Of a DNA stretch of 52,799 bases, positions 1-52,799 are shown in pieces. The position numbers and the translations under genes were made by a program. Where the stretch lies: contig JAKBUS010000009.1 in assembly GCA_021841585.1 (NCBI GenBank), positions 1 through 52,799 of the forward strand, written 5' to 3'. The stretch's first letter is position 1. The number at the start of each line of letters is the position of its first letter. The stretch is from Pseudomonadota bacterium. Lineage in GTDB: Bacteria > Pseudomonadota > Gammaproteobacteria > Acidiferrobacterales > Acidiferrobacteraceae. The notes under the pieces are model-generated. The model was not told the DNA's origin. It searched no databases and worked only from the letters and a program-made list of their open reading frames with translations.

Positions 1-2
1 CC

Positions 3-410
3 GATCTGACACCCATTGCCACGGACGACCCGCGGTTGCGCTCGCTCGTGGTCGAAATCACCGAGCGCGAACCCATCCCGCAGCTTGCGGTCTTGGCGGG
101 CATGCTGCACCCGCTGCTCACGGCCGGCGTGCGCCTGGCGCTCGATGATTTCGGCAGCGGCTATTCTTCATTTCTGTATCTCGCCGATCTCCCCATCTCC
201 TTTCTCAAGATCGAGCGGGCCTTGGTCGCCCGCGCCGGGCGCGATGCGCGTATCGATGCCATGATTCAGAGCATCGTGTGTCTCGCGGGCGAGCTCGGCA
301 TCACCACCATCGCCGAGGGCATAGAGTCTGCGGCGAGCGCCCAGGCCGTGGCGGCCCTTGGCGTTTCATGGGGGCAGGGTTATCACTTCGGGCGGCCGGA
401 ATGTGACTGA
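3..410 (+). CDS. EAL-domain c-di-GMP phosphodiesterase, C-terminal fragment (runs off left edge)
   Basis: This is the last 135 codons of an EAL-domain protein whose frame is open to the left edge. Visible family landmarks are VVEITERE, the DDFGSGYSS metal/substrate loop, the FLKIER strand with the conserved lysine, and the late segment TIAEGIES followed by GQGYHFGRP. EAL domains hydrolyse cyclic di-GMP to pGpG in the cytoplasm. The EAL motif itself and any sensor or GGDEF part lie outside the window, so catalytic competence cannot be judged. It converges on cbbO, with 234 bases between the stops and no clear terminator. Confidence 0.9.
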   Translation, partial: DLTPIATDDPRLRSLVVEITEREPIPQLAVLAGMLHPLLTAGVRLALDDFGSGYSSFLYLADLPISFLKIERALVARAGRDARIDAMIQSIVCLAGELGITTIAEGIESAASAQAVAALGVSWGQGYHFGRPECD

Positions 411-644
411 CAAAGGGCACGGCGCAAGATCGAAGCGGCGGGCCGCCTCATTGCTACAAGATGTATCACGGGCGATCCGCCGCCCATGGATCATGCGAGG
501 CGAGGTTCGCGGTCTCGAGGGGATCGGCGCATGCCTGTTCGCGTGCCTTACGTAAACGCCCGAAGTGTGCCTTGATGCGCGCACGTCGCGACCATGAGGC
601 ATGCAGCCGGACGCGTCCCGGGACCCACTCATTGGCCGCGCCCT

Positions 645-2759
645 TCAGCTCGTGAGGTGGCGATAGATGTCGGATATCTTCAAGGGAAGCTTGCGCACGT
701 CATCGATCTGCGCGTAGTTGGCGGCGCCGTACATGTGCGGCAGATAGTCGCGCGCATCGGTGTCGATGGTGATGCAAAAGGCGTGGATGCCGTCGCGTTT
801 GGCCTCGAGCAGCGCCTGACGCGTGTCCTCTATCCCATAATCGCCCCGATAGCCGTCATAATCATCGGGCTTGCCGTCCGACAGGGTGATGAGCAGCTTG
901 GTGCGCGCCTCCACGCCGTTTAGCAGGCCGCAGAGGTGGCGGATCGCAACCCCCATGCGGGTATAGTCCTGGGGCTTCATGCCGGTGATGCGCGCGCGGA
1001 CCCGGTCGTCGTAGGGGTCTTCGAAGCGCTTCACGCGGTACATCTCACAGCGCTTGCGTGTGATCCCCGAGAACCCGTAAATGGCGTAACGGTCCCCGAG
1101 GATCTCCAGGGCCTCGCACAGCAGCACCAGTGACTCGCGCTCGGCATCATTGATCCAGCCCTTCGTCGACCCGCTCATATCGACCATGAACATGACGGCG
1201 ATATTGCGCGCGAAACGCCGGTTACGCAGAAACAGCCCGTCAGGAAGTTCGCGACCCGAACGCAGCTCCGCGAACCCCTGGACCAGGGCGTCGAAATCGA
1301 TGTCGTCCCCGTGCTTCTGGCGTCTCTGGGTAGCGTTTTCCCCACGCAGCGCCTCGAATGTCTTGCGTAGCCGCGCGGCGAGGCCGGCATATTTCCGCAA
1401 GGTATCCGCGACGAACGGCTCGTTTACGGGATGGACATCGAGTTCACGCAAGACGCACCACTCCTTGCGGTAATGCTGGCGCTTGTAATCCCATTCGTTG
1501 TAATGAAATGCGCCTTCTTCGTGGTAGGTCCCCTTCCAGACGTCTTCCGGTTTCCGGGTGTTTTCCGTCGCGTAGCCCCCATCGCCGGCCGCCACCAGGT
1601 ATTCGTCCGGGATATCGCCGAGGTCCTGGACGATCGATTGCATCAAAGTGCGCACGTCCGGTGGTGGCACTAGTGCCTGACCATCCAGGAGGAGGGTGAG
1701 ATCGTTGCGGCCGGTCTCGTCTTTGTGGACAGCAAACCGCCGCTCATCGGGGGTGGTCGTTTTGCCATTCAGGATGGTCTTCAAGGCATTTTGCAGCGCC
1801 ACGCGCTCCTGTTCCAGGCGTTCGGTAAGCGCCGTGGCCACCGCCGCCGGGTCGAGCACGCCCTGATAGAGGCGAGGCTTGGGCAGGGGTTCACCGTAAA
1901 GGGCGGCCACGGCCTCGTAGGTATCGTCAACGGTGGCGCCGGCTGCCTCGAGCCGGGCGATCCAGGGTGTCCACGAGGCGGGCGCCGATGGGCGAGCCTC
2001 GAGGGCGCAGAGTTCCCGGTAGAGCCCAGGCAGCTCGCGCGCGAGGCAGGCGTCGAGGCGGATGGTCTCCAGGGCATGAAAGAGGTCGCGGGCATAGGTT
2101 GCGTCCGGCAAGGACTGACAGCGTTCCTGGAGGCGCGCGGGATCGTCGCCTGGAAACGTCCCGAACCAGGACTGTGCCCAGAGGTGGGCGGCCAAGACTT
2201 TGTAGAGGCGCAAGTTCCCGGCGCGCGTCGGCAATGCTGCGATCATCGCCGGGAGATAAATGCGCGTGGTGTCGGTAAAGGCAGGCTCCCCGGTTTCGAG
2301 TTTGAGCGGCCTTCCGGAAAGCGCCTGGAGAAAAAGTTCGAGGATCGGCCCGACCTCCTCGAGGGTCACGGCGCGGGCGCGCTGCGCGCGTACCGCGGCA
2401 AACGCCTCGACCTCGCTCAAGGCGGTGATCGCCGGGTATAGCCCCATTTTGTCGTAGACGTCCATGGCCTGGATGATCCAGGCCTCGGCATCGTCCAGGG
2501 CCATGCGTTTTAGGCCCTCGGCCGCGCGGTTGGCAAAATGATAGGCGAGCTCGGGGTTGGTCTTGGCGATGATGGCGATCCAATGGCGGGCAAAATCCTG
2601 CTGGTCGCGGGCGAGCGCTGCCAGCGTGACCGCGGCCGCGCGGCTGGTGCGGCGTAATGACAACGCGGCATCGAGCTCTTCGTCCAGCCAGTCCTCGAGT
2701 TCCGAGGCGCTGAAGGCCTCAGGACCGGTCATGGCAATCACCCGCATGGGTCGCGGCAC
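645..2759 (-). CDS. cbbO: CbbO, Rubisco activase subunit with C-terminal von Willebrand A domain
   Basis: About 704 residues. The long helical N-terminal region is followed near residues 530-700 by a von Willebrand factor A domain with the MIDAS start DMSGS (DxSxS), a later TLSDGKPDDYDG segment and the FCITID strand. CbbO is the adaptor that docks the AAA+ ring CbbQ on inhibited Rubisco so that inhibitory sugar phosphates are removed. The NorD family is the alternative, but NorD normally sits beside norCB, which is absent. The start is uncertain: GTG at 2759 has a weak AAAGG seven bases upstream, and ATG at 2747 or 2732 are alternatives. It lies downstream of cbbQ on the same strand, but a plus-strand gene occupies the space between them. 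Confidence 0.85.
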   Translation of the reverse strand: MPRPMRVIAMTGPEAFSASELEDWLDEELDAALSLRRTSRAAAVTLAALARDQQDFARHWIAIIAKTNPELAYHFANRAAEGLKRMALDDAEAWIIQAMDVYDKMGLYPAITALSEVEAFAAVRAQRARAVTLEEVGPILELFLQALSGRPLKLETGEPAFTDTTRIYLPAMIAALPTRAGNLRLYKVLAAHLWAQSWFGTFPGDDPARLQERCQSLPDATYARDLFHALETIRLDACLARELPGLYRELCALEARPSAPASWTPWIARLEAAGATVDDTYEAVAALYGEPLPKPRLYQGVLDPAAVATALTERLEQERVALQNALKTILNGKTTTPDERRFAVHKDETGRNDLTLLLDGQALVPPPDVRTLMQSIVQDLGDIPDEYLVAAGDGGYATENTRKPEDVWKGTYHEEGAFHYNEWDYKRQHYRKEWCVLRELDVHPVNEPFVADTLRKYAGLAARLRKTFEALRGENATQRRQKHGDDIDFDALVQGFAELRSGRELPDGLFLRNRRFARNIAVMFMVDMSGSTKGWINDAERESLVLLCEALEILGDRYAIYGFSGITRKRCEMYRVKRFEDPYDDRVRARITGMKPQDYTRMGVAIRHLCGLLNGVEARTKLLITLSDGKPDDYDGYRGDYGIEDTRQALLEAKRDGIHAFCITIDTDARDYLPHMYGAANYAQIDDVRKLPLKISDIYRHLTS

Positions 2760-2799
2760 CCATCGGCCTTTCGGGTCCTTTTCTGCTACTCTTTAGCGC

Positions 2800-3048
2800 A
2801 TGGATATCGATCTCTATCATCGTCCCGATTGCCACCTCTGCGAGGACATGGCGCGCGCCTTGGCGCCCCTTGCGGCCGAGCTCGGTTTGATCGTCCACAC
2901 GATCGACATCGAAAGCGACCCGAACCTCGAGGCGCGCTATGGCCTCAAGGTCCCGGTATTGGTTCATGACGGCATCGAGATCTGCTGTTATCGCCTCGAT
3001 GAGGACGCCGTGCGCCGGGCTGCGGCCGCTAAAAAAGCGAGGCACTGA
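2800..3048 (+). CDS. Glutaredoxin/thioredoxin-like small redox protein
   Basis: 82 residues with a single thioredoxin-like fold. The CHLC active-site pair is at residues 11-14 after the first strand, and a VPVL cis-proline segment lies near residue 52. Size and layout match the glutaredoxin-like DUF836 family of small thiol-disulfide proteins; the substrate is unknown. It is divergent from cbbO (40 bases between starts), and its 3' end overlaps the 3' end of cbbQ by 20 bases on the opposite strand. It therefore sits antisense inside what would otherwise be a cbbQO operon. Whether it acts on CbbQO or Rubisco is not shown by the sequence. Confidence 0.85.
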
Positions 3049-3826
3049 GTTCATGGATGGCGGCCAGCATCTCCGGGTCGTCGGTGAGGGCTTGGGCGAT
3101 CGCGCCCCGGCACGCGGCGACCGGGCTTATACCCGACACCATGAGCTTGGCGGCATGCACGAGCAGGCGCGTGCTCGCGCCCTCCTCTAACCCGCTGCCC
3201 TTGAGATTGCGCGTCATCGCGGCAAACTTGACGAGCTTGCCGGCAATCTCGTCCCCCACGCCGCTTTCGTGATCCACTATGCGCTTCTCAAGATCGGCGG
3301 ATGGGTAGTCGAATTCGAGCGCCACGAAACGCTGGCGGGTGCTCTGCTTTAAGTCCTTGAGTACACTCTGATAGCCGGGGTTGTAAGAGATCGCCAAGGC
3401 AAATTCCGGGGGCGCGGACAATACCTCTCCGGTCTTCTCGACGGGCAGCACCCGTCGGTCATCGGCGAGGGGGTGGATGACGACCGTCGTATCCTTGCGG
3501 GCCTCGACGATCTCGTCCAGATAGCAAAGGCCGCCGATGCGTACCGCCCGCGCAAGCGGACCATCGACCCACGTCGTGTCTCCGGCGGTGATCAGATAGC
3601 GCCCCACGAGGTCGGAGGCGGTGAGATCGTCATGACAGGAGACGGTCACGAGCGGACGCTTCAGGCGCCATGCCATATGCTCCATGAAGCGCGTCTTTCC
3701 GCAGCCCGTGGGACCCTTCAGCAAAACAGGGATCTGATTGCGGTAGGCGCTCTCGAACAAAAGAATCTCGTCGCCTTGCGGCTCATAGTATGGCTCCTTC
3801 GTCACGAGAAGGGCTTCAGATTTCAC
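3029..3826 (-). CDS. cbbQ: CbbQ, AAA+ Rubisco activase ATPase (MoxR/NorQ family)
   Basis: About 265 residues. Opening segment [10 protein letters not shown], Walker [22 protein letters not shown], the Walker B region LCYLDEI, then SYNPGYQS and the sensor regions of MoxR-type ATPases. CbbQ forms a ring that uses ATP to remodel inhibited Rubisco together with CbbO. I chose the GTG start at 3826 because the sequence ACGAGGTGCC lies just upstream and because family members begin a few residues before EPYYEP. An ATG at 3934 would add 36 unsupported residues and has no ribosome-binding site. NorQ is the main alternative, disfavoured because no nitric oxide reductase gene is nearby. Rubisco genes are not in the window. 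Confidence 0.87.
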
Positions 3827-4333
3827 GGCACCTCGTTCCACATATCCCTCGTTCTTCGCGGCAGTGATACGGCTACAGTATGCCAAAAGCATCCGACAAT
3901 CCAAAAAGCCATTGACGGCCCGGTCACCGTCCATGCGCCATCGGCCATGAGTCCCTTGTCACATACGCCTACGCCAGTAGGCGCGCAATATTCAGGGGGC
4001 GCACGCATTTAAGGCATGGGGACCTTCGCTCCGCCCCGGGGCTGATCCGGGATTCATCGCTTGTCCTTGAGAATTGCGGTTGACGATCGCGGCATCTCTC
4101 TCCACAATGCAATCGAACATATTTGTTTATTACGAGAGCGTGGGGTCCCACCCGCGCGGGGCAGCACGGCCGGCCGAGCCGGCACTCGTCTACGCGGCAT
4201 CTTATGGCGCCATAGAAAGTTTCTAACCATGGCCCTAGCTCTTACGGGCTTCTTCGGCGTATAACGTGGACGGCCCCTCCCGGCGCGAGCCGTGGCTGGC
4301 TTTAGCGAACGCCACCCCTGAGGAGATCGCTTA
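3827..4333. other. Divergent intergenic region between cbbQ and qmoA
   Basis: About 500 bases with no convincing gene. A 67-codon frame at 4061-4264 has no recognisable domain and no good ribosome-binding site. The region must hold the promoters of cbbQ (leftward) and of the qmo operon (rightward). One sigma-70-like promoter is visible at 4080-4108, which would leave a leader of about 220 nt before qmoA. I saw no known riboswitch in it. Confidence 0.5.
4080..4108 (+). promoter_or_regulatory. Candidate sigma-70 promoter for the qmo operon
   Basis: TTGACG (4080-4085, five of six consensus bases), a 17-base spacer, then CACAAT (4103-4108, four of six). Orientation and position suit the qmoA operon. 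The -10 is weak, so this remains a candidate. Confidence 0.4.
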
Positions 4334-5617
4334 ATGGCGGACGTAGTTGCAACACATGAGACCATCGTGGTGGTCGGTGGCGGCATCAGCGGGATGACCG
4401 CGGCCGTCGAGGCCGCCGAAACCGGCAAGAACGTCATTCTGCTCGAACGAACGCCCTCTCTCGGGGGCCGCGTCAACCAGCTTTATAAGTATTTCCCGAA
4501 GTTATGCCATCCGACCTGCGGCATGGAGATCAACCTCCGCCGCCTACGCGCCAACAAGCGCATCAAGGTCCTGACCCTGGCCGAGGTCTCCAAGGTGGAG
4601 GGGCGCGCCGGTGATTACAAGATCTCCGTTACCCTCCATCCCCGCTACGTGAATGATCATTGCACCGCCTGCGGAGCCTGCGGCGCAGCGGTTTCCGCCG
4701 AAATTCCCAACCCCTTCAACTATGGAATGAGCCGCATGAAGGCCGCCTATCTGCCTTCGCTGATGGCTTATCCCCAGCGCTACGTCATCGACCCATCCAT
4801 ACTGGGAACTCCCGACGCCGAGAAGGCCAAAGAGGCCTGCAAGTATGGCGCGGTTGATCTCGACATGAAGGCCGAAGAACTTACCTTGAGCGCCGGCGCG
4901 GTGGTGTGGGCAACAGGCTGGCGCCCCTATGACGCCGGAAAGATTCAGCCGTACGGCTATGATCGCTTCGATAACGTCATTACGAGCGTCGAGTTCGAGC
5001 GGCTGTCGGATCCGCGTGGTCCCACGGGAGGGCGCATCGTCCGTCCGTCCGATGGCAAAGAGGCCAAGAATGTGGCGTTTATTCAGTGCGCCGGGTCTCG
5101 CGACCGCAATCACTTAAAGCACTGCTCGCGCATATGCTGCATGGCATCCCTGAAACAGACGACCTACATGCGTGAGCGTTTCGGCGACGAGGCGCAATCC
5201 ACGGTTTATTACATCGACATCCGCGCCATCGACCGCTTCGAGGATTTTTATCAGAAGGTGCAGGCCGATTCGACGGTGCGATTCGTGAAGTCCAAGGTGG
5301 CGAATATCACCGAGGACGAGGTGACGGGTGACGTCATATTGCATGGCGTCGATACCGAGGGTTACCACCGCTATGACAATCGCCATGACCTGTGCGTACT
5401 GGCGGTTGGTATGGAGCCAAGCGTGGACGTGAGGACTATCGCCGATGTCGCGGTCGATGCCAGCGGCTTTATCGAGATGGGTGCGACGGATGGCGGCCTG
5501 TTCGGTGCCGGGTGCGCGACCAACGCGCTCGATGTAAACCGATCGGTGCAAAGTGCCACGGCAAGTGTCTTGCGCGCCGTGCAGGTGGTGAACCGCGTGG
5601 CGAAGGCGGAGGGTTAG
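4334..5617 (+). CDS. qmoA: QmoA, HdrA-like FAD subunit of quinone-interacting oxidoreductase
   Basis: 427 residues. The FAD dinucleotide fold has GGGISG at residues 15-20 and TPSLGGR downstream. An HdrA-type cysteine segment, CAGSRDRNHLKHC then RICC, lies in the second half, and the C-terminus has GLFGAGCATNALDV. Residues 110-116 are CTACGAC, three cysteines of a ferredoxin motif without the usual fourth Cys-Pro. QmoA is an HdrA homologue that transfers electrons between quinone-side partners and APS reductase or related sulfur enzymes. The start is supported by GAGGAG nine bases upstream. It is the first gene of a tight four-gene operon (3 bases to qmoB). Gene order qmoA-qmoB separates it from canonical hdrA. 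Confidence 0.9.
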   Translation: MADVVATHETIVVVGGGISGMTAAVEAAETGKNVILLERTPSLGGRVNQLYKYFPKLCHPTCGMEINLRRLRANKRIKVLTLAEVSKVEGRAGDYKISVTLHPRYVNDHCTACGACGAAVSAEIPNPFNYGMSRMKAAYLPSLMAYPQRYVIDPSILGTPDAEKAKEACKYGAVDLDMKAEELTLSAGAVVWATGWRPYDAGKIQPYGYDRFDNVITSVEFERLSDPRGPTGGRIVRPSDGKEAKNVAFIQCAGSRDRNHLKHCSRICCMASLKQTTYMRERFGDEAQSTVYYIDIRAIDRFEDFYQKVQADSTVRFVKSKVANITEDEVTGDVILHGVDTEGYHRYDNRHDLCVLAVGMEPSVDVRTIADVAVDASGFIEMGATDGGLFGAGCATNALDVNRSVQSATASVLRAVQVVNRVAKAEG

Positions 5618-5620
5618 GAC

Positions 5621-7858
5621 ATGGCGGACATGAAGATCGGCGCTTACGTATGTCAGGGCTGCGGCCTGGGTGAGCGTCTAGATACCAAGGCCCTCACCCT
5701 GGTCGCGCAAAAAGAGGGCAAGGCGCACGTCGTGCGCGAGCACGAATTCCTGTGCAATGGCCAGGGCGTGGCGATGATCCAAAAGGACATCGACGAGGGC
5801 GTAAACCGCGTCGTGATCGGCGCGTGCTCGCGCCGCGCCAAGGCCGAGGCCTTCAGCTTCGAGAATGTCGCGGTGGCGCGCGTGAATCTGCGCGAACAGG
5901 TCATATGGTCGCAACCCGCCACTGAAGAGGCGCGCGAACTGACCCAGGAGATGGCCGCCGATTACATGCGCATGGGCTGCGCCGAGGCGAAAAAGGTCCA
6001 GGCCCCGATCCCGAATCCCGAGCACGGCACCAATCGGCGCGTGCTGGTGGTCGGCGGCGGCATTACCGGCATGACCGCGGCGCTCGAGGCCGCGCGCGCC
6101 GGCTATGATGTCCTGCTGGTGGAAAAGACCGGGGCCTTGGGTGGCTTCATGGCCAAGCTCCACAAGCGGATTCCGTACCGCGAGCCATTCGCCGATCCGC
6201 AGGCAACCGGCGTGGAGGCCTTGGCGGCGGCCGTGGCGCAGGAGTCCCGCATCACGGTGTTCCTCAATTCCACCACCACGCGTACGAGTGGCGCCCCAGG
6301 CCGCTTCAGTGTCGATATCACCACCGAAAGCGGCCAGACGCAGACTGAGAATGTGGGCGCCATCGTCATGGCGAGCGGCTTTACGCCCTATGACGCGGCG
6401 AAGCTCCCGGAGTTCGGCTACGGCAAGAGCCAAAACGTCGTCGACCAGGCGGGTCTCGAGGCATTGGCGCGCGCCGCCGCCGCCAAGGGCGAGCCGATGC
6501 GCCGACCTTCCGACGGGAAAGACATCAAGAGTGTGGTCTTCGTCCAGTGCGCCGGTCAGCGCGATGCGACCGGGACGCACCTCAAGTACTGTTCCGGCCA
6601 TTGCTGCAATACCAGCATGAAGCAGGCGATGTACTTCAAGGAACAGAACCCCGACATCGACACCGCCATCATCTATACGGATCTGCGCACGCCTGGCAAT
6701 GGCGAGGATTTCTACCGCAGCGCCCAAAGAAAGGGCGTGATCTTCACCAAGGGCAAGGTGGCGTCGGTGGATGTCAATTCGAGCGGCGCGGCCACCGTTC
6801 ATTTCCACGATCTTATTTTGGACGACAAGGCGGCGACCATGAAGGACGTCGATCTGGTCGTTCTCGCCACGGGCCAGGTGCCGAATTCCGGGGTCAATAT
6901 CGATATCCCTGCCGGTGCCGAAGACGTCGATGTGGCCAAGGCGGCTGAGCAGTCTGTGTCGGTCTTGAATCTTACCTATCGCCAGGGTCCGGACGTCCCG
7001 CAGCTCCGGTATGGCTTTACGGATTCGCACTTCATCTGCTTCCCGTACGAGACCCGCCGGACCGGCATTTATACCGCTGGACCGGTACGCCGGCCCATGG
7101 ATATCGCGCAGGCGGTGGAGGATGCCACCGGGGCGGCCCTGAAGGCGATACAGGCGGTCGAGAACGCCGGTCTCGGGCGCGCGGCGCATCCTCGCTCGGG
7201 CGACTTGAGCTATCCGACCTTTCGCCGCGAGGGCTGCACGCAGTGCAAGCGCTGTACGGTCGAGTGCCCATTTGGGGCGATCGACGAAGACGAGCAGCGC
7301 TACCCGCAGTTCAACGAAAGCCGCTGCCGGCGCTGTGGCACCTGCATGGGCGCGTGCCCGGTGCGTGTCATATCGTTTGAAAACTACTCAGTCGACAGTG
7401 TAGGCTCGCAGATCAAGGCCGTGGATGTCCCCGACGAGTTTTCGGAAAAACCACGCATCCTTCTGCTCGCCTGCGAAAACGATGCCTATCCCGCGCTCGA
7501 CATGGCCGGGGTGTCGGGACATACCTCGAGCGCGTTCATCCGGACCATACCTGTGCGCTGCCTTGGTTCTGTCAACATGATCTGGATCACCGACGCCCTG
7601 AACAGCGGCTATGATGGGGTGATGATGATGGGGTGCCGGCATGGCGACGAATATCAGTGCCATTTTGTGAAGGGATCGGAGCTTGCGAGCTATCGAATGA
7701 GCAAGATCGACGATACCCTGAAGAATCTGAACCTTGAGAAGGACCGTGTCCGGCTACTCGAGGTCGCCATCGCCGATATCAAGAGGGTTCCGGAGCTCAT
7801 CAATGATTACGCCGCCAAGATCCAGGAAATCGGCATGAGTCCGTTCAAGGGTTTCTAG
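5621..7858 (+). CDS. qmoB: QmoB, HdrA-like flavoprotein with two [4Fe-4S] clusters and MvhD-like C-terminal domain
   Basis: 745 residues, the usual QmoB length. The N-terminal HdrA domain has CQGCG at 11-15. FAD motif GGGITG is near residue 145. An HdrA cysteine motif (CAGQRD, then KYCSGHCC) is in the middle. A double ferredoxin domain near 538-580 has CTQCKRCTVECP and CRRCGTCMGACP. The last 140 residues resemble the MvhD delta subunit (LLACEND, then MMMGCRHGDEYQCHF). It forms the electron-transfer core with QmoA and hands electrons to the HdrC/HdrB pair encoded downstream. The ribosome-binding site is GGAGGG. No frameshift or missing motif was seen. Confidence 0.92.
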   Translation: MADMKIGAYVCQGCGLGERLDTKALTLVAQKEGKAHVVREHEFLCNGQGVAMIQKDIDEGVNRVVIGACSRRAKAEAFSFENVAVARVNLREQVIWSQPATEEARELTQEMAADYMRMGCAEAKKVQAPIPNPEHGTNRRVLVVGGGITGMTAALEAARAGYDVLLVEKTGALGGFMAKLHKRIPYREPFADPQATGVEALAAAVAQESRITVFLNSTTTRTSGAPGRFSVDITTESGQTQTENVGAIVMASGFTPYDAAKLPEFGYGKSQNVVDQAGLEALARAAAAKGEPMRRPSDGKDIKSVVFVQCAGQRDATGTHLKYCSGHCCNTSMKQAMYFKEQNPDIDTAIIYTDLRTPGNGEDFYRSAQRKGVIFTKGKVASVDVNSSGAATVHFHDLILDDKAATMKDVDLVVLATGQVPNSGVNIDIPAGAEDVDVAKAAEQSVSVLNLTYRQGPDVPQLRYGFTDSHFICFPYETRRTGIYTAGPVRRPMDIAQAVEDATGAALKAIQAVENAGLGRAAHPRSGDLSYPTFRREGCTQCKRCTVECPFGAIDEDEQRYPQFNESRCRRCGTCMGACPVRVISFENYSVDSVGSQIKAVDVPDEFSEKPRILLLACENDAYPALDMAGVSGHTSSAFIRTIPVRCLGSVNMIWITDALNSGYDGVMMMGCRHGDEYQCHFVKGSELASYRMSKIDDTLKNLNLEKDRVRLLEVAIADIKRVPELINDYAAKIQEIGMSPFKGF

Positions 7859-7867
7859 GAGGCACAA

Positions 7868-8491
7868 ATGGGCGATATCAATACGGCAATGACGGAGCAG
7901 TATCGCAACGACTTCCTGAAGGAAGTGGAGGCGAACGTCGAGGAAGGCCAATGGGTCAAGATGTGCATGCAGTGCGGGGTCTGCTCCGGCTCGTGCCCGC
8001 TCGGCCCCGCCTGGGAGCACCCTCCGCAGGAAATCTTTATGATGATCCGCGCCGGGCGCCGGGATGAGGTGTTGAAGAGTGAATCGATGTGGATGTGCAC
8101 CTCTTGCTACAACTGCATCGTGCGCTGCCCGCGCGAGCTGCCGATCACGCACATCATGCATGGCCTTGCCAACTACGCGCACAGGCTTGGGCTCGCCCCC
8201 AAGATGAACCCGACCCGGCGCTTTGCCAAGATGTTCTGGAAGAACTTGACGAAGTCGGGGCGTGTGAACGAGATCCAGCTATCCGTGGGGCTTTATTTCA
8301 TGGACGGATTCAAGACCGGGGTGGCGCGGGCATGGGCCATGAAGGATATCGGCCTTGGCATGCTGAAGACCGGCCGCCTGAATCCCTTGGGTTTCGTGAA
8401 CCACAAGGGTTGCAAGGACAAGAATGGCATTCATAAGATGCTAAAGAAGGCCCGGGAGATCGAGGATCGGCGCAAGGGCTTTGCCGCCTAA
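7868..8491 (+). CDS. hdrC: HdrC-like [4Fe-4S] subunit (takes the place of the QmoC iron-sulfur part)
   Basis: 207 residues with two complete [4Fe-4S] motifs: C33, C36, C39, C43 (CMQCGVCSGSCP) and C77, C80, C83, C87 (CTSCYNCIVRCP). There is no membrane segment, so this is not full-length QmoC, which carries a haem b membrane domain after a similar iron-sulfur part. HdrC passes electrons between HdrA-like subunits and HdrB. A strong GGAGG ribosome-binding site precedes the start, 9 bases after qmoB, and hdrB follows 11 bases downstream. This gives the QmoAB-HdrCB arrangement known from organisms lacking qmoC. Confidence 0.9.
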   Translation: MGDINTAMTEQYRNDFLKEVEANVEEGQWVKMCMQCGVCSGSCPLGPAWEHPPQEIFMMIRAGRRDEVLKSESMWMCTSCYNCIVRCPRELPITHIMHGLANYAHRLGLAPKMNPTRRFAKMFWKNLTKSGRVNEIQLSVGLYFMDGFKTGVARAWAMKDIGLGMLKTGRLNPLGFVNHKGCKDKNGIHKMLKKAREIEDRRKGFAA

Positions 8492-8502
8492 GAGGTGTTC
8501 GT

Positions 8503-9417
8503 ATGGCCAGAAAAGAGTATTCGTTCTACCCAGGCTGCTCGTCGGAGCGGCTGACATCCGCCTCGAATTACATGGTGTCGGTGGAGGCGATGTGCAAGAA
8601 GCTCGACGTCAAGCTAAACGAGATCCCCGACTGGAATTGCTGTGGCGCGTCCATTGGTTACGCCGAGGGTGGTGAATTGCCGCGCCACGTGATGAATGCG
8701 CGCAATCTCGCCATCTCCGAGCAGGCCAACAAGGGCCAGGATGTCGTGGCCACGTGCGCGGCCTGCTGGCTCGGGGCGAAGGAGACCAAGGATCGCCTTG
8801 CCGAGGATAGCAGTCTGCTGGCCGAGACCAACGAGGCCTTGCGCGAGGCCGGCATGAATCTCCAGTACAAGGGCGAGCAGGAAGTGCGCCACATGGTGGA
8901 GGTCCTGATCGAGGATCTGGGCTACGACGAGCTGAAAAAGCCGGTGGTAAAGTCACTCGAGGGCATCAAGTTCGCGGGCTACGTGGGGTGCCAGACGAAT
9001 CGCCCCTTTGGGATCGCCGGCGAGTCGTTTGAGAACCCGAAGTACCTCGACCGGCTTGTCGAGATCGTGGGCGGGGAGCCAATCGAGAAGTATGACCAAA
9101 AGGTGACCTGTTGCGGCGGGGCGCTCGCGTTCTCGGAGCCCGAGAAGAGCCAGGCCCAGATCAAAAAGATCATCGAGTCCGCCTATGACCATGGCGCCGA
9201 CATGATCGTGACCCCGTGTCCCGTGTGCCAGATGAACGTCGAGGTCTATCAGGGGCAGATCAACAAGCGCTACGGGACCAAGTTCAACATCCCCGTGACC
9301 TATTACAGTCAGTTGATGGCCGTGGCCTACGGCGGCAGCGCCAAGGAGGCGGGCCTGAACGGGCAGATCATACGCGCCCACAGGCTCGAGGAGATCGCCG
9401 CCAAGACGGCGCGCTGA
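8503..9417 (+). CDS. hdrB: HdrB-like subunit with two CCG (cysteine-rich) domains
   Basis: 304 residues. The first CCG domain has C12, C46-C47 and C85/C88 (CAACW). The second has cysteines near 163, CCGG near 203, and CPVC near 239. Both domains therefore keep the CX(n)CCGX(n)CXXC pattern that holds the non-cubane [4Fe-4S] clusters of heterodisulfide reductase HdrB. In methanogens this site reduces CoM-S-S-CoB; in sulfur oxidisers the partner is unknown, possibly a disulfide or protein-bound sulfur. Last gene of the qmo operon, followed 10 bases later by a strong hairpin. Ribosome-binding site GAGGTG. Confidence 0.9.
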   Translation: MARKEYSFYPGCSSERLTSASNYMVSVEAMCKKLDVKLNEIPDWNCCGASIGYAEGGELPRHVMNARNLAISEQANKGQDVVATCAACWLGAKETKDRLAEDSSLLAETNEALREAGMNLQYKGEQEVRHMVEVLIEDLGYDELKKPVVKSLEGIKFAGYVGCQTNRPFGIAGESFENPKYLDRLVEIVGGEPIEKYDQKVTCCGGALAFSEPEKSQAQIKKIIESAYDHGADMIVTPCPVCQMNVEVYQGQINKRYGTKFNIPVTYYSQLMAVAYGGSAKEAGLNGQIIRAHRLEEIAAKTAR

Positions 9418-9427
9418 TTTGAAAACA

Positions 9428-9454
9428 GGGATGCCTCGGTCCTCGAGGCATCCC
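9428..9454. terminator. Perfect 11-bp hairpin between convergent hdrB and XRE gene
   Basis: Left arm GGGATGCCTCG (9428-9438), loop GTCCT, right arm CGAGGCATCCC (9444-9454), a perfect inverted repeat. On the minus strand it is followed by TGTTTTC, so it fits an intrinsic terminator for the leftward XRE gene. On the plus strand it ends the qmo operon but lacks a T-run. Confidence 0.8.
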
Positions 9455-9476
9455 TCGCGTCGCGCGCGGGCAAAGC

Positions 9477-9731
9477 CTACACCGGCCGGTCGCTCCCAGG
9501 CGTCGGGCTTTTTTCAGTGGGCAGCAGCAGCGAGGCGGCCGAGACGTCGAGGGCCGCCGCGATTCGCCCTATGCAGTCGATTCCGATGTTACGCCGACCC
9601 CGCTCCAGATCGCTGACATACGCGCGGTTCACGCCGCTCATGGTGGCGATATCGTCTTGCGTGAGTCCCCGGGCATGTCGGGCCCGTCGCAGGTTGATGG
9701 CAAGGTAAACCCGCTCGATGTTGCGCGTCAT
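9477..9731 (-). CDS. XRE-family helix-turn-helix regulator (small)
   Basis: 84 residues, nearly all one HTH_3 domain: ARGLTQDDIATMSGVN, then YVSDLERGRRN and the IGRIAAALDV helix. No effector domain is attached. Single-domain XRE proteins are usually DNA-binding repressors of nearby genes. It is divergent from a second XRE gene at 9803, with 71 bases between the two starts. No ribosome-binding site is evident; a TACAAT -10-like hexamer (complement of 9744-9749) lies so close to the start that the message would have a very short leader. Targets unknown. Confidence 0.8.
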   Translation of the reverse strand: MTRNIERVYLAINLRRARHARGLTQDDIATMSGVNRAYVSDLERGRRNIGIDCIGRIAAALDVSAASLLLPTEKSPTPGSDRPV

Positions 9732-9740
9732 TTAACAAAG

Positions 9741-9794
9741 TCTATTGTAGATGCAAGTGTATTGGCAAGGCTCGCCCGGGCGCCTTTTTGTAGA
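9741..9794. promoter_or_regulatory. Possible operator sites between two divergent XRE genes
   Basis: TCTATTGTAGA (9741-9751) is a short dyad with 4-base arms and overlaps a TACAAT -10-like hexamer of the minus-strand regulator. Its half TTGTAGA is repeated at 9788-9794, just upstream of the plus-strand regulator. Such a repeat would suit binding by one or both regulators, but the arms are short and chance is possible. Confidence 0.3.
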
Positions 9795-9802
9795 CTCACG
9801 CC

Positions 9803-10162
9803 ATGGACACACTGGCCAAGCGCCTGCGCTACGCCCGGGAGCGGATGGGCCTTACCCAATCCGAGCTCGCGAGGCGCGTGAAGCTTCGGCCGCAGGCCAT
9901 TCAGTTCATCGAGGCGGGCCATGTGCGCAGGCCGCGCAGCGTAGTGGAGATCGCCCGCGTCCTCGGGGTCAATGCCGAATGGCTGCTGCTCGGTGAGGGG
10001 GCAATCGACGTAGCCATCCGCGAGACGCGTGCCGGCTACGAAGGGGAGGTCGCCTTGAGTGACGAGGCGGTCACCGTGGCGCGGTTGTGGATGGAGCTGC
10101 CCCAGGGGCAGCGGGTGGCCATGAAGGAGACGCTCATGGCCTTGCTCAAGCTTCGTTCCTGA
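9803..10162 (+). CDS. XRE-family helix-turn-helix regulator
   Basis: 119 residues. The N-terminal HTH spans roughly residues 5-60 (RMGLTQSELARRVKL, then AIQFIEAG and the helix VVEIARVLGV), ending NAEWLLLGEG as in phage- and plasmid-type XRE repressors. The C-terminal 50 residues are helical with no recognised effector domain. It is divergent from the XRE gene at 9477-9731 and is followed by an amino-acid permease gene on the same strand. No phage genes are nearby. The target is unknown; self-regulation through the shared upstream region is the simplest guess. Confidence 0.8.
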   Translation: MDTLAKRLRYARERMGLTQSELARRVKLRPQAIQFIEAGHVRRPRSVVEIARVLGVNAEWLLLGEGAIDVAIRETRAGYEGEVALSDEAVTVARLWMELPQGQRVAMKETLMALLKLRS

Positions 10163-10240
10163 CGGCGCGCAAACACTTCCCGCATTGGCATGCCCAAGCG
10201 GCATTCTGGCGCTCACCGACGATCCCCGGCACAATGGCCT

Positions 10241-11620
10241 ATGCCCGAGATGCCCAAGCCGCGGCTCGCCGCCGACCGCGTATCCTTTATCGAAATCTTC
10301 GGTCACGCGCTCGCCAACATCACGCCGTCGGCGATGGCGACCGTAACGATCTCTCTCGTTGTGGCCGAAGGCGGGGTCTTGACCTGGGCGGTCTATCTCG
10401 CGGTAGGTCTCGTTATGCTGCTCGTGGCCGCGCAAGTGGCGACGCTCGCGCGCGAGGTGCCGGCCGCCGGCTCGTTGTTTGTGTCCGTGAGTCGCGGCCT
10501 CCATCCGGTTGCCGGGGTGCTGAGTGGCTGGGCCATGACCGGCGGCTATCTCGGGGCACTGCTCGCGGCCCCCGTCGTCGGCGGGCTGTTCGTCGCTAAG
10601 GCGCTGCGCATCGCGGGCGTGGAGCTTCCCTGGCCAGCGGCGGCCTTGCCGTTCGCGGGCCTCTCGTGGGCGCTCACGGTCCGGGATGTCGAGCTCGCGA
10701 CGCGCTATAGCCTCATTGTCGAGGCCCTGTCGCTACTCATCATCCTGGTGATCGGGGTGTGGACGCTCGCGCATGCCTCATGGGTGCAACCCATCCCGTG
10801 GCCCGGCGCGTTCAAGGCTGCGCCGTTCTTTCAGGCGATGACCTTGAGCATTCTCGCTTATGGCGGTTTCGAGACGGCCGCCAATTTCGGGCGCGAGGCC
10901 CATGCCCCGAATCGCGACATCCCCAGGGCGATCTTTGCCGCAGTGCTGGTGAGTCTCGGCTTTTATGTCTTCATGGCCTACGCTGAGGTGGCGGGCTTTG
11001 GGGGCCATGCTAGCCAGTTGGCGCGCACATCGGCCCCGCTCAGCGTGCTGGCGCTTAGGCGGGGCCTGCCGGCGCTTGCCTTCTCCTCGGATATCGCCAT
11101 GGCCATCGCCGCCTTCAGTGCCACCATCGCGACCATGAACAGCCTGGGGCGCGTGTTGTATTCGATGGGGCGGCATAAGGTGCTTCCGGCGGCCCTGGGC
11201 GAAATCGGGGCGCACGGCACGCCTTCTGTGGCCTTGCACGGGCTTGGTGCGCTGGCCTGCGGATTTGTGGTCCTGGCCGCGCGGTTTCGCTGGCCGCCGC
11301 TTGCGATCGTCGATCTGTTCGGCGTATTTACCGCGCTCGGATTCATCATGATCTATCTGTTTGCGTTGATCGCGGTCCCCGTGCTGCACCGGCGCCGCAG
11401 GCAGCGGGTGCCATGGCTGGCGCGCGCGGCGTTCGTGCTCGCCGCCCCGCTCCTGGTCTATGTCTTTGGCGAGAACTTCTGGGGGGCGAGCGGCATGGCG
11501 TTGGCGGCAGCTTACGGTTTTCTCGTCTATCTCATGCTCGGTGCCTGGCTTTATTGGGCCTGGCAAGGGCGCGCGGATAGGCCGGCGCTGGATCTCTTGT
11601 TTGCACGCGACGATGACTGA
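10241..11620 (+). CDS. APC-superfamily amino-acid/polyamine permease
   Basis: About 459 residues with roughly 12 hydrophobic segments. The first helix region (FIEIFGHALANITPSAM), GSLFVSVSRGLHPVAG and YGGFETAANFGREA match the amino acid-polyamine-organocation fold. It should be an inner-membrane symporter; the substrate cannot be read from the sequence. Two in-frame starts are possible. ATG at 10190 adds a hydrophilic 17-residue leader, and neither start has a good ribosome-binding site; I prefer 10241 because the conserved region begins soon after. Its stop lies 46 bases before ogt. Confidence 0.75.
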   Translation: MPEMPKPRLAADRVSFIEIFGHALANITPSAMATVTISLVVAEGGVLTWAVYLAVGLVMLLVAAQVATLAREVPAAGSLFVSVSRGLHPVAGVLSGWAMTGGYLGALLAAPVVGGLFVAKALRIAGVELPWPAAALPFAGLSWALTVRDVELATRYSLIVEALSLLIILVIGVWTLAHASWVQPIPWPGAFKAAPFFQAMTLSILAYGGFETAANFGREAHAPNRDIPRAIFAAVLVSLGFYVFMAYAEVAGFGGHASQLARTSAPLSVLALRRGLPALAFSSDIAMAIAAFSATIATMNSLGRVLYSMGRHKVLPAALGEIGAHGTPSVALHGLGALACGFVVLAARFRWPPLAIVDLFGVFTALGFIMIYLFALIAVPVLHRRRRQRVPWLARAAFVLAAPLLVYVFGENFWGASGMALAAAYGFLVYLMLGAWLYWAWQGRADRPALDLLFARDDD

Positions 11621-11666
11621 CCGGGCGCGCAAGTCCTCGCGACGGCTTGCTGCCGGGGAGGGACCA

Positions 11667-12173
11667 ATGCGGTGGTCGTCAGTCACGACCCGCGGGCTCG
11701 GTGCCGTTTTTGTCGCGTATATCGGCGCGTGCCCCTTTTTTGTGGCGCTCGGCGCCTTCGAAGAGGTGCGTGCCTGGGCACAACGGCTTGCCATCGCCCC
11801 CCTAATAGAGGACCCCGAGGCCCCTCGCGCCTTGCGCACCGCGCTGCAGGCGGTCGTCGACCGTGGCCAGCATTACGCAGGACCTGTTGGTGTCGTACGC
11901 CAGACACCCTTTCAGCAGGCGGTGTTGGCGGCCACCCGTGCCATCCCTCGCGGCGAGACGCGCACTTATGGTGAGGTGGCGGCGGCCATTGGGCGTCCGC
12001 GGTCGGCGCGCGCGGTCGGCAGTGCGCTTGCCGCCAACCCTTTGCCTCTTTTGATCCCCTGCCATCGGGTCGTGGGCGCCGGCCGCCGCCTCGGGCACTA
12101 TTCGGACGGCGGGCCGGGTATGAAGCGCCGGCTATTGGCTTGGGAAGGCGTCAACGTCGCCTCGTTTTCCTGA
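11667..12173 (+). CDS. ogt: Methylated-DNA-protein cysteine methyltransferase
   Basis: 168 residues. The C-terminal DNA-binding/methyltransfer domain has TPFQQAVLAATRAIPRGETRTYG, an AxAVGSALAANP helix, and the active-site PCHRV motif whose cysteine accepts the methyl group from O6-methylguanine. The enzyme is used once and then inactivated. I chose the ATG at 11667 because of a GGAGGGACCA ribosome-binding site; the ATG at 11613 overlaps the permease stop but lacks one. alkA, a second alkylation-repair gene, lies 4.4 kb downstream on the same strand beyond an accessory block. No Ada-type regulatory domain is attached. Confidence 0.92.
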   Translation: MRWSSVTTRGLGAVFVAYIGACPFFVALGAFEEVRAWAQRLAIAPLIEDPEAPRALRTALQAVVDRGQHYAGPVGVVRQTPFQQAVLAATRAIPRGETRTYGEVAAAIGRPRSARAVGSALAANPLPLLIPCHRVVGAGRRLGHYSDGGPGMKRRLLAWEGVNVASFS

Positions 12174-12265
12174 AAAGACCTGGGTCGTGCGCTCCCCTAT
12201 TCGCGTCCCTGCTCCTCCCTCATGAGGCTCGCGCCGCCAGCGGCAGGCTAGGCGCCCTGAAGGCC

Positions 12266-12772
12266 TCAATCCTTGTCGGCAGCCGGTTTCGAGCGAGCCT
12301 GCCCGGACAAGGCCTTTTCCAAGGCCGATCCGAGGTTACTGCCCAGGAAGGCCCCGAGCGCGGTCCCGACCAAAGGAAGGATGCCGCCCCACAAGCCAGT
12401 AGCGCCCCGCGACACGGCGGTCAGCCCCGTAAGGCCCAACTGAGCCTGCCCCGACACGGCCCCCGCCGCAAATCCGCCGCCAACGAGAAAACCGCTGCCC
12501 TTTAATGCCTCCTCGGCTTGCCTTGCCAACACCAAGAGGGTCGCTGCGTCGACGTCGAGCTTATCGGCCACCACGCGCAGCTGCTCGACCGTAATCGGCG
12601 TTTCACCCTTCTCCACCCTTGACCATGTCGACCCGGCCAGGCCGAGCGCCTCGGCGACCTGCGCCTGGGTGAGGTGGCGCCGGCGGCGGATCAGCGCCAA
12701 AAGATGCCCTAGAACGGCGTTCGATGTCGTCGCCATCCTCGGATTCTGATGGGATCCCGTATCTTCGCCCAT
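12266..12772 (-). CDS. XRE-type HTH protein with glycine-rich hydrophobic C-terminal hairpin
   Basis: 168 residues from the ATG at 12772. The N-terminal half is an XRE HTH (RRRHLTQAQVAEALGL, then STWSRVEKGETPI). The C-terminal half is glycine-rich and hydrophobic, with GGGFAAGAVSG and LVGTALGAFLGSNLG separated by a short turn, resembling a glycine-zipper membrane hairpin. That suggests a membrane-associated DNA-binding protein, which is unusual. It is divergent from a frameshifted small gene and from the glycine-zipper zinc-ribbon gene at 13324, across an AT-rich region (12773-12923). Convergent with ogt. Function unknown; a membrane-stress sensor is an inference. Confidence 0.75.
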   Translation of the reverse strand: MGEDTGSHQNPRMATTSNAVLGHLLALIRRRRHLTQAQVAEALGLAGSTWSRVEKGETPITVEQLRVVADKLDVDAATLLVLARQAEEALKGSGFLVGGGFAAGAVSGQAQLGLTGLTAVSRGATGLWGGILPLVGTALGAFLGSNLGSALEKALSGQARSKPAADKD

Positions 12773-12923
12773 AGCCCGTCCTACAAACCAGCAAAGAATG
12801 CAATATAGCAAAAATTGGGAATCTTATAAAATCTGATAATTACGTACTAATGACAGACATGCATGTGCTGCAAATATGTTGTATAGTCCGCTCCAGATCC
12901 AACGACCAGGGAGCGACATCCGT

Positions 12924-13207
12924 ATGAAAAACATGACAAGGCACGCGCCCAAATCCGCAGCCACCAACGCGGCCTCCCGCCGCTCATCCTGGACCTGCTC
13001 AAGCGATCTGGGCGGCGGACTTTCGATCATCATGGTGCGGTGCATCCGTCTTTCGACAACAAGGCACGCCAGCGGGTTGCGCACGAGGTCGGCCGCACCG
13101 CGGTGGCGCGGCTCCACGAATGCTGGAACGCCTTTGCCGTGCTTGACACGGCCAGTGGCTCGGTCATCACATGCGGCCATCAGTACCAAAAAATCCATCA
13201 ATCGTAG
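12924..13207 (+). pseudogene. Small conserved-looking gene broken by a 2-bp frameshift
   Basis: The ATG at 12924 or 12933 begins MKNMTRHA in one frame. The rest reads as a protein in another: codons from 12950 give QIRSHQRGLPPLILDLLK, then FDHHGAVHPSFDNKAR, EVGRTAVARLHECWNAF and SVITCGHQYQKIHQS, ending at the TAG 13205-13207. I recall bacterial small proteins of this layout (QRGxPPLIxD, DHHG, FDKKAR, VITxGHRYKRI). Removing one GC from the CACGCGCCC run at 12942-12950 would join MTRHA directly to QIRS. No classical -1 slippery heptamer is in the right phase, so a mutation or sequencing error is likelier than programmed shifting. Confidence 0.6.
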
Positions 13208-13323
13208 TTTTTAAGGTGGCCTGAATGGCTGTGGCAGTCGCAGCCGTTATCGGCGAGCGTCACAGGCCTTGCGGCTTGCACCGCGCCCCGGACTTATTGA
13301 ATCCTTTGGAGAATGAATCGACC

Positions 13324-13647
13324 ATGAACACATTGACATGCCCTCGTTGCCATACTAGTGATCACGTTACCGAAAATAGGACTGCGCGCGATAAGGGACG
13401 GCGCATCGGTGGAGTGGTAGGTGGCCTCGTCGGGGTGGCCGGGGTGGCAACCGGCGCCGTTGATGGCGCGGCCCTCGGCGCCGCAATGGGCTCCGTGGTC
13501 CCCGTGGCCGGCACGCTCATTGGAGCGGCGATAGGCGTCATCGGAGGGGGCCTCGCCGGCTTGACGCTAGGCACAAAGGCCGGTGAGGCGGTCGGAGGGC
13601 TCTTCGACTCCGGACACCTATGCCGGAAATGCGGATGGCATGGGTAA
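13324..13647 (+). CDS. Zinc-ribbon protein split by a glycine-zipper hydrophobic hairpin
   Basis: 107 residues from the ATG at 13324, which has GGAGAA about 12 bases upstream; a longer frame from 13225 has a poor N-terminus. Residues 6-9 are CPRC and the C-terminus carries CRKCGWHG, so two CxxC knuckles probably form one zinc ribbon. Between them lie about 70 residues of glycine-rich hydrophobic sequence (RIGGVVGGLVGVAG, AALGAAMGSVVPVAG, GGGLAGLTLG) that look like two glycine-zipper helices. The picture is a membrane hairpin with both ends clamped by zinc on one side. No known family function is recognised. Confidence 0.75.
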   Translation: MNTLTCPRCHTSDHVTENRTARDKGRRIGGVVGGLVGVAGVATGAVDGAALGAAMGSVVPVAGTLIGAAIGVIGGGLAGLTLGTKAGEAVGGLFDSGHLCRKCGWHG

Positions 13648-13711
13648 GTCACGCACCCAGCCGACAGGTGCGCGATCAAAATAAAATAAGACAATCTGAA
13701 GGGGAGGCGCC

Positions 13712-14233
13712 ATGAATGCCAGCAGCATGGAAAACTATCCGGGACTGCAATATATGGTGGTGGAAATCTTGGAGGAACTGGAGATCCCTTATCGCGTAAA
13801 AGAGGCCGGACGCACCTTTTTCCTTGTGGCAGGCGACAGCGGCACCCTGGAGTGCGAGATACAGGCCGATGATGAAAAGGACTGGCGGATTCTCGGGGTC
13901 ACCGTCGCCTTACCGACCCACGTACCCAAGACCCGTTTCGCGGAGGTGTCTGAATGGATCCTCCGAAGAAACTTCGGGCTGAAGCTCGGCGCCTTTCACC
14001 TCGACCTCGATGACGGGAACGTCCAATTTCGCCTCGGCGCGCTACTCGGGGACTCCCTTGCCACGACCGATATCGTTCGGTCCAACCTGCTTGCCGCCTT
14101 ACATGTCATAGACGGCTCGGTCTCCGAAATCATGAAAGTGGCCTTCAGCGAGCGCACCGTGCTGGAGGTCATGCAAGAGGCTGACAGACAGAAGGCCGAA
14201 GAGGAGGCCGCGCCGGGTACCTCGCTGCAGTAA
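13712..14233 (+). CDS. YbjN-domain protein
   Basis: 173 residues with the alternating alpha/beta pattern of YbjN/secretion-chaperone-like proteins: an N-terminal helix (MVVEILEELEIPY), strands around FFLVAGDSGTLECEI and WRILGVTVALPT, the segment EWILRRNFGLKLGAFHLDLDD, then a C-terminal helix with a charged tail. A strong GGGGAGG ribosome-binding site precedes it. YbjN proteins are cytoplasmic and linked to stress and motility regulation, with no known catalytic activity. The neighbours encode membrane proteins on the same strand (DUF445 and EcsC-like downstream, zinc-ribbon protein upstream). Confidence 0.7.
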   Translation: MNASSMENYPGLQYMVVEILEELEIPYRVKEAGRTFFLVAGDSGTLECEIQADDEKDWRILGVTVALPTHVPKTRFAEVSEWILRRNFGLKLGAFHLDLDDGNVQFRLGALLGDSLATTDIVRSNLLAALHVIDGSVSEIMKVAFSERTVLEVMQEADRQKAEEEAAPGTSLQ

Positions 14234-14342
14234 CGACAAGAAAACTCGCGCCGAGACACCCGTGTCCTTGCATTCTCAGCAAGCGCAAAACGCAGACCCA
14301 AAAATAATACCAGACATTTTTTGTACAAAGGGGGTGGAAGAC

Positions 14343-15626
14343 ATGAGCACAATCGCGACTGATCAGTCCGCTATGCAGGACCGCCACCGGCAAGTCGAAC
14401 TCCAAAAGACCAAGCGCTTGGCGCTCGGTGTCTTGATCATCGCCGCCGTTCTCTACGGAGCCGCGGTGACATTCGTAGCGCATTACCCGAACCTATCCTA
14501 TCTCAAAGCCTTGAGCGAGGCCGCTATGGTCGGCGCGCTTGCGGACTGGTTCGCGGTCGAGGCGCTATTTCGTCATCCCCTCGGCCTGAAGATCCCACAC
14601 ACGCGCATCCTGCCACGAAACCAGGAACGGCTGGGCGACAATCTGGGGGCGTTCATTCAAAGTCGCTTTCTCGCGACCGATAAGATCGTGGATGCCATCA
14701 AGGCCTTTGGGCCGACCGGCCATGCGATTCGGTGGTTGCTAAAAGCGGGAAATCAACAGGCGATCGCCCATACCGCCGGCCAGCTCATCTCCTATGTGAT
14801 CGACACCCTGGACGAACCGCGCGTTCAGAATGACCTGCGCGCCTTCGCGACTGAGCAACTTGCCAAACTGGACCTCGCCGCGGTCGCCGCCCGCGGGCTT
14901 GCCGCCATGAAAGCGAGCGACGAACATCAGGCGCTCCTCGACGCAGGCATGGATCGGCTCCAGGCGCTTCTTGCCAAAGACTCCGTGCGCCGGGCCGTAA
15001 TCACGAATATCGCGAAGGCGCTCACGCTTGTCCCGGCCGGCATCGATGTCATTTTTAGCTCCTACGCCCAGAAAAAGCTTTACTCAACGATCGAGCAGGG
15101 ACTGCAGGAGGTCCGCGCGCATCACGATCACCCCATGCGCCAGTGGCTCTCCGAGACCGTCGATGAACTCATGCGTGACCTCGGGCACGATGGCCCCCTC
15201 AGGGCTAGCCTGAGTGAGGCCCTGGGCCGGTGGGTACAGCATGCCGACATGCAGGCCTATATCGGCGCATTGTGGCCGACCGTGCGTGATTGGGTTCGCG
15301 CCGACCTGGGCCGTAGCGAATCGCTCATACGCACCCGCGTGGCCGATGCCGCCGATCGGATCGCGCAAGGCCTTTCAGGGAACGCCGCGTTCATCGCGTG
15401 GCTTGATGGGGCGATCCTGGCCGCGGCGCCCGACCTCATCGGGACCTATCGGACAAAGATCGGCGACTTCATCGCCCGCGAGGTCAAAAGCTGGAACGCC
15501 AAGCACTTGGTCGAAGAGATCGAGGGCTATATCGGCCCCGACCTGCAATACATTCGGCTAAACGGCGCGCTCGTGGGCGGCCTCGTGGGGCTCACGATCT
15601 TTGTGCTGACAAAGTGGCTCCACTAG
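14343..15626 (+). CDS. DUF445-family membrane protein
   Basis: 427 residues from the ATG at 14343, which follows GGGGGTGGAAGAC. One hydrophobic segment near the N-terminus (LALGVLIIAAVLYGAAVTF) is followed by the diagnostic ALADWFAVEALFRHPLG, IPHTRILPRNQERLG and a long helical middle. A second membrane segment closes the C-terminus (VGGLVGLTIFVLTKWL). This is the YjiN/DUF445 family of inner-membrane proteins, whose biochemical role is not established. It is the fourth rightward gene of the accessory block and ends 51 bases before the EcsC-like gene. Confidence 0.82.
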   Translation: MSTIATDQSAMQDRHRQVELQKTKRLALGVLIIAAVLYGAAVTFVAHYPNLSYLKALSEAAMVGALADWFAVEALFRHPLGLKIPHTRILPRNQERLGDNLGAFIQSRFLATDKIVDAIKAFGPTGHAIRWLLKAGNQQAIAHTAGQLISYVIDTLDEPRVQNDLRAFATEQLAKLDLAAVAARGLAAMKASDEHQALLDAGMDRLQALLAKDSVRRAVITNIAKALTLVPAGIDVIFSSYAQKKLYSTIEQGLQEVRAHHDHPMRQWLSETVDELMRDLGHDGPLRASLSEALGRWVQHADMQAYIGALWPTVRDWVRADLGRSESLIRTRVADAADRIAQGLSGNAAFIAWLDGAILAAAPDLIGTYRTKIGDFIAREVKSWNAKHLVEEIEGYIGPDLQYIRLNGALVGGLVGLTIFVLTKWLH

Positions 15627-15677
15627 ACGTGCGTGAACCTAGTTTTTACGAACGGGCAGGCAGCGAGGAGATCGGTC

Positions 15678-16442
15678 ATGAACGAAGAAGAGAGCATAAA
15701 GAGTCAACTGGGCGCGGCGGGCCGGGAGTACCAAGAGCTCGGCGGCTGGGCGGCCTTTCGATCTGGCGAATGGCTTTTTATGCTCATCCGCAAATCCTTC
15801 ACCAATTACTGGGAGCGCGCTAATGCCGAGTACTTCCAGCAAAAGTACGGCACAATGGACCCGGACGCTCTGGCCAGAAAATTGACCTCCGTGGCTGCGA
15901 AGAACGCCGCTCTTCTGGGTGGCGCCGCGGGCGCCCTGGTCTCCGCAGACGAGATTACCGCCCTTGTTACCGGCGCCGAGGGAGGTGTCGGTTTGCCTGC
16001 GAATCTCGCCGTGGCAGCGACTGTCATCGGTGGCGAGGCCATACTGCTGATGCGACTCCAGCTTCAGCTTCTTGCGAATCTCGGCAAGATCTATGGCGTC
16101 CCTTTGGACCCCAATGACCCGGAAGACATCCTGACGATTATTGCCTTTGCGCTAGGCGGGGCGGCCGCTGAAGCCGCGGGCAACGCCGGCATGAAGATCG
16201 GGGGGAGGCTTGCGGGGTACGGCGTGAAGGAGACCTTCAAGAAAGAAACCCTTGCCGCATTAAAGCGCATAGCCGCAAAGGCCGGTGTGCGCCTCCTTAA
16301 GCGGCAGCTCGTCAACGCCACGATCCCCGTGGTTTCCATTATTCTTGGGGGGAGTTGGAATTTCACAGCGACCAAAACCATGGCGCATGTCGCGCGCCGC
16401 CATTTCGTCGGCCGGCACAAGTCCGGTGGTGGCCATCACTGA
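15678..16442 (+). CDS. EcsC-family protein
   Basis: 254 residues from the ATG at 15678, chosen for its GAGGAGATC ribosome-binding site. An amphipathic N-terminal region is followed by a glycine- and alanine-rich hydrophobic core (LLGGAAGALVSADEIT, then GLPANLAVAATVIGGEAILLMR) and by LANLGKIYGVPLDPNDPED, which is typical of EcsC proteins. The C-terminal part has VVSIILGGSWNFTATKTMAHVARRHF, also a family landmark. EcsC is named from a Bacillus ABC-transporter operon and its function is poorly understood; no ABC transporter is beside it here. The last gene of the accessory block; alkA follows after 106 bases. Confidence 0.78.
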   Translation: MNEEESIKSQLGAAGREYQELGGWAAFRSGEWLFMLIRKSFTNYWERANAEYFQQKYGTMDPDALARKLTSVAAKNAALLGGAAGALVSADEITALVTGAEGGVGLPANLAVAATVIGGEAILLMRLQLQLLANLGKIYGVPLDPNDPEDILTIIAFALGGAAAEAAGNAGMKIGGRLAGYGVKETFKKETLAALKRIAAKAGVRLLKRQLVNATIPVVSIILGGSWNFTATKTMAHVARRHFVGRHKSGGGHH

Positions 16443-16548
16443 TCGAGGACAGACGCTCTTGCGTGTTGGTGATGAGGGCGGGACCGACGGCCGCCGCCCC
16501 GCGTCGACGCGTACTTGCGCTGGGGCAAAATTACGTTAACCTCGCTAG

Positions 16549-17469
16549 ATGCCGAGCCGCACAACGCGCATCACCGTCCCCCCTTTCTATGATTTTGCCG
16601 CGGCGCTTTCGTTTTTGCGAGGGTCGCCGTCGGCGGTCCTCGAGTCCATAGAAGGCGAGACCTATCGCCGCGCCTGGCGGACCGATCGCGGGCCCGAGCT
16701 CGTGAGCGTAACCTCTGCGACCTCGCCCTCCAGGCCGCAGCTGCGCGTGTCTGTGGAGGGTCCGCGCGCCGACGACCAGTCGCTCGCCTGGGCAATCGAC
16801 AGGGTCCGCCATATCTTCTCGCTCGATGTCGATACCAGGGGGTTCCAGGAGTTGGTGGGGACCGATCCGATCGTCGCCGGCCTCGTGGGCGATGGGCTTC
16901 ACGCGCGGCCGGTCTTGGCCGCCGACCCCTTCGAGTCGCTCGTATGGGCCATCATCGGCCAGCAAGTGGGGGTGGGATTTGCCCGCAGCCTGCGCGGCGC
17001 GCTCGTAAGCATCGCCGGCGAGGAGGCGGTCTTCGGGTCGTCCCGGTTCCCGATCATGCCGGAGGCGTGTCGGGTTGCGGATATCGACGAGGACTCCTTG
17101 CGCGCGGCGCATTTCAGTCGTGCCAAGGTCCGGGCATTACGCCTCGCGGCCCAGGCCGTAACGAGCCACATCCTCGACTGGCCGCGGCTCGCCGCCATGC
17201 CGCCCGCCGAGGCCACGGCGGTGCTCACAGGGCTTCCGGGGATCGGGCCATGGACCGCCGGTGTGGTGCTGATGCGCGGCCTCGGGGTCCGGTCGGTGTG
17301 GCCGGCGGCGGATCTCGGCCTGCGCAAGGCCCTGGCCCGGGCGTTGGGCGCAAGCGCGCCCTTGAGCGAGGCGCAGACGCGCGCCCTGGCCGCCCCGTGG
17401 GCTGGTTGGGAGGCCTGGGTCGCGTTCTTTACGTGGCGCTCTTTGTCGCGGCGTCCAGCAGGCCCCTGA
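16549..17469 (+). CDS. alkA: DNA-3-methyladenine glycosylase II
   Basis: 306 residues. An AlkA-type N-terminal domain precedes the helix-hairpin-helix glycosylase core. The core has DPFESLVWAIIGQQVG, then the hairpin LPGIGPWTAG, and the catalytic aspartate in WPAADLGLRKAL. The enzyme removes alkylated purines such as 3-methyladenine, leaving an abasic site. Length and domain order match E. coli AlkA (282 residues), and no Ada domain is fused. The ATG at 16549 lacks an obvious ribosome-binding site. Together with ogt it suggests exposure to alkylating damage. Confidence 0.88.
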   Translation: MPSRTTRITVPPFYDFAAALSFLRGSPSAVLESIEGETYRRAWRTDRGPELVSVTSATSPSRPQLRVSVEGPRADDQSLAWAIDRVRHIFSLDVDTRGFQELVGTDPIVAGLVGDGLHARPVLAADPFESLVWAIIGQQVGVGFARSLRGALVSIAGEEAVFGSSRFPIMPEACRVADIDEDSLRAAHFSRAKVRALRLAAQAVTSHILDWPRLAAMPPAEATAVLTGLPGIGPWTAGVVLMRGLGVRSVWPAADLGLRKALARALGASAPLSEAQTRALAAPWAGWEAWVAFFTWRSLSRRPAGP

Positions 17470-17512
17470 AGGATGAGGCGCCGGGGTTTTAGCGCGCGCC
17501 CATTAGGTCGGG

Positions 17513-17617
17513 ATGCCGGCGGCCCCGGCGTCCCTGCTGGCCTATTCGGCCAAGACCCACCAGGGGGTCATCGCGGGCCTGCTCCTTGGAGGAGCGCTGC
17601 CTGCCTTATGGGGATGA
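17513..17617 (+). CDS. Possible 34-residue hydrophobic small protein
   Basis: A short frame starts at ATG 17513 and ends at TGA 17615-17617. It encodes LLAYSAKTHQGVIAGLLLGG in its middle and then ALPALWG, a plausible single membrane segment. GGTCGGG lies immediately upstream but is not a good ribosome-binding site. It lies between convergent alkA and the Nramp gene. It could be a real membrane microprotein, a decayed gene end, or chance. Confidence 0.25.
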   Translation: MPAAPASLLAYSAKTHQGVIAGLLLGGALPALWG

Positions 17618-17665
17618 CAGGTTAAGGGTCCCGAGGGCTGCCAGGGAGGGACCTAAAGACGGGGG

Positions 17666-18919
17666 TCAGCCCACGGCGATGCCGTTAATTGCGGCATAAA
17701 GGCCAAATCCGGCGGTCAGGACGATGATGCCAAGCACGAACCCCGCGTAAGGTCCCTGGAGGCGCAAAGGCCCCGAGAGGGCGTGGCGCGCCAATAGGTA
17801 CAGGAAACCGAGGACAATGGGGAGCAAGATGGCGTTCATCACCTCCATCGCGACCCCGAGCGTGACCAGATTGACGTCGGATGCCACCAGCAGGCCGCCG
17901 AGCACGAGCAGGGCGGTATAGATCCCGTAGAACCAGGGGGCCTCGCGCGGGTGATGCTCGAGGGAGTGCTTGAAGCCCATGACCTCGCCCACGCCACGGG
18001 CGGCGGTAAGCGAGACTACGATCGTCGCCACCGTCGCCGCCCCGCTCATCCCCAAGGCGAACAACAACCGTCCGGTGTGCTGTCCCAGAAACGGCGTCAG
18101 GGCATCGGCGATCTGCTGGACGGTATTGAGGGGCGCGTGAGGGTTGCCGCGCCCTATGGTGGCCGCGGTCGCGACCAGGACCGCGGCCATGATCAGCTGG
18201 GTCACGACCGCGCCTATGGCGGTGTCGACGCGCGCCATGGTGAGGTGCTCGACGCGCAGCCGTTTATCGACCACCGCCGACTGTTGATAGAAGACCATCC
18301 AGGGCATGATCACGGCCCCCACATTGGCGGCCGCCAGGTAGAGGTAGCCGGGGTCCTGAAACGGGATATGCAGGCTCTGGCGTATGAGCGGTCCCAGGGC
18401 CTGATGGGTACGCAGGGCCACCAGCAGGAATGCAAACTCAAAGGCCCCGACGGCCAGCGCCACCCGCTCCACGCCGGCATAGGACGCGGTCCAGACCATG
18501 ACGATGAGACCGCCCACAAGAATGACCATGGTCACCCACCGCGGGACACCGAACAAGAGCCCGACGCCGGCCATGCCGCTTAGTTCGGTGAGAAGCGCCC
18601 CGAGGCAGGACAGTGCCAGGGTCGCGACCGACAGCCATGCCCAGCCCCGGCCGAATCGCCTGGCGATCAGTTCGCCATGGCCCTCGCCGGTCACGATCCC
18701 GAGGCGAACCGTTAATTCCTGGACGATATAGAGAATGGGGATCAGCACCACCTGCAGCAGCAACAGCTGGTAACCCCATTGGGCGCCGCTCTGCGCGGCG
18801 GTGATGACGCTGCCGGCATCGGTATCGGCCAACATCACCACGAGACCCGGCCCAAGCACGGCCAGAAGGGCGCGCCATGGCCTGGACCATGTGTCGGAGC
18901 GCCGACGTGACAAGGACAT
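17666..18919 (-). CDS. Nramp-family divalent-metal transporter with non-canonical metal-site motifs
   Basis: 417 residues with about 11 membrane helices in the Nramp order. The first helix has DTDAGSVITAAQSGAQWGY where classical Mn/Fe transporters have DPGN. The sixth has MPWMVFYQQSA where they have MPHNxxLHSA. Both unwound metal-binding helices are thus changed, so the selected ion may not be Mn or Fe; Nramp-related Mg transporters also depart from these motifs. The protein would be an inner-membrane importer. The ATG at 18919 has AGGGGG eight bases upstream. A Fur-like box lies 27 bases upstream of the start. Confidence 0.85.
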   Translation of the reverse strand: MSLSRRRSDTWSRPWRALLAVLGPGLVVMLADTDAGSVITAAQSGAQWGYQLLLLQVVLIPILYIVQELTVRLGIVTGEGHGELIARRFGRGWAWLSVATLALSCLGALLTELSGMAGVGLLFGVPRWVTMVILVGGLIVMVWTASYAGVERVALAVGAFEFAFLLVALRTHQALGPLIRQSLHIPFQDPGYLYLAAANVGAVIMPWMVFYQQSAVVDKRLRVEHLTMARVDTAIGAVVTQLIMAAVLVATAATIGRGNPHAPLNTVQQIADALTPFLGQHTGRLLFALGMSGAATVATIVVSLTAARGVGEVMGFKHSLEHHPREAPWFYGIYTALLVLGGLLVASDVNLVTLGVAMEVMNAILLPIVLGFLYLLARHALSGPLRLQGPYAGFVLGIIVLTAGFGLYAAINGIAVG

Positions 18920-18945
18920 GTAAAAGACCCCCTATAGTCGTTAAC

Positions 18946-18964
18946 AATAATAAGAGTCATTGTC
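18946..18964. promoter_or_regulatory. Fur-like box upstream of the Nramp gene
   Basis: AATAATAAGAGTCATTGTC matches the 19-base Fur consensus GATAATGATAATCATTATC at 14 positions. It overlaps the spacer and -35 of a weak leftward promoter (minus-strand ATGACT at 18960-18955, 18-base spacer, TATAGG at 18936-18931). Metal-dependent repression of the transporter by Fur or a relative (Mur) would follow. Confidence 0.5.
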
Positions 18965-18987
18965 ATTTGATGCAAGCGGAGGGACGA

Positions 18988-19004
18988 TGCACTATAATGG
19001 TGCA
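18988..19004 (+). promoter_or_regulatory. NtrC-type dyad overlapping the ntrB promoter -10
   Basis: TGCACTATAATGGTGCA is a dyad with arms TGCAC/GTGCA, close to the enterobacterial NtrC site GCACY-N5-GGTGC. It contains a perfect TATAAT (18993-18998), so an NtrC dimer bound here would cover the -10. A -35 is poor (TTGATG at 18967-18972, 20-base spacing). The start of ntrB is 89 bases downstream. Autorepression, as at E. coli glnLp, is the natural reading. Confidence 0.65.
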
Positions 19005-19092
19005 TACGCCTCGTCATGGGCTGGCCTGGACGCACCAGAATGGCGTATTTTGGGCAGAGGTCGTTGGCCCGGATCTTGCCTTGGGGAATACC

Positions 19093-20160
19093 GTGGCGAG
19101 TCATGCTGAAAGTATCGTGGAGAACCTGACGACCGCAGTCGTGGTCGCGGATGCCTCCCTGCGCCTCAAGGCCGTGAATCCGGCGGGTGAAATATTGTTC
19201 GAGTTGAGCGCCAAACAAATGGTGGGGCAAACGCTCGAACGGCTTTGGCCGCAGACGGCGCCGCTTGCGAGCCTGTTCGCCGACACCCTGCAGGGCGCGC
19301 ATTCGGTCACGCGCCGCGGCCTGCCCTTGTCGCTGCCTGGCCGCGAGGTGCTCGTCGACATGACCGTGACGGCGATTCTGCCGGGCGCCGAGCCGGGGGT
19401 GCGGGAGGCGGCCTTATTGTTCGAGCTCAATCAGGTCGACCGCTTGCGGCGTCTGGCCCACGAGGAGGAACTCGTGGATCGCCATTTGGCGCAGAGGGCC
19501 GTGGTGCGCGGTCTCGCGCACGAGATCAAAAATCCCCTCGGCGGGCTGCGCGGCGCCGCGCAGCTCCTTGAGCGCAAGCTCTCCGAGAGCGAACGGGAAT
19601 ATACGCGCATCATCATCCGCGAGGCCGATCGCCTACAGGGGCTCGTGGATCGCCTGGCCGGACCGACCCGCCCGTATCTGCCGGTGCAGGTCAATATCCA
19701 TCAGGTCTTGGAGCATGTGCGATCCTTGATTCTTGCGGAGGTCGGCGAGGGGTTCATCTTGAAGCGCGACTATGATCCAAGCATCCCCGAGTTCGCCGGT
19801 GACCCGGATCAGCTCGTGCAGGCGGTCTTGAATCTGGTGCGCAATGCGGTACAGGCCCCAAGCCGCCTGATCGTCTTGCGATCGCGCATCGAGCGCCAGT
19901 TCACCATCGGCCAGCGGCGGCATAAGCTCGTGCTGCGCGCCGAGGTGGAAGACGACGGGCCGGGCGTGCCGCAGGCCTTGCGAGACACCCTCTTTTATCC
20001 CATGGTCACAGGCCATGCCGCCGGCACCGGGCTTGGGCTATCGATCGCCCAGGACATTGCCCGCCGCCACGGCGGCCTTATCGAATATACTAGCCGGCCA
20101 GCACGGACGGTCTTTACGTTATTTCTCCCCCTGAGGCAGGAATATGACCCGACAGGATAG
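19093..20160 (+). CDS. ntrB: NtrB (GlnL), nitrogen-regulation sensor histidine kinase
   Basis: 355 residues from GTG 19093, which has GGGGA five bases upstream; this gives the usual NtrB length. An upstream ATG at 18997 lies inside the promoter and is rejected. A PAS domain (VVVADASLRLKAVNPAGE) is followed by the phosphoacceptor box GLAHEIKNPLGGLRGAAQLL (His near 141). The ATP-binding part has NLVRNAVQA, VEDDGPGVP, TLFYPMVTG and GTGLGLSIA. NtrB phosphorylates or dephosphorylates NtrC according to PII signalling of nitrogen status. Its 3' end overlaps ntrC by 17 bases. glnA, often just upstream, is absent. Confidence 0.93.
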   Translation: MASHAESIVENLTTAVVVADASLRLKAVNPAGEILFELSAKQMVGQTLERLWPQTAPLASLFADTLQGAHSVTRRGLPLSLPGREVLVDMTVTAILPGAEPGVREAALLFELNQVDRLRRLAHEEELVDRHLAQRAVVRGLAHEIKNPLGGLRGAAQLLERKLSESEREYTRIIIREADRLQGLVDRLAGPTRPYLPVQVNIHQVLEHVRSLILAEVGEGFILKRDYDPSIPEFAGDPDQLVQAVLNLVRNAVQAPSRLIVLRSRIERQFTIGQRRHKLVLRAEVEDDGPGVPQALRDTLFYPMVTGHAAGTGLGLSIAQDIARRHGGLIEYTSRPARTVFTLFLPLRQEYDPTG

Positions 20161-21535
20161 TGTGTGGATCATCGACGATGATGAATCGATCCGCTGGGTG
20201 CTGGAAAAGGCATTCCAGCAGGCCGGCATGACGGCCCGTTGTTTTAGCGGGGCCGGGAGTGCCTTGGACGAGCTGCGTGAGGAGACCCCCGATGTCGTGA
20301 TTACCGACATCCGCATGAGCGGCCTTTCGGGGCTTAAGCTGCTTGAGACCATAAGCCATACCCTGCCGACGCTCCCCGTGATCGTCATGACCGCCCATTC
20401 CGACCTGGACAGCGCGGTCGCCGCCTATCAGGGGGGCGCTTTCGAATATTTGCCGAAGCCATTCGATGTGGATCACGCGGTGGGGCTGGCGCGTTATGCG
20501 ATCGAGCATAGGCGCCAGGGGCAGGTCGCGCACGCCGAGCATGCCGAGTCCGCCCCCGAGATCCTGGGCGCGGCGCCCGCCATGCAGGAGGTCTTTCGCG
20601 CCATCGGCCGTCTATCGGGATCGCACATTACGGTCCTCATCAACGGCGAGTCCGGGACCGGCAAGGAACTCGTGGCGCGGGCGCTACACAACCACAGCCC
20701 GCGGGCGCGCAATGCCTTCATCGCCCTCAATATCGCCGCGATCCCGGCGGGGCTCCTCGAATCGGAGCTGTTCGGTCATGAGCGCGGCGCGTTCACCGGG
20801 GCCTTGACGCAGCGGCGCGGACGATTCGAGCAGGCCGATGGCGGGACCTTGTTCCTAGACGAGATCGGCGACATGCCGGCCGATCTCCAGACACGACTCC
20901 TGCGGGTCCTGTCCGATGGCCAATTCTACCGTGTCGGTGGCTGCGAAAAGATCCGGACCAACGTGCGCGTCATTGCCGCCACCCATCAGAACCTGGAGCA
21001 GCGCGTGGCCGACGGACTCTTCCGCGAGGACCTGTTCCACAGGCTCAATGTCATCCGCATCCATGTCCCGCCGTTGCGCGAACGCCGCCAAGACATACCG
21101 ATCCTTGCGCGCCATTTCCTGGCAGCCGCGGCCGCCGAGCTCAGTGTGGAGGCCAAGCGCCTCGCGCCCGAGGCCGAGCAGTACCTCTGCAAGCTGCCGT
21201 GGCCGGGCAATGTGCGGCAACTGGAGAATACCTGCCGCTGGCTCACGGTTATGGCCGCGGGACGCACCATCCGCATCGCCGATCTGGCCCCGGAGCTGAA
21301 GGAAGTGGACCCGGCGCCGGCCGGTGTCGACTGGCGTGCCGGCTTGCGCGGCGTGGTCGAGCAGAGATTGGCGCTTGGCGAAAAGGCGGTCTACACGGAT
21401 TTGAGCATCGAATTCGAGCGCACCCTGATCGAGGCCGCCTTGCACCATACGGGCGGACGCAAACAGGATGCCGCCAAGCGCCTGGGGCTTGGGCGCAATA
21501 CCCTGACGCGCAAGCTAAAGGAGCTCAACCTTTGA
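20144..21535 (+). CDS. ntrC: NtrC (GlnG), sigma-54-dependent response regulator
   Basis: 463 residues, near the usual 469. The receiver domain has acidic pocket DDDE at 11-14, phospho-acceptor D55 (ITDIRMSG) and K104-type lysine in LPKPF. The AAA+ domain has Walker A GESGTGKE, the sigma-54 contact loop GAFTGA, and [12 protein letters not shown]. The C-terminal Fis-type helix-turn-helix is [22 protein letters not shown]. Phosphorylated NtrC activates sigma-54 promoters for nitrogen assimilation. It is co-transcribed with ntrB (17-base overlap). The stop overlaps the end of the convergent lipid-transport gene by 11 bases. Confidence 0.95.
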
Positions 21536-22127
21536 CGCCGGCGCGGCGCGTGACAAGATGCGCGAAGGCGCGGCTTGCCTTGCGCGCAAGATCGCTTAGG
21601 CCGATCACCGCGCCCCGCGCATCCGGTGCGCAGCGGGCCTTTAGGTCGACGGTCTTTTGCGCGAGTACCCGGGTGGTCGCCACGTCGTAGAGGCGTGCCG
21701 TGGCCTCGAGCCGCACAAAGGCGCGATGCGGCGCCGTGAAGTCCTGATCGAAACGCGAAAGCACGATCACCAGGCGTTCGATAGGCGCGCTCGGGCGCGC
21801 GCCGAGCGTGGGACCCATGCCCAATCGCCAGCGAACGCGCGCCTTGAGCAGGGAGGCAGGTGGCGCGATCCAGCGGTTCTGCGCATAGACATGGACGGCG
21901 GTGGGGTCCTGATAGAGCAGACGATAATGAATGGTTGTCCCGGAAAGCCACGCCACGCTCCTTGCGTGTACGATGACCGGTGCGATATTGGCTATCGGCG
22001 GGTGCGTGTGCAGCGGTCCGAAATCGTGATCAGTCAGTATCTCTGGCGCGCGCGTGGGAAACAGACTGCCGCCAGCAAAGCCGGTTACGGCGAGCATGAG
22101 GGCAAAAAACCTCAAGGTCTTGGCCAT
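21525..22127 (-). CDS. ABC-type transport auxiliary protein (PqiC/DUF330-like), last gene of the MCE operon
   Basis: 200 residues with an N-terminal signal peptide (LRFFALMLAVTGFAGG), then VIVHARSVAWLSG, RLLYQDP and WIAPPASLLKARV, matching the ABC_trans_aux family in which a tyrosine/tryptophan-rich LxY and W-xxPP segment is typical. These proteins usually are outer-membrane lipoproteins that help an MCE system bridge the periplasm. Here no cysteine follows the hydrophobic segment, so the standard lipobox is missing and the protein may be periplasmic. It follows mlaD by 3 bases. Confidence 0.7.
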   Translation of the reverse strand: MAKTLRFFALMLAVTGFAGGSLFPTRAPEILTDHDFGPLHTHPPIANIAPVIVHARSVAWLSGTTIHYRLLYQDPTAVHVYAQNRWIAPPASLLKARVRWRLGMGPTLGARPSAPIERLVIVLSRFDQDFTAPHRAFVRLEATARLYDVATTRVLAQKTVDLKARCAPDARGAVIGLSDLARKASRAFAHLVTRRAGVKG

Positions 22128-22130
22128 GGC

Positions 22131-23021
22131 TCAGGGGGTCTCCTTGTAGCCTTTTTCTCCGGGTCCCGGGGGAAGCGGGCGCGCGCCGAGTAACAGTTCG
22201 CGGGGGTGATGGCGCAGTGAGCGGCTGAGGCGCTCGACGTCGGCGGCCGCGCTCGTCAGTCGGTCAAGGGCGCGGTCGACCTTGGGCAGCGTCCGCGCCA
22301 CTACCGCGTCACTCACTCCCTGCGCGGATTTGCTCAGATTTTGCAGGCGGCGGCTTAGGGCCTGCACCTGTTTTTCGACCCCGGCCATGCGCGCAAGCGC
22401 GACGTTGGCGGCAGCCTCCATGGCCGGCAACCGGGCGGTGGCGCGGTTTAGTCGCGCGCCAAGCGCTGTCCATTGCTGGCTTGCCTGCGCGGCGTGCGCC
22501 AGTAGCGCCGCCAGATGGCGGCGATTGGTCGCGTTCAGGGTCTTTGTGAGATCGGCGCTCAAAGCGCTCAATTGCCGCGCCACGCGCGTGCCGGCGTGCG
22601 CGAGGCGTGTCAAGAACGACGTGCGCATGGGGATGCGCGCGGGATGGGCGCTCGAAGTCGCGAGCGGACTCATGTCCGCGGTGGTATTCAATTCAAGCGC
22701 CGTCAGGCCTGTTACGCCCTGCATCTTCAGCTGCGCATAGGTGCCACGCGTGATCGGTATTCTCCGCTCGACAGCTATGGAAATCAGTATCTCTTGGGGG
22801 TCTTGCGGGTCCACGGCGATATGCTTGACGATGCCTGCCGTGATGCCCCGATAGAAGACCGTGGACTCGGCCCTCAAGCCGAACACGCTGCCTCTGGTGA
22901 CCACGACATAGGGACGCCTATGCTGGTGGGCGCCGCTGATCCACAGCGTCGCAACCAGGATTGCAGCCGTGAAGACCGCGATAAAAATGCCCGTGCGTAA
23001 GGCGTGTGAGCGGCTGTTCAT
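22131..23021 (-). CDS. mlaD: MlaD-like MCE-domain protein
   Basis: 296 residues. An N-terminal membrane anchor (TGIFIAVFTAAILVATLWISG) is followed by one MCE domain (YVVVTRGSVFGLRAESTVFYRGITAGIV, split by the PQDPQE turn, then GVTGLTALELN). The remaining 170 residues are helical coiled-coil, rich in Ala and Arg, ending in a proline-rich tail. MCE proteins form hexameric rings that move phospholipid across the periplasm. The start codon overlaps the mlaF stop in an ATGA. It is longer than E. coli MlaD (183 residues), the extra being the coiled coil. Confidence 0.85.
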   Translation of the reverse strand: MNSRSHALRTGIFIAVFTAAILVATLWISGAHQHRRPYVVVTRGSVFGLRAESTVFYRGITAGIVKHIAVDPQDPQEILISIAVERRIPITRGTYAQLKMQGVTGLTALELNTTADMSPLATSSAHPARIPMRTSFLTRLAHAGTRVARQLSALSADLTKTLNATNRRHLAALLAHAAQASQQWTALGARLNRATARLPAMEAAANVALARMAGVEKQVQALSRRLQNLSKSAQGVSDAVVARTLPKVDRALDRLTSAAADVERLSRSLRHHPRELLLGARPLPPGPGEKGYKETP

Positions 23022-23791
23022 GATGCCATTGCTCCAAATACGCGCTGTCCCCGCTCACCCGAGAACATGGCCCGCACGAATGGATGTGTACTCATCGCAA
23101 CCTCGGTCGGCGCACCCAGGGCCACGATGTGGCGGTCTGCGAGGATCGCAAGCGCCGTGCAGAGGTCGTGCATGAGGTCGAGATCGTGAGTGATCACGAC
23201 TGCGGTGAACTTGAGCTCGTCGTGGAGATTCTGGATGTGATGCACGAAGGCTTGCGCGGCGACCGGGTCGAGCCCGGAGGTGGGCTCGTCGAGAAACAAG
23301 AGTTCGGGTTCCAGAGCCAGCGCCCGCGCCAGCGCCGCGCGCTTGATCATGCCCCCGGACAGCTCCGCTGGCAGGCGCGACGCCACCTCCGGGCCGAGGC
23401 CCACCTGCGCGAGCTTCATATACACGAGATCACGAATTAGTGCGCGCTCGATGGTGCGGTTCTCCTGAAGCGGAAACGCGATATTTTCAAAGACCGTGAA
23501 GGCGCTGAACAGCGCCCCTCCCTGAAACAGAACGCCACAGCGATTGCGCAGCTCGGCCAGGGCCTCCATACCGATCCGGTCAAGGCGTTGCCCGAAAAGG
23601 CTCACATGCCCGGCGGTCGGCTGATCGAGACCTATCATCTCGCGCACCAGCGTCGTCTTGCCGCTCCCCGATCCGCCGACGAGCCCAAGGATCTCTCCCC
23701 GAGCCACCGTCAGGCTGATATCCTCATGAACGATATGTTGCCCGAAGCGTGTCGAGACATTCTCCATTTCGATTATGCGGTCCGAATTCAC
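23018..23791 (-). CDS. mlaF: MlaF-like ABC ATPase
   Basis: 257 residues from GTG 23791. Walker A GGSGSGKTT, Q-loop LFQGGALF, signature LSGGM, and Walker B ELLFLDEPTSGLD, followed by VVITHD. MlaF powers the MlaE permease for phospholipid trafficking at the inner membrane. The GTG start overlaps the mlaE stop (GTGA), and the MlaF stop overlaps the mlaD start, as in a translationally coupled operon. Upstream extension to 24097 lies inside mlaE in another frame and is not real. Confidence 0.92.
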   Translation of the reverse strand: MNSDRIIEMENVSTRFGQHIVHEDISLTVARGEILGLVGGSGSGKTTLVREMIGLDQPTAGHVSLFGQRLDRIGMEALAELRNRCGVLFQGGALFSAFTVFENIAFPLQENRTIERALIRDLVYMKLAQVGLGPEVASRLPAELSGGMIKRAALARALALEPELLFLDEPTSGLDPVAAQAFVHHIQNLHDELKFTAVVITHDLDLMHDLCTALAILADRHIVALGAPTEVAMSTHPFVRAMFSGERGQRVFGAMAS

Positions 23792-24978
23792 GGCAGGCCG
23801 ATCCCGCGAAAGCCGATTGCGAATACGGCATCGACGAATATGACGGCGCTGATGCCCGTCACCACGGCATTGGTGGTCTCGACCCCCAGGCTCTGGGTAT
23901 TGGGCTCGATGCGCAGGCCGAAATGGCAGGCGATGAGCGCGATGACGACACCAAAAACCGAGCCCTTCATGATGCCGAGCAAAAGATTGATCACGGGAAC
24001 CGCGCTCGGGATGGCGTGAATGAATTCCAGTATACCGATCCCAAGGGTGATATGCGCGGCCAGCATGCCGCCGAGCAGTGCGATCGCGTCTGTCCATATG
24101 ACGAGCAGCGGGAGCACCACGGCAAGCGCGACGATGTTTGGCAGGACCAATCGCGTGGTCCAGGAGACGCCCATGGCCGACAGCGCGTCGAGTTCCTCGG
24201 TGAGGCGCATTACACCAAACTCCGCGGCTATGGCCGACCCGGATCGGCCCGCGACCAGGATCGCCGCGAGCAGCGGACCAAGTTCGCGCATGATGCTAAG
24301 CCCAAGCACGTTGACGATGTAGGATGGCGCGCCGAAGGTCCGCAGCTCGAGCGACGACAAATAACTCATGACGATACCCACCAGCGCGCCGACCAAGGCG
24401 GTTATGCCGAGCGCGCGCACGCCCGCTTCGTATATCGAGGCCGAGATGTCCTTCCAGGGTATGCGGTCGGGCCTGCGCAGCAGCAGGCCGCCGTCGAGAA
24501 CGATCTGGCCTACGAGCGCCGTGAAGTCGACCATGTGCGAGCGAAGCCCGCGCTCCAGGGATGACAGGGCCGCGAGCGGCCGCATGCCGGGCGCGCGTGC
24601 CTCCTCGGGAGGTGCCTGGCGTTGTGACCACCGCTCGCAAAGTGCGGCATGTTCGGGGCGGACCTCGATCATGTTGCCGCGCGCAAACCCGCGCAAACGC
24701 CACAGAATGAGCGCCCCCACGTTGTCCAGGCCCTGTACCTCGCGGCAATCCCAGACGACCTTATCGTTGCCGCGCCCGAGCCGGCCCAGGCTACTCACCA
24801 GGGCATCCGCGCGCCCGTCGATGCCGCGCAGGGTCCAATACCCCGTCAGCGCCACGATCGTTCGGCCGTGTTCGTCGCGAAGCGTATGGTAGCTGGCGGG
24901 CTCGAAGTGCCCGGCCATCGCCGGTCGGCCGTCTTGGGGCTTGCTGGCCTCTTCGCTCGTGGCGCTATCCTCGTCCAT
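23788..24978 (-). CDS. mlaE: MlaE-like permease with fused N-terminal STAS domain
   Basis: 396 residues. The first 100 form a STAS-like domain (LTGYWTLRGIDGRADAL, VVWDCREVQGLDNVGALILW), equivalent to the separate MlaB protein of E. coli. The rest is an MlaE permease with ALVGALVGIVMSYLSSLEL, ELGPLLAAILVAGRSGSAIAAE, MRLTEELDALSAMG and a membrane-spanning end. It would carry phospholipid through the inner membrane with MlaF and MlaD. It opens the four-gene mlaEFD-aux operon, and ubiI lies 20 bases upstream. Confidence 0.9.
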   Translation of the reverse strand: MDEDSATSEEASKPQDGRPAMAGHFEPASYHTLRDEHGRTIVALTGYWTLRGIDGRADALVSSLGRLGRGNDKVVWDCREVQGLDNVGALILWRLRGFARGNMIEVRPEHAALCERWSQRQAPPEEARAPGMRPLAALSSLERGLRSHMVDFTALVGQIVLDGGLLLRRPDRIPWKDISASIYEAGVRALGITALVGALVGIVMSYLSSLELRTFGAPSYIVNVLGLSIMRELGPLLAAILVAGRSGSAIAAEFGVMRLTEELDALSAMGVSWTTRLVLPNIVALAVVLPLLVIWTDAIALLGGMLAAHITLGIGILEFIHAIPSAVPVINLLLGIMKGSVFGVVIALIACHFGLRIEPNTQSLGVETTNAVVTGISAVIFVDAVFAIGFRGIGLP

Positions 24979-24998
24979 TCCGTTGCGTAGGCATCATA

Positions 24999-26198
24999 TC
25001 AAGGCCCAGGGTGGCCATCATAGGCGACTCGCGAAGCGCTGGCGCCCGCTGCGCGCATGAACAGCGTCTTGAAAAGAGGCAGGGTATCGGTGATGTTCAG
25101 GCCCGTGCGCAGTGCCGCGCGTACCCACGCGCGGTCGTCGCGAAACGCGCGATTGAGCAGGTCGGTCGCGGCCAGCATGGCCAGGTTGTCGGCCTTGCGC
25201 TCGCGCTCGTAGGGGCGCAGGGTCCGTCGGCGGCCGAGATCCGCCGATCGCGCGCGGCCGGCATTCAGTGCCGCGATCAGGGCGCCGGCGTCGGCAAACC
25301 CGAGGTTGACCCCTTGGCCCGCCAGTGGGTGGACGCGGTGGGCGGCGTCGCCCACGAGGGCAAAGCGCGCCCCCACATAGTGTTGCGCATGCGAGGCTAC
25401 GAGCGGGAAATAGGCCCGCTCGCCATCGACCTCGAGCCGGCCGAGGTGGTCTCCGAAGGCCTCGTTCAAGGCCGTGGTGAATTCCGTGTCGGAGAGATCC
25501 TGCAGTCGCCGTGCCTCGTAATCCGCCGTCGACCAGATCAGCGAGGCGCGATCGGCATCCGGCAGGGGCAAGAGCGCGCAGGGCCCGTGGGGCAGGAAGC
25601 GCTGCCAGGCCACGCCCTCGTGCGCATGTTCGAGGCGAATATCGGCGCATACCGCGGTCTGTCCGTAGCGGTACTGAAGGACCGCCACCCCAAGCCGCTC
25701 GCGGATCACCGATTGCGCGCCGTCGGCGGCGATCAATAGCGGCGCGCGCAGGCGCCCGCCACCCTTCATGATCACCTCGATGTGCGCATCCCCCAATTCG
25801 ACCCCGTCGGCGTGATCGCGATGCCAGGAGACGCCGCGTACCTGCGCCTTGGCGCGTAGCGCCGACTCGAGCCGGCCGTGGTTGACGATGACGCCGAGGT
25901 CTGCCTCGCCGATATCCGCGCTGTCGAAGGACAGTCGGCCATGTCCACTGTGATCGACGACGCGCAGGGCCCGTAGCGGCGCGGCCTCGACCCCCTCGAG
26001 CGGCCACAGGCCAAGATCGGAGAGCCCCCGCAGTGACGCGCGGCTCAGTGCGCTTGTGCGTACCGATGCCTGCTGATCGCCGCTCCCGGCGTCGATGATG
26101 GCAATTTCAAAGCCACGCATGGCCAGGGCATGGCCGAGGAGCGCACCTACCGCTCCCGCGCCGGCGATGACGATATCCAGGTTGCGCCGGTCGGTCAT
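24999..26198 (-). CDS. ubiI: UbiI/UbiF-type FAD-dependent ubiquinone-biosynthesis hydroxylase
   Basis: 399 residues of the UbiH/COQ6 flavoprotein monooxygenase family. FAD motifs: IAGAGAVGALLGHALA near the start, IAADGAQSVIR in the middle, and LVGDAAHRVHPLAGQGVNLGF. These enzymes hydroxylate the aromatic ring of ubiquinone precursors with O2. I call it UbiI from gene order (ygfB-pepP-ubiH-ubiI as in E. coli) and from the GDAAH form of the flavin motif; UbiF is the alternative. Start overlaps the ubiH stop (ATGA). Confidence 0.85.
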   Translation of the reverse strand: MTDRRNLDIVIAGAGAVGALLGHALAMRGFEIAIIDAGSGDQQASVRTSALSRASLRGLSDLGLWPLEGVEAAPLRALRVVDHSGHGRLSFDSADIGEADLGVIVNHGRLESALRAKAQVRGVSWHRDHADGVELGDAHIEVIMKGGGRLRAPLLIAADGAQSVIRERLGVAVLQYRYGQTAVCADIRLEHAHEGVAWQRFLPHGPCALLPLPDADRASLIWSTADYEARRLQDLSDTEFTTALNEAFGDHLGRLEVDGERAYFPLVASHAQHYVGARFALVGDAAHRVHPLAGQGVNLGFADAGALIAALNAGRARSADLGRRRTLRPYERERKADNLAMLAATDLLNRAFRDDRAWVRAALRTGLNITDTLPLFKTLFMRAAGASASRVAYDGHPGP

Positions 26199-27406
26199 GG
26201 TTTCAGCTCCCGAAACAGTCTAGGCAAGGGTGTCTTTAGCCCCATGGTGCGCACCGCGAGCGCCTGCTTCAGTCCCGGCAGGGCATCGACCAGGTTCAGT
26301 GCCAGAGCGCGGGCGGCGGCGAGCGGTAGCAGGCGCGGCGTAAAAAGCCGCACCAGGCCGTCGGTAAAGCGCGTGGTGTTGGCGACATCCGCCTGCCGCG
26401 CCCGCGCGTAATCGCCAAGCCAGGCGCGGTCCCCATAGTCGGTTTGCGTGCGGCAGGCCTGCGCAATGCGTTCAGCGAGCACCGCGACGTCGCGCAGTCC
26501 CAGGTTGAAGCCTTGCCCCGCGACCGGATGGAGGGTGTGCGCGGCGTTGCCGATGAGCACGACCCGCGGCGCCACCCATTCCCGGGCATGCTGCCGAATC
26601 AACGGAAAGCGCAGGCGTGGGCTTGCCGCGAGCAACCGGCCGAGCCGGTCGCCGAAGGCGTCAGCCAGGCGATCTAAGAAATCTGTGTCGTCGAGGTTCT
26701 GCCATTGCTCGCCGTCGGGGCGGCTTATGACGAAGGTGTAGCGGTCGTCGCCGATCGGAAGCGCGGCAATGGGCCCGTTGGCGGTGAAGCGCTCGAACGC
26801 CGTGTGTGGGCGCGGCCTCGACACCCGGCAATTGCTCACAATGGCCCAGCGCTCGTAGTCGTAACGATCGACGCCTATGCCACATGCCGCGCGCACCGCC
26901 GAGTTCGTGCCATCGGCGCCTACCAGGAGCCGGCATGCGATGCGCTCAGGCTCGTGTGCGTCGGCAAGCGTGACCGTAATCTCATCCGCGTCCCCGGCAA
27001 GCCCGCCGAGGCGTCCCTGGCGCAAGGTCACCGTGGTCGTGGCAAGCTCGTCATACAAGGCCGCGAGCAGCGCGGCGTTGCCAGTGACAAAGCCGAGCGC
27101 GTCCACGCCCTGCTCCGAGGCGACAATATGCGCAAGGCCGAAGCGTCCCGAGCGGTCCGACACCTCGATCTCGGTGATGGGCTGAAAGTCGGCGCGAGAG
27201 AGTCTGGGCCACGCGCCGAGCGCTGTAAGGGCCCGCTTGGAACCTTGGGCGATCGTAAAGGTGCGATCGTCGGGGCGCGGTGCCGGCGCGAACGGCGCCG
27301 GGTCGAGAAGGCATATATCGAGTGGCAGATGCGCAAGCGCAAGCGCGAGGCTCGCTCCCACGAGGCCGCCACCGCAGATCACGATGTCGTGCCTTTGCAT
27401 GCTCAC
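26195..27406 (-). CDS. ubiH: UbiH, 2-polyprenyl-6-methoxyphenol hydroxylase
   Basis: 403 residues. FAD-binding CGGGLVGASLALALA, the DG motif LVGADGTNSAVR, and LIGNAAHTLHPVAGQGFNLGLRD, where the GN variant of the usual GD is also found in E. coli UbiH. It hydroxylates a ring carbon during ubiquinone synthesis. The ATG at 27406 overlaps the pepP stop by four bases and its own stop overlaps ubiI, so pepP-ubiH-ubiI are translationally coupled. All flavin motifs are intact. Confidence 0.9.
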   Translation of the reverse strand: MSMQRHDIVICGGGLVGASLALALAHLPLDICLLDPAPFAPAPRPDDRTFTIAQGSKRALTALGAWPRLSRADFQPITEIEVSDRSGRFGLAHIVASEQGVDALGFVTGNAALLAALYDELATTTVTLRQGRLGGLAGDADEITVTLADAHEPERIACRLLVGADGTNSAVRAACGIGVDRYDYERWAIVSNCRVSRPRPHTAFERFTANGPIAALPIGDDRYTFVISRPDGEQWQNLDDTDFLDRLADAFGDRLGRLLAASPRLRFPLIRQHAREWVAPRVVLIGNAAHTLHPVAGQGFNLGLRDVAVLAERIAQACRTQTDYGDRAWLGDYARARQADVANTTRFTDGLVRLFTPRLLPLAAARALALNLVDALPGLKQALAVRTMGLKTPLPRLFRELKP

Positions 27407-28710
27407 AAGCCTTCGGCCCGTAATGCCTCGATGTCCCCGGCGCCCCTTGGCAGGTCGCAGCTTAGGATCTCGTAGCCGTTTTTCGTGACCAGGACATCAT
27501 CCTCGATGCGGATCCCGGTATTCCGGAAGCGTTCCGGTATATCGTCGCTCCCCGGAATATAAAGGCCTGGCTCGACCGTCGTGACCATCCCCGCTTCCAG
27601 GACGCGAGGCGCGCCGCCGACCTTGTAATCCCCTACGTCATGCACGTCAAGACCCAGCCAATGGCCAGTTCTATGCATGTAAAAGCGCTTGTAGCCGCCA
27701 TTTTCGATCAGGCCATCAACGGTGCCGCGTAAAAGCTTCAGGTCGAGCAGGCCTTGTGTCAGGACCTTGACCGCCGCCTCATGCGCGGCCGGCCACTCGC
27801 GGCCTGGTCCGATGGCGGTCAGCGCCGCGGCATGCGCGGCAAGCACGATCTCGTAAAGCGCGCGCTGCTCGGGACTAAATCTGGGCCCCACCGGGAATGT
27901 TCGCGTGATATCCGACGCGTATCCGTCGATCTCGCAGCCGGCATCGATCAACACGAGCGTGCCATCCTTGAGCGGTGCGTCGTTCTCGGTGTAATGGAGT
28001 ATGCAGGCGTTGGCCCCGCTCGCCACGATCGGCGGGTACGACGGATATTGAGAGCCGCCCTTGCGGAAGGCATAGAGAAGCTCGGCCTCGAGCTCGTATT
28101 CATAAAGCCCCGGGGCGCATCCCCTTATGGCGCGCTTGTGGCCCTCGGCGCCCACCGCCGCCGCGCGCCGCATGAGCCCAATCTCCTCGGGGCGCTTCGT
28201 GAGTCGCATCTCATGAAGGATATGGTTTGGGTCGACGAACTCCTCGGGCGCCGCGATCCCCGAGCGCGCCTTGGCGCGGACCTCGTTGACCCACTCCAGG
28301 ACGTGGCCATCGAATTCCGGATGGCGGCCCATGCTGTAGTAGACGCGGCGCCGATCCTCAAGAAGACCTGGAAGGATGTCGTCGATATCGTCTATGGGAA
28401 AGGCGTCATCGGCCCCGTATTGGGAGACCGCCCCTTCGGGGCCGGCGCGTCGCCCTTGCCATTGTTCCTTGTCCGGGTCTCGGTCCCGGCAAAAAAGCAG
28501 AAACTCGCCTTGGGCGCGCCCGGGGATCAGGACCGCCACGGCCTCGGGCTCGGGAAAGTGCGTCAAATAATAAAAGTCGCTATCGGGGCGAAAGAGGTAT
28601 TCAACGTCGCCGTTGCGCGCGCGCACGGGCGACGTCGGTATGATCGCCACGGCCTCGCCCATGAGCCCCATGAATTCGGCACGCCGACGCCTGAAGGCAT
28701 TTTTATCCAT
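27403..28710 (-). CDS. pepP: Xaa-Pro aminopeptidase (aminopeptidase P II)
   Basis: About 435 residues from ATG 28710. The N-terminal aminopeptidase-P domain has FRPDSDFYYLTHFPEP. The pita-bread catalytic domain supplies dimanganese ligands in LIDAGCEIDGYASDITRTFPV, HRTGHWLGLDVHD, VTTVEPGLY and GIRIEDDVLVT. It releases the N-terminal residue before proline in the cytoplasm. An alternative start at 28746 adds 12 residues; no clear ribosome-binding site distinguishes them, but family N-termini resemble the MDKNAFRRRR start. Located between ygfB and ubiH as in E. coli. Confidence 0.92.
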   Translation of the reverse strand: MDKNAFRRRRAEFMGLMGEAVAIIPTSPVRARNGDVEYLFRPDSDFYYLTHFPEPEAVAVLIPGRAQGEFLLFCRDRDPDKEQWQGRRAGPEGAVSQYGADDAFPIDDIDDILPGLLEDRRRVYYSMGRHPEFDGHVLEWVNEVRAKARSGIAAPEEFVDPNHILHEMRLTKRPEEIGLMRRAAAVGAEGHKRAIRGCAPGLYEYELEAELLYAFRKGGSQYPSYPPIVASGANACILHYTENDAPLKDGTLVLIDAGCEIDGYASDITRTFPVGPRFSPEQRALYEIVLAAHAAALTAIGPGREWPAAHEAAVKVLTQGLLDLKLLRGTVDGLIENGGYKRFYMHRTGHWLGLDVHDVGDYKVGGAPRVLEAGMVTTVEPGLYIPGSDDIPERFRNTGIRIEDDVLVTKNGYEILSCDLPRGAGDIEALRAEGL

Positions 28711-28774
28711 GGGGATCATTATGCCCGAAGTCGACGGCCGCGCCATGCCCGCGCGGCCCGCATGATGGACCTAC

Positions 28775-29275
28775 TCATTCGGCGATCTCGTCGTAGATTA
28801 ATTGCACCGCGACCCGCAGGTATTCAACGAGCTCGCTCAGGTCCGACTCGCCGGCGGTCCCGCTGGCCCGCGCGAGGTCACCGATGTCGGTCAGGGCCTC
28901 GGCCAAGATCTCGGGGCGATCGCCGCCCTCCATGTCACGACCATGAAAATGAAAGCCGGCCATGAAGCCACGACACCATTCGATGAGCGCGCGGCTGCGT
29001 TGCACAGCCGGGCGTTCATCGCTTGGAAGCAAGGGCTCGACTCCGAGTGCGCCCTCGGCGAGGGCCTCGGCGATCCGGCGGCGCGTGGTCTCGAGGCCGC
29101 AGCGCAGGTCGGGGTCGGTTTCGTCGGCCCCCAGTGCCGCGATCGCCGCGTCGTTATCGGCGACCCCCGCGCATATCAGGCCGACCACGACGCCATGGGC
29201 CTCCGACGCCCCAAGCGTCGCGTCGGCCTGCTCCAGCATCATTGCCCACGTGTCGTACGAAAGGTCATCGTGCAT
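28775..29275 (-). CDS. ygfB: YgfB/UPF0149 family protein
   Basis: 166 residues, all-helical, of the UPF0149 (YecA/YgfB) family. Landmarks are the SEAHGVVVGLICAG segment near residue 25, a polar linker, then IEWCRGFMAGFH and SELVEYLRVAVQLIYDEI at the C-terminus. The function in most bacteria is unknown; Pseudomonas YgfB has been linked to regulation of beta-lactamase. The position, first in the ygfB-pepP-ubiH-ubiI run and divergent from the zapA block, is the strongest support for the call. Confidence 0.88.
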   Translation of the reverse strand: MHDDLSYDTWAMMLEQADATLGASEAHGVVVGLICAGVADNDAAIAALGADETDPDLRCGLETTRRRIAEALAEGALGVEPLLPSDERPAVQRSRALIEWCRGFMAGFHFHGRDMEGGDRPEILAEALTDIGDLARASGTAGESDLSELVEYLRVAVQLIYDEIAE

Positions 29276-29391
29276 GCCGGCATTCTATCTCATGCCGCCG
29301 TACTTTGGTGTCACAAAGCCGGTATTTTCCCGGGGCCCGAGGCCCGCGCGCGCACCCCATTGCGTGATCCACAAGCCCCCCATGGCGGACG

Positions 29392-29420
29392 TTGACCCCG
29401 ACGCCCGCGAGTTCTATAGT
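29392..29420 (+). promoter_or_regulatory. Sigma-70 promoter of the ZapB-like/zapA genes
   Basis: TTGACC (29392-29397, five of six), a 17-base spacer and TATAGT (29415-29420, five of six). The predicted transcript start is near 29427, immediately before the ATG at 29428, so the message may be leaderless. Confidence 0.7.
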
Positions 29421-29427
29421 GGCCGAC

Positions 29428-29658
29428 ATGAGCGGCGAATCTCCCCCCGATGCCGACGCCCTCGCCCGCTTGGAGCGTCGGATCGAGGATTTGGTCGCGA
29501 TGTGCAGGCGACTCCAGGAAGACAATGCGAATTGGCGTGCGCGCCATCAGGCGTTGTCGGCGGAGTATGTGCGGTTGAACGAACGCACGCGCGCCGCACG
29601 CAGCCGCGTCGAGGAGATGATAGGACGTGTTGCGGCCTTGACCCGCGAGGACCGGTGA
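29428..29658 (+). CDS. ZapB-like coiled-coil protein (TIGR02449 family)
   Basis: 76 residues. Almost the whole chain is a coiled coil with heptad leucines and charged residues (LARLERRIEDLVAMCRRLQE, then NWRARHQALSAEYVRLNER). This matches the small TIGR02449 proteins found just upstream of zapA in gammaproteobacteria, presumed to help organise the division ring. The ATG at 29428 fits the promoter at 29392-29420; the alternative at 29392 would start inside the -35. Its stop TGA shares one base with the zapA start. Confidence 0.8.
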   Translation: MSGESPPDADALARLERRIEDLVAMCRRLQEDNANWRARHQALSAEYVRLNERTRAARSRVEEMIGRVAALTREDR

Positions 29659-29972
29659 TGGCGGGTACTAAGGAGACGATTCATATCTCCGTGCTCGGCA
29701 AGGAGTTCGCGGTGTCCTGCCCGGAGGACGAGCGGGAGGCCTTGGTCAAGGCGGCCCGCTATGTCGATCTGCGTATGCAGGAAGGCCAGCGTGGTGGCCG
29801 GACGGTCAACATGGAGCGGCACGCCGTCATGGCGGCACTCAACATGGCTTATGAGCTGCTGCGGTTGCGGGAACAGTCGGTGTCGACGTCGGCGGAGTGG
29901 ATCAAGCGCGTCGAGGTACTTACCGACAAGGTGGAGCAGGTTTTACGAGACGAGTTAAAGGAGCGGCCTTGA
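29658..29972 (+). CDS. zapA: Cell-division protein ZapA
   Basis: 104 residues. The N-terminal globular part has HISVLGKEFAVSCPEDE and LVKAARYVDLRMQE. Next comes MERHAVMAALNMAYELLRL, and the C-terminal half is a coiled coil. ZapA binds and bundles FtsZ filaments at the septum. The start overlaps the stop of the ZapB-like gene by one base. Directly downstream is the 6S RNA gene and then ygfA, the arrangement seen in E. coli. Confidence 0.93.
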   Translation: MAGTKETIHISVLGKEFAVSCPEDEREALVKAARYVDLRMQEGQRGGRTVNMERHAVMAALNMAYELLRLREQSVSTSAEWIKRVEVLTDKVEQVLRDELKERP

Positions 29973-29999
29973 GAATCATTGAGGTCGTTTTGCGGGTTT

Positions 30000-30184
30000 G
30001 GCGCCCCCTGCGGTGTTCGTAGCCATTCCGTGCCCCTGAACCTATAACTCTTGCCTCGGGAACCGCGATCTCGGGTACTGTTGTGCATGTCCGTCTCGAA
30101 CGGAAAGCCTGAAGTATCCGGACGTGTCCCACTTGAACCTTTGGTTCGAGGCAAAGAATGGTTACGGCACAGGCGGAGGGCGCC
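30000..30184 (+). ncRNA. ssrS: 6S RNA
   Basis: The gap between zapA and ygfA folds like 6S RNA, about 185 nt. The ends pair: GGCGCCC (30000-30006) with GGGCGCC (30178-30184), CGTAGCC (30018-30024) with GGTTACG (30160-30166), and GTG (30013-30015) with CAC (30168-30170). The 3' side contains a hairpin CTTGAACC-TTT-GGTTCGAG (30132-30150) corresponding to the CTTGAACC hairpin of E. coli 6S RNA. 6S RNA mimics an open promoter and binds sigma-70 RNA polymerase in stationary phase. Exact ends are estimated from pairing. Confidence 0.85.
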
Positions 30185-30213
30185 TCTATCTTGCAGTACC
30201 GGTCCCATGTCCC

Positions 30214-30792
30214 ATGCATGACAAGCACGATTTGCGGCGCACTTTGCGTGAATGCCGCAGGGCGGTGGGCGCGCGTGCGCGCGCGACGAGCGCGCGACAG
30301 GTGGCGCGGCGCGGTCTGCCACTGTTGCGCGGGGCGCACCATGTCGGGATCTATTGGCCGGTCGGTTCGGAGCTCGATCCACGGCCACTGGCGCGCGCCC
30401 TCATGCGCGCCCATCGCGCCGTCTATCTGCCGGTCACGGACCACCGTCCCGGACGTCCCCTGGCATTCGTCCCCTGGCGGCCCCCGTTCGTGCCGGGGCC
30501 GCTGCGCATACCAGAGCCGCGTTGGGGCCGCAGGGTGCGCGCGCGGCGGCTCGACGCCGTACTGGTGCCGCTGGTCGGGTTTGATGCCCGCGGGTGGCGT
30601 CTGGGTCAAGGCGGCGGCCATTACGACCGGACTTTTGGTTTTGTGCGCAAGGCCCGAGGGCGCCCTGTCTTGATTGGATTAGCTTACGAATGCCAGCGCC
30701 TGACCCAGGCGCCGCGCGAGGGGCACGATGTGCGCCTCCATGCGGTGCTGACCGAAAGGCGACTGTACCGCGCGCAGGACGCAGTGGTATGA
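30214..30792 (+). CDS. ygfA: 5-formyltetrahydrofolate cyclo-ligase
   Basis: 192 residues from ATG 30214. The N-terminal LRRTLRECRRAVG helix, VGIYWPVGSELDPRPL, and the nucleotide/substrate loop GWRLGQGGGHYDRTF are family signatures. The enzyme converts 5-formyl-THF to 5,10-methenyl-THF using ATP. A frame extending to 30124 lies inside 6S RNA and is rejected. The stop overlaps the next gene (ATGA). Gene order zapA-6S-ygfA agrees with E. coli. Confidence 0.88.
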   Translation: MHDKHDLRRTLRECRRAVGARARATSARQVARRGLPLLRGAHHVGIYWPVGSELDPRPLARALMRAHRAVYLPVTDHRPGRPLAFVPWRPPFVPGPLRIPEPRWGRRVRARRLDAVLVPLVGFDARGWRLGQGGGHYDRTFGFVRKARGRPVLIGLAYECQRLTQAPREGHDVRLHAVLTERRLYRAQDAVV

Positions 30793-31574
30793 ATATCTTG
30801 TTTATCGGCGATGTCGTCGGCGATGCCGGACGCCGGGTATTGTTGGCGAGGCTTCCGGTCCTCCAGGAGCGCTTGAGGATCGATCTCACGATCGTGAACA
30901 TCGAGAACGCCGCCGGTGGTTTTGGGGTGACCGACAAGATCCTGCGCGAGTGTCTCGCTCACAAGATCGATGTTTTGAGTACCGGGAACCACGTCTTCGA
31001 CAAGCGCGAGGCGGTGGAGCTGGTGGCCCGCGAGCCGCGGCTGTTGCGGCCTCACAACTATCCGGTGGGCACCCCGGGGAGTGGTTGGTATGTGGGAAAG
31101 ACGCGGGGCGGCGAGCCGTTCGCCGTGCTGAACGTGATGGGCACGGCATTCATGCATCCGGTGCTCGATTGTCCATTTGCGTGCGCCAGGACCGCACTCG
31201 AGACAAGGCCCGAGGGGGTGAAGGCGGTGCTCGTGGATTGCCACGCCGAAACGACCAGCGAGAAGATGGCCATGGGCTGGTTTCTGGACGGCCAGGTGAG
31301 CGCGGTGGTGGGCACGCACACCCATGTCCCGACCGCCGATGAGCGCGTCTTGCCCGCCGGCACGGCCTATATCTCGGATGTCGGCATGACCGGTTGCTAT
31401 GACTCCGTGATCGGCATGAACAAGGACAAGGTGCTGCGACGCATGGTCCAGAAGCTGCCCGAGCGGCTCGAGGCCGCCGACGGCCGGGCGACGCTGTGCG
31501 GGGTCGTCATAGACGTCGACACCAAGACCGGCCATAGCCGTGGCATCCAGCGCCTGAGCGTGCGCGAAGACTGA
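30789..31574 (+). CDS. YmdB-type metallophosphoesterase (TIGR00282)
   Basis: 261 residues. Binuclear metal-site motifs of the YmdB family are present: GDVVGDAGRR, NIENAAGG, STGNHVFDK, VDCHAETTSEK and GTHTHVPTADE. Bacillus YmdB is a cyclic-nucleotide and RNA-processing phosphodiesterase; the role here is unproven. The ATG at 30789 overlaps the ygfA stop and its own stop overlaps the EVE gene start, so the genes are translationally coupled. Confidence 0.88.
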   Translation: MNILFIGDVVGDAGRRVLLARLPVLQERLRIDLTIVNIENAAGGFGVTDKILRECLAHKIDVLSTGNHVFDKREAVELVAREPRLLRPHNYPVGTPGSGWYVGKTRGGEPFAVLNVMGTAFMHPVLDCPFACARTALETRPEGVKAVLVDCHAETTSEKMAMGWFLDGQVSAVVGTHTHVPTADERVLPAGTAYISDVGMTGCYDSVIGMNKDKVLRRMVQKLPERLEAADGRATLCGVVIDVDTKTGHSRGIQRLSVRED

Positions 31575-32035
31575 TGGCCTATTGGCTGTTCAAGAGCGAG
31601 CCAAGCTCGTTTTCCCTCGAAGACCTGATGGCGCGCGGTGCCCCCGAGCCGTGGAGCGGGGTGCGGAATTTTCAGGCGCGCAACTTCATGCGCGCCATGC
31701 GGCCGGGCGATCTCGGGTTCTTTTATCATTCGAGCTGCGCTGTGCCCGCCATCGTGGGCGAGGTCGAGGTCGCGCGCGCCGCTTATCCAGACCATACCGC
31801 CCTGGACCCCGACGACCACCACTATGATCCGCGGGCGGTCAAAAACCCGGGGCTCTGGTCGATGGTCGACGTCGCCTTTTGCGAGCGCTATCCGGTGCCG
31901 GTGACCTTGGCCCGCCTCAAGGATTGTCCGGCGCTTGCCGGCATGCGTCTGCTGGCGCGCGGCAACCGATTGTCGGTCCTGCCCGTGACTGAAGACGAAT
32001 GGCAAATCATCCAGGGGCTCGTGCGCGCCGCATGA
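31574..32035 (+). CDS. EVE-domain protein
   Basis: 153 residues, one EVE (PUA-like) domain: YWLFKSEPSSFSLEDL at the start, WSGVRNFQARNFMRAM, GDLGFFYHSS and WSMVDVAF. EVE domains bind modified bases in nucleic acids, by analogy to the PUA and YTH folds; no partner nuclease is attached. It lies between ymdB-like and GST-like genes, with a one-base overlap upstream and a four-base overlap downstream. No methylation or restriction genes are adjacent, so a defence role is not indicated. Confidence 0.88.
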   Translation: MAYWLFKSEPSSFSLEDLMARGAPEPWSGVRNFQARNFMRAMRPGDLGFFYHSSCAVPAIVGEVEVARAAYPDHTALDPDDHHYDPRAVKNPGLWSMVDVAFCERYPVPVTLARLKDCPALAGMRLLARGNRLSVLPVTEDEWQIIQGLVRAA

Positions 32036-32700
32036 GGTTCTATCACTTCTGGTTCGAGCCGGCCTCCGAGCGCGTACGGCTTGCGCTCGGGGCCAAGGGG
32101 ATCGAGCACGAGCGTATCATCCCCGACTACGATGATGACGAGACCTTTTTTGAAATCGGCGTGGCCCGGCAGGCGCCGGTGCTCGTGTGGGATGACGGGC
32201 GCGTCGAGACCGATTCAGAAATGATTCTGCGCGCGCTCGATGCGCACCGGCCCGACCCGGCGCTTTTTGGTCCCTTGCAGGACGCGCAGTGGCAGGCCTT
32301 GCGGGCATGGCGCACGAAGGCCGCGCGCCTTCTCGAAAGGCTCCATGCCCCGGTGCGTCCGGCGTACCGGGGCCTCGGCGATCACCCCTCCCATCTCGCC
32401 TCGTACAAGGCCTCGGTGGTGGCTCGTTTCGGCGCGACCCTGGAGGAGCTTGCCAACGACCGCTATGGGGCCTATGCGCAACTCGACGCCTTGACCCAGT
32501 TCAAGGATTTGGGGGCCTTCCTGGCCCAGCATCGGTTTTATGCGGGGAGGTTCTCGGCGGCGGACGTGCTGCTTGCCGCGGATCTCTTTGCGCTGCAGCT
32601 TCAAGACGGCATCACGCTGCCGATCGACATCATGTATTATTTCGAGCGCGTGCAGGACGTCTGCGGGGTCGACCTGCGCGACGGCCTCATTGGCGGTTGA
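32032..32700 (+). CDS. Glutathione S-transferase-like protein
   Basis: 222 residues from ATG 32032 (overlapping the previous stop). The N-terminal thioredoxin-like domain has YHFWFEPASERVRLALGAKG, the VARQAPVLVWDDG cis-proline segment and the ETDSEMILRALDAH substrate-binding strand. The C-terminal helical domain follows, with FYAGRFSAADVLLAADLFAL. No CPxC motif is present, so this is a GST-like rather than a glutaredoxin-2-like redox protein. Substrate unknown. Last of the coupled genes running from ygfA. Confidence 0.75.
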   Translation: MRFYHFWFEPASERVRLALGAKGIEHERIIPDYDDDETFFEIGVARQAPVLVWDDGRVETDSEMILRALDAHRPDPALFGPLQDAQWQALRAWRTKAARLLERLHAPVRPAYRGLGDHPSHLASYKASVVARFGATLEELANDRYGAYAQLDALTQFKDLGAFLAQHRFYAGRFSAADVLLAADLFALQLQDGITLPIDIMYYFERVQDVCGVDLRDGLIGG

Positions 32701-32714
32701 TTGCGGGAGGGACC

Positions 32715-33047
32715 ATGACCTTATGCGAGCTTTTGATCTACCTGGACCGGGAGTCCGGTTATGCCGTGCTCGATGGGGATTGCGAGGAAACGATCCGGAA
32801 GGCCGTGGCCGGTAGCCACAAGGACGTCCTCGCGGGGCAGATCGTGGCGGCCATGGCCGCGAGCGTGGACGCCACCACGGCCGCCGTCCCCATACTCCGC
32901 GCCCAGGCGACGACCGCGCTCGGGCCCTTGCGCCTGAAGGCGATGCGCGACGATGTCTCGGGTCATGAGCTAAGGCGCATGGAGCGCACGGTGCACGCCA
33001 TAGACGGTGCGTTCAACGACGAGGCGCTGGCGGCGCGCAAGTCCTAG
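32715..33047 (+). CDS. Hypothetical protein of unknown function
   Basis: 110 residues from ATG 32715, supported by a good GGGAGGGACC ribosome-binding site. I do not recognise it. It is mostly helical with an acidic start (LCELLIYLDRESGYAVLDGDCEE) and an alanine-rich middle; there is no signal peptide, membrane segment or cysteine pair. It lies 14 bases after the GST-like gene and converges on ilvA. Codon use resembles its neighbours, so it is probably a real gene. Confidence 0.6.
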   Translation: MTLCELLIYLDRESGYAVLDGDCEETIRKAVAGSHKDVLAGQIVAAMAASVDATTAAVPILRAQATTALGPLRLKAMRDDVSGHELRRMERTVHAIDGAFNDEALAARKS

Positions 33048-33062
33048 ACGCGGCTTGCCGTT

Positions 33063-33078
33063 AAGCGGTGGGCCGCTT
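33063..33078. terminator. Short hairpin between convergent hypothetical gene and ilvA
   Basis: AAGCGG (33063-33068), loop TGGG, CCGCTT (33073-33078). It lies 15 bases after the hypothetical gene and 4 bases from the ilvA stop. The stem is only six base pairs and has no T-run, so termination is not certain. Confidence 0.35.
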
Positions 33079-33081
33079 GCG

Positions 33082-34587
33082 TCAGCGCAGAAACAGCCGG
33101 TAGGCAGGGTTTTCCGTCTCTTCCTGGTAATCCATGCCAAGCGTTTCGAGGAACGCCGGAAGCCGCTCCCGTTCAAATGCGGGCACCTGCATGCCGATCA
33201 AGACCCGGCCATAGTCGGCGCCGTGATTGCGGTAATGGAAGAGGCTGATGTTCCATGCGCGGCCCATGGCGTTCAGGAAGGCCATCAGCGCGCCAGGCCG
33301 GTCCGGGAACTCGAAGCGGTAGACGATCTCGTCGTCCACCGGGCAGCGGCCGCCGACGAGATGGCGCACATGGAGTTTGGCCATTTCGTTGTCGGTAAGA
33401 TCGAGTATGTCGTAGCCGGCGTGCGTGAGGGTCGTGAAGAGCTCGTGCGCATCGTCGCCCTCCGCAACCTGTATTCCGACAAAGACGTGGGCGAGCGCCG
33501 GTCCGGCGTAGCGGTAATTAAACTCGCTGATGTTGCGCTCACCGATCAGGCCGCAGAATTTCCGAAAGCTCCCGGGGATCTCGGGGATGGTGGCGGCGAA
33601 CACGACCTCGCGACGCTCACCGAGCTCGGCGCGCTCAGCGACGTGCCGCAGCCGGTCGAAGTTCATGTTCGCGCCCGAGGCGATGGCGATGAGCGGCCGG
33701 TCTCCCGGGTGCGCGGCGGCATAAACCTTGAGTCCCGCAACCGCAAGCGCCCCTGACGGCTCCACGATCGAGCGAGTATCCTCGAAAACATCCTTGATGG
33801 CCGCGCAGATCGCGTCGTTGCTCACCACCAGGACCTCGTCGACTAGGCGTCGCGCGATGCGAAAGGGCTCGCGGCCGACCTGGCGCACCGCGACCCCATC
33901 GGCGAACGTGCCCACATGGTTGAGGAGCACGCGGCTGCCGGCCTTGAGGGAGCGCGCGAGGGCATCGGCGTCGGACGGTTCGACGCCTATGATGCGGATG
34001 TCGGGCCGCAGGGACTTGACGTAGAGCGCGATGCCCGCGATCAGCCCACCACCACCGACCGGCACGAAGATCGCCTCGACATCGGAGGGATGTTGCTTCA
34101 AGATTTCCATGCCGATCGTGCCTTGACCGGCGATGACGTCGGGGTCGTCGTAGGGGTGTATGAAGGGCAGGCCCTGCGTTTCACTCAAGCGCCGGGCATG
34201 GGCATAGGCCGCGTCGTAATTGTCTCCCTCGAGCACCACCTCGGCACCGCGGGCGCGCACCGCCTCGATCTTGATGCGCGGCGCCACGGTGGGCATCACG
34301 ATGACCGCGCGGATCCCAAGGCGTTGCGCGGCGAGTGCAACCCCCTGGGCGTGATTGCCGGCGGAGGCGGTAAGGACCCCTAAAGCCCGCTCCTCTTCGG
34401 TCAGGCACGCAATCTTGTTGTAGGCGCCGCGCAGCTTGAAGGAAAACACCGGCTGCATGTCTTCGCGCTTCAAGAGCACCTGGCGGCGCAGCCGACGCGA
34501 CAATCCCGCCGCTTCCGATAGCGGGCTTTCGATGGCCACGTCATAGACGCGGGCCTTCAGGATGCGTTTGAGGTAGTCGCGTGTCAT
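33082..34587 (-). CDS. ilvA: Threonine ammonia-lyase, biosynthetic (long form)
   Basis: 501 residues from ATG 34587. The PLP lysine is in FSFKLRGAYNK; SAGNHAQGVALAA, VPVGGGGLIAG and IASGANMNFDRL are the fold-type II PLP motifs. Two ACT-like regulatory repeats follow (AATIPEIPGSFRKFC and FEFPDRPGALMAFLN), typical of the isoleucine-inhibited enzyme. It deaminates threonine to 2-oxobutanoate, the first step to isoleucine. An upstream frame to 34635 is not used. No attenuator was recognised. Confidence 0.93.
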   Translation of the reverse strand: MTRDYLKRILKARVYDVAIESPLSEAAGLSRRLRRQVLLKREDMQPVFSFKLRGAYNKIACLTEEERALGVLTASAGNHAQGVALAAQRLGIRAVIVMPTVAPRIKIEAVRARGAEVVLEGDNYDAAYAHARRLSETQGLPFIHPYDDPDVIAGQGTIGMEILKQHPSDVEAIFVPVGGGGLIAGIALYVKSLRPDIRIIGVEPSDADALARSLKAGSRVLLNHVGTFADGVAVRQVGREPFRIARRLVDEVLVVSNDAICAAIKDVFEDTRSIVEPSGALAVAGLKVYAAAHPGDRPLIAIASGANMNFDRLRHVAERAELGERREVVFAATIPEIPGSFRKFCGLIGERNISEFNYRYAGPALAHVFVGIQVAEGDDAHELFTTLTHAGYDILDLTDNEMAKLHVRHLVGGRCPVDDEIVYRFEFPDRPGALMAFLNAMGRAWNISLFHYRNHGADYGRVLIGMQVPAFERERLPAFLETLGMDYQEETENPAYRLFLR

Positions 34588-34811
34588 CGGGCGGTCTTCG
34601 CGCGAGCATAGCAGAGGCGGGCGGGTTTCGGCCACCGGCGGCCGCTCTGGTTCGCTACCGGACAGGGCCTGCTGGCCGGATCGCCACGTGCGCTTGCCGT
34701 AAAGCGCCGCGCGTTCGGGAAGACGCCATGCGCCCTATGATCCCGCGCCCCCGCGTCTGTCAACACGCTGAGCCGCGGTCTTGCCCGGCGGCGCCGCGGT
34801 CGTCCGTCGCT

Positions 34812-34840
34812 ATGACGTATCGTGGGGCATGATCTATAGT
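34812..34840 (+). promoter_or_regulatory. Sigma-70 promoter for the PhnD-like gene
   Basis: ATGACG (34812-34817, four of six), 17-base spacer, TATAGT (34835-34840, five of six). The predicted start near 34847 leaves a short leader carrying GTGGGGG before the ATG at 34861. Confidence 0.5.
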
Positions 34841-34860
34841 AATTTTGTGGGGGTGACAGG

Positions 34861-35661
34861 ATGATGCATCGCATGGCCCTGATTATCGGAGGAAGCGCCT
34901 TGCTGGCCGCCGTGGCCGCGGGCCCCGGCGCCTTTGCCGCGCCACGCATGCTTACGTTCGGCATCGTCCCGCAGATGTCGCCATGGACGCTCGCGCGCCG
35001 CTGGACCCCGGTCCTGGAGGCGTGGTCGGCGGCCGTCGGTGTGCGTATTGTGTTGCGCACGGCGCCCACGATCCGCCGTTTCGAGCGGCGCGTCGCGCGC
35101 GGCGATTATGACCTAGTCTACTTAAATCCGGTGGATTACCTCCGTAACCGGGGGCGCTACCGGGCGTTCGCCCGCGGGCAGGGGTGGCTGCAAGGCATTC
35201 TCATCGTCCGCCGCAAGGGGCCCGTGCGGACAATCGATGGGCTCGCGCATCACGTGATCGCGTTTCCGGCCCGCCACGCGTTTGCGGCCTCGATTGAGCC
35301 GCGGCGCTTTCTGCAGGCCCACGGCATCCCGTTCGCGATACGCTACGTCGGTTCCCATGATGCCGTTTATCGCGCAGTGGCCGCCGGTCTCTTTATCGCC
35401 GGCGGCGGCGTGTGTCAGACCTACGATAGCCTTCCGGCCCACATACGTCGCCACCTGCGGGTGTTGTGGTCCGGGCCCAAGGGTCTGCCGCTCCCGTTCG
35501 CCGCGCGGCGGACCCTGCCGACCTCCCTGGTGCGGCGCCTGACGGTAGCCCTGCTGCGGCTGCCGCGGGTGGTGCCCGGCGCCATAAAGCGGCTTGGGTT
35601 TACCGGTTTCCAAGCGGCGCGCGACCGCGATTACACGCGCCCCGGCGCTGTGGTGCACTGA
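34861..35661 (+). CDS. PhnD-like periplasmic substrate-binding protein
   Basis: 266 residues. Signal peptide of about 26 residues ending AFAAPR. The mature part resembles the phosphate/phosphite/phosphonate-binding (PhnD) fold: LTFGIVPQMSPWTLARRWTPV, DYDLVYLNPVDYLR, LQGILIVRRKGPVRTIDGLA, and FPARHAFAASIEPRRFL. No ABC permease or ATPase is adjacent; the next gene, 16 bases on, is a membrane GGDEF-EAL protein, so this may be the sensor partner of a c-di-GMP enzyme. Ligand unknown. Confidence 0.8.
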   Translation: MMHRMALIIGGSALLAAVAAGPGAFAAPRMLTFGIVPQMSPWTLARRWTPVLEAWSAAVGVRIVLRTAPTIRRFERRVARGDYDLVYLNPVDYLRNRGRYRAFARGQGWLQGILIVRRKGPVRTIDGLAHHVIAFPARHAFAASIEPRRFLQAHGIPFAIRYVGSHDAVYRAVAAGLFIAGGGVCQTYDSLPAHIRRHLRVLWSGPKGLPLPFAARRTLPTSLVRRLTVALLRLPRVVPGAIKRLGFTGFQAARDRDYTRPGAVVH

Positions 35662-35677
35662 TGCCACCCGAATGTTG

Positions 35678-37702
35678 ATGTCCTTTCGCACAAAAATGAT
35701 CACGGGGATAGCGCTCATCGAGGGGCTGTTTCTATTCGCGATCCTGATGAGCAGCCTCGGGATCTTGTCACAGTCCCGCAAGCAGGCGCTGGTGACGCGC
35801 GCCACGAGCGATGTGCGCCTGTTCGCGACCGCCGCCGCCAATGCGCTCGTGAGCGACGATATCGGCGCCCTGCATCGCATCCTGCGTCAGGTCATGCGTA
35901 ACCATGGGATCACCTATGCGGTCGCACGGGATGGCAGCGGCCGGCTCTTGGCGCGCGCCGGACATGCCGTCGACTCCGCGCACACTTATCGCGCGGCGGC
36001 CTCCGTTGTGGTCGATGGGACGTCTTATGGCCGGGTCGAGGTCGAGGTGACCGATCGCGGCTTCGCGCCGATTTTGGCGCAGGCTAGCCGCCGGATCGTG
36101 GCCATCGCCTTGGGCGAAATGCTGCTGGTGGGGTTCGTATCCTGGCTGTTCGGGAGCTATCTCATGCGCCACATCGCCGCTATTGAGGCCGGCACCGCGC
36201 GCATCGCCCGCGGGGAATTCGGCTTTCAGCTCCCGGTCGCGGGCAGCGACGAATTGGCGCGCATGATTGAAGGCTTCAATGCGATGTCAGCGCAATTGAA
36301 GGCCCTGCAAGATGAAGCGGCGCGTGAGCACCAGCAGGTCCTGGCGATCAACGAGAGGCTCGAGGAGCGCGTCCACGAACGCACCGAGGCGCTGGCGCTT
36401 GCCAACCGCGAGCTCGAATATCTGGCCATGCACGACCCCTTGACCGGCCTGCCCAACCGTATCCTATTGCAAGATCGTCTGCTTCAGGCGATTCGCCTCG
36501 GGCATCGGGAGAACGCGCCATTTGCCCTCATGGTCCTCGATCTCGACGGCTTCAAGGAGGTCAATGACAGTCTGGGCCACCAGGCCGGTGATCACTTATT
36601 GCGCGAGACGGCCGCGCGGCTTGTCGCCCGCTTGCGCCAGTCGGACACCGCCGTCCGTCTCGGTGGGGACGAGTTCGCCGTGTTGCTGCCGGGTGTCGCG
36701 AATGCCGAGGATACCGAAGTCGTGGCGCGCAAGATCCTGCGCGCGCTGGAAGAGCCGGTCCTCCTGGGGGATCGTCGCGTGTGCGTCACGGCAAGCTGCG
36801 GCGCGGCCTTGTTCCCGACGCATGGTGATGAGGTCGGCGTGCTCCTGCGCCATGCCGATCGCGCCATGTACGAGGCCAAGCGCGGCCGGCGCGGATTCCT
36901 GCTTTTTGCATCGGCCATGGATGAGGAAGGGGATGACCGCCTGCGGTTGCAGGTCGATCTGGACCACGCCATCCGGCACGGGGATCTGGTGCTGCATTAT
37001 CAGCCCAAGATCGATCTCGTCACCGGCAAGATCTCGGGGGCCGAGGCCCTGGTCCGCTGGCAACACCCCGTGCTCGGGATGCTCCCCCCGGCCCGCTTCG
37101 TGCCCTTGGCCGAGCGCACGCACCTCATAAAGCCATTGACTTTCCATGTGCTGCGTCTCGCCGCCACGCAGGCCCGCGCCTGGGCGGAACAGGGGTGGCC
37201 GTTGCCGATCGCGGTCAACGTCTCGGCCGTCGATCTCGATGACGGCGAATTCGTGGATAGCGTGGAGCGTATCCTGAAGGACGCGGGTGTCGCGGCCAGC
37301 CAAATCGAGCTTGAGGTCACCGAGACCGCGCTCATGCGTGACCCGGAGCGCGCGCGGGCCGCGATCCAGGCGCTCAGTGGCTTCGGGGTGCATGTGGCCA
37401 TCGATGATTTCGGCACCGGCTATTCGTCCATGAGCTATCTGCGCAAGCTTGCGGTCGCGAACATCAAGATCGACAAGTCGTTTGTCATGGACATGGGCGT
37501 CAGCTCCAACGACAGCGTCATCGTGCGCTCCATTATCGATCTCAGCCACTCCCTGGGACTTAAGGTCGTGGGGGAAGGGGTCGAGACCGCCGACACGATG
37601 GCGGTCCTGGCGAGCCTCGGCTGCGATTACGCGCAAGGCTTCCATCTCGCCCGGCCCATGGATGCGGAGGCCTTCGACGCGTGGCGGCAAAAACACCTGT
37701 GA
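35678..37702 (+). CDS. Membrane GGDEF-EAL c-di-GMP turnover protein with periplasmic and HAMP regions
   Basis: 674 residues from ATG 35678 (an in-frame ATG six bases earlier is also possible). TM1 is residues 8-30 (GIALIEGLFLFAILMSSLGIL), a periplasmic region of about 110 follows, and TM2 is near 139-163. A HAMP-like segment and coiled coil lead to the GGDEF domain (motif at 329-333, intact) and then the EAL domain (EAL at 456-458, DDFGTGYSS intact). It could both make and break down cyclic di-GMP; which dominates cannot be told. It probably receives its signal from the PhnD-like protein encoded just upstream. Confidence 0.9.
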   Translation: MSFRTKMITGIALIEGLFLFAILMSSLGILSQSRKQALVTRATSDVRLFATAAANALVSDDIGALHRILRQVMRNHGITYAVARDGSGRLLARAGHAVDSAHTYRAAASVVVDGTSYGRVEVEVTDRGFAPILAQASRRIVAIALGEMLLVGFVSWLFGSYLMRHIAAIEAGTARIARGEFGFQLPVAGSDELARMIEGFNAMSAQLKALQDEAAREHQQVLAINERLEERVHERTEALALANRELEYLAMHDPLTGLPNRILLQDRLLQAIRLGHRENAPFALMVLDLDGFKEVNDSLGHQAGDHLLRETAARLVARLRQSDTAVRLGGDEFAVLLPGVANAEDTEVVARKILRALEEPVLLGDRRVCVTASCGAALFPTHGDEVGVLLRHADRAMYEAKRGRRGFLLFASAMDEEGDDRLRLQVDLDHAIRHGDLVLHYQPKIDLVTGKISGAEALVRWQHPVLGMLPPARFVPLAERTHLIKPLTFHVLRLAATQARAWAEQGWPLPIAVNVSAVDLDDGEFVDSVERILKDAGVAASQIELEVTETALMRDPERARAAIQALSGFGVHVAIDDFGTGYSSMSYLRKLAVANIKIDKSFVMDMGVSSNDSVIVRSIIDLSHSLGLKVVGEGVETADTMAVLASLGCDYAQGFHLARPMDAEAFDAWRQKHL

Positions 37703-37715
37703 CGGCCAGGGCCCG

Positions 37716-38231
37716 CTAACGGCCGTAGCCGAGCGTCAAGACCACCATGTCGGCGTCGCGATAGCCAAACCGCGCCGATTGCTGGAAGGTGATGTGATTC
37801 CAGCGCATGCCGATCCGCCATCGCTTGCTCAGGCGATAGGAGGCCGATAGCGAGACAAGCAGCGACGGGTGGTAGCCGTTGGTCCGCACCCCGGGACGGA
37901 TGTCATAGGTGGTGTTGAGGACCTCGGGGCCGAGGGCCAGGGCCGCGAGCAGTCGTTTCGTGATGCGACGGGTGAGCCGGTACTGGGCGAAGACGCCATC
38001 GGTCCCGTGGTTTACGCCCTCATTCAAATAGCCGGCCTCCCAATGAGTCCCCGCATAGTAGGTCATGGCCGCCGCACCGAACTTCGGCCCGGGTTCATTG
38101 GCAATGCCAAGACCGCCGGCAAATACCAGCGCGGCGTGTGCCGGCAGGGTGCCCGCCAGCCATGAGAACAGCCATACACCCACCCGCCCCTGTTGACGAG
38201 CTTTGCCGATAGGTCCCGCTTGAGGCTTCAT
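37716..38231 (-). CDS. PagL-like outer-membrane beta-barrel protein (acyloxyacyl hydrolase family)
   Basis: 171 residues from ATG 38231. A signal peptide ends LFSWLAGTLPAHA. The mature part is amphipathic strands rich in aromatic residues (YYAGTHWEAGYLNEG, VFAQYRLTRRI, SLLVSLSASYRL), ending with a terminal tyrosine strand. The C-terminal WNHITFQQSARFGYRDAD aligns with the PagL catalytic region, where His-x-Ser and a Glu are used to remove a lipid A acyl chain; here they read His-x-Thr and Asp. Activity is therefore doubtful. An upstream start at 38303 lies before the promoter. Confidence 0.55.
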   Translation of the reverse strand: MKPQAGPIGKARQQGRVGVWLFSWLAGTLPAHAALVFAGGLGIANEPGPKFGAAAMTYYAGTHWEAGYLNEGVNHGTDGVFAQYRLTRRITKRLLAALALGPEVLNTTYDIRPGVRTNGYHPSLLVSLSASYRLSKRWRIGMRWNHITFQQSARFGYRDADMVVLTLGYGR

Positions 38232-38264
38232 TTGCACCGCCGCATTCGTTAGCACACGATAAAT

Positions 38265-38270
38265 ATTATA
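38265..38270 (-). promoter_or_regulatory. -10 element for the PagL-like gene
   Basis: The minus strand reads TATAAT here, in an AT-rich patch 34 bases before the ATG at 38231. A good -35 was not found. It places transcription start inside the 38303 extension and supports the later start codon. Confidence 0.45.
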
Positions 38271-38492
38271 TAGCAAACTAACGATATGGGTGCGCTCATG
38301 CATGCGTGACTCCTAAATGCTGGGATTTCAACCAGTTTTGTGAGTGGCGAACAGGGCCTTTGACCGGATGCGCCCGCCCGTGGTTTCCGAAAGACGCCCC
38401 CCCTTTCCACCAATGGCGCGCCGTCCATGGGCGCAGGCCGGCCCTCGCGGCCTGGTCTTTTCTTCCCTCCGGGGCCCAGGTATCCTGCGCCC

Positions 38493-39149
38493 ATGACCCA
38501 AGATGACATGAAGAAGGCGGCGGCCGAGGCTGCCCTGGAGTTCGTTCCCAACGGCGGCATCATCGGTGTGGGCACGGGGAGCACGGCCAATTACTTCATC
38601 GACTTTCTTGCCACCATGAAGGGCCGCCTGGACGGCGCGGTGGCGAGTTCGGTGGCGACCGCCGAGCGGCTGAAGAAACACGGCATCCCGGTCGTGGACC
38701 TGAACGAGGCCGGAACGCTGGCCGTCTATGTCGATGGCGCCGACGAGGCCACTGTGCATCGCGCCCTGATCAAAGGCGGTGGCGGGGCGCTGACGCGCGA
38801 GAAGATCGTGGCGGCGGCGAGCCGGTCATTCGTCTGTATCGCCGATGAAGGCAAGCTGGTCGAGGTCCTGGGCCACTTTCCGCTGCCCATCGAGGTAATC
38901 CCGATGGCGCGCAGCCTGGTGGCTCGCGAGATCACGGCGCTCGGCGGCGAGCCGGTCCTGCGTCAGGGGTTCAAGACCGACAACGGCAACGTCATCCTGG
39001 ACGTGCATGGATTGAAGATCCTCGATCCCGTAACCCTGGAGGGGCGTCTGAACCAGATCACGGGCGTAGTCACCAATGGTCTGTTCGCTAGGCGCGGCGC
39101 CGACGTGCTGTTGCTGGGGACCGCGAGCGGCGTGCGTCGCCTGTCCTAG
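38493..39149 (+). CDS. rpiA: Ribose-5-phosphate isomerase A
   Basis: 218 residues. [11 protein letters not shown] (phosphate loop), VDGADEA (catalytic aspartates), [14 protein letters not shown] and [12 protein letters not shown] are RpiA signatures. The enzyme interconverts ribose 5-phosphate and ribulose 5-phosphate, feeding both the Calvin cycle and nucleotide synthesis. The start ATG at 38493 has no strong ribosome-binding site. A YhdH/AcuI-type gene follows after 26 bases. Length equals the E. coli enzyme. Confidence 0.95.
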
Positions 39150-39175
39150 GGCGCCGGATCCCGGAGAAGGTGGCT

Positions 39176-40156
39176 ATGGACGCCTTCGATGCCTATGTCG
39201 TCGACCAGGATGGGCGCGGGCTCATAACCGCCGGTCTTGCGCGGCGCCATGTCCATGAACTGAGATCGCCGGGCGTCCTCATCCGCGTCCAGTACTCGAG
39301 CCTCAACTACAAAGACGCGCTCGCCATGCGCGGCGAGCCGGGTATCGTCAAGCGCTTCCCGCATGTGCCCGGTATCGATGCTGCGGGCGTGCTCGCCGAC
39401 GACCCCACGGCGGCTCCGGTGCTCGTGACCGGCCATGGTCTGGGCACGGAGGTGTGGGGTGGTTACGGCGATTATATCCGGGTCCCCGACGACTGGATCA
39501 TTCCCATCCCCGCGGGCCTCACGGCCCGTGACAGCATGGTCCTCGGCACCGCCGGCCTCACTGCGGCCTTGAGCGTCGATGCCCTGTTGCAGGCCGGTCT
39601 CGAGCCTGACGGGGGCGAGATTCTGGTCACCGGGGCCACCGGCGGGGTCGGCACACTTGCCGTTGCGTTGCTCGCGAATCTCGGCTTCACGGTGGTGGCC
39701 ATGACCCGCAAGCCCGCCGAACAGACCTACCTGCGGGGTCTGGGCGCGGCGCGGGTCATGGCGCCCGCGGATGGGGATGCCTCCGACAAGGCCTTGCACA
39801 GGGCGCAGTGGGCCGGGGTGGTCGATACGGTCGGCGGCGAGGTCTTGGCTCAGGTCCTCAAGGCCGTCGCGTATGGCGGGGCGGTGGCGACCTGCGGCAT
39901 GGCCGCCGGCACCCGCTTTCAGGGCTCGGTCTTCCCGTTCATTCTGCGCGGCGTGCGGCTGCTTGGGATCGACTCCGTGCAGTGCCCGCGCGCCGTCCGC
40001 GAAGACCTATGGGCGCGCCTGGCCGGCCCATGGCGGCCCTCGCATCTCGCGGATATCGAGAGGGTGGTGGATCGCCAAGGCCTGGGTCCGGCGGCCATGA
40101 CGCTGCTGCAGGGGGCGCGTACGGGACGCACCCTCGTGGTTGTGACCGGCGCCTGA
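39176..40156 (+). CDS. acuI: AcuI/YhdH-type zinc-free quinone oxidoreductase (acrylyl-CoA reductase family)
   Basis: 326 residues of the medium-chain dehydrogenase family: YSSLNYKDALAMRGEPGIV, FPHVPGIDAAG, the NADPH loop VTGATGGVGTLAVALLANLG, and RGVRLLGIDSVQCP, the YhdH/AcuI pattern. The family includes acryloyl-CoA reductases. Zinc-ligand cysteines are absent as expected. Start at 39176 is favoured by GGAGAAG eight bases upstream over the GTG at 39170. In vivo substrate unproven. Confidence 0.85.
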   Translation: MDAFDAYVVDQDGRGLITAGLARRHVHELRSPGVLIRVQYSSLNYKDALAMRGEPGIVKRFPHVPGIDAAGVLADDPTAAPVLVTGHGLGTEVWGGYGDYIRVPDDWIIPIPAGLTARDSMVLGTAGLTAALSVDALLQAGLEPDGGEILVTGATGGVGTLAVALLANLGFTVVAMTRKPAEQTYLRGLGAARVMAPADGDASDKALHRAQWAGVVDTVGGEVLAQVLKAVAYGGAVATCGMAAGTRFQGSVFPFILRGVRLLGIDSVQCPRAVREDLWARLAGPWRPSHLADIERVVDRQGLGPAAMTLLQGARTGRTLVVVTGA

Positions 40157-40157
40157 T

Positions 40158-40173
40158 GGGCGCCTTAGCGCCC
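40158..40173 (+). terminator. Hairpin after the AcuI-like gene
   Basis: GGGCGC (40158-40163), loop CTTA, GCGCCC (40168-40173), two bases after the stop codon. No T-run follows, so it is at best a weak or Rho-assisted end. Confidence 0.35.
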
Positions 40174-40348
40174 AGCGGCCGATGGCCCCTTCCGGGTCTA
40201 TAAATCGGGGGACACCCAGCACCCTTCCGGTCCCGGTGCTTTGCTCCGCGTATCGCGTCTTGAGGTTTCGGGCCTGCTGTTTTTGATAAGTCCCGTGGTC
40301 GCCGCCACGCCGCATCCCCCCATCACCGGTCCACGTGCGCCCGATCGG

Positions 40349-40780
40349 CTAGAGATGGGGGGCGATCCACGCCTTGAGGCGGCCGGCGTCCATGGCCCCG
40401 GCCACGCGCGCGACCTCGCGGCCGCCTTTGAAGACCGCGAGCGTGGGGATGCTGCGTACGTCATGACGGCCCGCAAGCCCTTGTTGGTCCTCGGTGTTGA
40501 CCTTGATGAAGCGCGCCTTTAGTTTGAGGTCGGCGGCCGCCTGCGCGAATGCCGGGGCCATCATGCGGCACGGCCCGCACCATGGGGCCCAGAAATCCAC
40601 CAGGACCGGGAGATCATTGCCGGCGATGTGTTCGGTGAATCCGCGCTCGTCGACATTGATCGGCTCGCCGGTGATGAGCGGGTTGTGACAGGCCCCGCAT
40701 CGGGGATTCTGGGCCAGACGTTCCGCCGGGACGCGGTTTTTTTGCCCACAGTGCGGGCACACCAGCTGCTTGATCGACAC
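40349..40780 (-). CDS. trxC: Thioredoxin 2 with N-terminal zinc ribbon
   Basis: 143 residues from GTG 40780, chosen for its strong GGAGGAG ribosome-binding site. The N-terminal zinc ribbon has CPHC and CGAC (VCPHCGQKNRV, RCGACHNPLI). The thioredoxin domain has VDFWAPWCGPCRMMAP and the cis-proline VRSIPTLAVF. It reduces disulfides in the cytoplasm, and its zinc ribbon is characteristic of TrxC. Convergent with the AcuI-like gene and co-directional with trmL upstream. Confidence 0.93.
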   Translation of the reverse strand: MSIKQLVCPHCGQKNRVPAERLAQNPRCGACHNPLITGEPINVDERGFTEHIAGNDLPVLVDFWAPWCGPCRMMAPAFAQAAADLKLKARFIKVNTEDQQGLAGRHDVRSIPTLAVFKGGREVARVAGAMDAGRLKAWIAPHL

Positions 40781-40848
40781 GGGTGCTCCTCCAGACCACA
40801 AAATTCCTGCCGCTTATATGGGGCCGGGACCTTGCGCTTTCCAGTAGT

Positions 40849-41331
40849 TTAGCGGCCGCCCGCGAATCCGTGTTGGCGCCAGGCCTCGAACATCGCCACC
40901 GCGACGCTGTTCGAAAGGTTCAGGCTGCGGTTGCCCGGACGCATCGGCAGCCGCAGGCGCTGTTCGGGCGCGACCGAGGTCAACACCTCCTCGGGCAGGC
41001 CGCGGGTCTCGGGACCGAAGAGCAGCGCGTCGCCGGGTTCATAGCAGGCCTCTGTGTAGAGACGGTCGGCGCGTGTCGAGAACGCCCAGATACGCCGTGG
41101 AGCGGCATCTTTCCGAAAGGTCGCCAGGTCCCGATGGACGTTAAGCGTCACCCATTCGTGATAATCGAGTCCGGCGCGGCGCAACAGCCGATCCTCGAGA
41201 CGAAAGCCCAGCGGCTCAATCAGGTGAAGCGTGGCCCCGGTGTTGGCGCAGAGCCTTATGACGTTGCCGGTATTGGGCGGGATCTCGGGTTCAAAGAGCA
41301 CCACATGAAATGTCGTGTCGGATGCAGTCAT
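40849..41331 (-). CDS. trmL: tRNA (cytidine/uridine-34-2'-O)-methyltransferase
   Basis: 160 residues of the SPOUT family from ATG 41331. Motifs: FEPEIPPNTGNVIRLCANTG, LLFGPETRGLP and RLPMRPGNRSLNLSNSVAVA, which form the trefoil-knot SAM site. TrmL 2'-O-methylates the wobble base of leucine tRNAs. The upstream GTG at 41337 is less likely. Divergent from the MSHA pilus operon. Confidence 0.93.
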   Translation of the reverse strand: MTASDTTFHVVLFEPEIPPNTGNVIRLCANTGATLHLIEPLGFRLEDRLLRRAGLDYHEWVTLNVHRDLATFRKDAAPRRIWAFSTRADRLYTEACYEPGDALLFGPETRGLPEEVLTSVAPEQRLRLPMRPGNRSLNLSNSVAVAMFEAWRQHGFAGGR

Positions 41332-41664
41332 GAGCACACACTATCGTTATAAATTAACAACATCGACCCTGTCGGGACGGCCGTCGGGATGGGGCCCGGA
41401 CCGTGACGACGCCATGACGCTATCATACCGGTCCGCGCGGCCAACCATGGTCCTTCGCGCATCGCCCGTTCCTTAGGCGAGCTGTGCTAGAGTTACGCGG
41501 GGGCGTACCACGAATCCTTCGCAAGACCGCCAAAAAAATCCCACGACATCGCTCCGGCATATTTCCTGCAGCGAGGGGGCAGGGTGTTTGAGCGGGCGCG
41601 GTCATCAGGCCAATTTTGCGGCCGACGCGGGATTCATGACGAAGCATATGGAGAGGGGTTGGAC
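41332..41664. other. Divergent intergenic region between trmL and the pilus operon
   Basis: About 330 bases with no supported gene. It should hold the pilus operon promoter. An extended -10-like TGCTAGAGT lies at 41485-41493 without a matching -35, so no sigma-70 promoter is convincing. No hairpin or riboswitch was recognised. Confidence 0.45.
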
Positions 41665-42153
41665 ATGAAGCGGCAACAGGCGGGCTTTACCTTAATCGAA
41701 TTGGTGGTGGTCATCATTATCCTGGGCATCCTGGCGGCGGTCGCCCTGCCGAAGTTCATGGGGCTTAGCACCGACGCGCGGGTGTCGGTGGTGAGCGGCA
41801 TGACAGGTTCGGTGGCTGAGGCTGCCGATATGGTCCATGCCCTGGCCGAGGTGCAGGGCCAGACGGGGTCGACGGGCACGGTTGCCCTGCCGGGCGGGAC
41901 AGCGACAATCACGACCGCGTACGGCTATCCTGACGGGACCTCGACCGGGATCCTGGCGTCCTTGCAGGATGCCACGACCGCACCCACGCAGACGTTCCCC
42001 TTCACCTTTACGGCCGGCACAAGCACGGCGCCCGCGACCTTCGCCTACACGGCGGTGGGCGGCACGGCCAATGACACCTGCGAGGCGAGCTATCAGGCGC
42101 CGGCGGCGGCGGGCGACACCCCCACGGTGGGCACGGTAACCAGCGGCTGTTAG
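41665..42153 (+). CDS. mshA: MSHA-type major pilin-like protein
   Basis: 162 residues. Type IV prepilin: short basic leader MKRQQAG, cleavage before Phe, then FTLIELVVVIIILGILAAV with Glu5. The globular part is rich in Thr, Ala and Gly, with two cysteines near the C-terminus (NDTCEAS and TSGC) that likely form a disulfide loop. A hairpin directly follows and may limit read-through, as expected for the major subunit. MshA versus MshB is not distinguishable here. RBS GAGAGGGG. Confidence 0.8.
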   Translation: MKRQQAGFTLIELVVVIIILGILAAVALPKFMGLSTDARVSVVSGMTGSVAEAADMVHALAEVQGQTGSTGTVALPGGTATITTAYGYPDGTSTGILASLQDATTAPTQTFPFTFTAGTSTAPATFAYTAVGGTANDTCEASYQAPAAAGDTPTVGTVTSGC

Positions 42154-42158
42154 GTGCA

Positions 42159-42187
42159 AACGGGCCTGCCTCAAAGGCGGGCCCGTT
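42159..42187 (+). terminator. 12-bp hairpin behind the first pilin gene
   Basis: AACGGGCCTGCC (42159-42170), loop TCAAA, GGCGGGCCCGTT (42176-42187), with one G-T pair. It starts 6 bases after the pilin stop and is followed by ATCTT, a weak U-tract. Partial termination would give more pilin than downstream minor pilins. Confidence 0.65.
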
Positions 42188-42205
42188 ATCTTCGGTGATC
42201 TCGTC

Positions 42206-42721
42206 ATGACGGTATTCGGGGATCTCGAGACATTTCATGGCGGGCCGCGCAGCCAGGGTGGCCCGGGGACAACGCTGGCCGGGTATACACTGCTTGAGAT
42301 GGTGGCGATCCTCGTCATCGTCGGGATCCTCGCGGCGGTCCTGGCGCCCCGCTTCATGGGGGCCACCGGGTTCACCGGGCAGACGACCGCTGACAAGCTC
42401 CTGGTGGCGGCGCGTTATGCCGAGACCCTGGCGCAAGATCAGGGGGTGACGACCTCCCTCGTAGTCGGCGCCAACTCCTTCTCGGTCACGCAAAATGGCG
42501 TGGCGGTGGCCAATCCCACCCTGCAATCGGCGAGCTTCGCAGTCCCGTTGCCGGCTGGCGTCACGATCAGCCCGCAGACCACCGTGAGCTTCACGCGCCC
42601 GGGGGTCCCGAGCGCCACCCCGACCTTCACGGTCGCCGGCACCGGCTTCACGGCCCGCATTTATGTCACCGCAACCGGTTATGTCTATGAATGCGGATCA
42701 CAGGGGGCCTGTCCGCCATGA
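42206..42721 (+). CDS. mshC: MshC-like minor prepilin
   Basis: 171 residues. A long leader of 26 residues ends TLAG, followed by YTLLEMVAILVIVGILAAV with Glu5. The rest is a small globular head, rich in Thr and Val, with CGSQGACPP at the end that can form a disulfide. Position after the major pilin and before MshD-like protein, and the MshC-like TLLEM/ILVIVG pattern, support the call. Its stop overlaps the next start (ATGA). Confidence 0.65.
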   Translation: MTVFGDLETFHGGPRSQGGPGTTLAGYTLLEMVAILVIVGILAAVLAPRFMGATGFTGQTTADKLLVAARYAETLAQDQGVTTSLVVGANSFSVTQNGVAVANPTLQSASFAVPLPAGVTISPQTTVSFTRPGVPSATPTFTVAGTGFTARIYVTATGYVYECGSQGACPP

Positions 42722-43128
42722 GAGCCCGTGACCACATCCCCGCCCGGCGCCGGGCGGCGGGCTTGAGCCTCATCGAGCTCATCGTCGCCATCGTGCTGTT
42801 GGCGATCCTGGGCGCGGGCTTCATGGCCATGTATGGGGAGGTGACGCGCCGCAATGCCGCGGGCGAGCAGACCGCGCCCATGACCTGGGTGGCCCAGGGG
42901 GTGATGGAGTATGAACTGCTGCAGACCAAACTCTCGGCCGCCGGGACACCGTTCACTTTAAGTAATGCCCAGTTTGGCCCCTATATGGCCAACGCCACCT
43001 ATACCACCGCGGCGACCACGAAGGTAGCGACCGGGACCTATTATGCCTATCTCGTGACGGTCACGGTCAGCTGTGCCTCTGGCGGCTGCACCCCTATGGT
43101 CTTTACCTCCTATGTCTACTCGACCTGA
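42718..43128 (+). CDS. mshD: MshD-like minor prepilin
   Basis: 136 residues. Basic leader ending RAAG, then LSLIELIVAIVLLAILGAGF with Glu5. The head contains two cysteines (VSCASGGCTP) near the C-terminus. Starts within the stop of the preceding gene and overlaps the next gene by 17 bases, so these prepilins are coupled. The name rests on gene order more than on head sequence. Confidence 0.6.
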   Translation: MRARDHIPARRRAAGLSLIELIVAIVLLAILGAGFMAMYGEVTRRNAAGEQTAPMTWVAQGVMEYELLQTKLSAAGTPFTLSNAQFGPYMANATYTTAATTKVATGTYYAYLVTVTVSCASGGCTPMVFTSYVYST

Positions 43129-43570
43129 CGCCGGCATGACCTTGATCGAGATGGTGGTCGCCATCGTGCTTGCGGCGATCCTCATGGCCATGGCCGCCCC
43201 GCTGCTTACGCATCTCATCAGGAGTTATGTGACCGGCGCCCAGGGGGCGGACCTGGCGACCGCCGCGGGTCCCGCGGTCGCGCGCATGCAATGGGATGGG
43301 CGCAACGCCTACCAGATGGTCGTGACGAATACCTGCACGCTCGATCTAGAGAATGCCAAGGGCCGGATCCTCGAGGACTACCATTACGCGGGCGGCCAGC
43401 TGTACCGCAACAACGCCTTGATACTGGGAAACCTGCAGAGTCCGGGAGGGGCCTGCCCATTCACGCCTGCCTCCCCCTACGCCATCGTCTATGATTTTTT
43501 TTACAAGGGCCCGAGCACTCAGGGCAAGCTGGCCGTGGACGGGGTCTTGTCGGCCTATGCGTACTCCTAG
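43112..43570 (+). CDS. mshO: MshO-like prepilin
   Basis: 152 residues. Leader ending PDAG, then MTLIEMVVAIVLAAILMAMAA with Glu5 and a long first helix with RSYVTGAQGADL. The head contains NTCTLDLE and GGACPFTP. It overlaps both neighbours. The order (after MshD-like, before MshP-like) matches MshO in Vibrio MSHA loci. Probable minor pilin needed for assembly. Confidence 0.6.
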   Translation: MSTRPDAGMTLIEMVVAIVLAAILMAMAAPLLTHLIRSYVTGAQGADLATAAGPAVARMQWDGRNAYQMVVTNTCTLDLENAKGRILEDYHYAGGQLYRNNALILGNLQSPGGACPFTPASPYAIVYDFFYKGPSTQGKLAVDGVLSAYAYS

Positions 43571-44033
43571 CCCACGCCGCGATCGCGGCTTCATCCTGGT
43601 GGCGCTCATCTTCCTGGTGCTCGTGGGGGTCCTGCTGTTGGCCGCTATGGCCTTCCTGTACGGGACCGCGACCGGCGCCGAGGGGGTGCAGAACGGCGGC
43701 GGCCAGGCCTTCACGGCCGCCGAGAGCGGCGATCAGTACGGGGTCTATTATCTGGAAACGAACTACTGGGCCCAGTTGCCACCCACACCGCTCACGCTGC
43801 CCGCGCAGACCCCGTCGGTCCCCGATCCCGCCTGCCCGCCGACGGTGACGGTCACGGCGGGCGGCAAACTCATCTATGTCGTTACTTCGGTAGCAAGCTG
43901 CGCGGGCTCTTCGGCCAAGTGGACGGTGGTGCGTACCGTTCAGGCCCAAGTGAAAAAGAAGCCGAAGAACAAGAAGGGCCAGTTAAAACCCGGACGTATC
44001 ACATACACCGTCACCGCCTGGGCGCAGCAATAG
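43557..44033 (+). CDS. mshP: MshP-like prepilin-related protein
   Basis: 158 residues. Leader ending RDRG, then FILVALIFLVLVGVLLLAA. Position 5 after the cleavage site is Ala, not the usual Glu, as in some PilX/MshP-like minor subunits. A cysteine pair occurs (PACPP and ASCAG), and the C-terminus is strongly basic (VKKKPKNKKGQ). It begins within the end of mshO. Followed by an 85-base gap before mshE. Confidence 0.55.
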   Translation: MRTPSPRRDRGFILVALIFLVLVGVLLLAAMAFLYGTATGAEGVQNGGGQAFTAAESGDQYGVYYLETNYWAQLPPTPLTLPAQTPSVPDPACPPTVTVTAGGKLIYVVTSVASCAGSSAKWTVVRTVQAQVKKKPKNKKGQLKPGRITYTVTAWAQQ

Positions 44034-44118
44034 GCGAAGTGGTCGTCGTGTAATTCGGCACTGATATTGCAAGTGTTTCTGTACCTAAAGATGGTGTGGC
44101 TATGACGGGGTTGAGACA

Positions 44119-45840
44119 ATGGTGACGGAATCCGCAGCAGCTGCTCGACCGCGCAAGGCGCGCCTCGGTGATCTCTTGCTCGAGAACAAGGTGATCTCAA
44201 AGGAGCAGCTCGAGACGGCGCTCGCCGATCAGCGCAAGAGCGGGCGGCGCCTGGGTCGCGTCCTTATCGAAAACGGCTACCTCACCGAAGATGCCCTGCT
44301 CGATTTCCTGTCGCGCCAACTGCGCATCCCTCATGTCGACCTGCGTCGCTATACCTTCGTGCCGGAGGTTGTGCGCCTGATCCCGGAGGCCTATGCGCGG
44401 CGCTTTCGCGCGGTTGCCCTGCGCGAGGAAGGCGACGCCATCCTCGTGGGTCTTGCTGATCCGATCGATATATTCGCCCATGACGAGATCGCGCGGCTCG
44501 TCCAAAAACCTTTGAAGCTCGCGGTCGTCAAGGAAAGCGATCTTTTGAAGGTCCTGGACGTCATCTACCGCCGCACCGAGGAGATCAGCGGGCTTGCAGC
44601 CGAGCTCGAGCAGGAGGTGTCGGCCTACGACATCGATCTCGGGATGGCGCCTGGGGTCGCCGAGGGCGCCAACGACGCCCCGGTGGTCAAGCTTTTGCAG
44701 ACCATGTTCGAGGATGCAATCCAGGTGAATGCCTCGGACATCCATATCGAGCCCGACGAAAGCGCGGTGCGCGTGCGTTTTCGAATCGATGGCGAGTTGC
44801 GGGTGCAGACGACCGCCGACCGCAAGATCGCCCAGGCCCTGGTCTCGCGCCTGAAGCTCATGGCCGCGCTCGACATCTCCGAGCGCAGGCTCCCGCAGGA
44901 CGGGCGTTGCCAGGTGCGGTTTCGGGATACCGTGATCGACGTGCGCATGTCGACTGTGCCGGTGCAGCACGGCGAATCGGTGGCCATGCGTCTCTTGAAT
45001 CAATCGAACGGTATCCTGGAGCTCGACCGGCTCGGCATGCCCGCCGATATCCTCGGGCGTCTGCGCGCCTTGATCCATCAACCCCACGGCCTCGTGCTGG
45101 TCACGGGCCCCACGGGCAGCGGCAAGACCACGACGCTCTATGGGGCCCTGAAGGAACTGAATGTCACTTCCGTGAAGGTCTTGTCGGTCGAGGATCCGGT
45201 CGAGTACCGGCTCGCGGGCGTGAATCAGGTCCAGGTCAACCCCAAGATCGACCTCGGCTTCGCGCGCGTCTTGCGCGCTTTTTTGCGCCAGGACCCGGAC
45301 ATCATCCTGATCGGCGAGATGCGCGATACCGAGACCGTGGAGATCGGGCTGCGCGCGGCCATGACCGGCCACCTCGTGCTGTCGAGTCTGCACACCCATG
45401 ACGTGATATCGAGCGCCTTGCGGCTCATGGATATGGGCGCTGAGCCCTATCTCGTGGCCGCCTCGCTGCGTGGGGTCGTGGCCCAAAGACTGGTGCGCCG
45501 GGTCTGCGACAGCTGCGCCGAGCCTATCGACCCCACGGCCTCCGAGAAGGCGCTTTTGGCGGCGGAGCTTGGCGCCGACGTGCCCATCACCTTAAAGCGC
45601 GGACGCGGCTGCGCCTTTTGCCAGCACACGGGCTTTCGCGGACGCATCGGGGTCTATGAGATCCTGGAGATCGACGAGTCCCTGATGTTCGCCCTTCAAA
45701 AGCGCGACCCCGAGGCCTTCCAGCGCGCCGCCTTGAGCGCCCCCCATTACCGAAGGCTGCGTGGCGAGGCCCTCGCCCAGGCGGCGCGCGGCATCACCAC
45801 GGTCGAGGAGGCCGTGCGCGCCGTGTACGGGAGTGGCTGA
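44119..45840 (+). CDS. mshE: MshE, pilus assembly ATPase with N-terminal c-di-GMP-binding-type domain
   Basis: 573 residues of the PilB/GspE family. The N-terminus has RLGDLLLENKVISKEQLETAL and, 29 residues later, RLGRVLIENGYLTEDALLDFL, the paired motifs of the MshEN c-di-GMP-binding domain. The ATPase domain has Walker A GPTGSGKTTT, the Asp box SVEDPVEYRLAGVNQVQVN and the Walker B region IILIGEMRD. A zinc tetra-cysteine site (CDSC, CAFC) follows. It powers pilus extension in the cytoplasm. The stop overlaps mshG. Confidence 0.9.
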   Translation: MVTESAAAARPRKARLGDLLLENKVISKEQLETALADQRKSGRRLGRVLIENGYLTEDALLDFLSRQLRIPHVDLRRYTFVPEVVRLIPEAYARRFRAVALREEGDAILVGLADPIDIFAHDEIARLVQKPLKLAVVKESDLLKVLDVIYRRTEEISGLAAELEQEVSAYDIDLGMAPGVAEGANDAPVVKLLQTMFEDAIQVNASDIHIEPDESAVRVRFRIDGELRVQTTADRKIAQALVSRLKLMAALDISERRLPQDGRCQVRFRDTVIDVRMSTVPVQHGESVAMRLLNQSNGILELDRLGMPADILGRLRALIHQPHGLVLVTGPTGSGKTTTLYGALKELNVTSVKVLSVEDPVEYRLAGVNQVQVNPKIDLGFARVLRAFLRQDPDIILIGEMRDTETVEIGLRAAMTGHLVLSSLHTHDVISSALRLMDMGAEPYLVAASLRGVVAQRLVRRVCDSCAEPIDPTASEKALLAAELGADVPITLKRGRGCAFCQHTGFRGRIGVYEILEIDESLMFALQKRDPEAFQRAALSAPHYRRLRGEALAQAARGITTVEEAVRAVYGSG

Positions 45841-47075
45841 TGGCGTCGTTTCGCTACAAGGGGCGTAATGGCCGCGGCGAGGCGGTGGCGGGTCTCATGG
45901 AGGGCGCGAGCACCGATGCCGTGGCCACCCAGCTCTTCAATCTCGGCATCACCCCGATCGACATTCACGGCGCTAAGGCGCGGTCGCGCCCCATGTGGCT
46001 GCGGGAGCTTGGGCGTTCGCGCGTCGACCTGACCGACCTCGTGTTGTTTTGCCGCCAAATGCATACCCTGCTCAAGGCCGGCGTGCCCATCATGCAGTCT
46101 TTGAAGGGTCTGCGCGATTCGACCCACAACCGCACGCTGGCGGGCGTGATCGGACAGCTAAACGAGGCCCTGGACGCGGGTCTCGATCTTACCGCCGCCG
46201 TGAGGCGCCATCCCAAGGTGTTCTCGACCCTGTTCGTGGCCTTGGTGCAGATCGGGGAGACGAGCGGCACGCTCGATCAATCCTTCCTTCAGCTCGCGGG
46301 TTATCTGGAGCGTGACCGCGAGACCGAGCAGCGCGTGAAGTCGGCCACCCGCTACCCGAGTTTCGTCGTGGTGGCGCTCGTCATCGCGGTCTTTATCATC
46401 AATATCTTCGTCATACCGGCATTTGCGCATGTCTACGCCGGGTTGCATGCCCGCCTGCCGCTCGCCACGCGCATCCTGATTGCATCATCGCATCTCACGG
46501 TCCGTTATTGGTACGATGCGGTGGCCGCGGTGGTGCTGACGGTGCTCGGCGTCCGCGCCTATGTGCGCACCACCGGTGGCCGCTATCGCTGGCACCGCCT
46601 GCGCCTGCGCCTGCCTATCATAGGCCCGATTCTGACGCGCGCGCTGCTCGGCCGTTTCGCGCGGGCGCTGGCGATCACCATAAAGAGCGGGGTGCCCTTG
46701 ATCCAGGGCCTCACGGTCATAAGCCGCGCGGTCGACAATGAGTATGTGGCCACGCGCATCTTGCAGATGCGCGATAGCATAGAGCGCGGCGAGACCCTGA
46801 CGCGCGCCGCACAGGCCACGCAGCTCTTTCCGCCGCTGGTGTTGCAGATGATTGCCGTGGGTGAGGAAAGCGGGGCGATCGACAGCCTCATGACCGAGGT
46901 CGCGGAATACTACGAGCGCGAGGTGGATTATGATCTGCGCAATCTCAGTACCGCCATCGAACCCTTGCTCGTGGTAGCCATGGGGATCCTCGTCCTGATC
47001 CTGGCGCTGGGGGTGTTTCTGCCGATGTGGGACCTGGCGAGTGCCGCTTTCCACCAAAATGGCGGCCAAGTCTAG
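45840..47075 (+). CDS. mshG: MshG, inner-membrane platform protein (PilC/GspF family)
   Basis: 411 residues. Two T2SSF repeats, with FCRQMHTLLKAGVPIMQSL in the first and FARALAITIKSGVPLIQGL in the second, and the conserved GEESGAIDSLMTEVAEYYE. Membrane segments occur after the first repeat (FVVVALVIAVFIINIFVIPAF) and at the C-terminus (LLVVAMGILVLILALGVFLP). It couples the ATPase MshE to the pilus base. Start overlaps the mshE stop (TGATG). Confidence 0.92.
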   Translation: MASFRYKGRNGRGEAVAGLMEGASTDAVATQLFNLGITPIDIHGAKARSRPMWLRELGRSRVDLTDLVLFCRQMHTLLKAGVPIMQSLKGLRDSTHNRTLAGVIGQLNEALDAGLDLTAAVRRHPKVFSTLFVALVQIGETSGTLDQSFLQLAGYLERDRETEQRVKSATRYPSFVVVALVIAVFIINIFVIPAFAHVYAGLHARLPLATRILIASSHLTVRYWYDAVAAVVLTVLGVRAYVRTTGGRYRWHRLRLRLPIIGPILTRALLGRFARALAITIKSGVPLIQGLTVISRAVDNEYVATRILQMRDSIERGETLTRAAQATQLFPPLVLQMIAVGEESGAIDSLMTEVAEYYEREVDYDLRNLSTAIEPLLVVAMGILVLILALGVFLPMWDLASAAFHQNGGQV

Positions 47076-47261
47076 TGGCGTGTCTTCGGTCATCGGTGGT
47101 CATGGATCGAAGGCGTCGCGTGGGCGCGCGGACGATCTTGTGATCGCGAGCGGGCCCTGGTGAGCGGGCGTGACGCTTGCGGTCACCCGTGCTACTGTCG
47201 GCAAAAGAGCTTACCGCCGTGGCATGCCCAAAGCGATGGATAGGCCGTGAGGGTGACGGAT

Positions 47262-48188
47262 ATGGGGGGAGGTATGTGGGGACGTTGGCGGCGCGCGCGC
47301 CGGGATGCGGGTCTCGCCGGCATCGGCGTACACGCCTCGGGGCTGTCCTTCGTGCGCGTCGTTCGCGATGTCCAGGCGTCGGCCCGGATCGCCATTGCCG
47401 AGTTCCGGCCCTATGACGGCGTAAAGCCGGATCGGGTCCTCGCGCGGCTCGTCCAGGACCACGATCTCAGGCATCAACCCTGCACGACCCTGCTTGGCGA
47501 GGGCGAATATCGTCTTTTGCAGACCGAGGCGCCGGACGTGAAGTCCGAGGAGCTGCGCGCGGCGCTGCGCTGGCGCATCAAGGATTTGATCGATTTCCAT
47601 GTCAACGACGCTACCCTCGACGTGTTCGACGTTCCGGTGCGGATGCCTGGGCGCGCGGCACTCGTGTACGTGGTGGTCGGACGCAACGAGGCGATACGCG
47701 CGCGCGCCGACCTCATGCACAATGCCGGCGCGGCCCTTGATATCATCGACATCCCGGAGCTTGCGCAGCGCAATCTTGCGCACCTCTTGCCCGAGGATCG
47801 GGAGGGCGTGGCGCTGCTTACGTTGACCGAAGACGGAGTATTCATCACCATTACCCGCGACGGCGCGCTTTATCTCTCGCGCACCGTGGCCGACGGCTCA
47901 TCCGCGCTCGCCGACGAGCGCGGATTCGAGCGTCTCTTGCTCGAGCTGCAACGCTCGCTCGATTATTTCGAGAGCTCTTTTCGGCAAAGTCCCATCATGC
48001 ACGTCGTGGTGGCGCCCGCCGCGGCGCGCACCGAGGCGCTCGTGGCCTTTCTGCGAAGTAATCTCACGCAATCTGTCACGCCCTGGGAGGCCGGCCGCTA
48101 CGGGGACGTCGAGGCGGATGTGCCGGTCCCGGACGCCTGTTTCCTGACCCTGGGCGCGGCCCTACGTCAGGACAAGGTGGCGCTGTGA
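47262..48188 (+). CDS. mshI: MshI/PilM-like cytoplasmic assembly protein
   Basis: 308 residues from ATG 47262, with GAGGGTGACGG upstream; GTG 47247 and ATG 47274 are possible. Actin-fold-like regions: GIGVHASGLSFVRVV near the start, LRAALRWRIKDLIDF, LLTLTEDGVFITITRDG. It is the PilM-like MshI that links the ATPase to the inner-membrane PilN/PilO-like proteins. A gap of about 190 bases precedes it, without a clear promoter. Its stop overlaps the next start. Confidence 0.8.
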   Translation: MGGGMWGRWRRARRDAGLAGIGVHASGLSFVRVVRDVQASARIAIAEFRPYDGVKPDRVLARLVQDHDLRHQPCTTLLGEGEYRLLQTEAPDVKSEELRAALRWRIKDLIDFHVNDATLDVFDVPVRMPGRAALVYVVVGRNEAIRARADLMHNAGAALDIIDIPELAQRNLAHLLPEDREGVALLTLTEDGVFITITRDGALYLSRTVADGSSALADERGFERLLLELQRSLDYFESSFRQSPIMHVVVAPAAARTEALVAFLRSNLTQSVTPWEAGRYGDVEADVPVPDACFLTLGAALRQDKVAL

Positions 48189-48820
48189 TCCATCAGCAGA
48201 TCAACCTCTATCATCCGATCTTCCGGCGCGAGCCCAAACTGTTTTCCGCCGGCGTCATGCTGCGCGCCTGGCTCGCGCTGGCGGCGCTCGGGCTGGTCGC
48301 CACCGCCTTCGATGCCTGGCAGGTCGAGAGCCTCTCCGGGGCGCTCGCCAATGCGCGACAAACGGAGCAGATCGCGGCCGCCCGCCTGGCATCGGCCGAC
48401 AACGTCTTTGGGGTAGGCCGTGCGCGCGCACGGCTCGCCGCTTTGCAGCGCCGCGCGCAAACATTGAAGGGGCTTGGCCGTTTTCTGCGCCAAAGCCGCC
48501 GCGCCGAGATCGGGCCCGCACCGGTGCTTATCGCCATGAGCCACGGCGTCCTTCCCGGGCTCTGGATCACGCAGTTCTCCCTGGATCGCCGGCACCGGGC
48601 CCTTAGGGTCGCCGGTCACAGCCTGCACCCGGCGCTGGTGCCACTCTTCCTGCATCGCGTAGTCGCCGGGCCAAGCCTTGCCGGTTACCGCTTCCGGGGA
48701 CTCGTGATCAAGCGCGCGCGTGTCGCCGGGCGCTATAGACCCTATGTGAATTTCGACGCCACTACGACGAGCGCGGCCGCCAAGGCCCGTGCCGCGGCCG
48801 CGGTCAAGGGTGCGACATGA
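48185..48820 (+). CDS. PilN-like pilus assembly protein
   Basis: 211 residues from GTG 48185, overlapping the MshI stop. HQQINLYHP at the start is a PilN-type signature, followed by one membrane segment (LRAWLALAALGLVATAF), a coiled coil, and a periplasmic alpha/beta domain (GLWITQFSLDRRHRALRVAG). In MSHA loci the second MshI-like reading frame occupies this place. It likely pairs with MshJ. The last 40 residues are alanine-rich. Confidence 0.7.
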   Translation: MIHQQINLYHPIFRREPKLFSAGVMLRAWLALAALGLVATAFDAWQVESLSGALANARQTEQIAAARLASADNVFGVGRARARLAALQRRAQTLKGLGRFLRQSRRAEIGPAPVLIAMSHGVLPGLWITQFSLDRRHRALRVAGHSLHPALVPLFLHRVVAGPSLAGYRFRGLVIKRARVAGRYRPYVNFDATTTSAAAKARAAAAVKGAT

Positions 48821-49455
48821 GTCTCAGGGCGCAGATAGTTTCCATCCAGGAGCGCATCGATGCGCTTACGCTGCGCGAGCGCATCCTGCTGTTTGCCGCG
48901 ATCGTGGCCGTCACCTATGGTCTGATGATCATCGCCGTGATCCGCCCGCTCGAAAACCGCGCGCGCGCGGTCACCGCCGATCTTGACTCCCTGCGCGTCA
49001 AGACCCGCCAGATCGATGCCCGGCTGGATGCCATTCTGGCGCCGGGGACCCGCGCCCGCGAGGCCGCGGAACTGAAGGCGCTTACGCGCAAGGTACGCGT
49101 GCTCAAGGCACATCTCGCGCATCTCGCGGCAGGCCTGGTGCCGGCCCGCGACATGCCTGCCCTTCTGCGCCAGGTCCTTGCGCGGTCACCGGGGGTGACG
49201 GTCGTGGCCCTCGTGGATCGCCAGGTGACGGCGGTACGCCGCAGCCCCAAGGACAAACCATTTTTGTATCGTCATGAAATGACGCTGATCGTGCGCGGCA
49301 CGTATGGCGCCCTGTTGCGCTATCTTACGGTGCTCGCCCACACCAAGCGCCATGTCCTCTGGGGGCGGGTGATACTGACTACCGATCGCTATCCGTTTTC
49401 GACGGTGCGGTTGCGGGTTTATACGCTGAGCACCCATGAGGCCTTGCTCCAATGA
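48817..49455 (+). CDS. mshJ: MshJ, PilO/GspM-like assembly protein
   Basis: 212 residues. A single membrane helix (LLFAAIVAVTYGLMIIAVI) is followed by a coiled coil (ENRARAVTADLDSLRVKTRQ) and a small periplasmic domain (VTVVALVDRQVT, HEMTLIVRGTYGALLRYL). This is the PilO/GspM layout, and MshJ has that role. Start overlaps the preceding stop. Confidence 0.75.
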   Translation: MSLRAQIVSIQERIDALTLRERILLFAAIVAVTYGLMIIAVIRPLENRARAVTADLDSLRVKTRQIDARLDAILAPGTRAREAAELKALTRKVRVLKAHLAHLAAGLVPARDMPALLRQVLARSPGVTVVALVDRQVTAVRRSPKDKPFLYRHEMTLIVRGTYGALLRYLTVLAHTKRHVLWGRVILTTDRYPFSTVRLRVYTLSTHEALLQ

Positions 49456-49483
49456 TTGGCACGGTCCTTGTATGGTATTGGGT

Positions 49484-49825
49484 ATGAAGAGAAAATGGCT
49501 TGTGGCAGCGGCGTTTGCCGTGCTGGCGCAGCAGACGAGCGCCTACGGTCTCACGGATCCCACGCGTCCCCCATGGATCGATCCCGCGGGCACGGTTGGT
49601 GCGCGCGCCCCCGGGCTCCAGGCGATCATGCGGGATGGCGCGCGGCGGTTCGCCTTGATCGATGGCCGGGTCGCCACCGTGGGGGCGCGTGTCGGGATGG
49701 CGCGCCTGATCGCCATCCATCACGACTCGGTCGTCATTCGCGGCCGCAATGGCGCGCGTCGGCTGTTTCTCGCCCCCGGCCGCTCTGTGAGGAAGACGGC
49801 GGTCTTGAAGGACGGGGTCTCATGA
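49484..49825 (+). CDS. mshK: MshK-like periplasmic protein
   Basis: 113 residues from ATG 49484. A signal peptide ends QQTSAYG, followed by LTDPTRPPWIDP and then the segment VGARVGMARLIAIHHDSVVIRG, a PilP/GspC-like pattern with the DPTRPP motif of MshK. It links the inner-membrane complex to the secretin. The stop overlaps the mshL start. Confidence 0.7.
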   Translation: MKRKWLVAAAFAVLAQQTSAYGLTDPTRPPWIDPAGTVGARAPGLQAIMRDGARRFALIDGRVATVGARVGMARLIAIHHDSVVIRGRNGARRLFLAPGRSVRKTAVLKDGVS

Positions 49826-51537
49826 GCTCGCGGCGATCACGGCTTTTGGCGGCGGGTCTCGCCGCCGCGCTTGCCGGATGCGCACCACGGGGATTCGACA
49901 AATCACTTACCGCGCGCATGCAGCGCAATCTGGCCGCGGGCGTGCATTCGCAAAAGCACGCCGCCGTCTCGGCGGCGGTGGCAAACGCCCTGCTCCCGCC
50001 GGTCACCATCCAGTTACCGCATGCGCGGACGCTGGCGGTGCCCAATCGTTTCGATTTCAATACCCGCAATGCGCCGGCCGCGCAGGTGTTCACGGAGCTC
50101 GTGCGCGGCACGTCCTACAGCGTCGCCCTGCCGGATCATCTCGCCGGACGCATCACCGTGCACTTGAAGAATGTCACGGTGCCCGAGGCCATGCGGGTCA
50201 TTCGCACCGAGAACGGCTACCAGTATCGGCGACGTGGACATCAGTACTACATCCTGCCTCCGGGCCTCAGGACGCGGCTGTTCCGGGTCCATTATTTGAA
50301 TATCGTGCGCACGGGGGTGTCCGAGACGCGCCTGACCGGCGAAAGCCTGACAAGCGTCGGGACCACCGGCGAGAGTACCGGTGGCGTGCCGATGCCCGCG
50401 GCCGGGCAGCAAAGCATGGCCCCCACGATCTCCGTGAAGACCACCTCGCGCAGCGACTTCTGGAAGACCCTCGCCCAGACCGTCACGGCGCTTGTCGGCA
50501 AGGCGCCGGGCCGTGAGGTGGTCGCCAATCCCGAGGCCGGTCTGCTCGTGGTCCGCGCCGGTCCGCGGACTTTGCATACCGTGAGCCGTTTCCTGCGGCT
50601 TACCCAGGCGAGTGTCGACCGCGAGGTCGTGATCGACGCCAAGATCCTGGAGGTCGATCTCAAGAGCGGCTATCAGAGCGGGATCGATTGGGCCAAGCTT
50701 GGGAATATCGCCGGGGCGCAGGTGATAGGCGCGCAGACCGGCGGCGGCCAGCTCCTGTCCTCGGGGGTGTCGACCATAGGCGGCAACACCGGCAACCTCA
50801 ATCCCGCATACGGCAGCCCGAACCCTTACGGTTCGACCGGTTACTCGCCGATCAACAACACCGCCGTGTCGGCCTTTGGCGGCATCTTCAGCCTCGCGCT
50901 GCATGCCGGGAATTTCGCCGCTTTTATCCAGCTTTTGAATACCGAGGGGCGCGTCCAGGTGCTGTCGAGCCCGCGGGTATCGACCGTGAACGAGCAGAAG
51001 GCGGTCATCAAGGTCGGGGGCGATCAGTTTTTCGTGACCGGAGTGACCAACACCGAGTCCCTGGTCGGGATCTCCCCGATCACCACGCCGGCCGTCCAGC
51101 TCTCGCCGTTCTTTTCAGGGATCGCGCTTGATGTCACACCCGAGATCGACGGTCATGGTTCGATCATTCTTTATATCCACCCCTCGGTGAGCCAAGTGAC
51201 GCAAGTCAATCAGCAATTTAGCGTCTCCGGGCAGGCGTTCAATCTGCCGCTTGCCTCGAGCTCCATCCAGGAGTCGGATTCGGTGGTGCGCGCCCAAAGC
51301 GGTCAGGTGATCGTCATCGGCGGCTTGATGAAGGAAGGGTCCACTAACAGTAACGCCTCCGTGCCGCTGCTCGGCAATATTCCGTTGCTCGGCAATCTCT
51401 TCAAGGACAAGAAGGTGGTGAGGGTCAAAAAGGAGCTCGTGATCCTCCTGAAGCCGACGGTCGTGGATCTCGGCGGCCCCTGGGGGCGGGAGTTGACACG
51501 TGCTCAGAGACGGATCGCGCGCATAACGGGCCATTAA
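49822..51537 (+). CDS. mshL: MshL, outer-membrane secretin
   Basis: 571 residues from ATG 49822. A lipoprotein signal ends LAGC (Cys20). An N-terminal secretin/TonB short domain is near 60-150 (FDFNTRNAPAAQVFTELV), a central domain with VVIDAKILEVDLKSGYQSGI follows, and a C-terminal secretin core has VQVLSSPRVSTVNEQKAVIKVG, GIALDVTPEIDGHGSIILYI and VIVIGGLMKE. Low-complexity Gly/Ser/Asn sequence lies around residue 310-350. It forms the outer-membrane pore for the pilus. Abuts mshM. Confidence 0.9.
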   Translation: MSSRRSRLLAAGLAAALAGCAPRGFDKSLTARMQRNLAAGVHSQKHAAVSAAVANALLPPVTIQLPHARTLAVPNRFDFNTRNAPAAQVFTELVRGTSYSVALPDHLAGRITVHLKNVTVPEAMRVIRTENGYQYRRRGHQYYILPPGLRTRLFRVHYLNIVRTGVSETRLTGESLTSVGTTGESTGGVPMPAAGQQSMAPTISVKTTSRSDFWKTLAQTVTALVGKAPGREVVANPEAGLLVVRAGPRTLHTVSRFLRLTQASVDREVVIDAKILEVDLKSGYQSGIDWAKLGNIAGAQVIGAQTGGGQLLSSGVSTIGGNTGNLNPAYGSPNPYGSTGYSPINNTAVSAFGGIFSLALHAGNFAAFIQLLNTEGRVQVLSSPRVSTVNEQKAVIKVGGDQFFVTGVTNTESLVGISPITTPAVQLSPFFSGIALDVTPEIDGHGSIILYIHPSVSQVTQVNQQFSVSGQAFNLPLASSSIQESDSVVRAQSGQVIVIGGLMKEGSTNSNASVPLLGNIPLLGNLFKDKKVVRVKKELVILLKPTVVDLGGPWGRELTRAQRRIARITGH

Positions 51538-52398
51538 ATGTACGAGCGCTATTTCGGGCTTCGCGAACTGCCCTTCGGACTCACGCCCGATACCGAGTAC
51601 TATTTTGCCCACGCCAGCCAACAAGAGGCCCTGAACACGCTGCTCGCGGCGGTGCGCATGGGCGAGGGTTTTCTCAAGGTCACAGGCGAGGTCGGGACCG
51701 GCAAGACTCTGTTGTGCCGGAAGCTCCTGGCGGTCCTTGCCGCCGACGCCCAATTCACGACCGCCTATATCCCCAATCCCACGCTCGACCCTCTGGCCCT
51801 CATGGAAGCGATCGCCACCGAGCTCGCGTTGCCTTCAGTCCCCGGTCAAGGCCCTCATGCCCTCACGCACGCCCTCACCGAACATTTGATCGCGAGCTGC
51901 GCGCAGGGCCGGCGCGTCGTGTTGTGCCTGGATGAAGTCCAGGCCATGCCCACGGAGACCCTGGAGGCCCTGCGCCTCATCAGCAATCTCGAGACCGAGA
52001 AGCGCAAGCTCCTGCAGATCATCTTGTTTGGCCAGCCGGAGCTCGATACGCGCCTGGAGCACCGCTCGATCCGCCAGCTGCGCCAGCGCATCGCCTTCTC
52101 GTGCCGGCTTGCGCCCCTATCGCTCAGCGATACCGACGATTATTTGAGGCACCGGCTTCATGTGGCGGGTTATGAGGGGCCGGCGCTTTTCGGGCGGCGC
52201 GCCTTGCGGGTGCTTTACCGTGCCTCTAAAGGCATCCCGCGGCTTGCCAATATCCTTGCCCACAAATCGCTCATGGTCGCTTATGGCGAGGGCTCGCCCG
52301 TGGTCTGCGCCCGGCACATGCGGCTGGCGTGCGCCGATACCGAGGCCGCGCGCGTGCGCCGGGGGTTCTTCGGGCTCGCGTTTTGGGGGCATCGATGA
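51538..52398 (+). CDS. mshM: MshM, AAA ATPase (ExeA family)
   Basis: 286 residues. MYERYFGLRELPFGLTPD at the start, Walker A GEVGTGKTLL, Walker B VVLCLDEVQAM, and FGQPELDTRLEHRSIRQLRQR, the ExeA/GspA pattern. Starts immediately after the mshL stop. These ATPases are thought to help secretin assembly, often with a peptidoglycan-binding partner; the downstream gene supplies the MshN-type protein. Confidence 0.88.
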   Translation: MYERYFGLRELPFGLTPDTEYYFAHASQQEALNTLLAAVRMGEGFLKVTGEVGTGKTLLCRKLLAVLAADAQFTTAYIPNPTLDPLALMEAIATELALPSVPGQGPHALTHALTEHLIASCAQGRRVVLCLDEVQAMPTETLEALRLISNLETEKRKLLQIILFGQPELDTRLEHRSIRQLRQRIAFSCRLAPLSLSDTDDYLRHRLHVAGYEGPALFGRRALRVLYRASKGIPRLANILAHKSLMVAYGEGSPVVCARHMRLACADTEAARVRRGFFGLAFWGHR

Positions 52399-52799
52399 GC
52401 CTCATCAACAAGGTGCTGCGTGACCTCGAGGCCCGTGAGCGCGGCGAACAGGCCCCGCCCAAGCGGCCGGTCCTAGACGATTTGCGGCCCGCCTCCAAGG
52501 CTACCGATGGACGATCCGGGTGGTTCTTGCGGGTCTTCGGGCTGCTCGTGGTGTTGGCCGTGACCGTAGTCGCGACGTGGTGGTATGTCAGTCCGAGCCA
52601 CGCGGGCGCCGCGCGCCCTGCCCCGGTCGTCCGTCCCACGCCGGCCCGCCACACCGTACCCGTGCCACGCGCAAGCGCGCCGATGGTCGTCTTGCCGCCT
52701 CATCCGGCGGCGCTAAGCCTCGCGTCTCGTCTTGCGACCTTGCCTGCAAGGGCTGCGGTCGTCGCGCGCCGACCGGCCCCCCGGCGCCAGTCGCATTTC
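52395..52799 (+). CDS. mshN: MshN-like protein, N-terminal part (runs off right edge)
   Basis: The first 135 codons are visible, starting in the MshM stop (ATGA). It begins MSLINKVLRDLEARE, the MshN hallmark, then a membrane segment (FLRVFGLLVVLAVTVVATWW) and an alanine/proline-rich periplasmic linker. The TPR part expected at the C-terminus lies beyond the window. MshN acts with MshL in the cell envelope. Confidence 0.82.
   Translation, partial: MSLINKVLRDLEARERGEQAPPKRPVLDDLRPASKATDGRSGWFLRVFGLLVVLAVTVVATWWYVSPSHAGAARPAPVVRPTPARHTVPVPRASAPMVVLPPHPAALSLASRLATLPARAAVVARRPAPRRQSHF

Follow-up and report, generated by a model that had tools for sequence, protein, structure and literature searches.

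Between the ogt-type and alkA-type genes of the analysed window (the whole stretch of 52,799 nucleotides), a variable site of the chromosome has received a composite insert of acquired genes, the left part of which forms an accessory cassette. In this cassette, a gene for an XRE regulator with a hydrophobic tail (XRE-tail) is divergent from a small frameshifted gene, a gene for a small glycine-zipper protein with a split zinc ribbon (ZnGly), and a gene for a YbjN-like protein (Table 1). Complete or partial, the cassette occurs elsewhere in five of 13 congeneric genomes. It is best read as an accessory switch built of a repressor, a chaperone, and a membrane protein, whose trigger and effect we infer. 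For the reading as a whole, the composite insert together with the membrane switch, we see about an even chance of being right.

Table 1 Features of the insert between ogt and alkA (positions in the window).
Feature	Position	Strand	Basis
Inserted segment	12181..16507		Dissimilar to congeners' ogt-alkA gap
XRE regulator, 168 aa, glycine-zipper-like hydrophobic C-terminal tail	12266..12772	-	HTH_31, 48.5 bits (Pfam)
Candidate sigma-70-like promoter of XRE gene	12802..12830	-	Consensus scan, 9/12 matches
Candidate operator/promoter of rightward genes, TGCA-N5-TGCA-N9-TATAGT	12860..12887	+	Motif common to cassettes
Small frameshifted gene, body frame	12887..13210	+	Open frame; comparison with uninterrupted G011 copy
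ZnGly, 107 aa, zinc-ribbon halves (CxxC ... CxxCG) around glycine zipper	13324..13647	+	Sequence motifs
YbjN-like protein, 173 aa, predicted type III-chaperone fold	13712..14233	+	Pfam, structural model
DUF445 protein, second of genome	14343..15626	+	Pfam, 307.9 bits; outside recurring cassette
Diverged EcsC-like protein	15678..16442	+	EcsC, 21.5 bits; outside recurring cassette

The sequence-only reading had placed five intact open reading frames and one frameshifted gene here, and all are present. It had also noted that alkylation-repair genes flank the block, and their ogt and alkA types agree with Pfam. A link to alkylation repair fell away: in all six congeneric genomes read at the site, ogt and alkA adjoin each other without the block, their gap holding a PhdYefM/PIN toxin-antitoxin pair in three and shorter DNA in the other three. 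The block is therefore an insertion at a variable site, its repair-gene flanks are incidental, and a connection of the block with alkylation repair was rejected. The gap spans 4375 bp in the window versus 227–911 bp in these six congeners, and its blastn alignment with their gaps ends at 12180 and resumes at 16508. The sole repeat pair found spanning the insert is an imperfect one of 26 nt (77%); no integrase was seen when the window's list of open reading frames was inspected by eye.

With the window, the five congener loci bring the cassette to six copies. XRE-tail homologues with a conserved tail were found in five of the 13 congeners (49–69% identity) and ZnGly in three, and YbjN lies beside the XRE gene at four of the five congener loci read. 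In G005, G008, and G011, XRE-tail, ZnGly, and YbjN lie elsewhere in the genome yet retain their order and orientation. The cassette is a loose one: G004 is without ZnGly, G008 without the small gene, and G006 without a ZnGly match. In five of the six copies the small gene has decayed or is lacking; comparison with the uninterrupted G011 copy shows that the window's body frame, although open, does not share the frame of the upstream ATG region.

The gene order noted from the sequence, running from XRE-tail to EcsC, recurs in congeners for its left part only, complete or partial. DUF445 and the EcsC-like gene adjoin the cassette only in the window and were beside none of the five congener loci, and the XRE-tail/small gene/ZnGly/YbjN cassette was not found outside the genus in the samples searched. 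Using profiles, we scanned 25 neighbourhoods from other genera, namely all 17 that surround Pfam EcsC matches and eight that surround weak YbjN or EcsC matches, and detected no second family of the block in any; several of the stretches stop at contig edges, and the YbjN profile, built from the proteins of the window and four congeners, sees ordinary YbjN only weakly. On this ground we rejected the idea that the five genes form a single unit outside this genome, and, given that DUF445 and EcsC are also absent from the congener cassettes, the block is partly a chance neighbourhood, from which the recurring cassette can now be told apart. Scanning genome contigs with YbjN patterns returned only contigs of G005 and G011; since copies of about 50% identity were missed, more distant cassettes may exist.

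The spacer between the divergent genes carries TGC(A/G)-N5-TGCA-N9..10-TA(G/T)(A/G)GT in all six copies, a motif derived post hoc from the same six; of these, just three (G005, G006, and G011) also fit a stricter form. Beyond the six copies, the motif had no match in the window, and none in the congener loci (165 kb) and 25 other loci (377 kb) scanned. The consensus scan for sigma-70-like promoters was weak (two sites found versus 0.9 expected) and did not list the rightward candidate operator/promoter. Ratios of dN/dS were 0.10–0.34 for ZnGly, 0.12–0.27 for YbjN, and 0.22–0.56 for XRE; these are rough, as dS exceeded 1 in 17 of 31 pairs.

ZnGly matched its earlier description as a split zinc ribbon with a zipper: the gene is intact, with CPRC near the N-terminus, CRKC near the C-terminus, and the zipper between. 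Compared with 2000 shuffles of itself, as was done for each protein, ZnGly has 11 GxxxGxxxG motifs versus a mean of 1.2 (p<0.0005), and XRE has three versus 0.4 (p=0.014). The third protein proposed to carry such segments did not follow: the EcsC-like protein has no GxxxGxxxG and five GxxxG (p=0.33), and its raised count of a looser small-xxx-small-xxx-small pattern (15, p=0.03) was equalled by the control AlkA (17, p=0.022). Hydropathy makes an association with the membrane plausible for ZnGly and DUF445, and for XRE-tail to a lesser degree. The structural model of ZnGly is poor (pLDDT 52.6), and its helices at residues 20–55 and 60–93 are indicative at most.

We use the label split-ribbon glycine-zipper protein for a protein with CxxC near the N-terminus, CxxCG near the C-terminus, and zipper glycines between. 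A ZnGly profile search of 331 genomes of the class gave seven matches outside the genus, of which three were dropped (two without the split ribbon, and one, L123, running beyond its stretch). ZnGly-type proteins with both cysteine pairs stand in four non-genus genomes, beside DUF932 in three and YqaJ in one, and plasmid-borne ones lie beside DUF932 or near RecT/exonuclease genes. The four cysteines and nine glycines of the zipper stretch are invariant in all eight aligned proteins, at 31–36% identity between ZnGly and the relatives beside DUF932, YqaJ, or RecT. The gene following ZnGly differs: it is YbjN-like in this block, whereas those relatives have DUF932, YqaJ, or a short hypothetical gene in its place. 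One hypothetical protein is thereby tied to a wider set beside DUF932 and recombination genes. As a zipper control, six weak matches in order-level relatives showed no CxxC pair in the glycine-rich frames listed. The zipper also matches PHROGs profiles of phage tail and lysin proteins (phrog_34863, 4.3e-11; phrog_1047, tail-associated lysin, 1.8e-9), which span some 1000 residues and are matched mainly at the zipper stretch. Plasmid searches with the window's ZnGly and XRE-tail, and ZnGly alignments in viral contigs, led nowhere. The literature excerpts retrieved for a glycine zipper together with a zinc ribbon held only glycine-zipper passages on other systems. The plasmid split-ribbon proteins are annotated as hypothetical.

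The family names given earlier stood for DUF445 (PF04286, profile positions 2–367 of 368) and XRE. Two fell short of their Pfam gathering scores, which makes YbjN (PF10722, 21.6 bits versus 22, E 2.8e-4) borderline and EcsC (PF12787, 21.5 versus 30.4, residues 123–246) a diverged relative at best. The model of the YbjN-like protein matches the YbjN/type III-chaperone fold, with Z 12.2 to Deinococcus DR1245, 10.8 to E. coli YbjN, and 10.4 to Erwinia AmyR at 10–14% identity, and chaperone-like folds are described for this family in the excerpts consulted of PMC3575483 and PMC5398634. Of VIA rows 1–27 (Z 12.2–8.2), all but one belong to YbjN-type or secretion-chaperone entries, the exception being the uncharacterised protein 3cxj; 2plg is counted in by its listing in the excerpt of PMC10948618. 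The model has pLDDT 66.4, an extra strand, and a C-terminal helix, with a best Foldseek E of 0.011; four of the five models reached only 48.6–55.9. The YbjN-like gene here also differs from the known family in its neighbours, ZnGly and a tailed XRE gene. YbjN searches on plasmids and in viral contigs, and PDB sequence searches, led nowhere.

Another DUF445 copy lies elsewhere in the window's genome and in all 13 congeners. When the DNA of the block was searched on plasmids, 29 records matched, and the 20 of them that were listed aligned with nothing but short pieces within DUF445; we found no literature naming YbjN together with DUF445. The EcsC-like protein had no match in 59 relatives, and searches for it in genome contigs, plasmids, and viral contigs led nowhere; literature on the EcsC domain looked, among the matches listed, mostly unrelated. 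A weak EcsC match in G094, outside the 25 neighbourhoods scanned, reads through three stops.

We propose that the tailed XRE protein represses the divergent promoter through the candidate TGCA-N5-TGCA operator. This promoter would drive ZnGly and the YbjN-type chaperone, and formerly also the small gene, now decayed. Most likely, ZnGly would form a helical hairpin through its glycine zipper, lying within the inner membrane or on its surface, with its two ends closing one cytosolic zinc ribbon. The chaperone may keep ZnGly or the XRE tail bound until the switch is freed by damage to the membrane or by incoming foreign DNA. DUF445 and the EcsC-like gene joined the cassette downstream in this genome alone, and both may encode membrane cargo that is expressed together with it. 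The repression, topology, partners, trigger, and benefit of the switch are what we infer. In its most specific form, an undescribed switch in which ZnGly, from a family also plasmid-borne, is kept in check by chaperone and tailed XRE and acts as a membrane sensor or pore answering invading DNA or envelope damage, the proposal is tentative and unlikely. Should repressor, chaperone, and zipper protein prove to be linked, the split-ribbon glycine-zipper set would gain a testable role.

Alternatively, the whole set might be functionally unconnected, its unrelated accessory genes having piled up by chance at an intergenic site that tolerates them. Such an origin would suit the varied contents of the site in congeners, DUF445 and EcsC being unlinked elsewhere, the frequent decay or loss of the small gene, and the G004 copy without ZnGly; we consider it somewhat improbable in view of the order and orientation kept in G005, G008, and G011, the conserved spacer motif, and dN/dS well below 1.

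Two functional alternatives concern defense and envelope stress. It is quite unlikely that the genes form a small anti-phage or exclusion system, in which a repressor-controlled membrane protein answers the entry of foreign DNA by depolarising or sealing the membrane. In a scan of PADLOC models, the C-terminal half of the EcsC-like protein, the part also matched by Pfam EcsC, matches the candidates PDC-S29 (E 1.2e-6) and PDC-S30, the former one table entry in the excerpt of PMC11514479. Relatives of ZnGly sit beside RecT, exonuclease, and DUF932 genes, those of the small gene neighbour an Abi gene and RecB-like nuclease genes, and the ogt-alkA site otherwise hosts toxin-antitoxin genes. However, the EcsC-like gene is outside the recurring cassette, XRE matches only HTH-bearing models (best HTH_VI, 2.5e-10), and ZnGly, YbjN-like, DUF445, and the small gene had no match in that scan. 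The membrane-stress response suggested earlier would correspond to a Psp-like envelope-stress module on the pattern of the P. aeruginosa bac operon (BacA and the PspA-like BacB). In that operon a protein with a chaperone fold is presumed to regulate its membrane partners, and the excerpt of PMC10948618 suggests negative control of the operon by BacA. BacA (8q8o) is among the fold matches of the YbjN-like model (Z 8.8), but it belongs to DUF2170, a Pfam family other than YbjN, and a Pfam scan of the block found no PspA match among its proteins; such a module is very improbable.

A type II toxin-antitoxin system of XRE and a DUF4258-like toxin was also rejected: it needs an intact toxin-type gene that runs the same way as the antitoxin gene, whereas the window's small gene carries a frameshift and is transcribed divergently from XRE. 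The small gene itself has no Pfam match, and a phage search with the intact protein led nowhere. Its relatives occur in 13 plasmid records, and two of the three tested matched DUF4258 below the cut-off.

The sequence-only reading had placed five intact genes and one broken gene between the ogt-type and alkA-type genes of the window, and these are present at 12266-16442, with gaps of 64, 109, and 51 bp separating the four intact rightward genes. The host genome comprises 124 contigs (2.57 Mb), and family assignments were tested against Pfam, PADLOC, NCBIfam, and PHROGs. We conclude with high confidence, as regards anatomy, that this block is a composite at a variable site: a genus-level cassette (an XRE regulator with a hydrophobic tail, a small gene, the split-zinc-ribbon glycine-zipper protein ZnGly, and a YbjN-like protein), together with two genes, DUF445 and EcsC-like, seen beside the cassette only in this genome.

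Genes of the block and the gene pair occupying the corresponding gap in three congeners
Feature	Locus	Coordinates	Direction
XRE gene	window	12266-12772	leftward
Small frameshifted gene, body	window	12887-13210	
ZnGly	window	13324-13647	rightward
YbjN-like	window	13712-14233	rightward
DUF445	window	14343-15626	rightward
EcsC-like	window	15678-16442	rightward
PhdYefM antitoxin and PIN toxin pair	L011 (also L012, L013)	12456-13081	

A search for alkA in 13 genomes of the same genus (congeners) matched seven, of which six loci were compared, leaving out a partial match in G012. In all six, ogt adjoins alkA with no block genes between them, and a permease-like gene upstream and NRAMP-like and ntrB-like genes downstream are common to them. 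A link between the block and alkylation repair is thus not supported. The ogt-alkA gap measures 850, 862, and 911 bp in three congeners, where it codes for a PhdYefM antitoxin and a PIN protein, and 298, 227, and 341 bp in the other three, two of which retain weak PIN remnants (E 9e-6 and 0.014) and the third none. Given these pairs and remnants, the gap is a site where small accessory genes turn over. Its length in the window is 4375 bp, and alignment with the congeners ends at 12180 and starts again at 16508; the comparison indicates an insertion. GC content across the block is 0.60-0.64 in 1-kb windows, equally low values occur in several others, e.g., at 3000-9000, and no integrase was seen in the ORF list, read by eye. 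A 26-nt repeat pair (77% identity; 12068 and 16476) brackets the insert, one among 22 short repeat families within 4.8 kb.

Two features near this site are recorded separately. The alkA of congener G003 matches as two overlapping pieces (L016 11366-11794 and 11896-12510), which would fit a gene that is broken or duplicated in part. Upstream of a permease-like gene, the window carries two divergent small HTH genes (9477-9731 and 9803-10162), conserved in four of the six congener loci at 77-93% identity; locus L013 covers their place but lacks them.

Tailed XRE homologues were found in five of the 13 congeners (49-69% identity) and ZnGly homologues in three (69-79%). The sequence-only reading had asked whether the order XRE-tail, zinc-ribbon, YbjN, DUF445, EcsC recurs; its first three members do so with the window's order and orientation in G005, G008, and G011. 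Neither DUF445 nor EcsC was found in the fetched stretches of the five XRE loci, those of G005 and G006 being short contigs. The G004 locus holds XRE and YbjN without ZnGly; in G006 the contig ends past XRE and the small gene, and ZnGly has no match across the whole genome. All five loci lie apart from their own genome's ogt-alkA, flanked by transglutaminase-like and hydrogenase-type subunit genes in G004 and G008, and in G011 by phosphoesterase, WYL-like, GST-like, and MFS-like genes (names assigned by inspecting the translations). Pairwise dN/dS (Nei-Gojobori script) was 0.12-0.27 for YbjN (10 pairs), 0.10-0.34 for ZnGly (6), and 0.22-0.56 for XRE (15), rough ratios since dS exceeded 1 in 17 of the 31 pairs. 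About 0.4 kb past YbjN, G011 also carries a tandem repeat (L045 6939-7481) that reads as repeated MQRDQDAERSGCREIR, with a few bases unread.

G011 has an uninterrupted copy of the small gene. Its frame is broken in the window, G005, and G006, the G004 copy is shortened and contains a stop, and G008 gave no match; the cassette therefore persists without it. Its relatives occur in 13 plasmid records, nine of which were inspected. In six of the eight annotated ones, the 3 kb around the relative include integrase, transposase, Abi, or RecB-like nuclease genes. On one of these eight, Polaromonas plasmid pPNAP04, the relative and a YbjN-domain gene (56.7 bits) are ~1.4 kb apart (L109 3028-3294 and 4691-5146). 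On Thauera plasmid pTX1 (L108 2666-3255), two integrases enclose an overlapping pair, an HTH gene and a small gene of DUF4258-like type, a layout resembling that of toxin-antitoxin pairs.

Of the 59 other relatives, 18 gave a DUF445 match, all 13 congeners among them; a second copy (35% identical) lies on another contig of the host genome, making the block copy an extra one. The EcsC-like protein had no match in the 59 relatives, three weak matches among 397 other genomes of the phylum, and none in a pattern scan of genome contigs, on plasmids, or in viral contigs. Among 273 other genomes of the class, 16 contained Pfam EcsC; our profiles detected no DUF445, XRE-tail, ZnGly, or YbjN of the window's type in its 17 neighbourhoods.

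The YbjN-like model reached a pLDDT of 66.4 (48.6-55.9 for the other four models) and matched the solved YbjN-family structures DR1245 (Z 12.2, rmsd 4.9, 141 aligned), E. coli YbjN (Z 10.8), and AmyR (Z 10.4), as well as many type III chaperones. Z had fallen to 8.0 at the first clearly unrelated structure, and Foldseek returned nothing with E <0.001. DR1245 is reported to be a partner of DdrB that may act as a chaperone (PMC3575483). Published passages suggest that BacA, of the same kind of fold, negatively controls its own operon (PMC10948618), and a further one unites the YbjN superfamily with one family of chaperones from ADP-ribose-related immune gene systems (PMC9503650).

ZnGly contains 11 GxxxGxxxG motifs (1.2 in shuffles), and its PHROGs matches are zipper stretches within long phage profiles. 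Its model (pLDDT 52.6), to be taken as indicative, runs strand, helices 20-55 and 60-93, strand. Among 331 class genomes, a profile search gave seven matches beyond the host, four with CxxC and CxxCG at opposite ends and the zipper in between; the next gene is DUF932 in three and YqaJ in one. One of the four, used as query, matched five plasmid records, of which four neighbourhoods were inspected (the Burkholderia replicon is unannotated there). DUF932 is again the next gene on P. putida pGRT1 and a P. veronii plasmid, and on Allochromatium pALVIN02 RecT and exonuclease genes come after a short hypothetical gene. Split-ribbon glycine-zipper proteins of ~107-124 aa adjoin DUF932 or YqaJ, or lie near RecT/exonuclease (L124-L127; plasmid L129-L131).

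With a repressor, a chaperone fold, and a candidate zipper membrane protein among its parts, the cassette may be a switch that membrane damage or foreign DNA would trigger, a mechanism we hold with low to moderate confidence. The spacer site described next was absent from the promoter-scan output. All six cassette copies carry TGC(A/G)-N5-TGCA-N(9-10)-TA(G/T)(A/G)GT in a spacer of 52% mean column identity. Scanned with N 9-11, the pattern matched once in the window. Eleven congener loci (164,960 bases) yielded no additional match, and 25 other loci (376,674 bases) had none at all; this shows specificity rather than function, as the motif derives from the same six copies. A stricter form with TTGCA was limited to the G005, G006, and G011 copies. 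The motif's first half shares bases with a -35-like position that precedes the -10-like hexamer by 17-18 bases, and the motif may serve as a repressor site.
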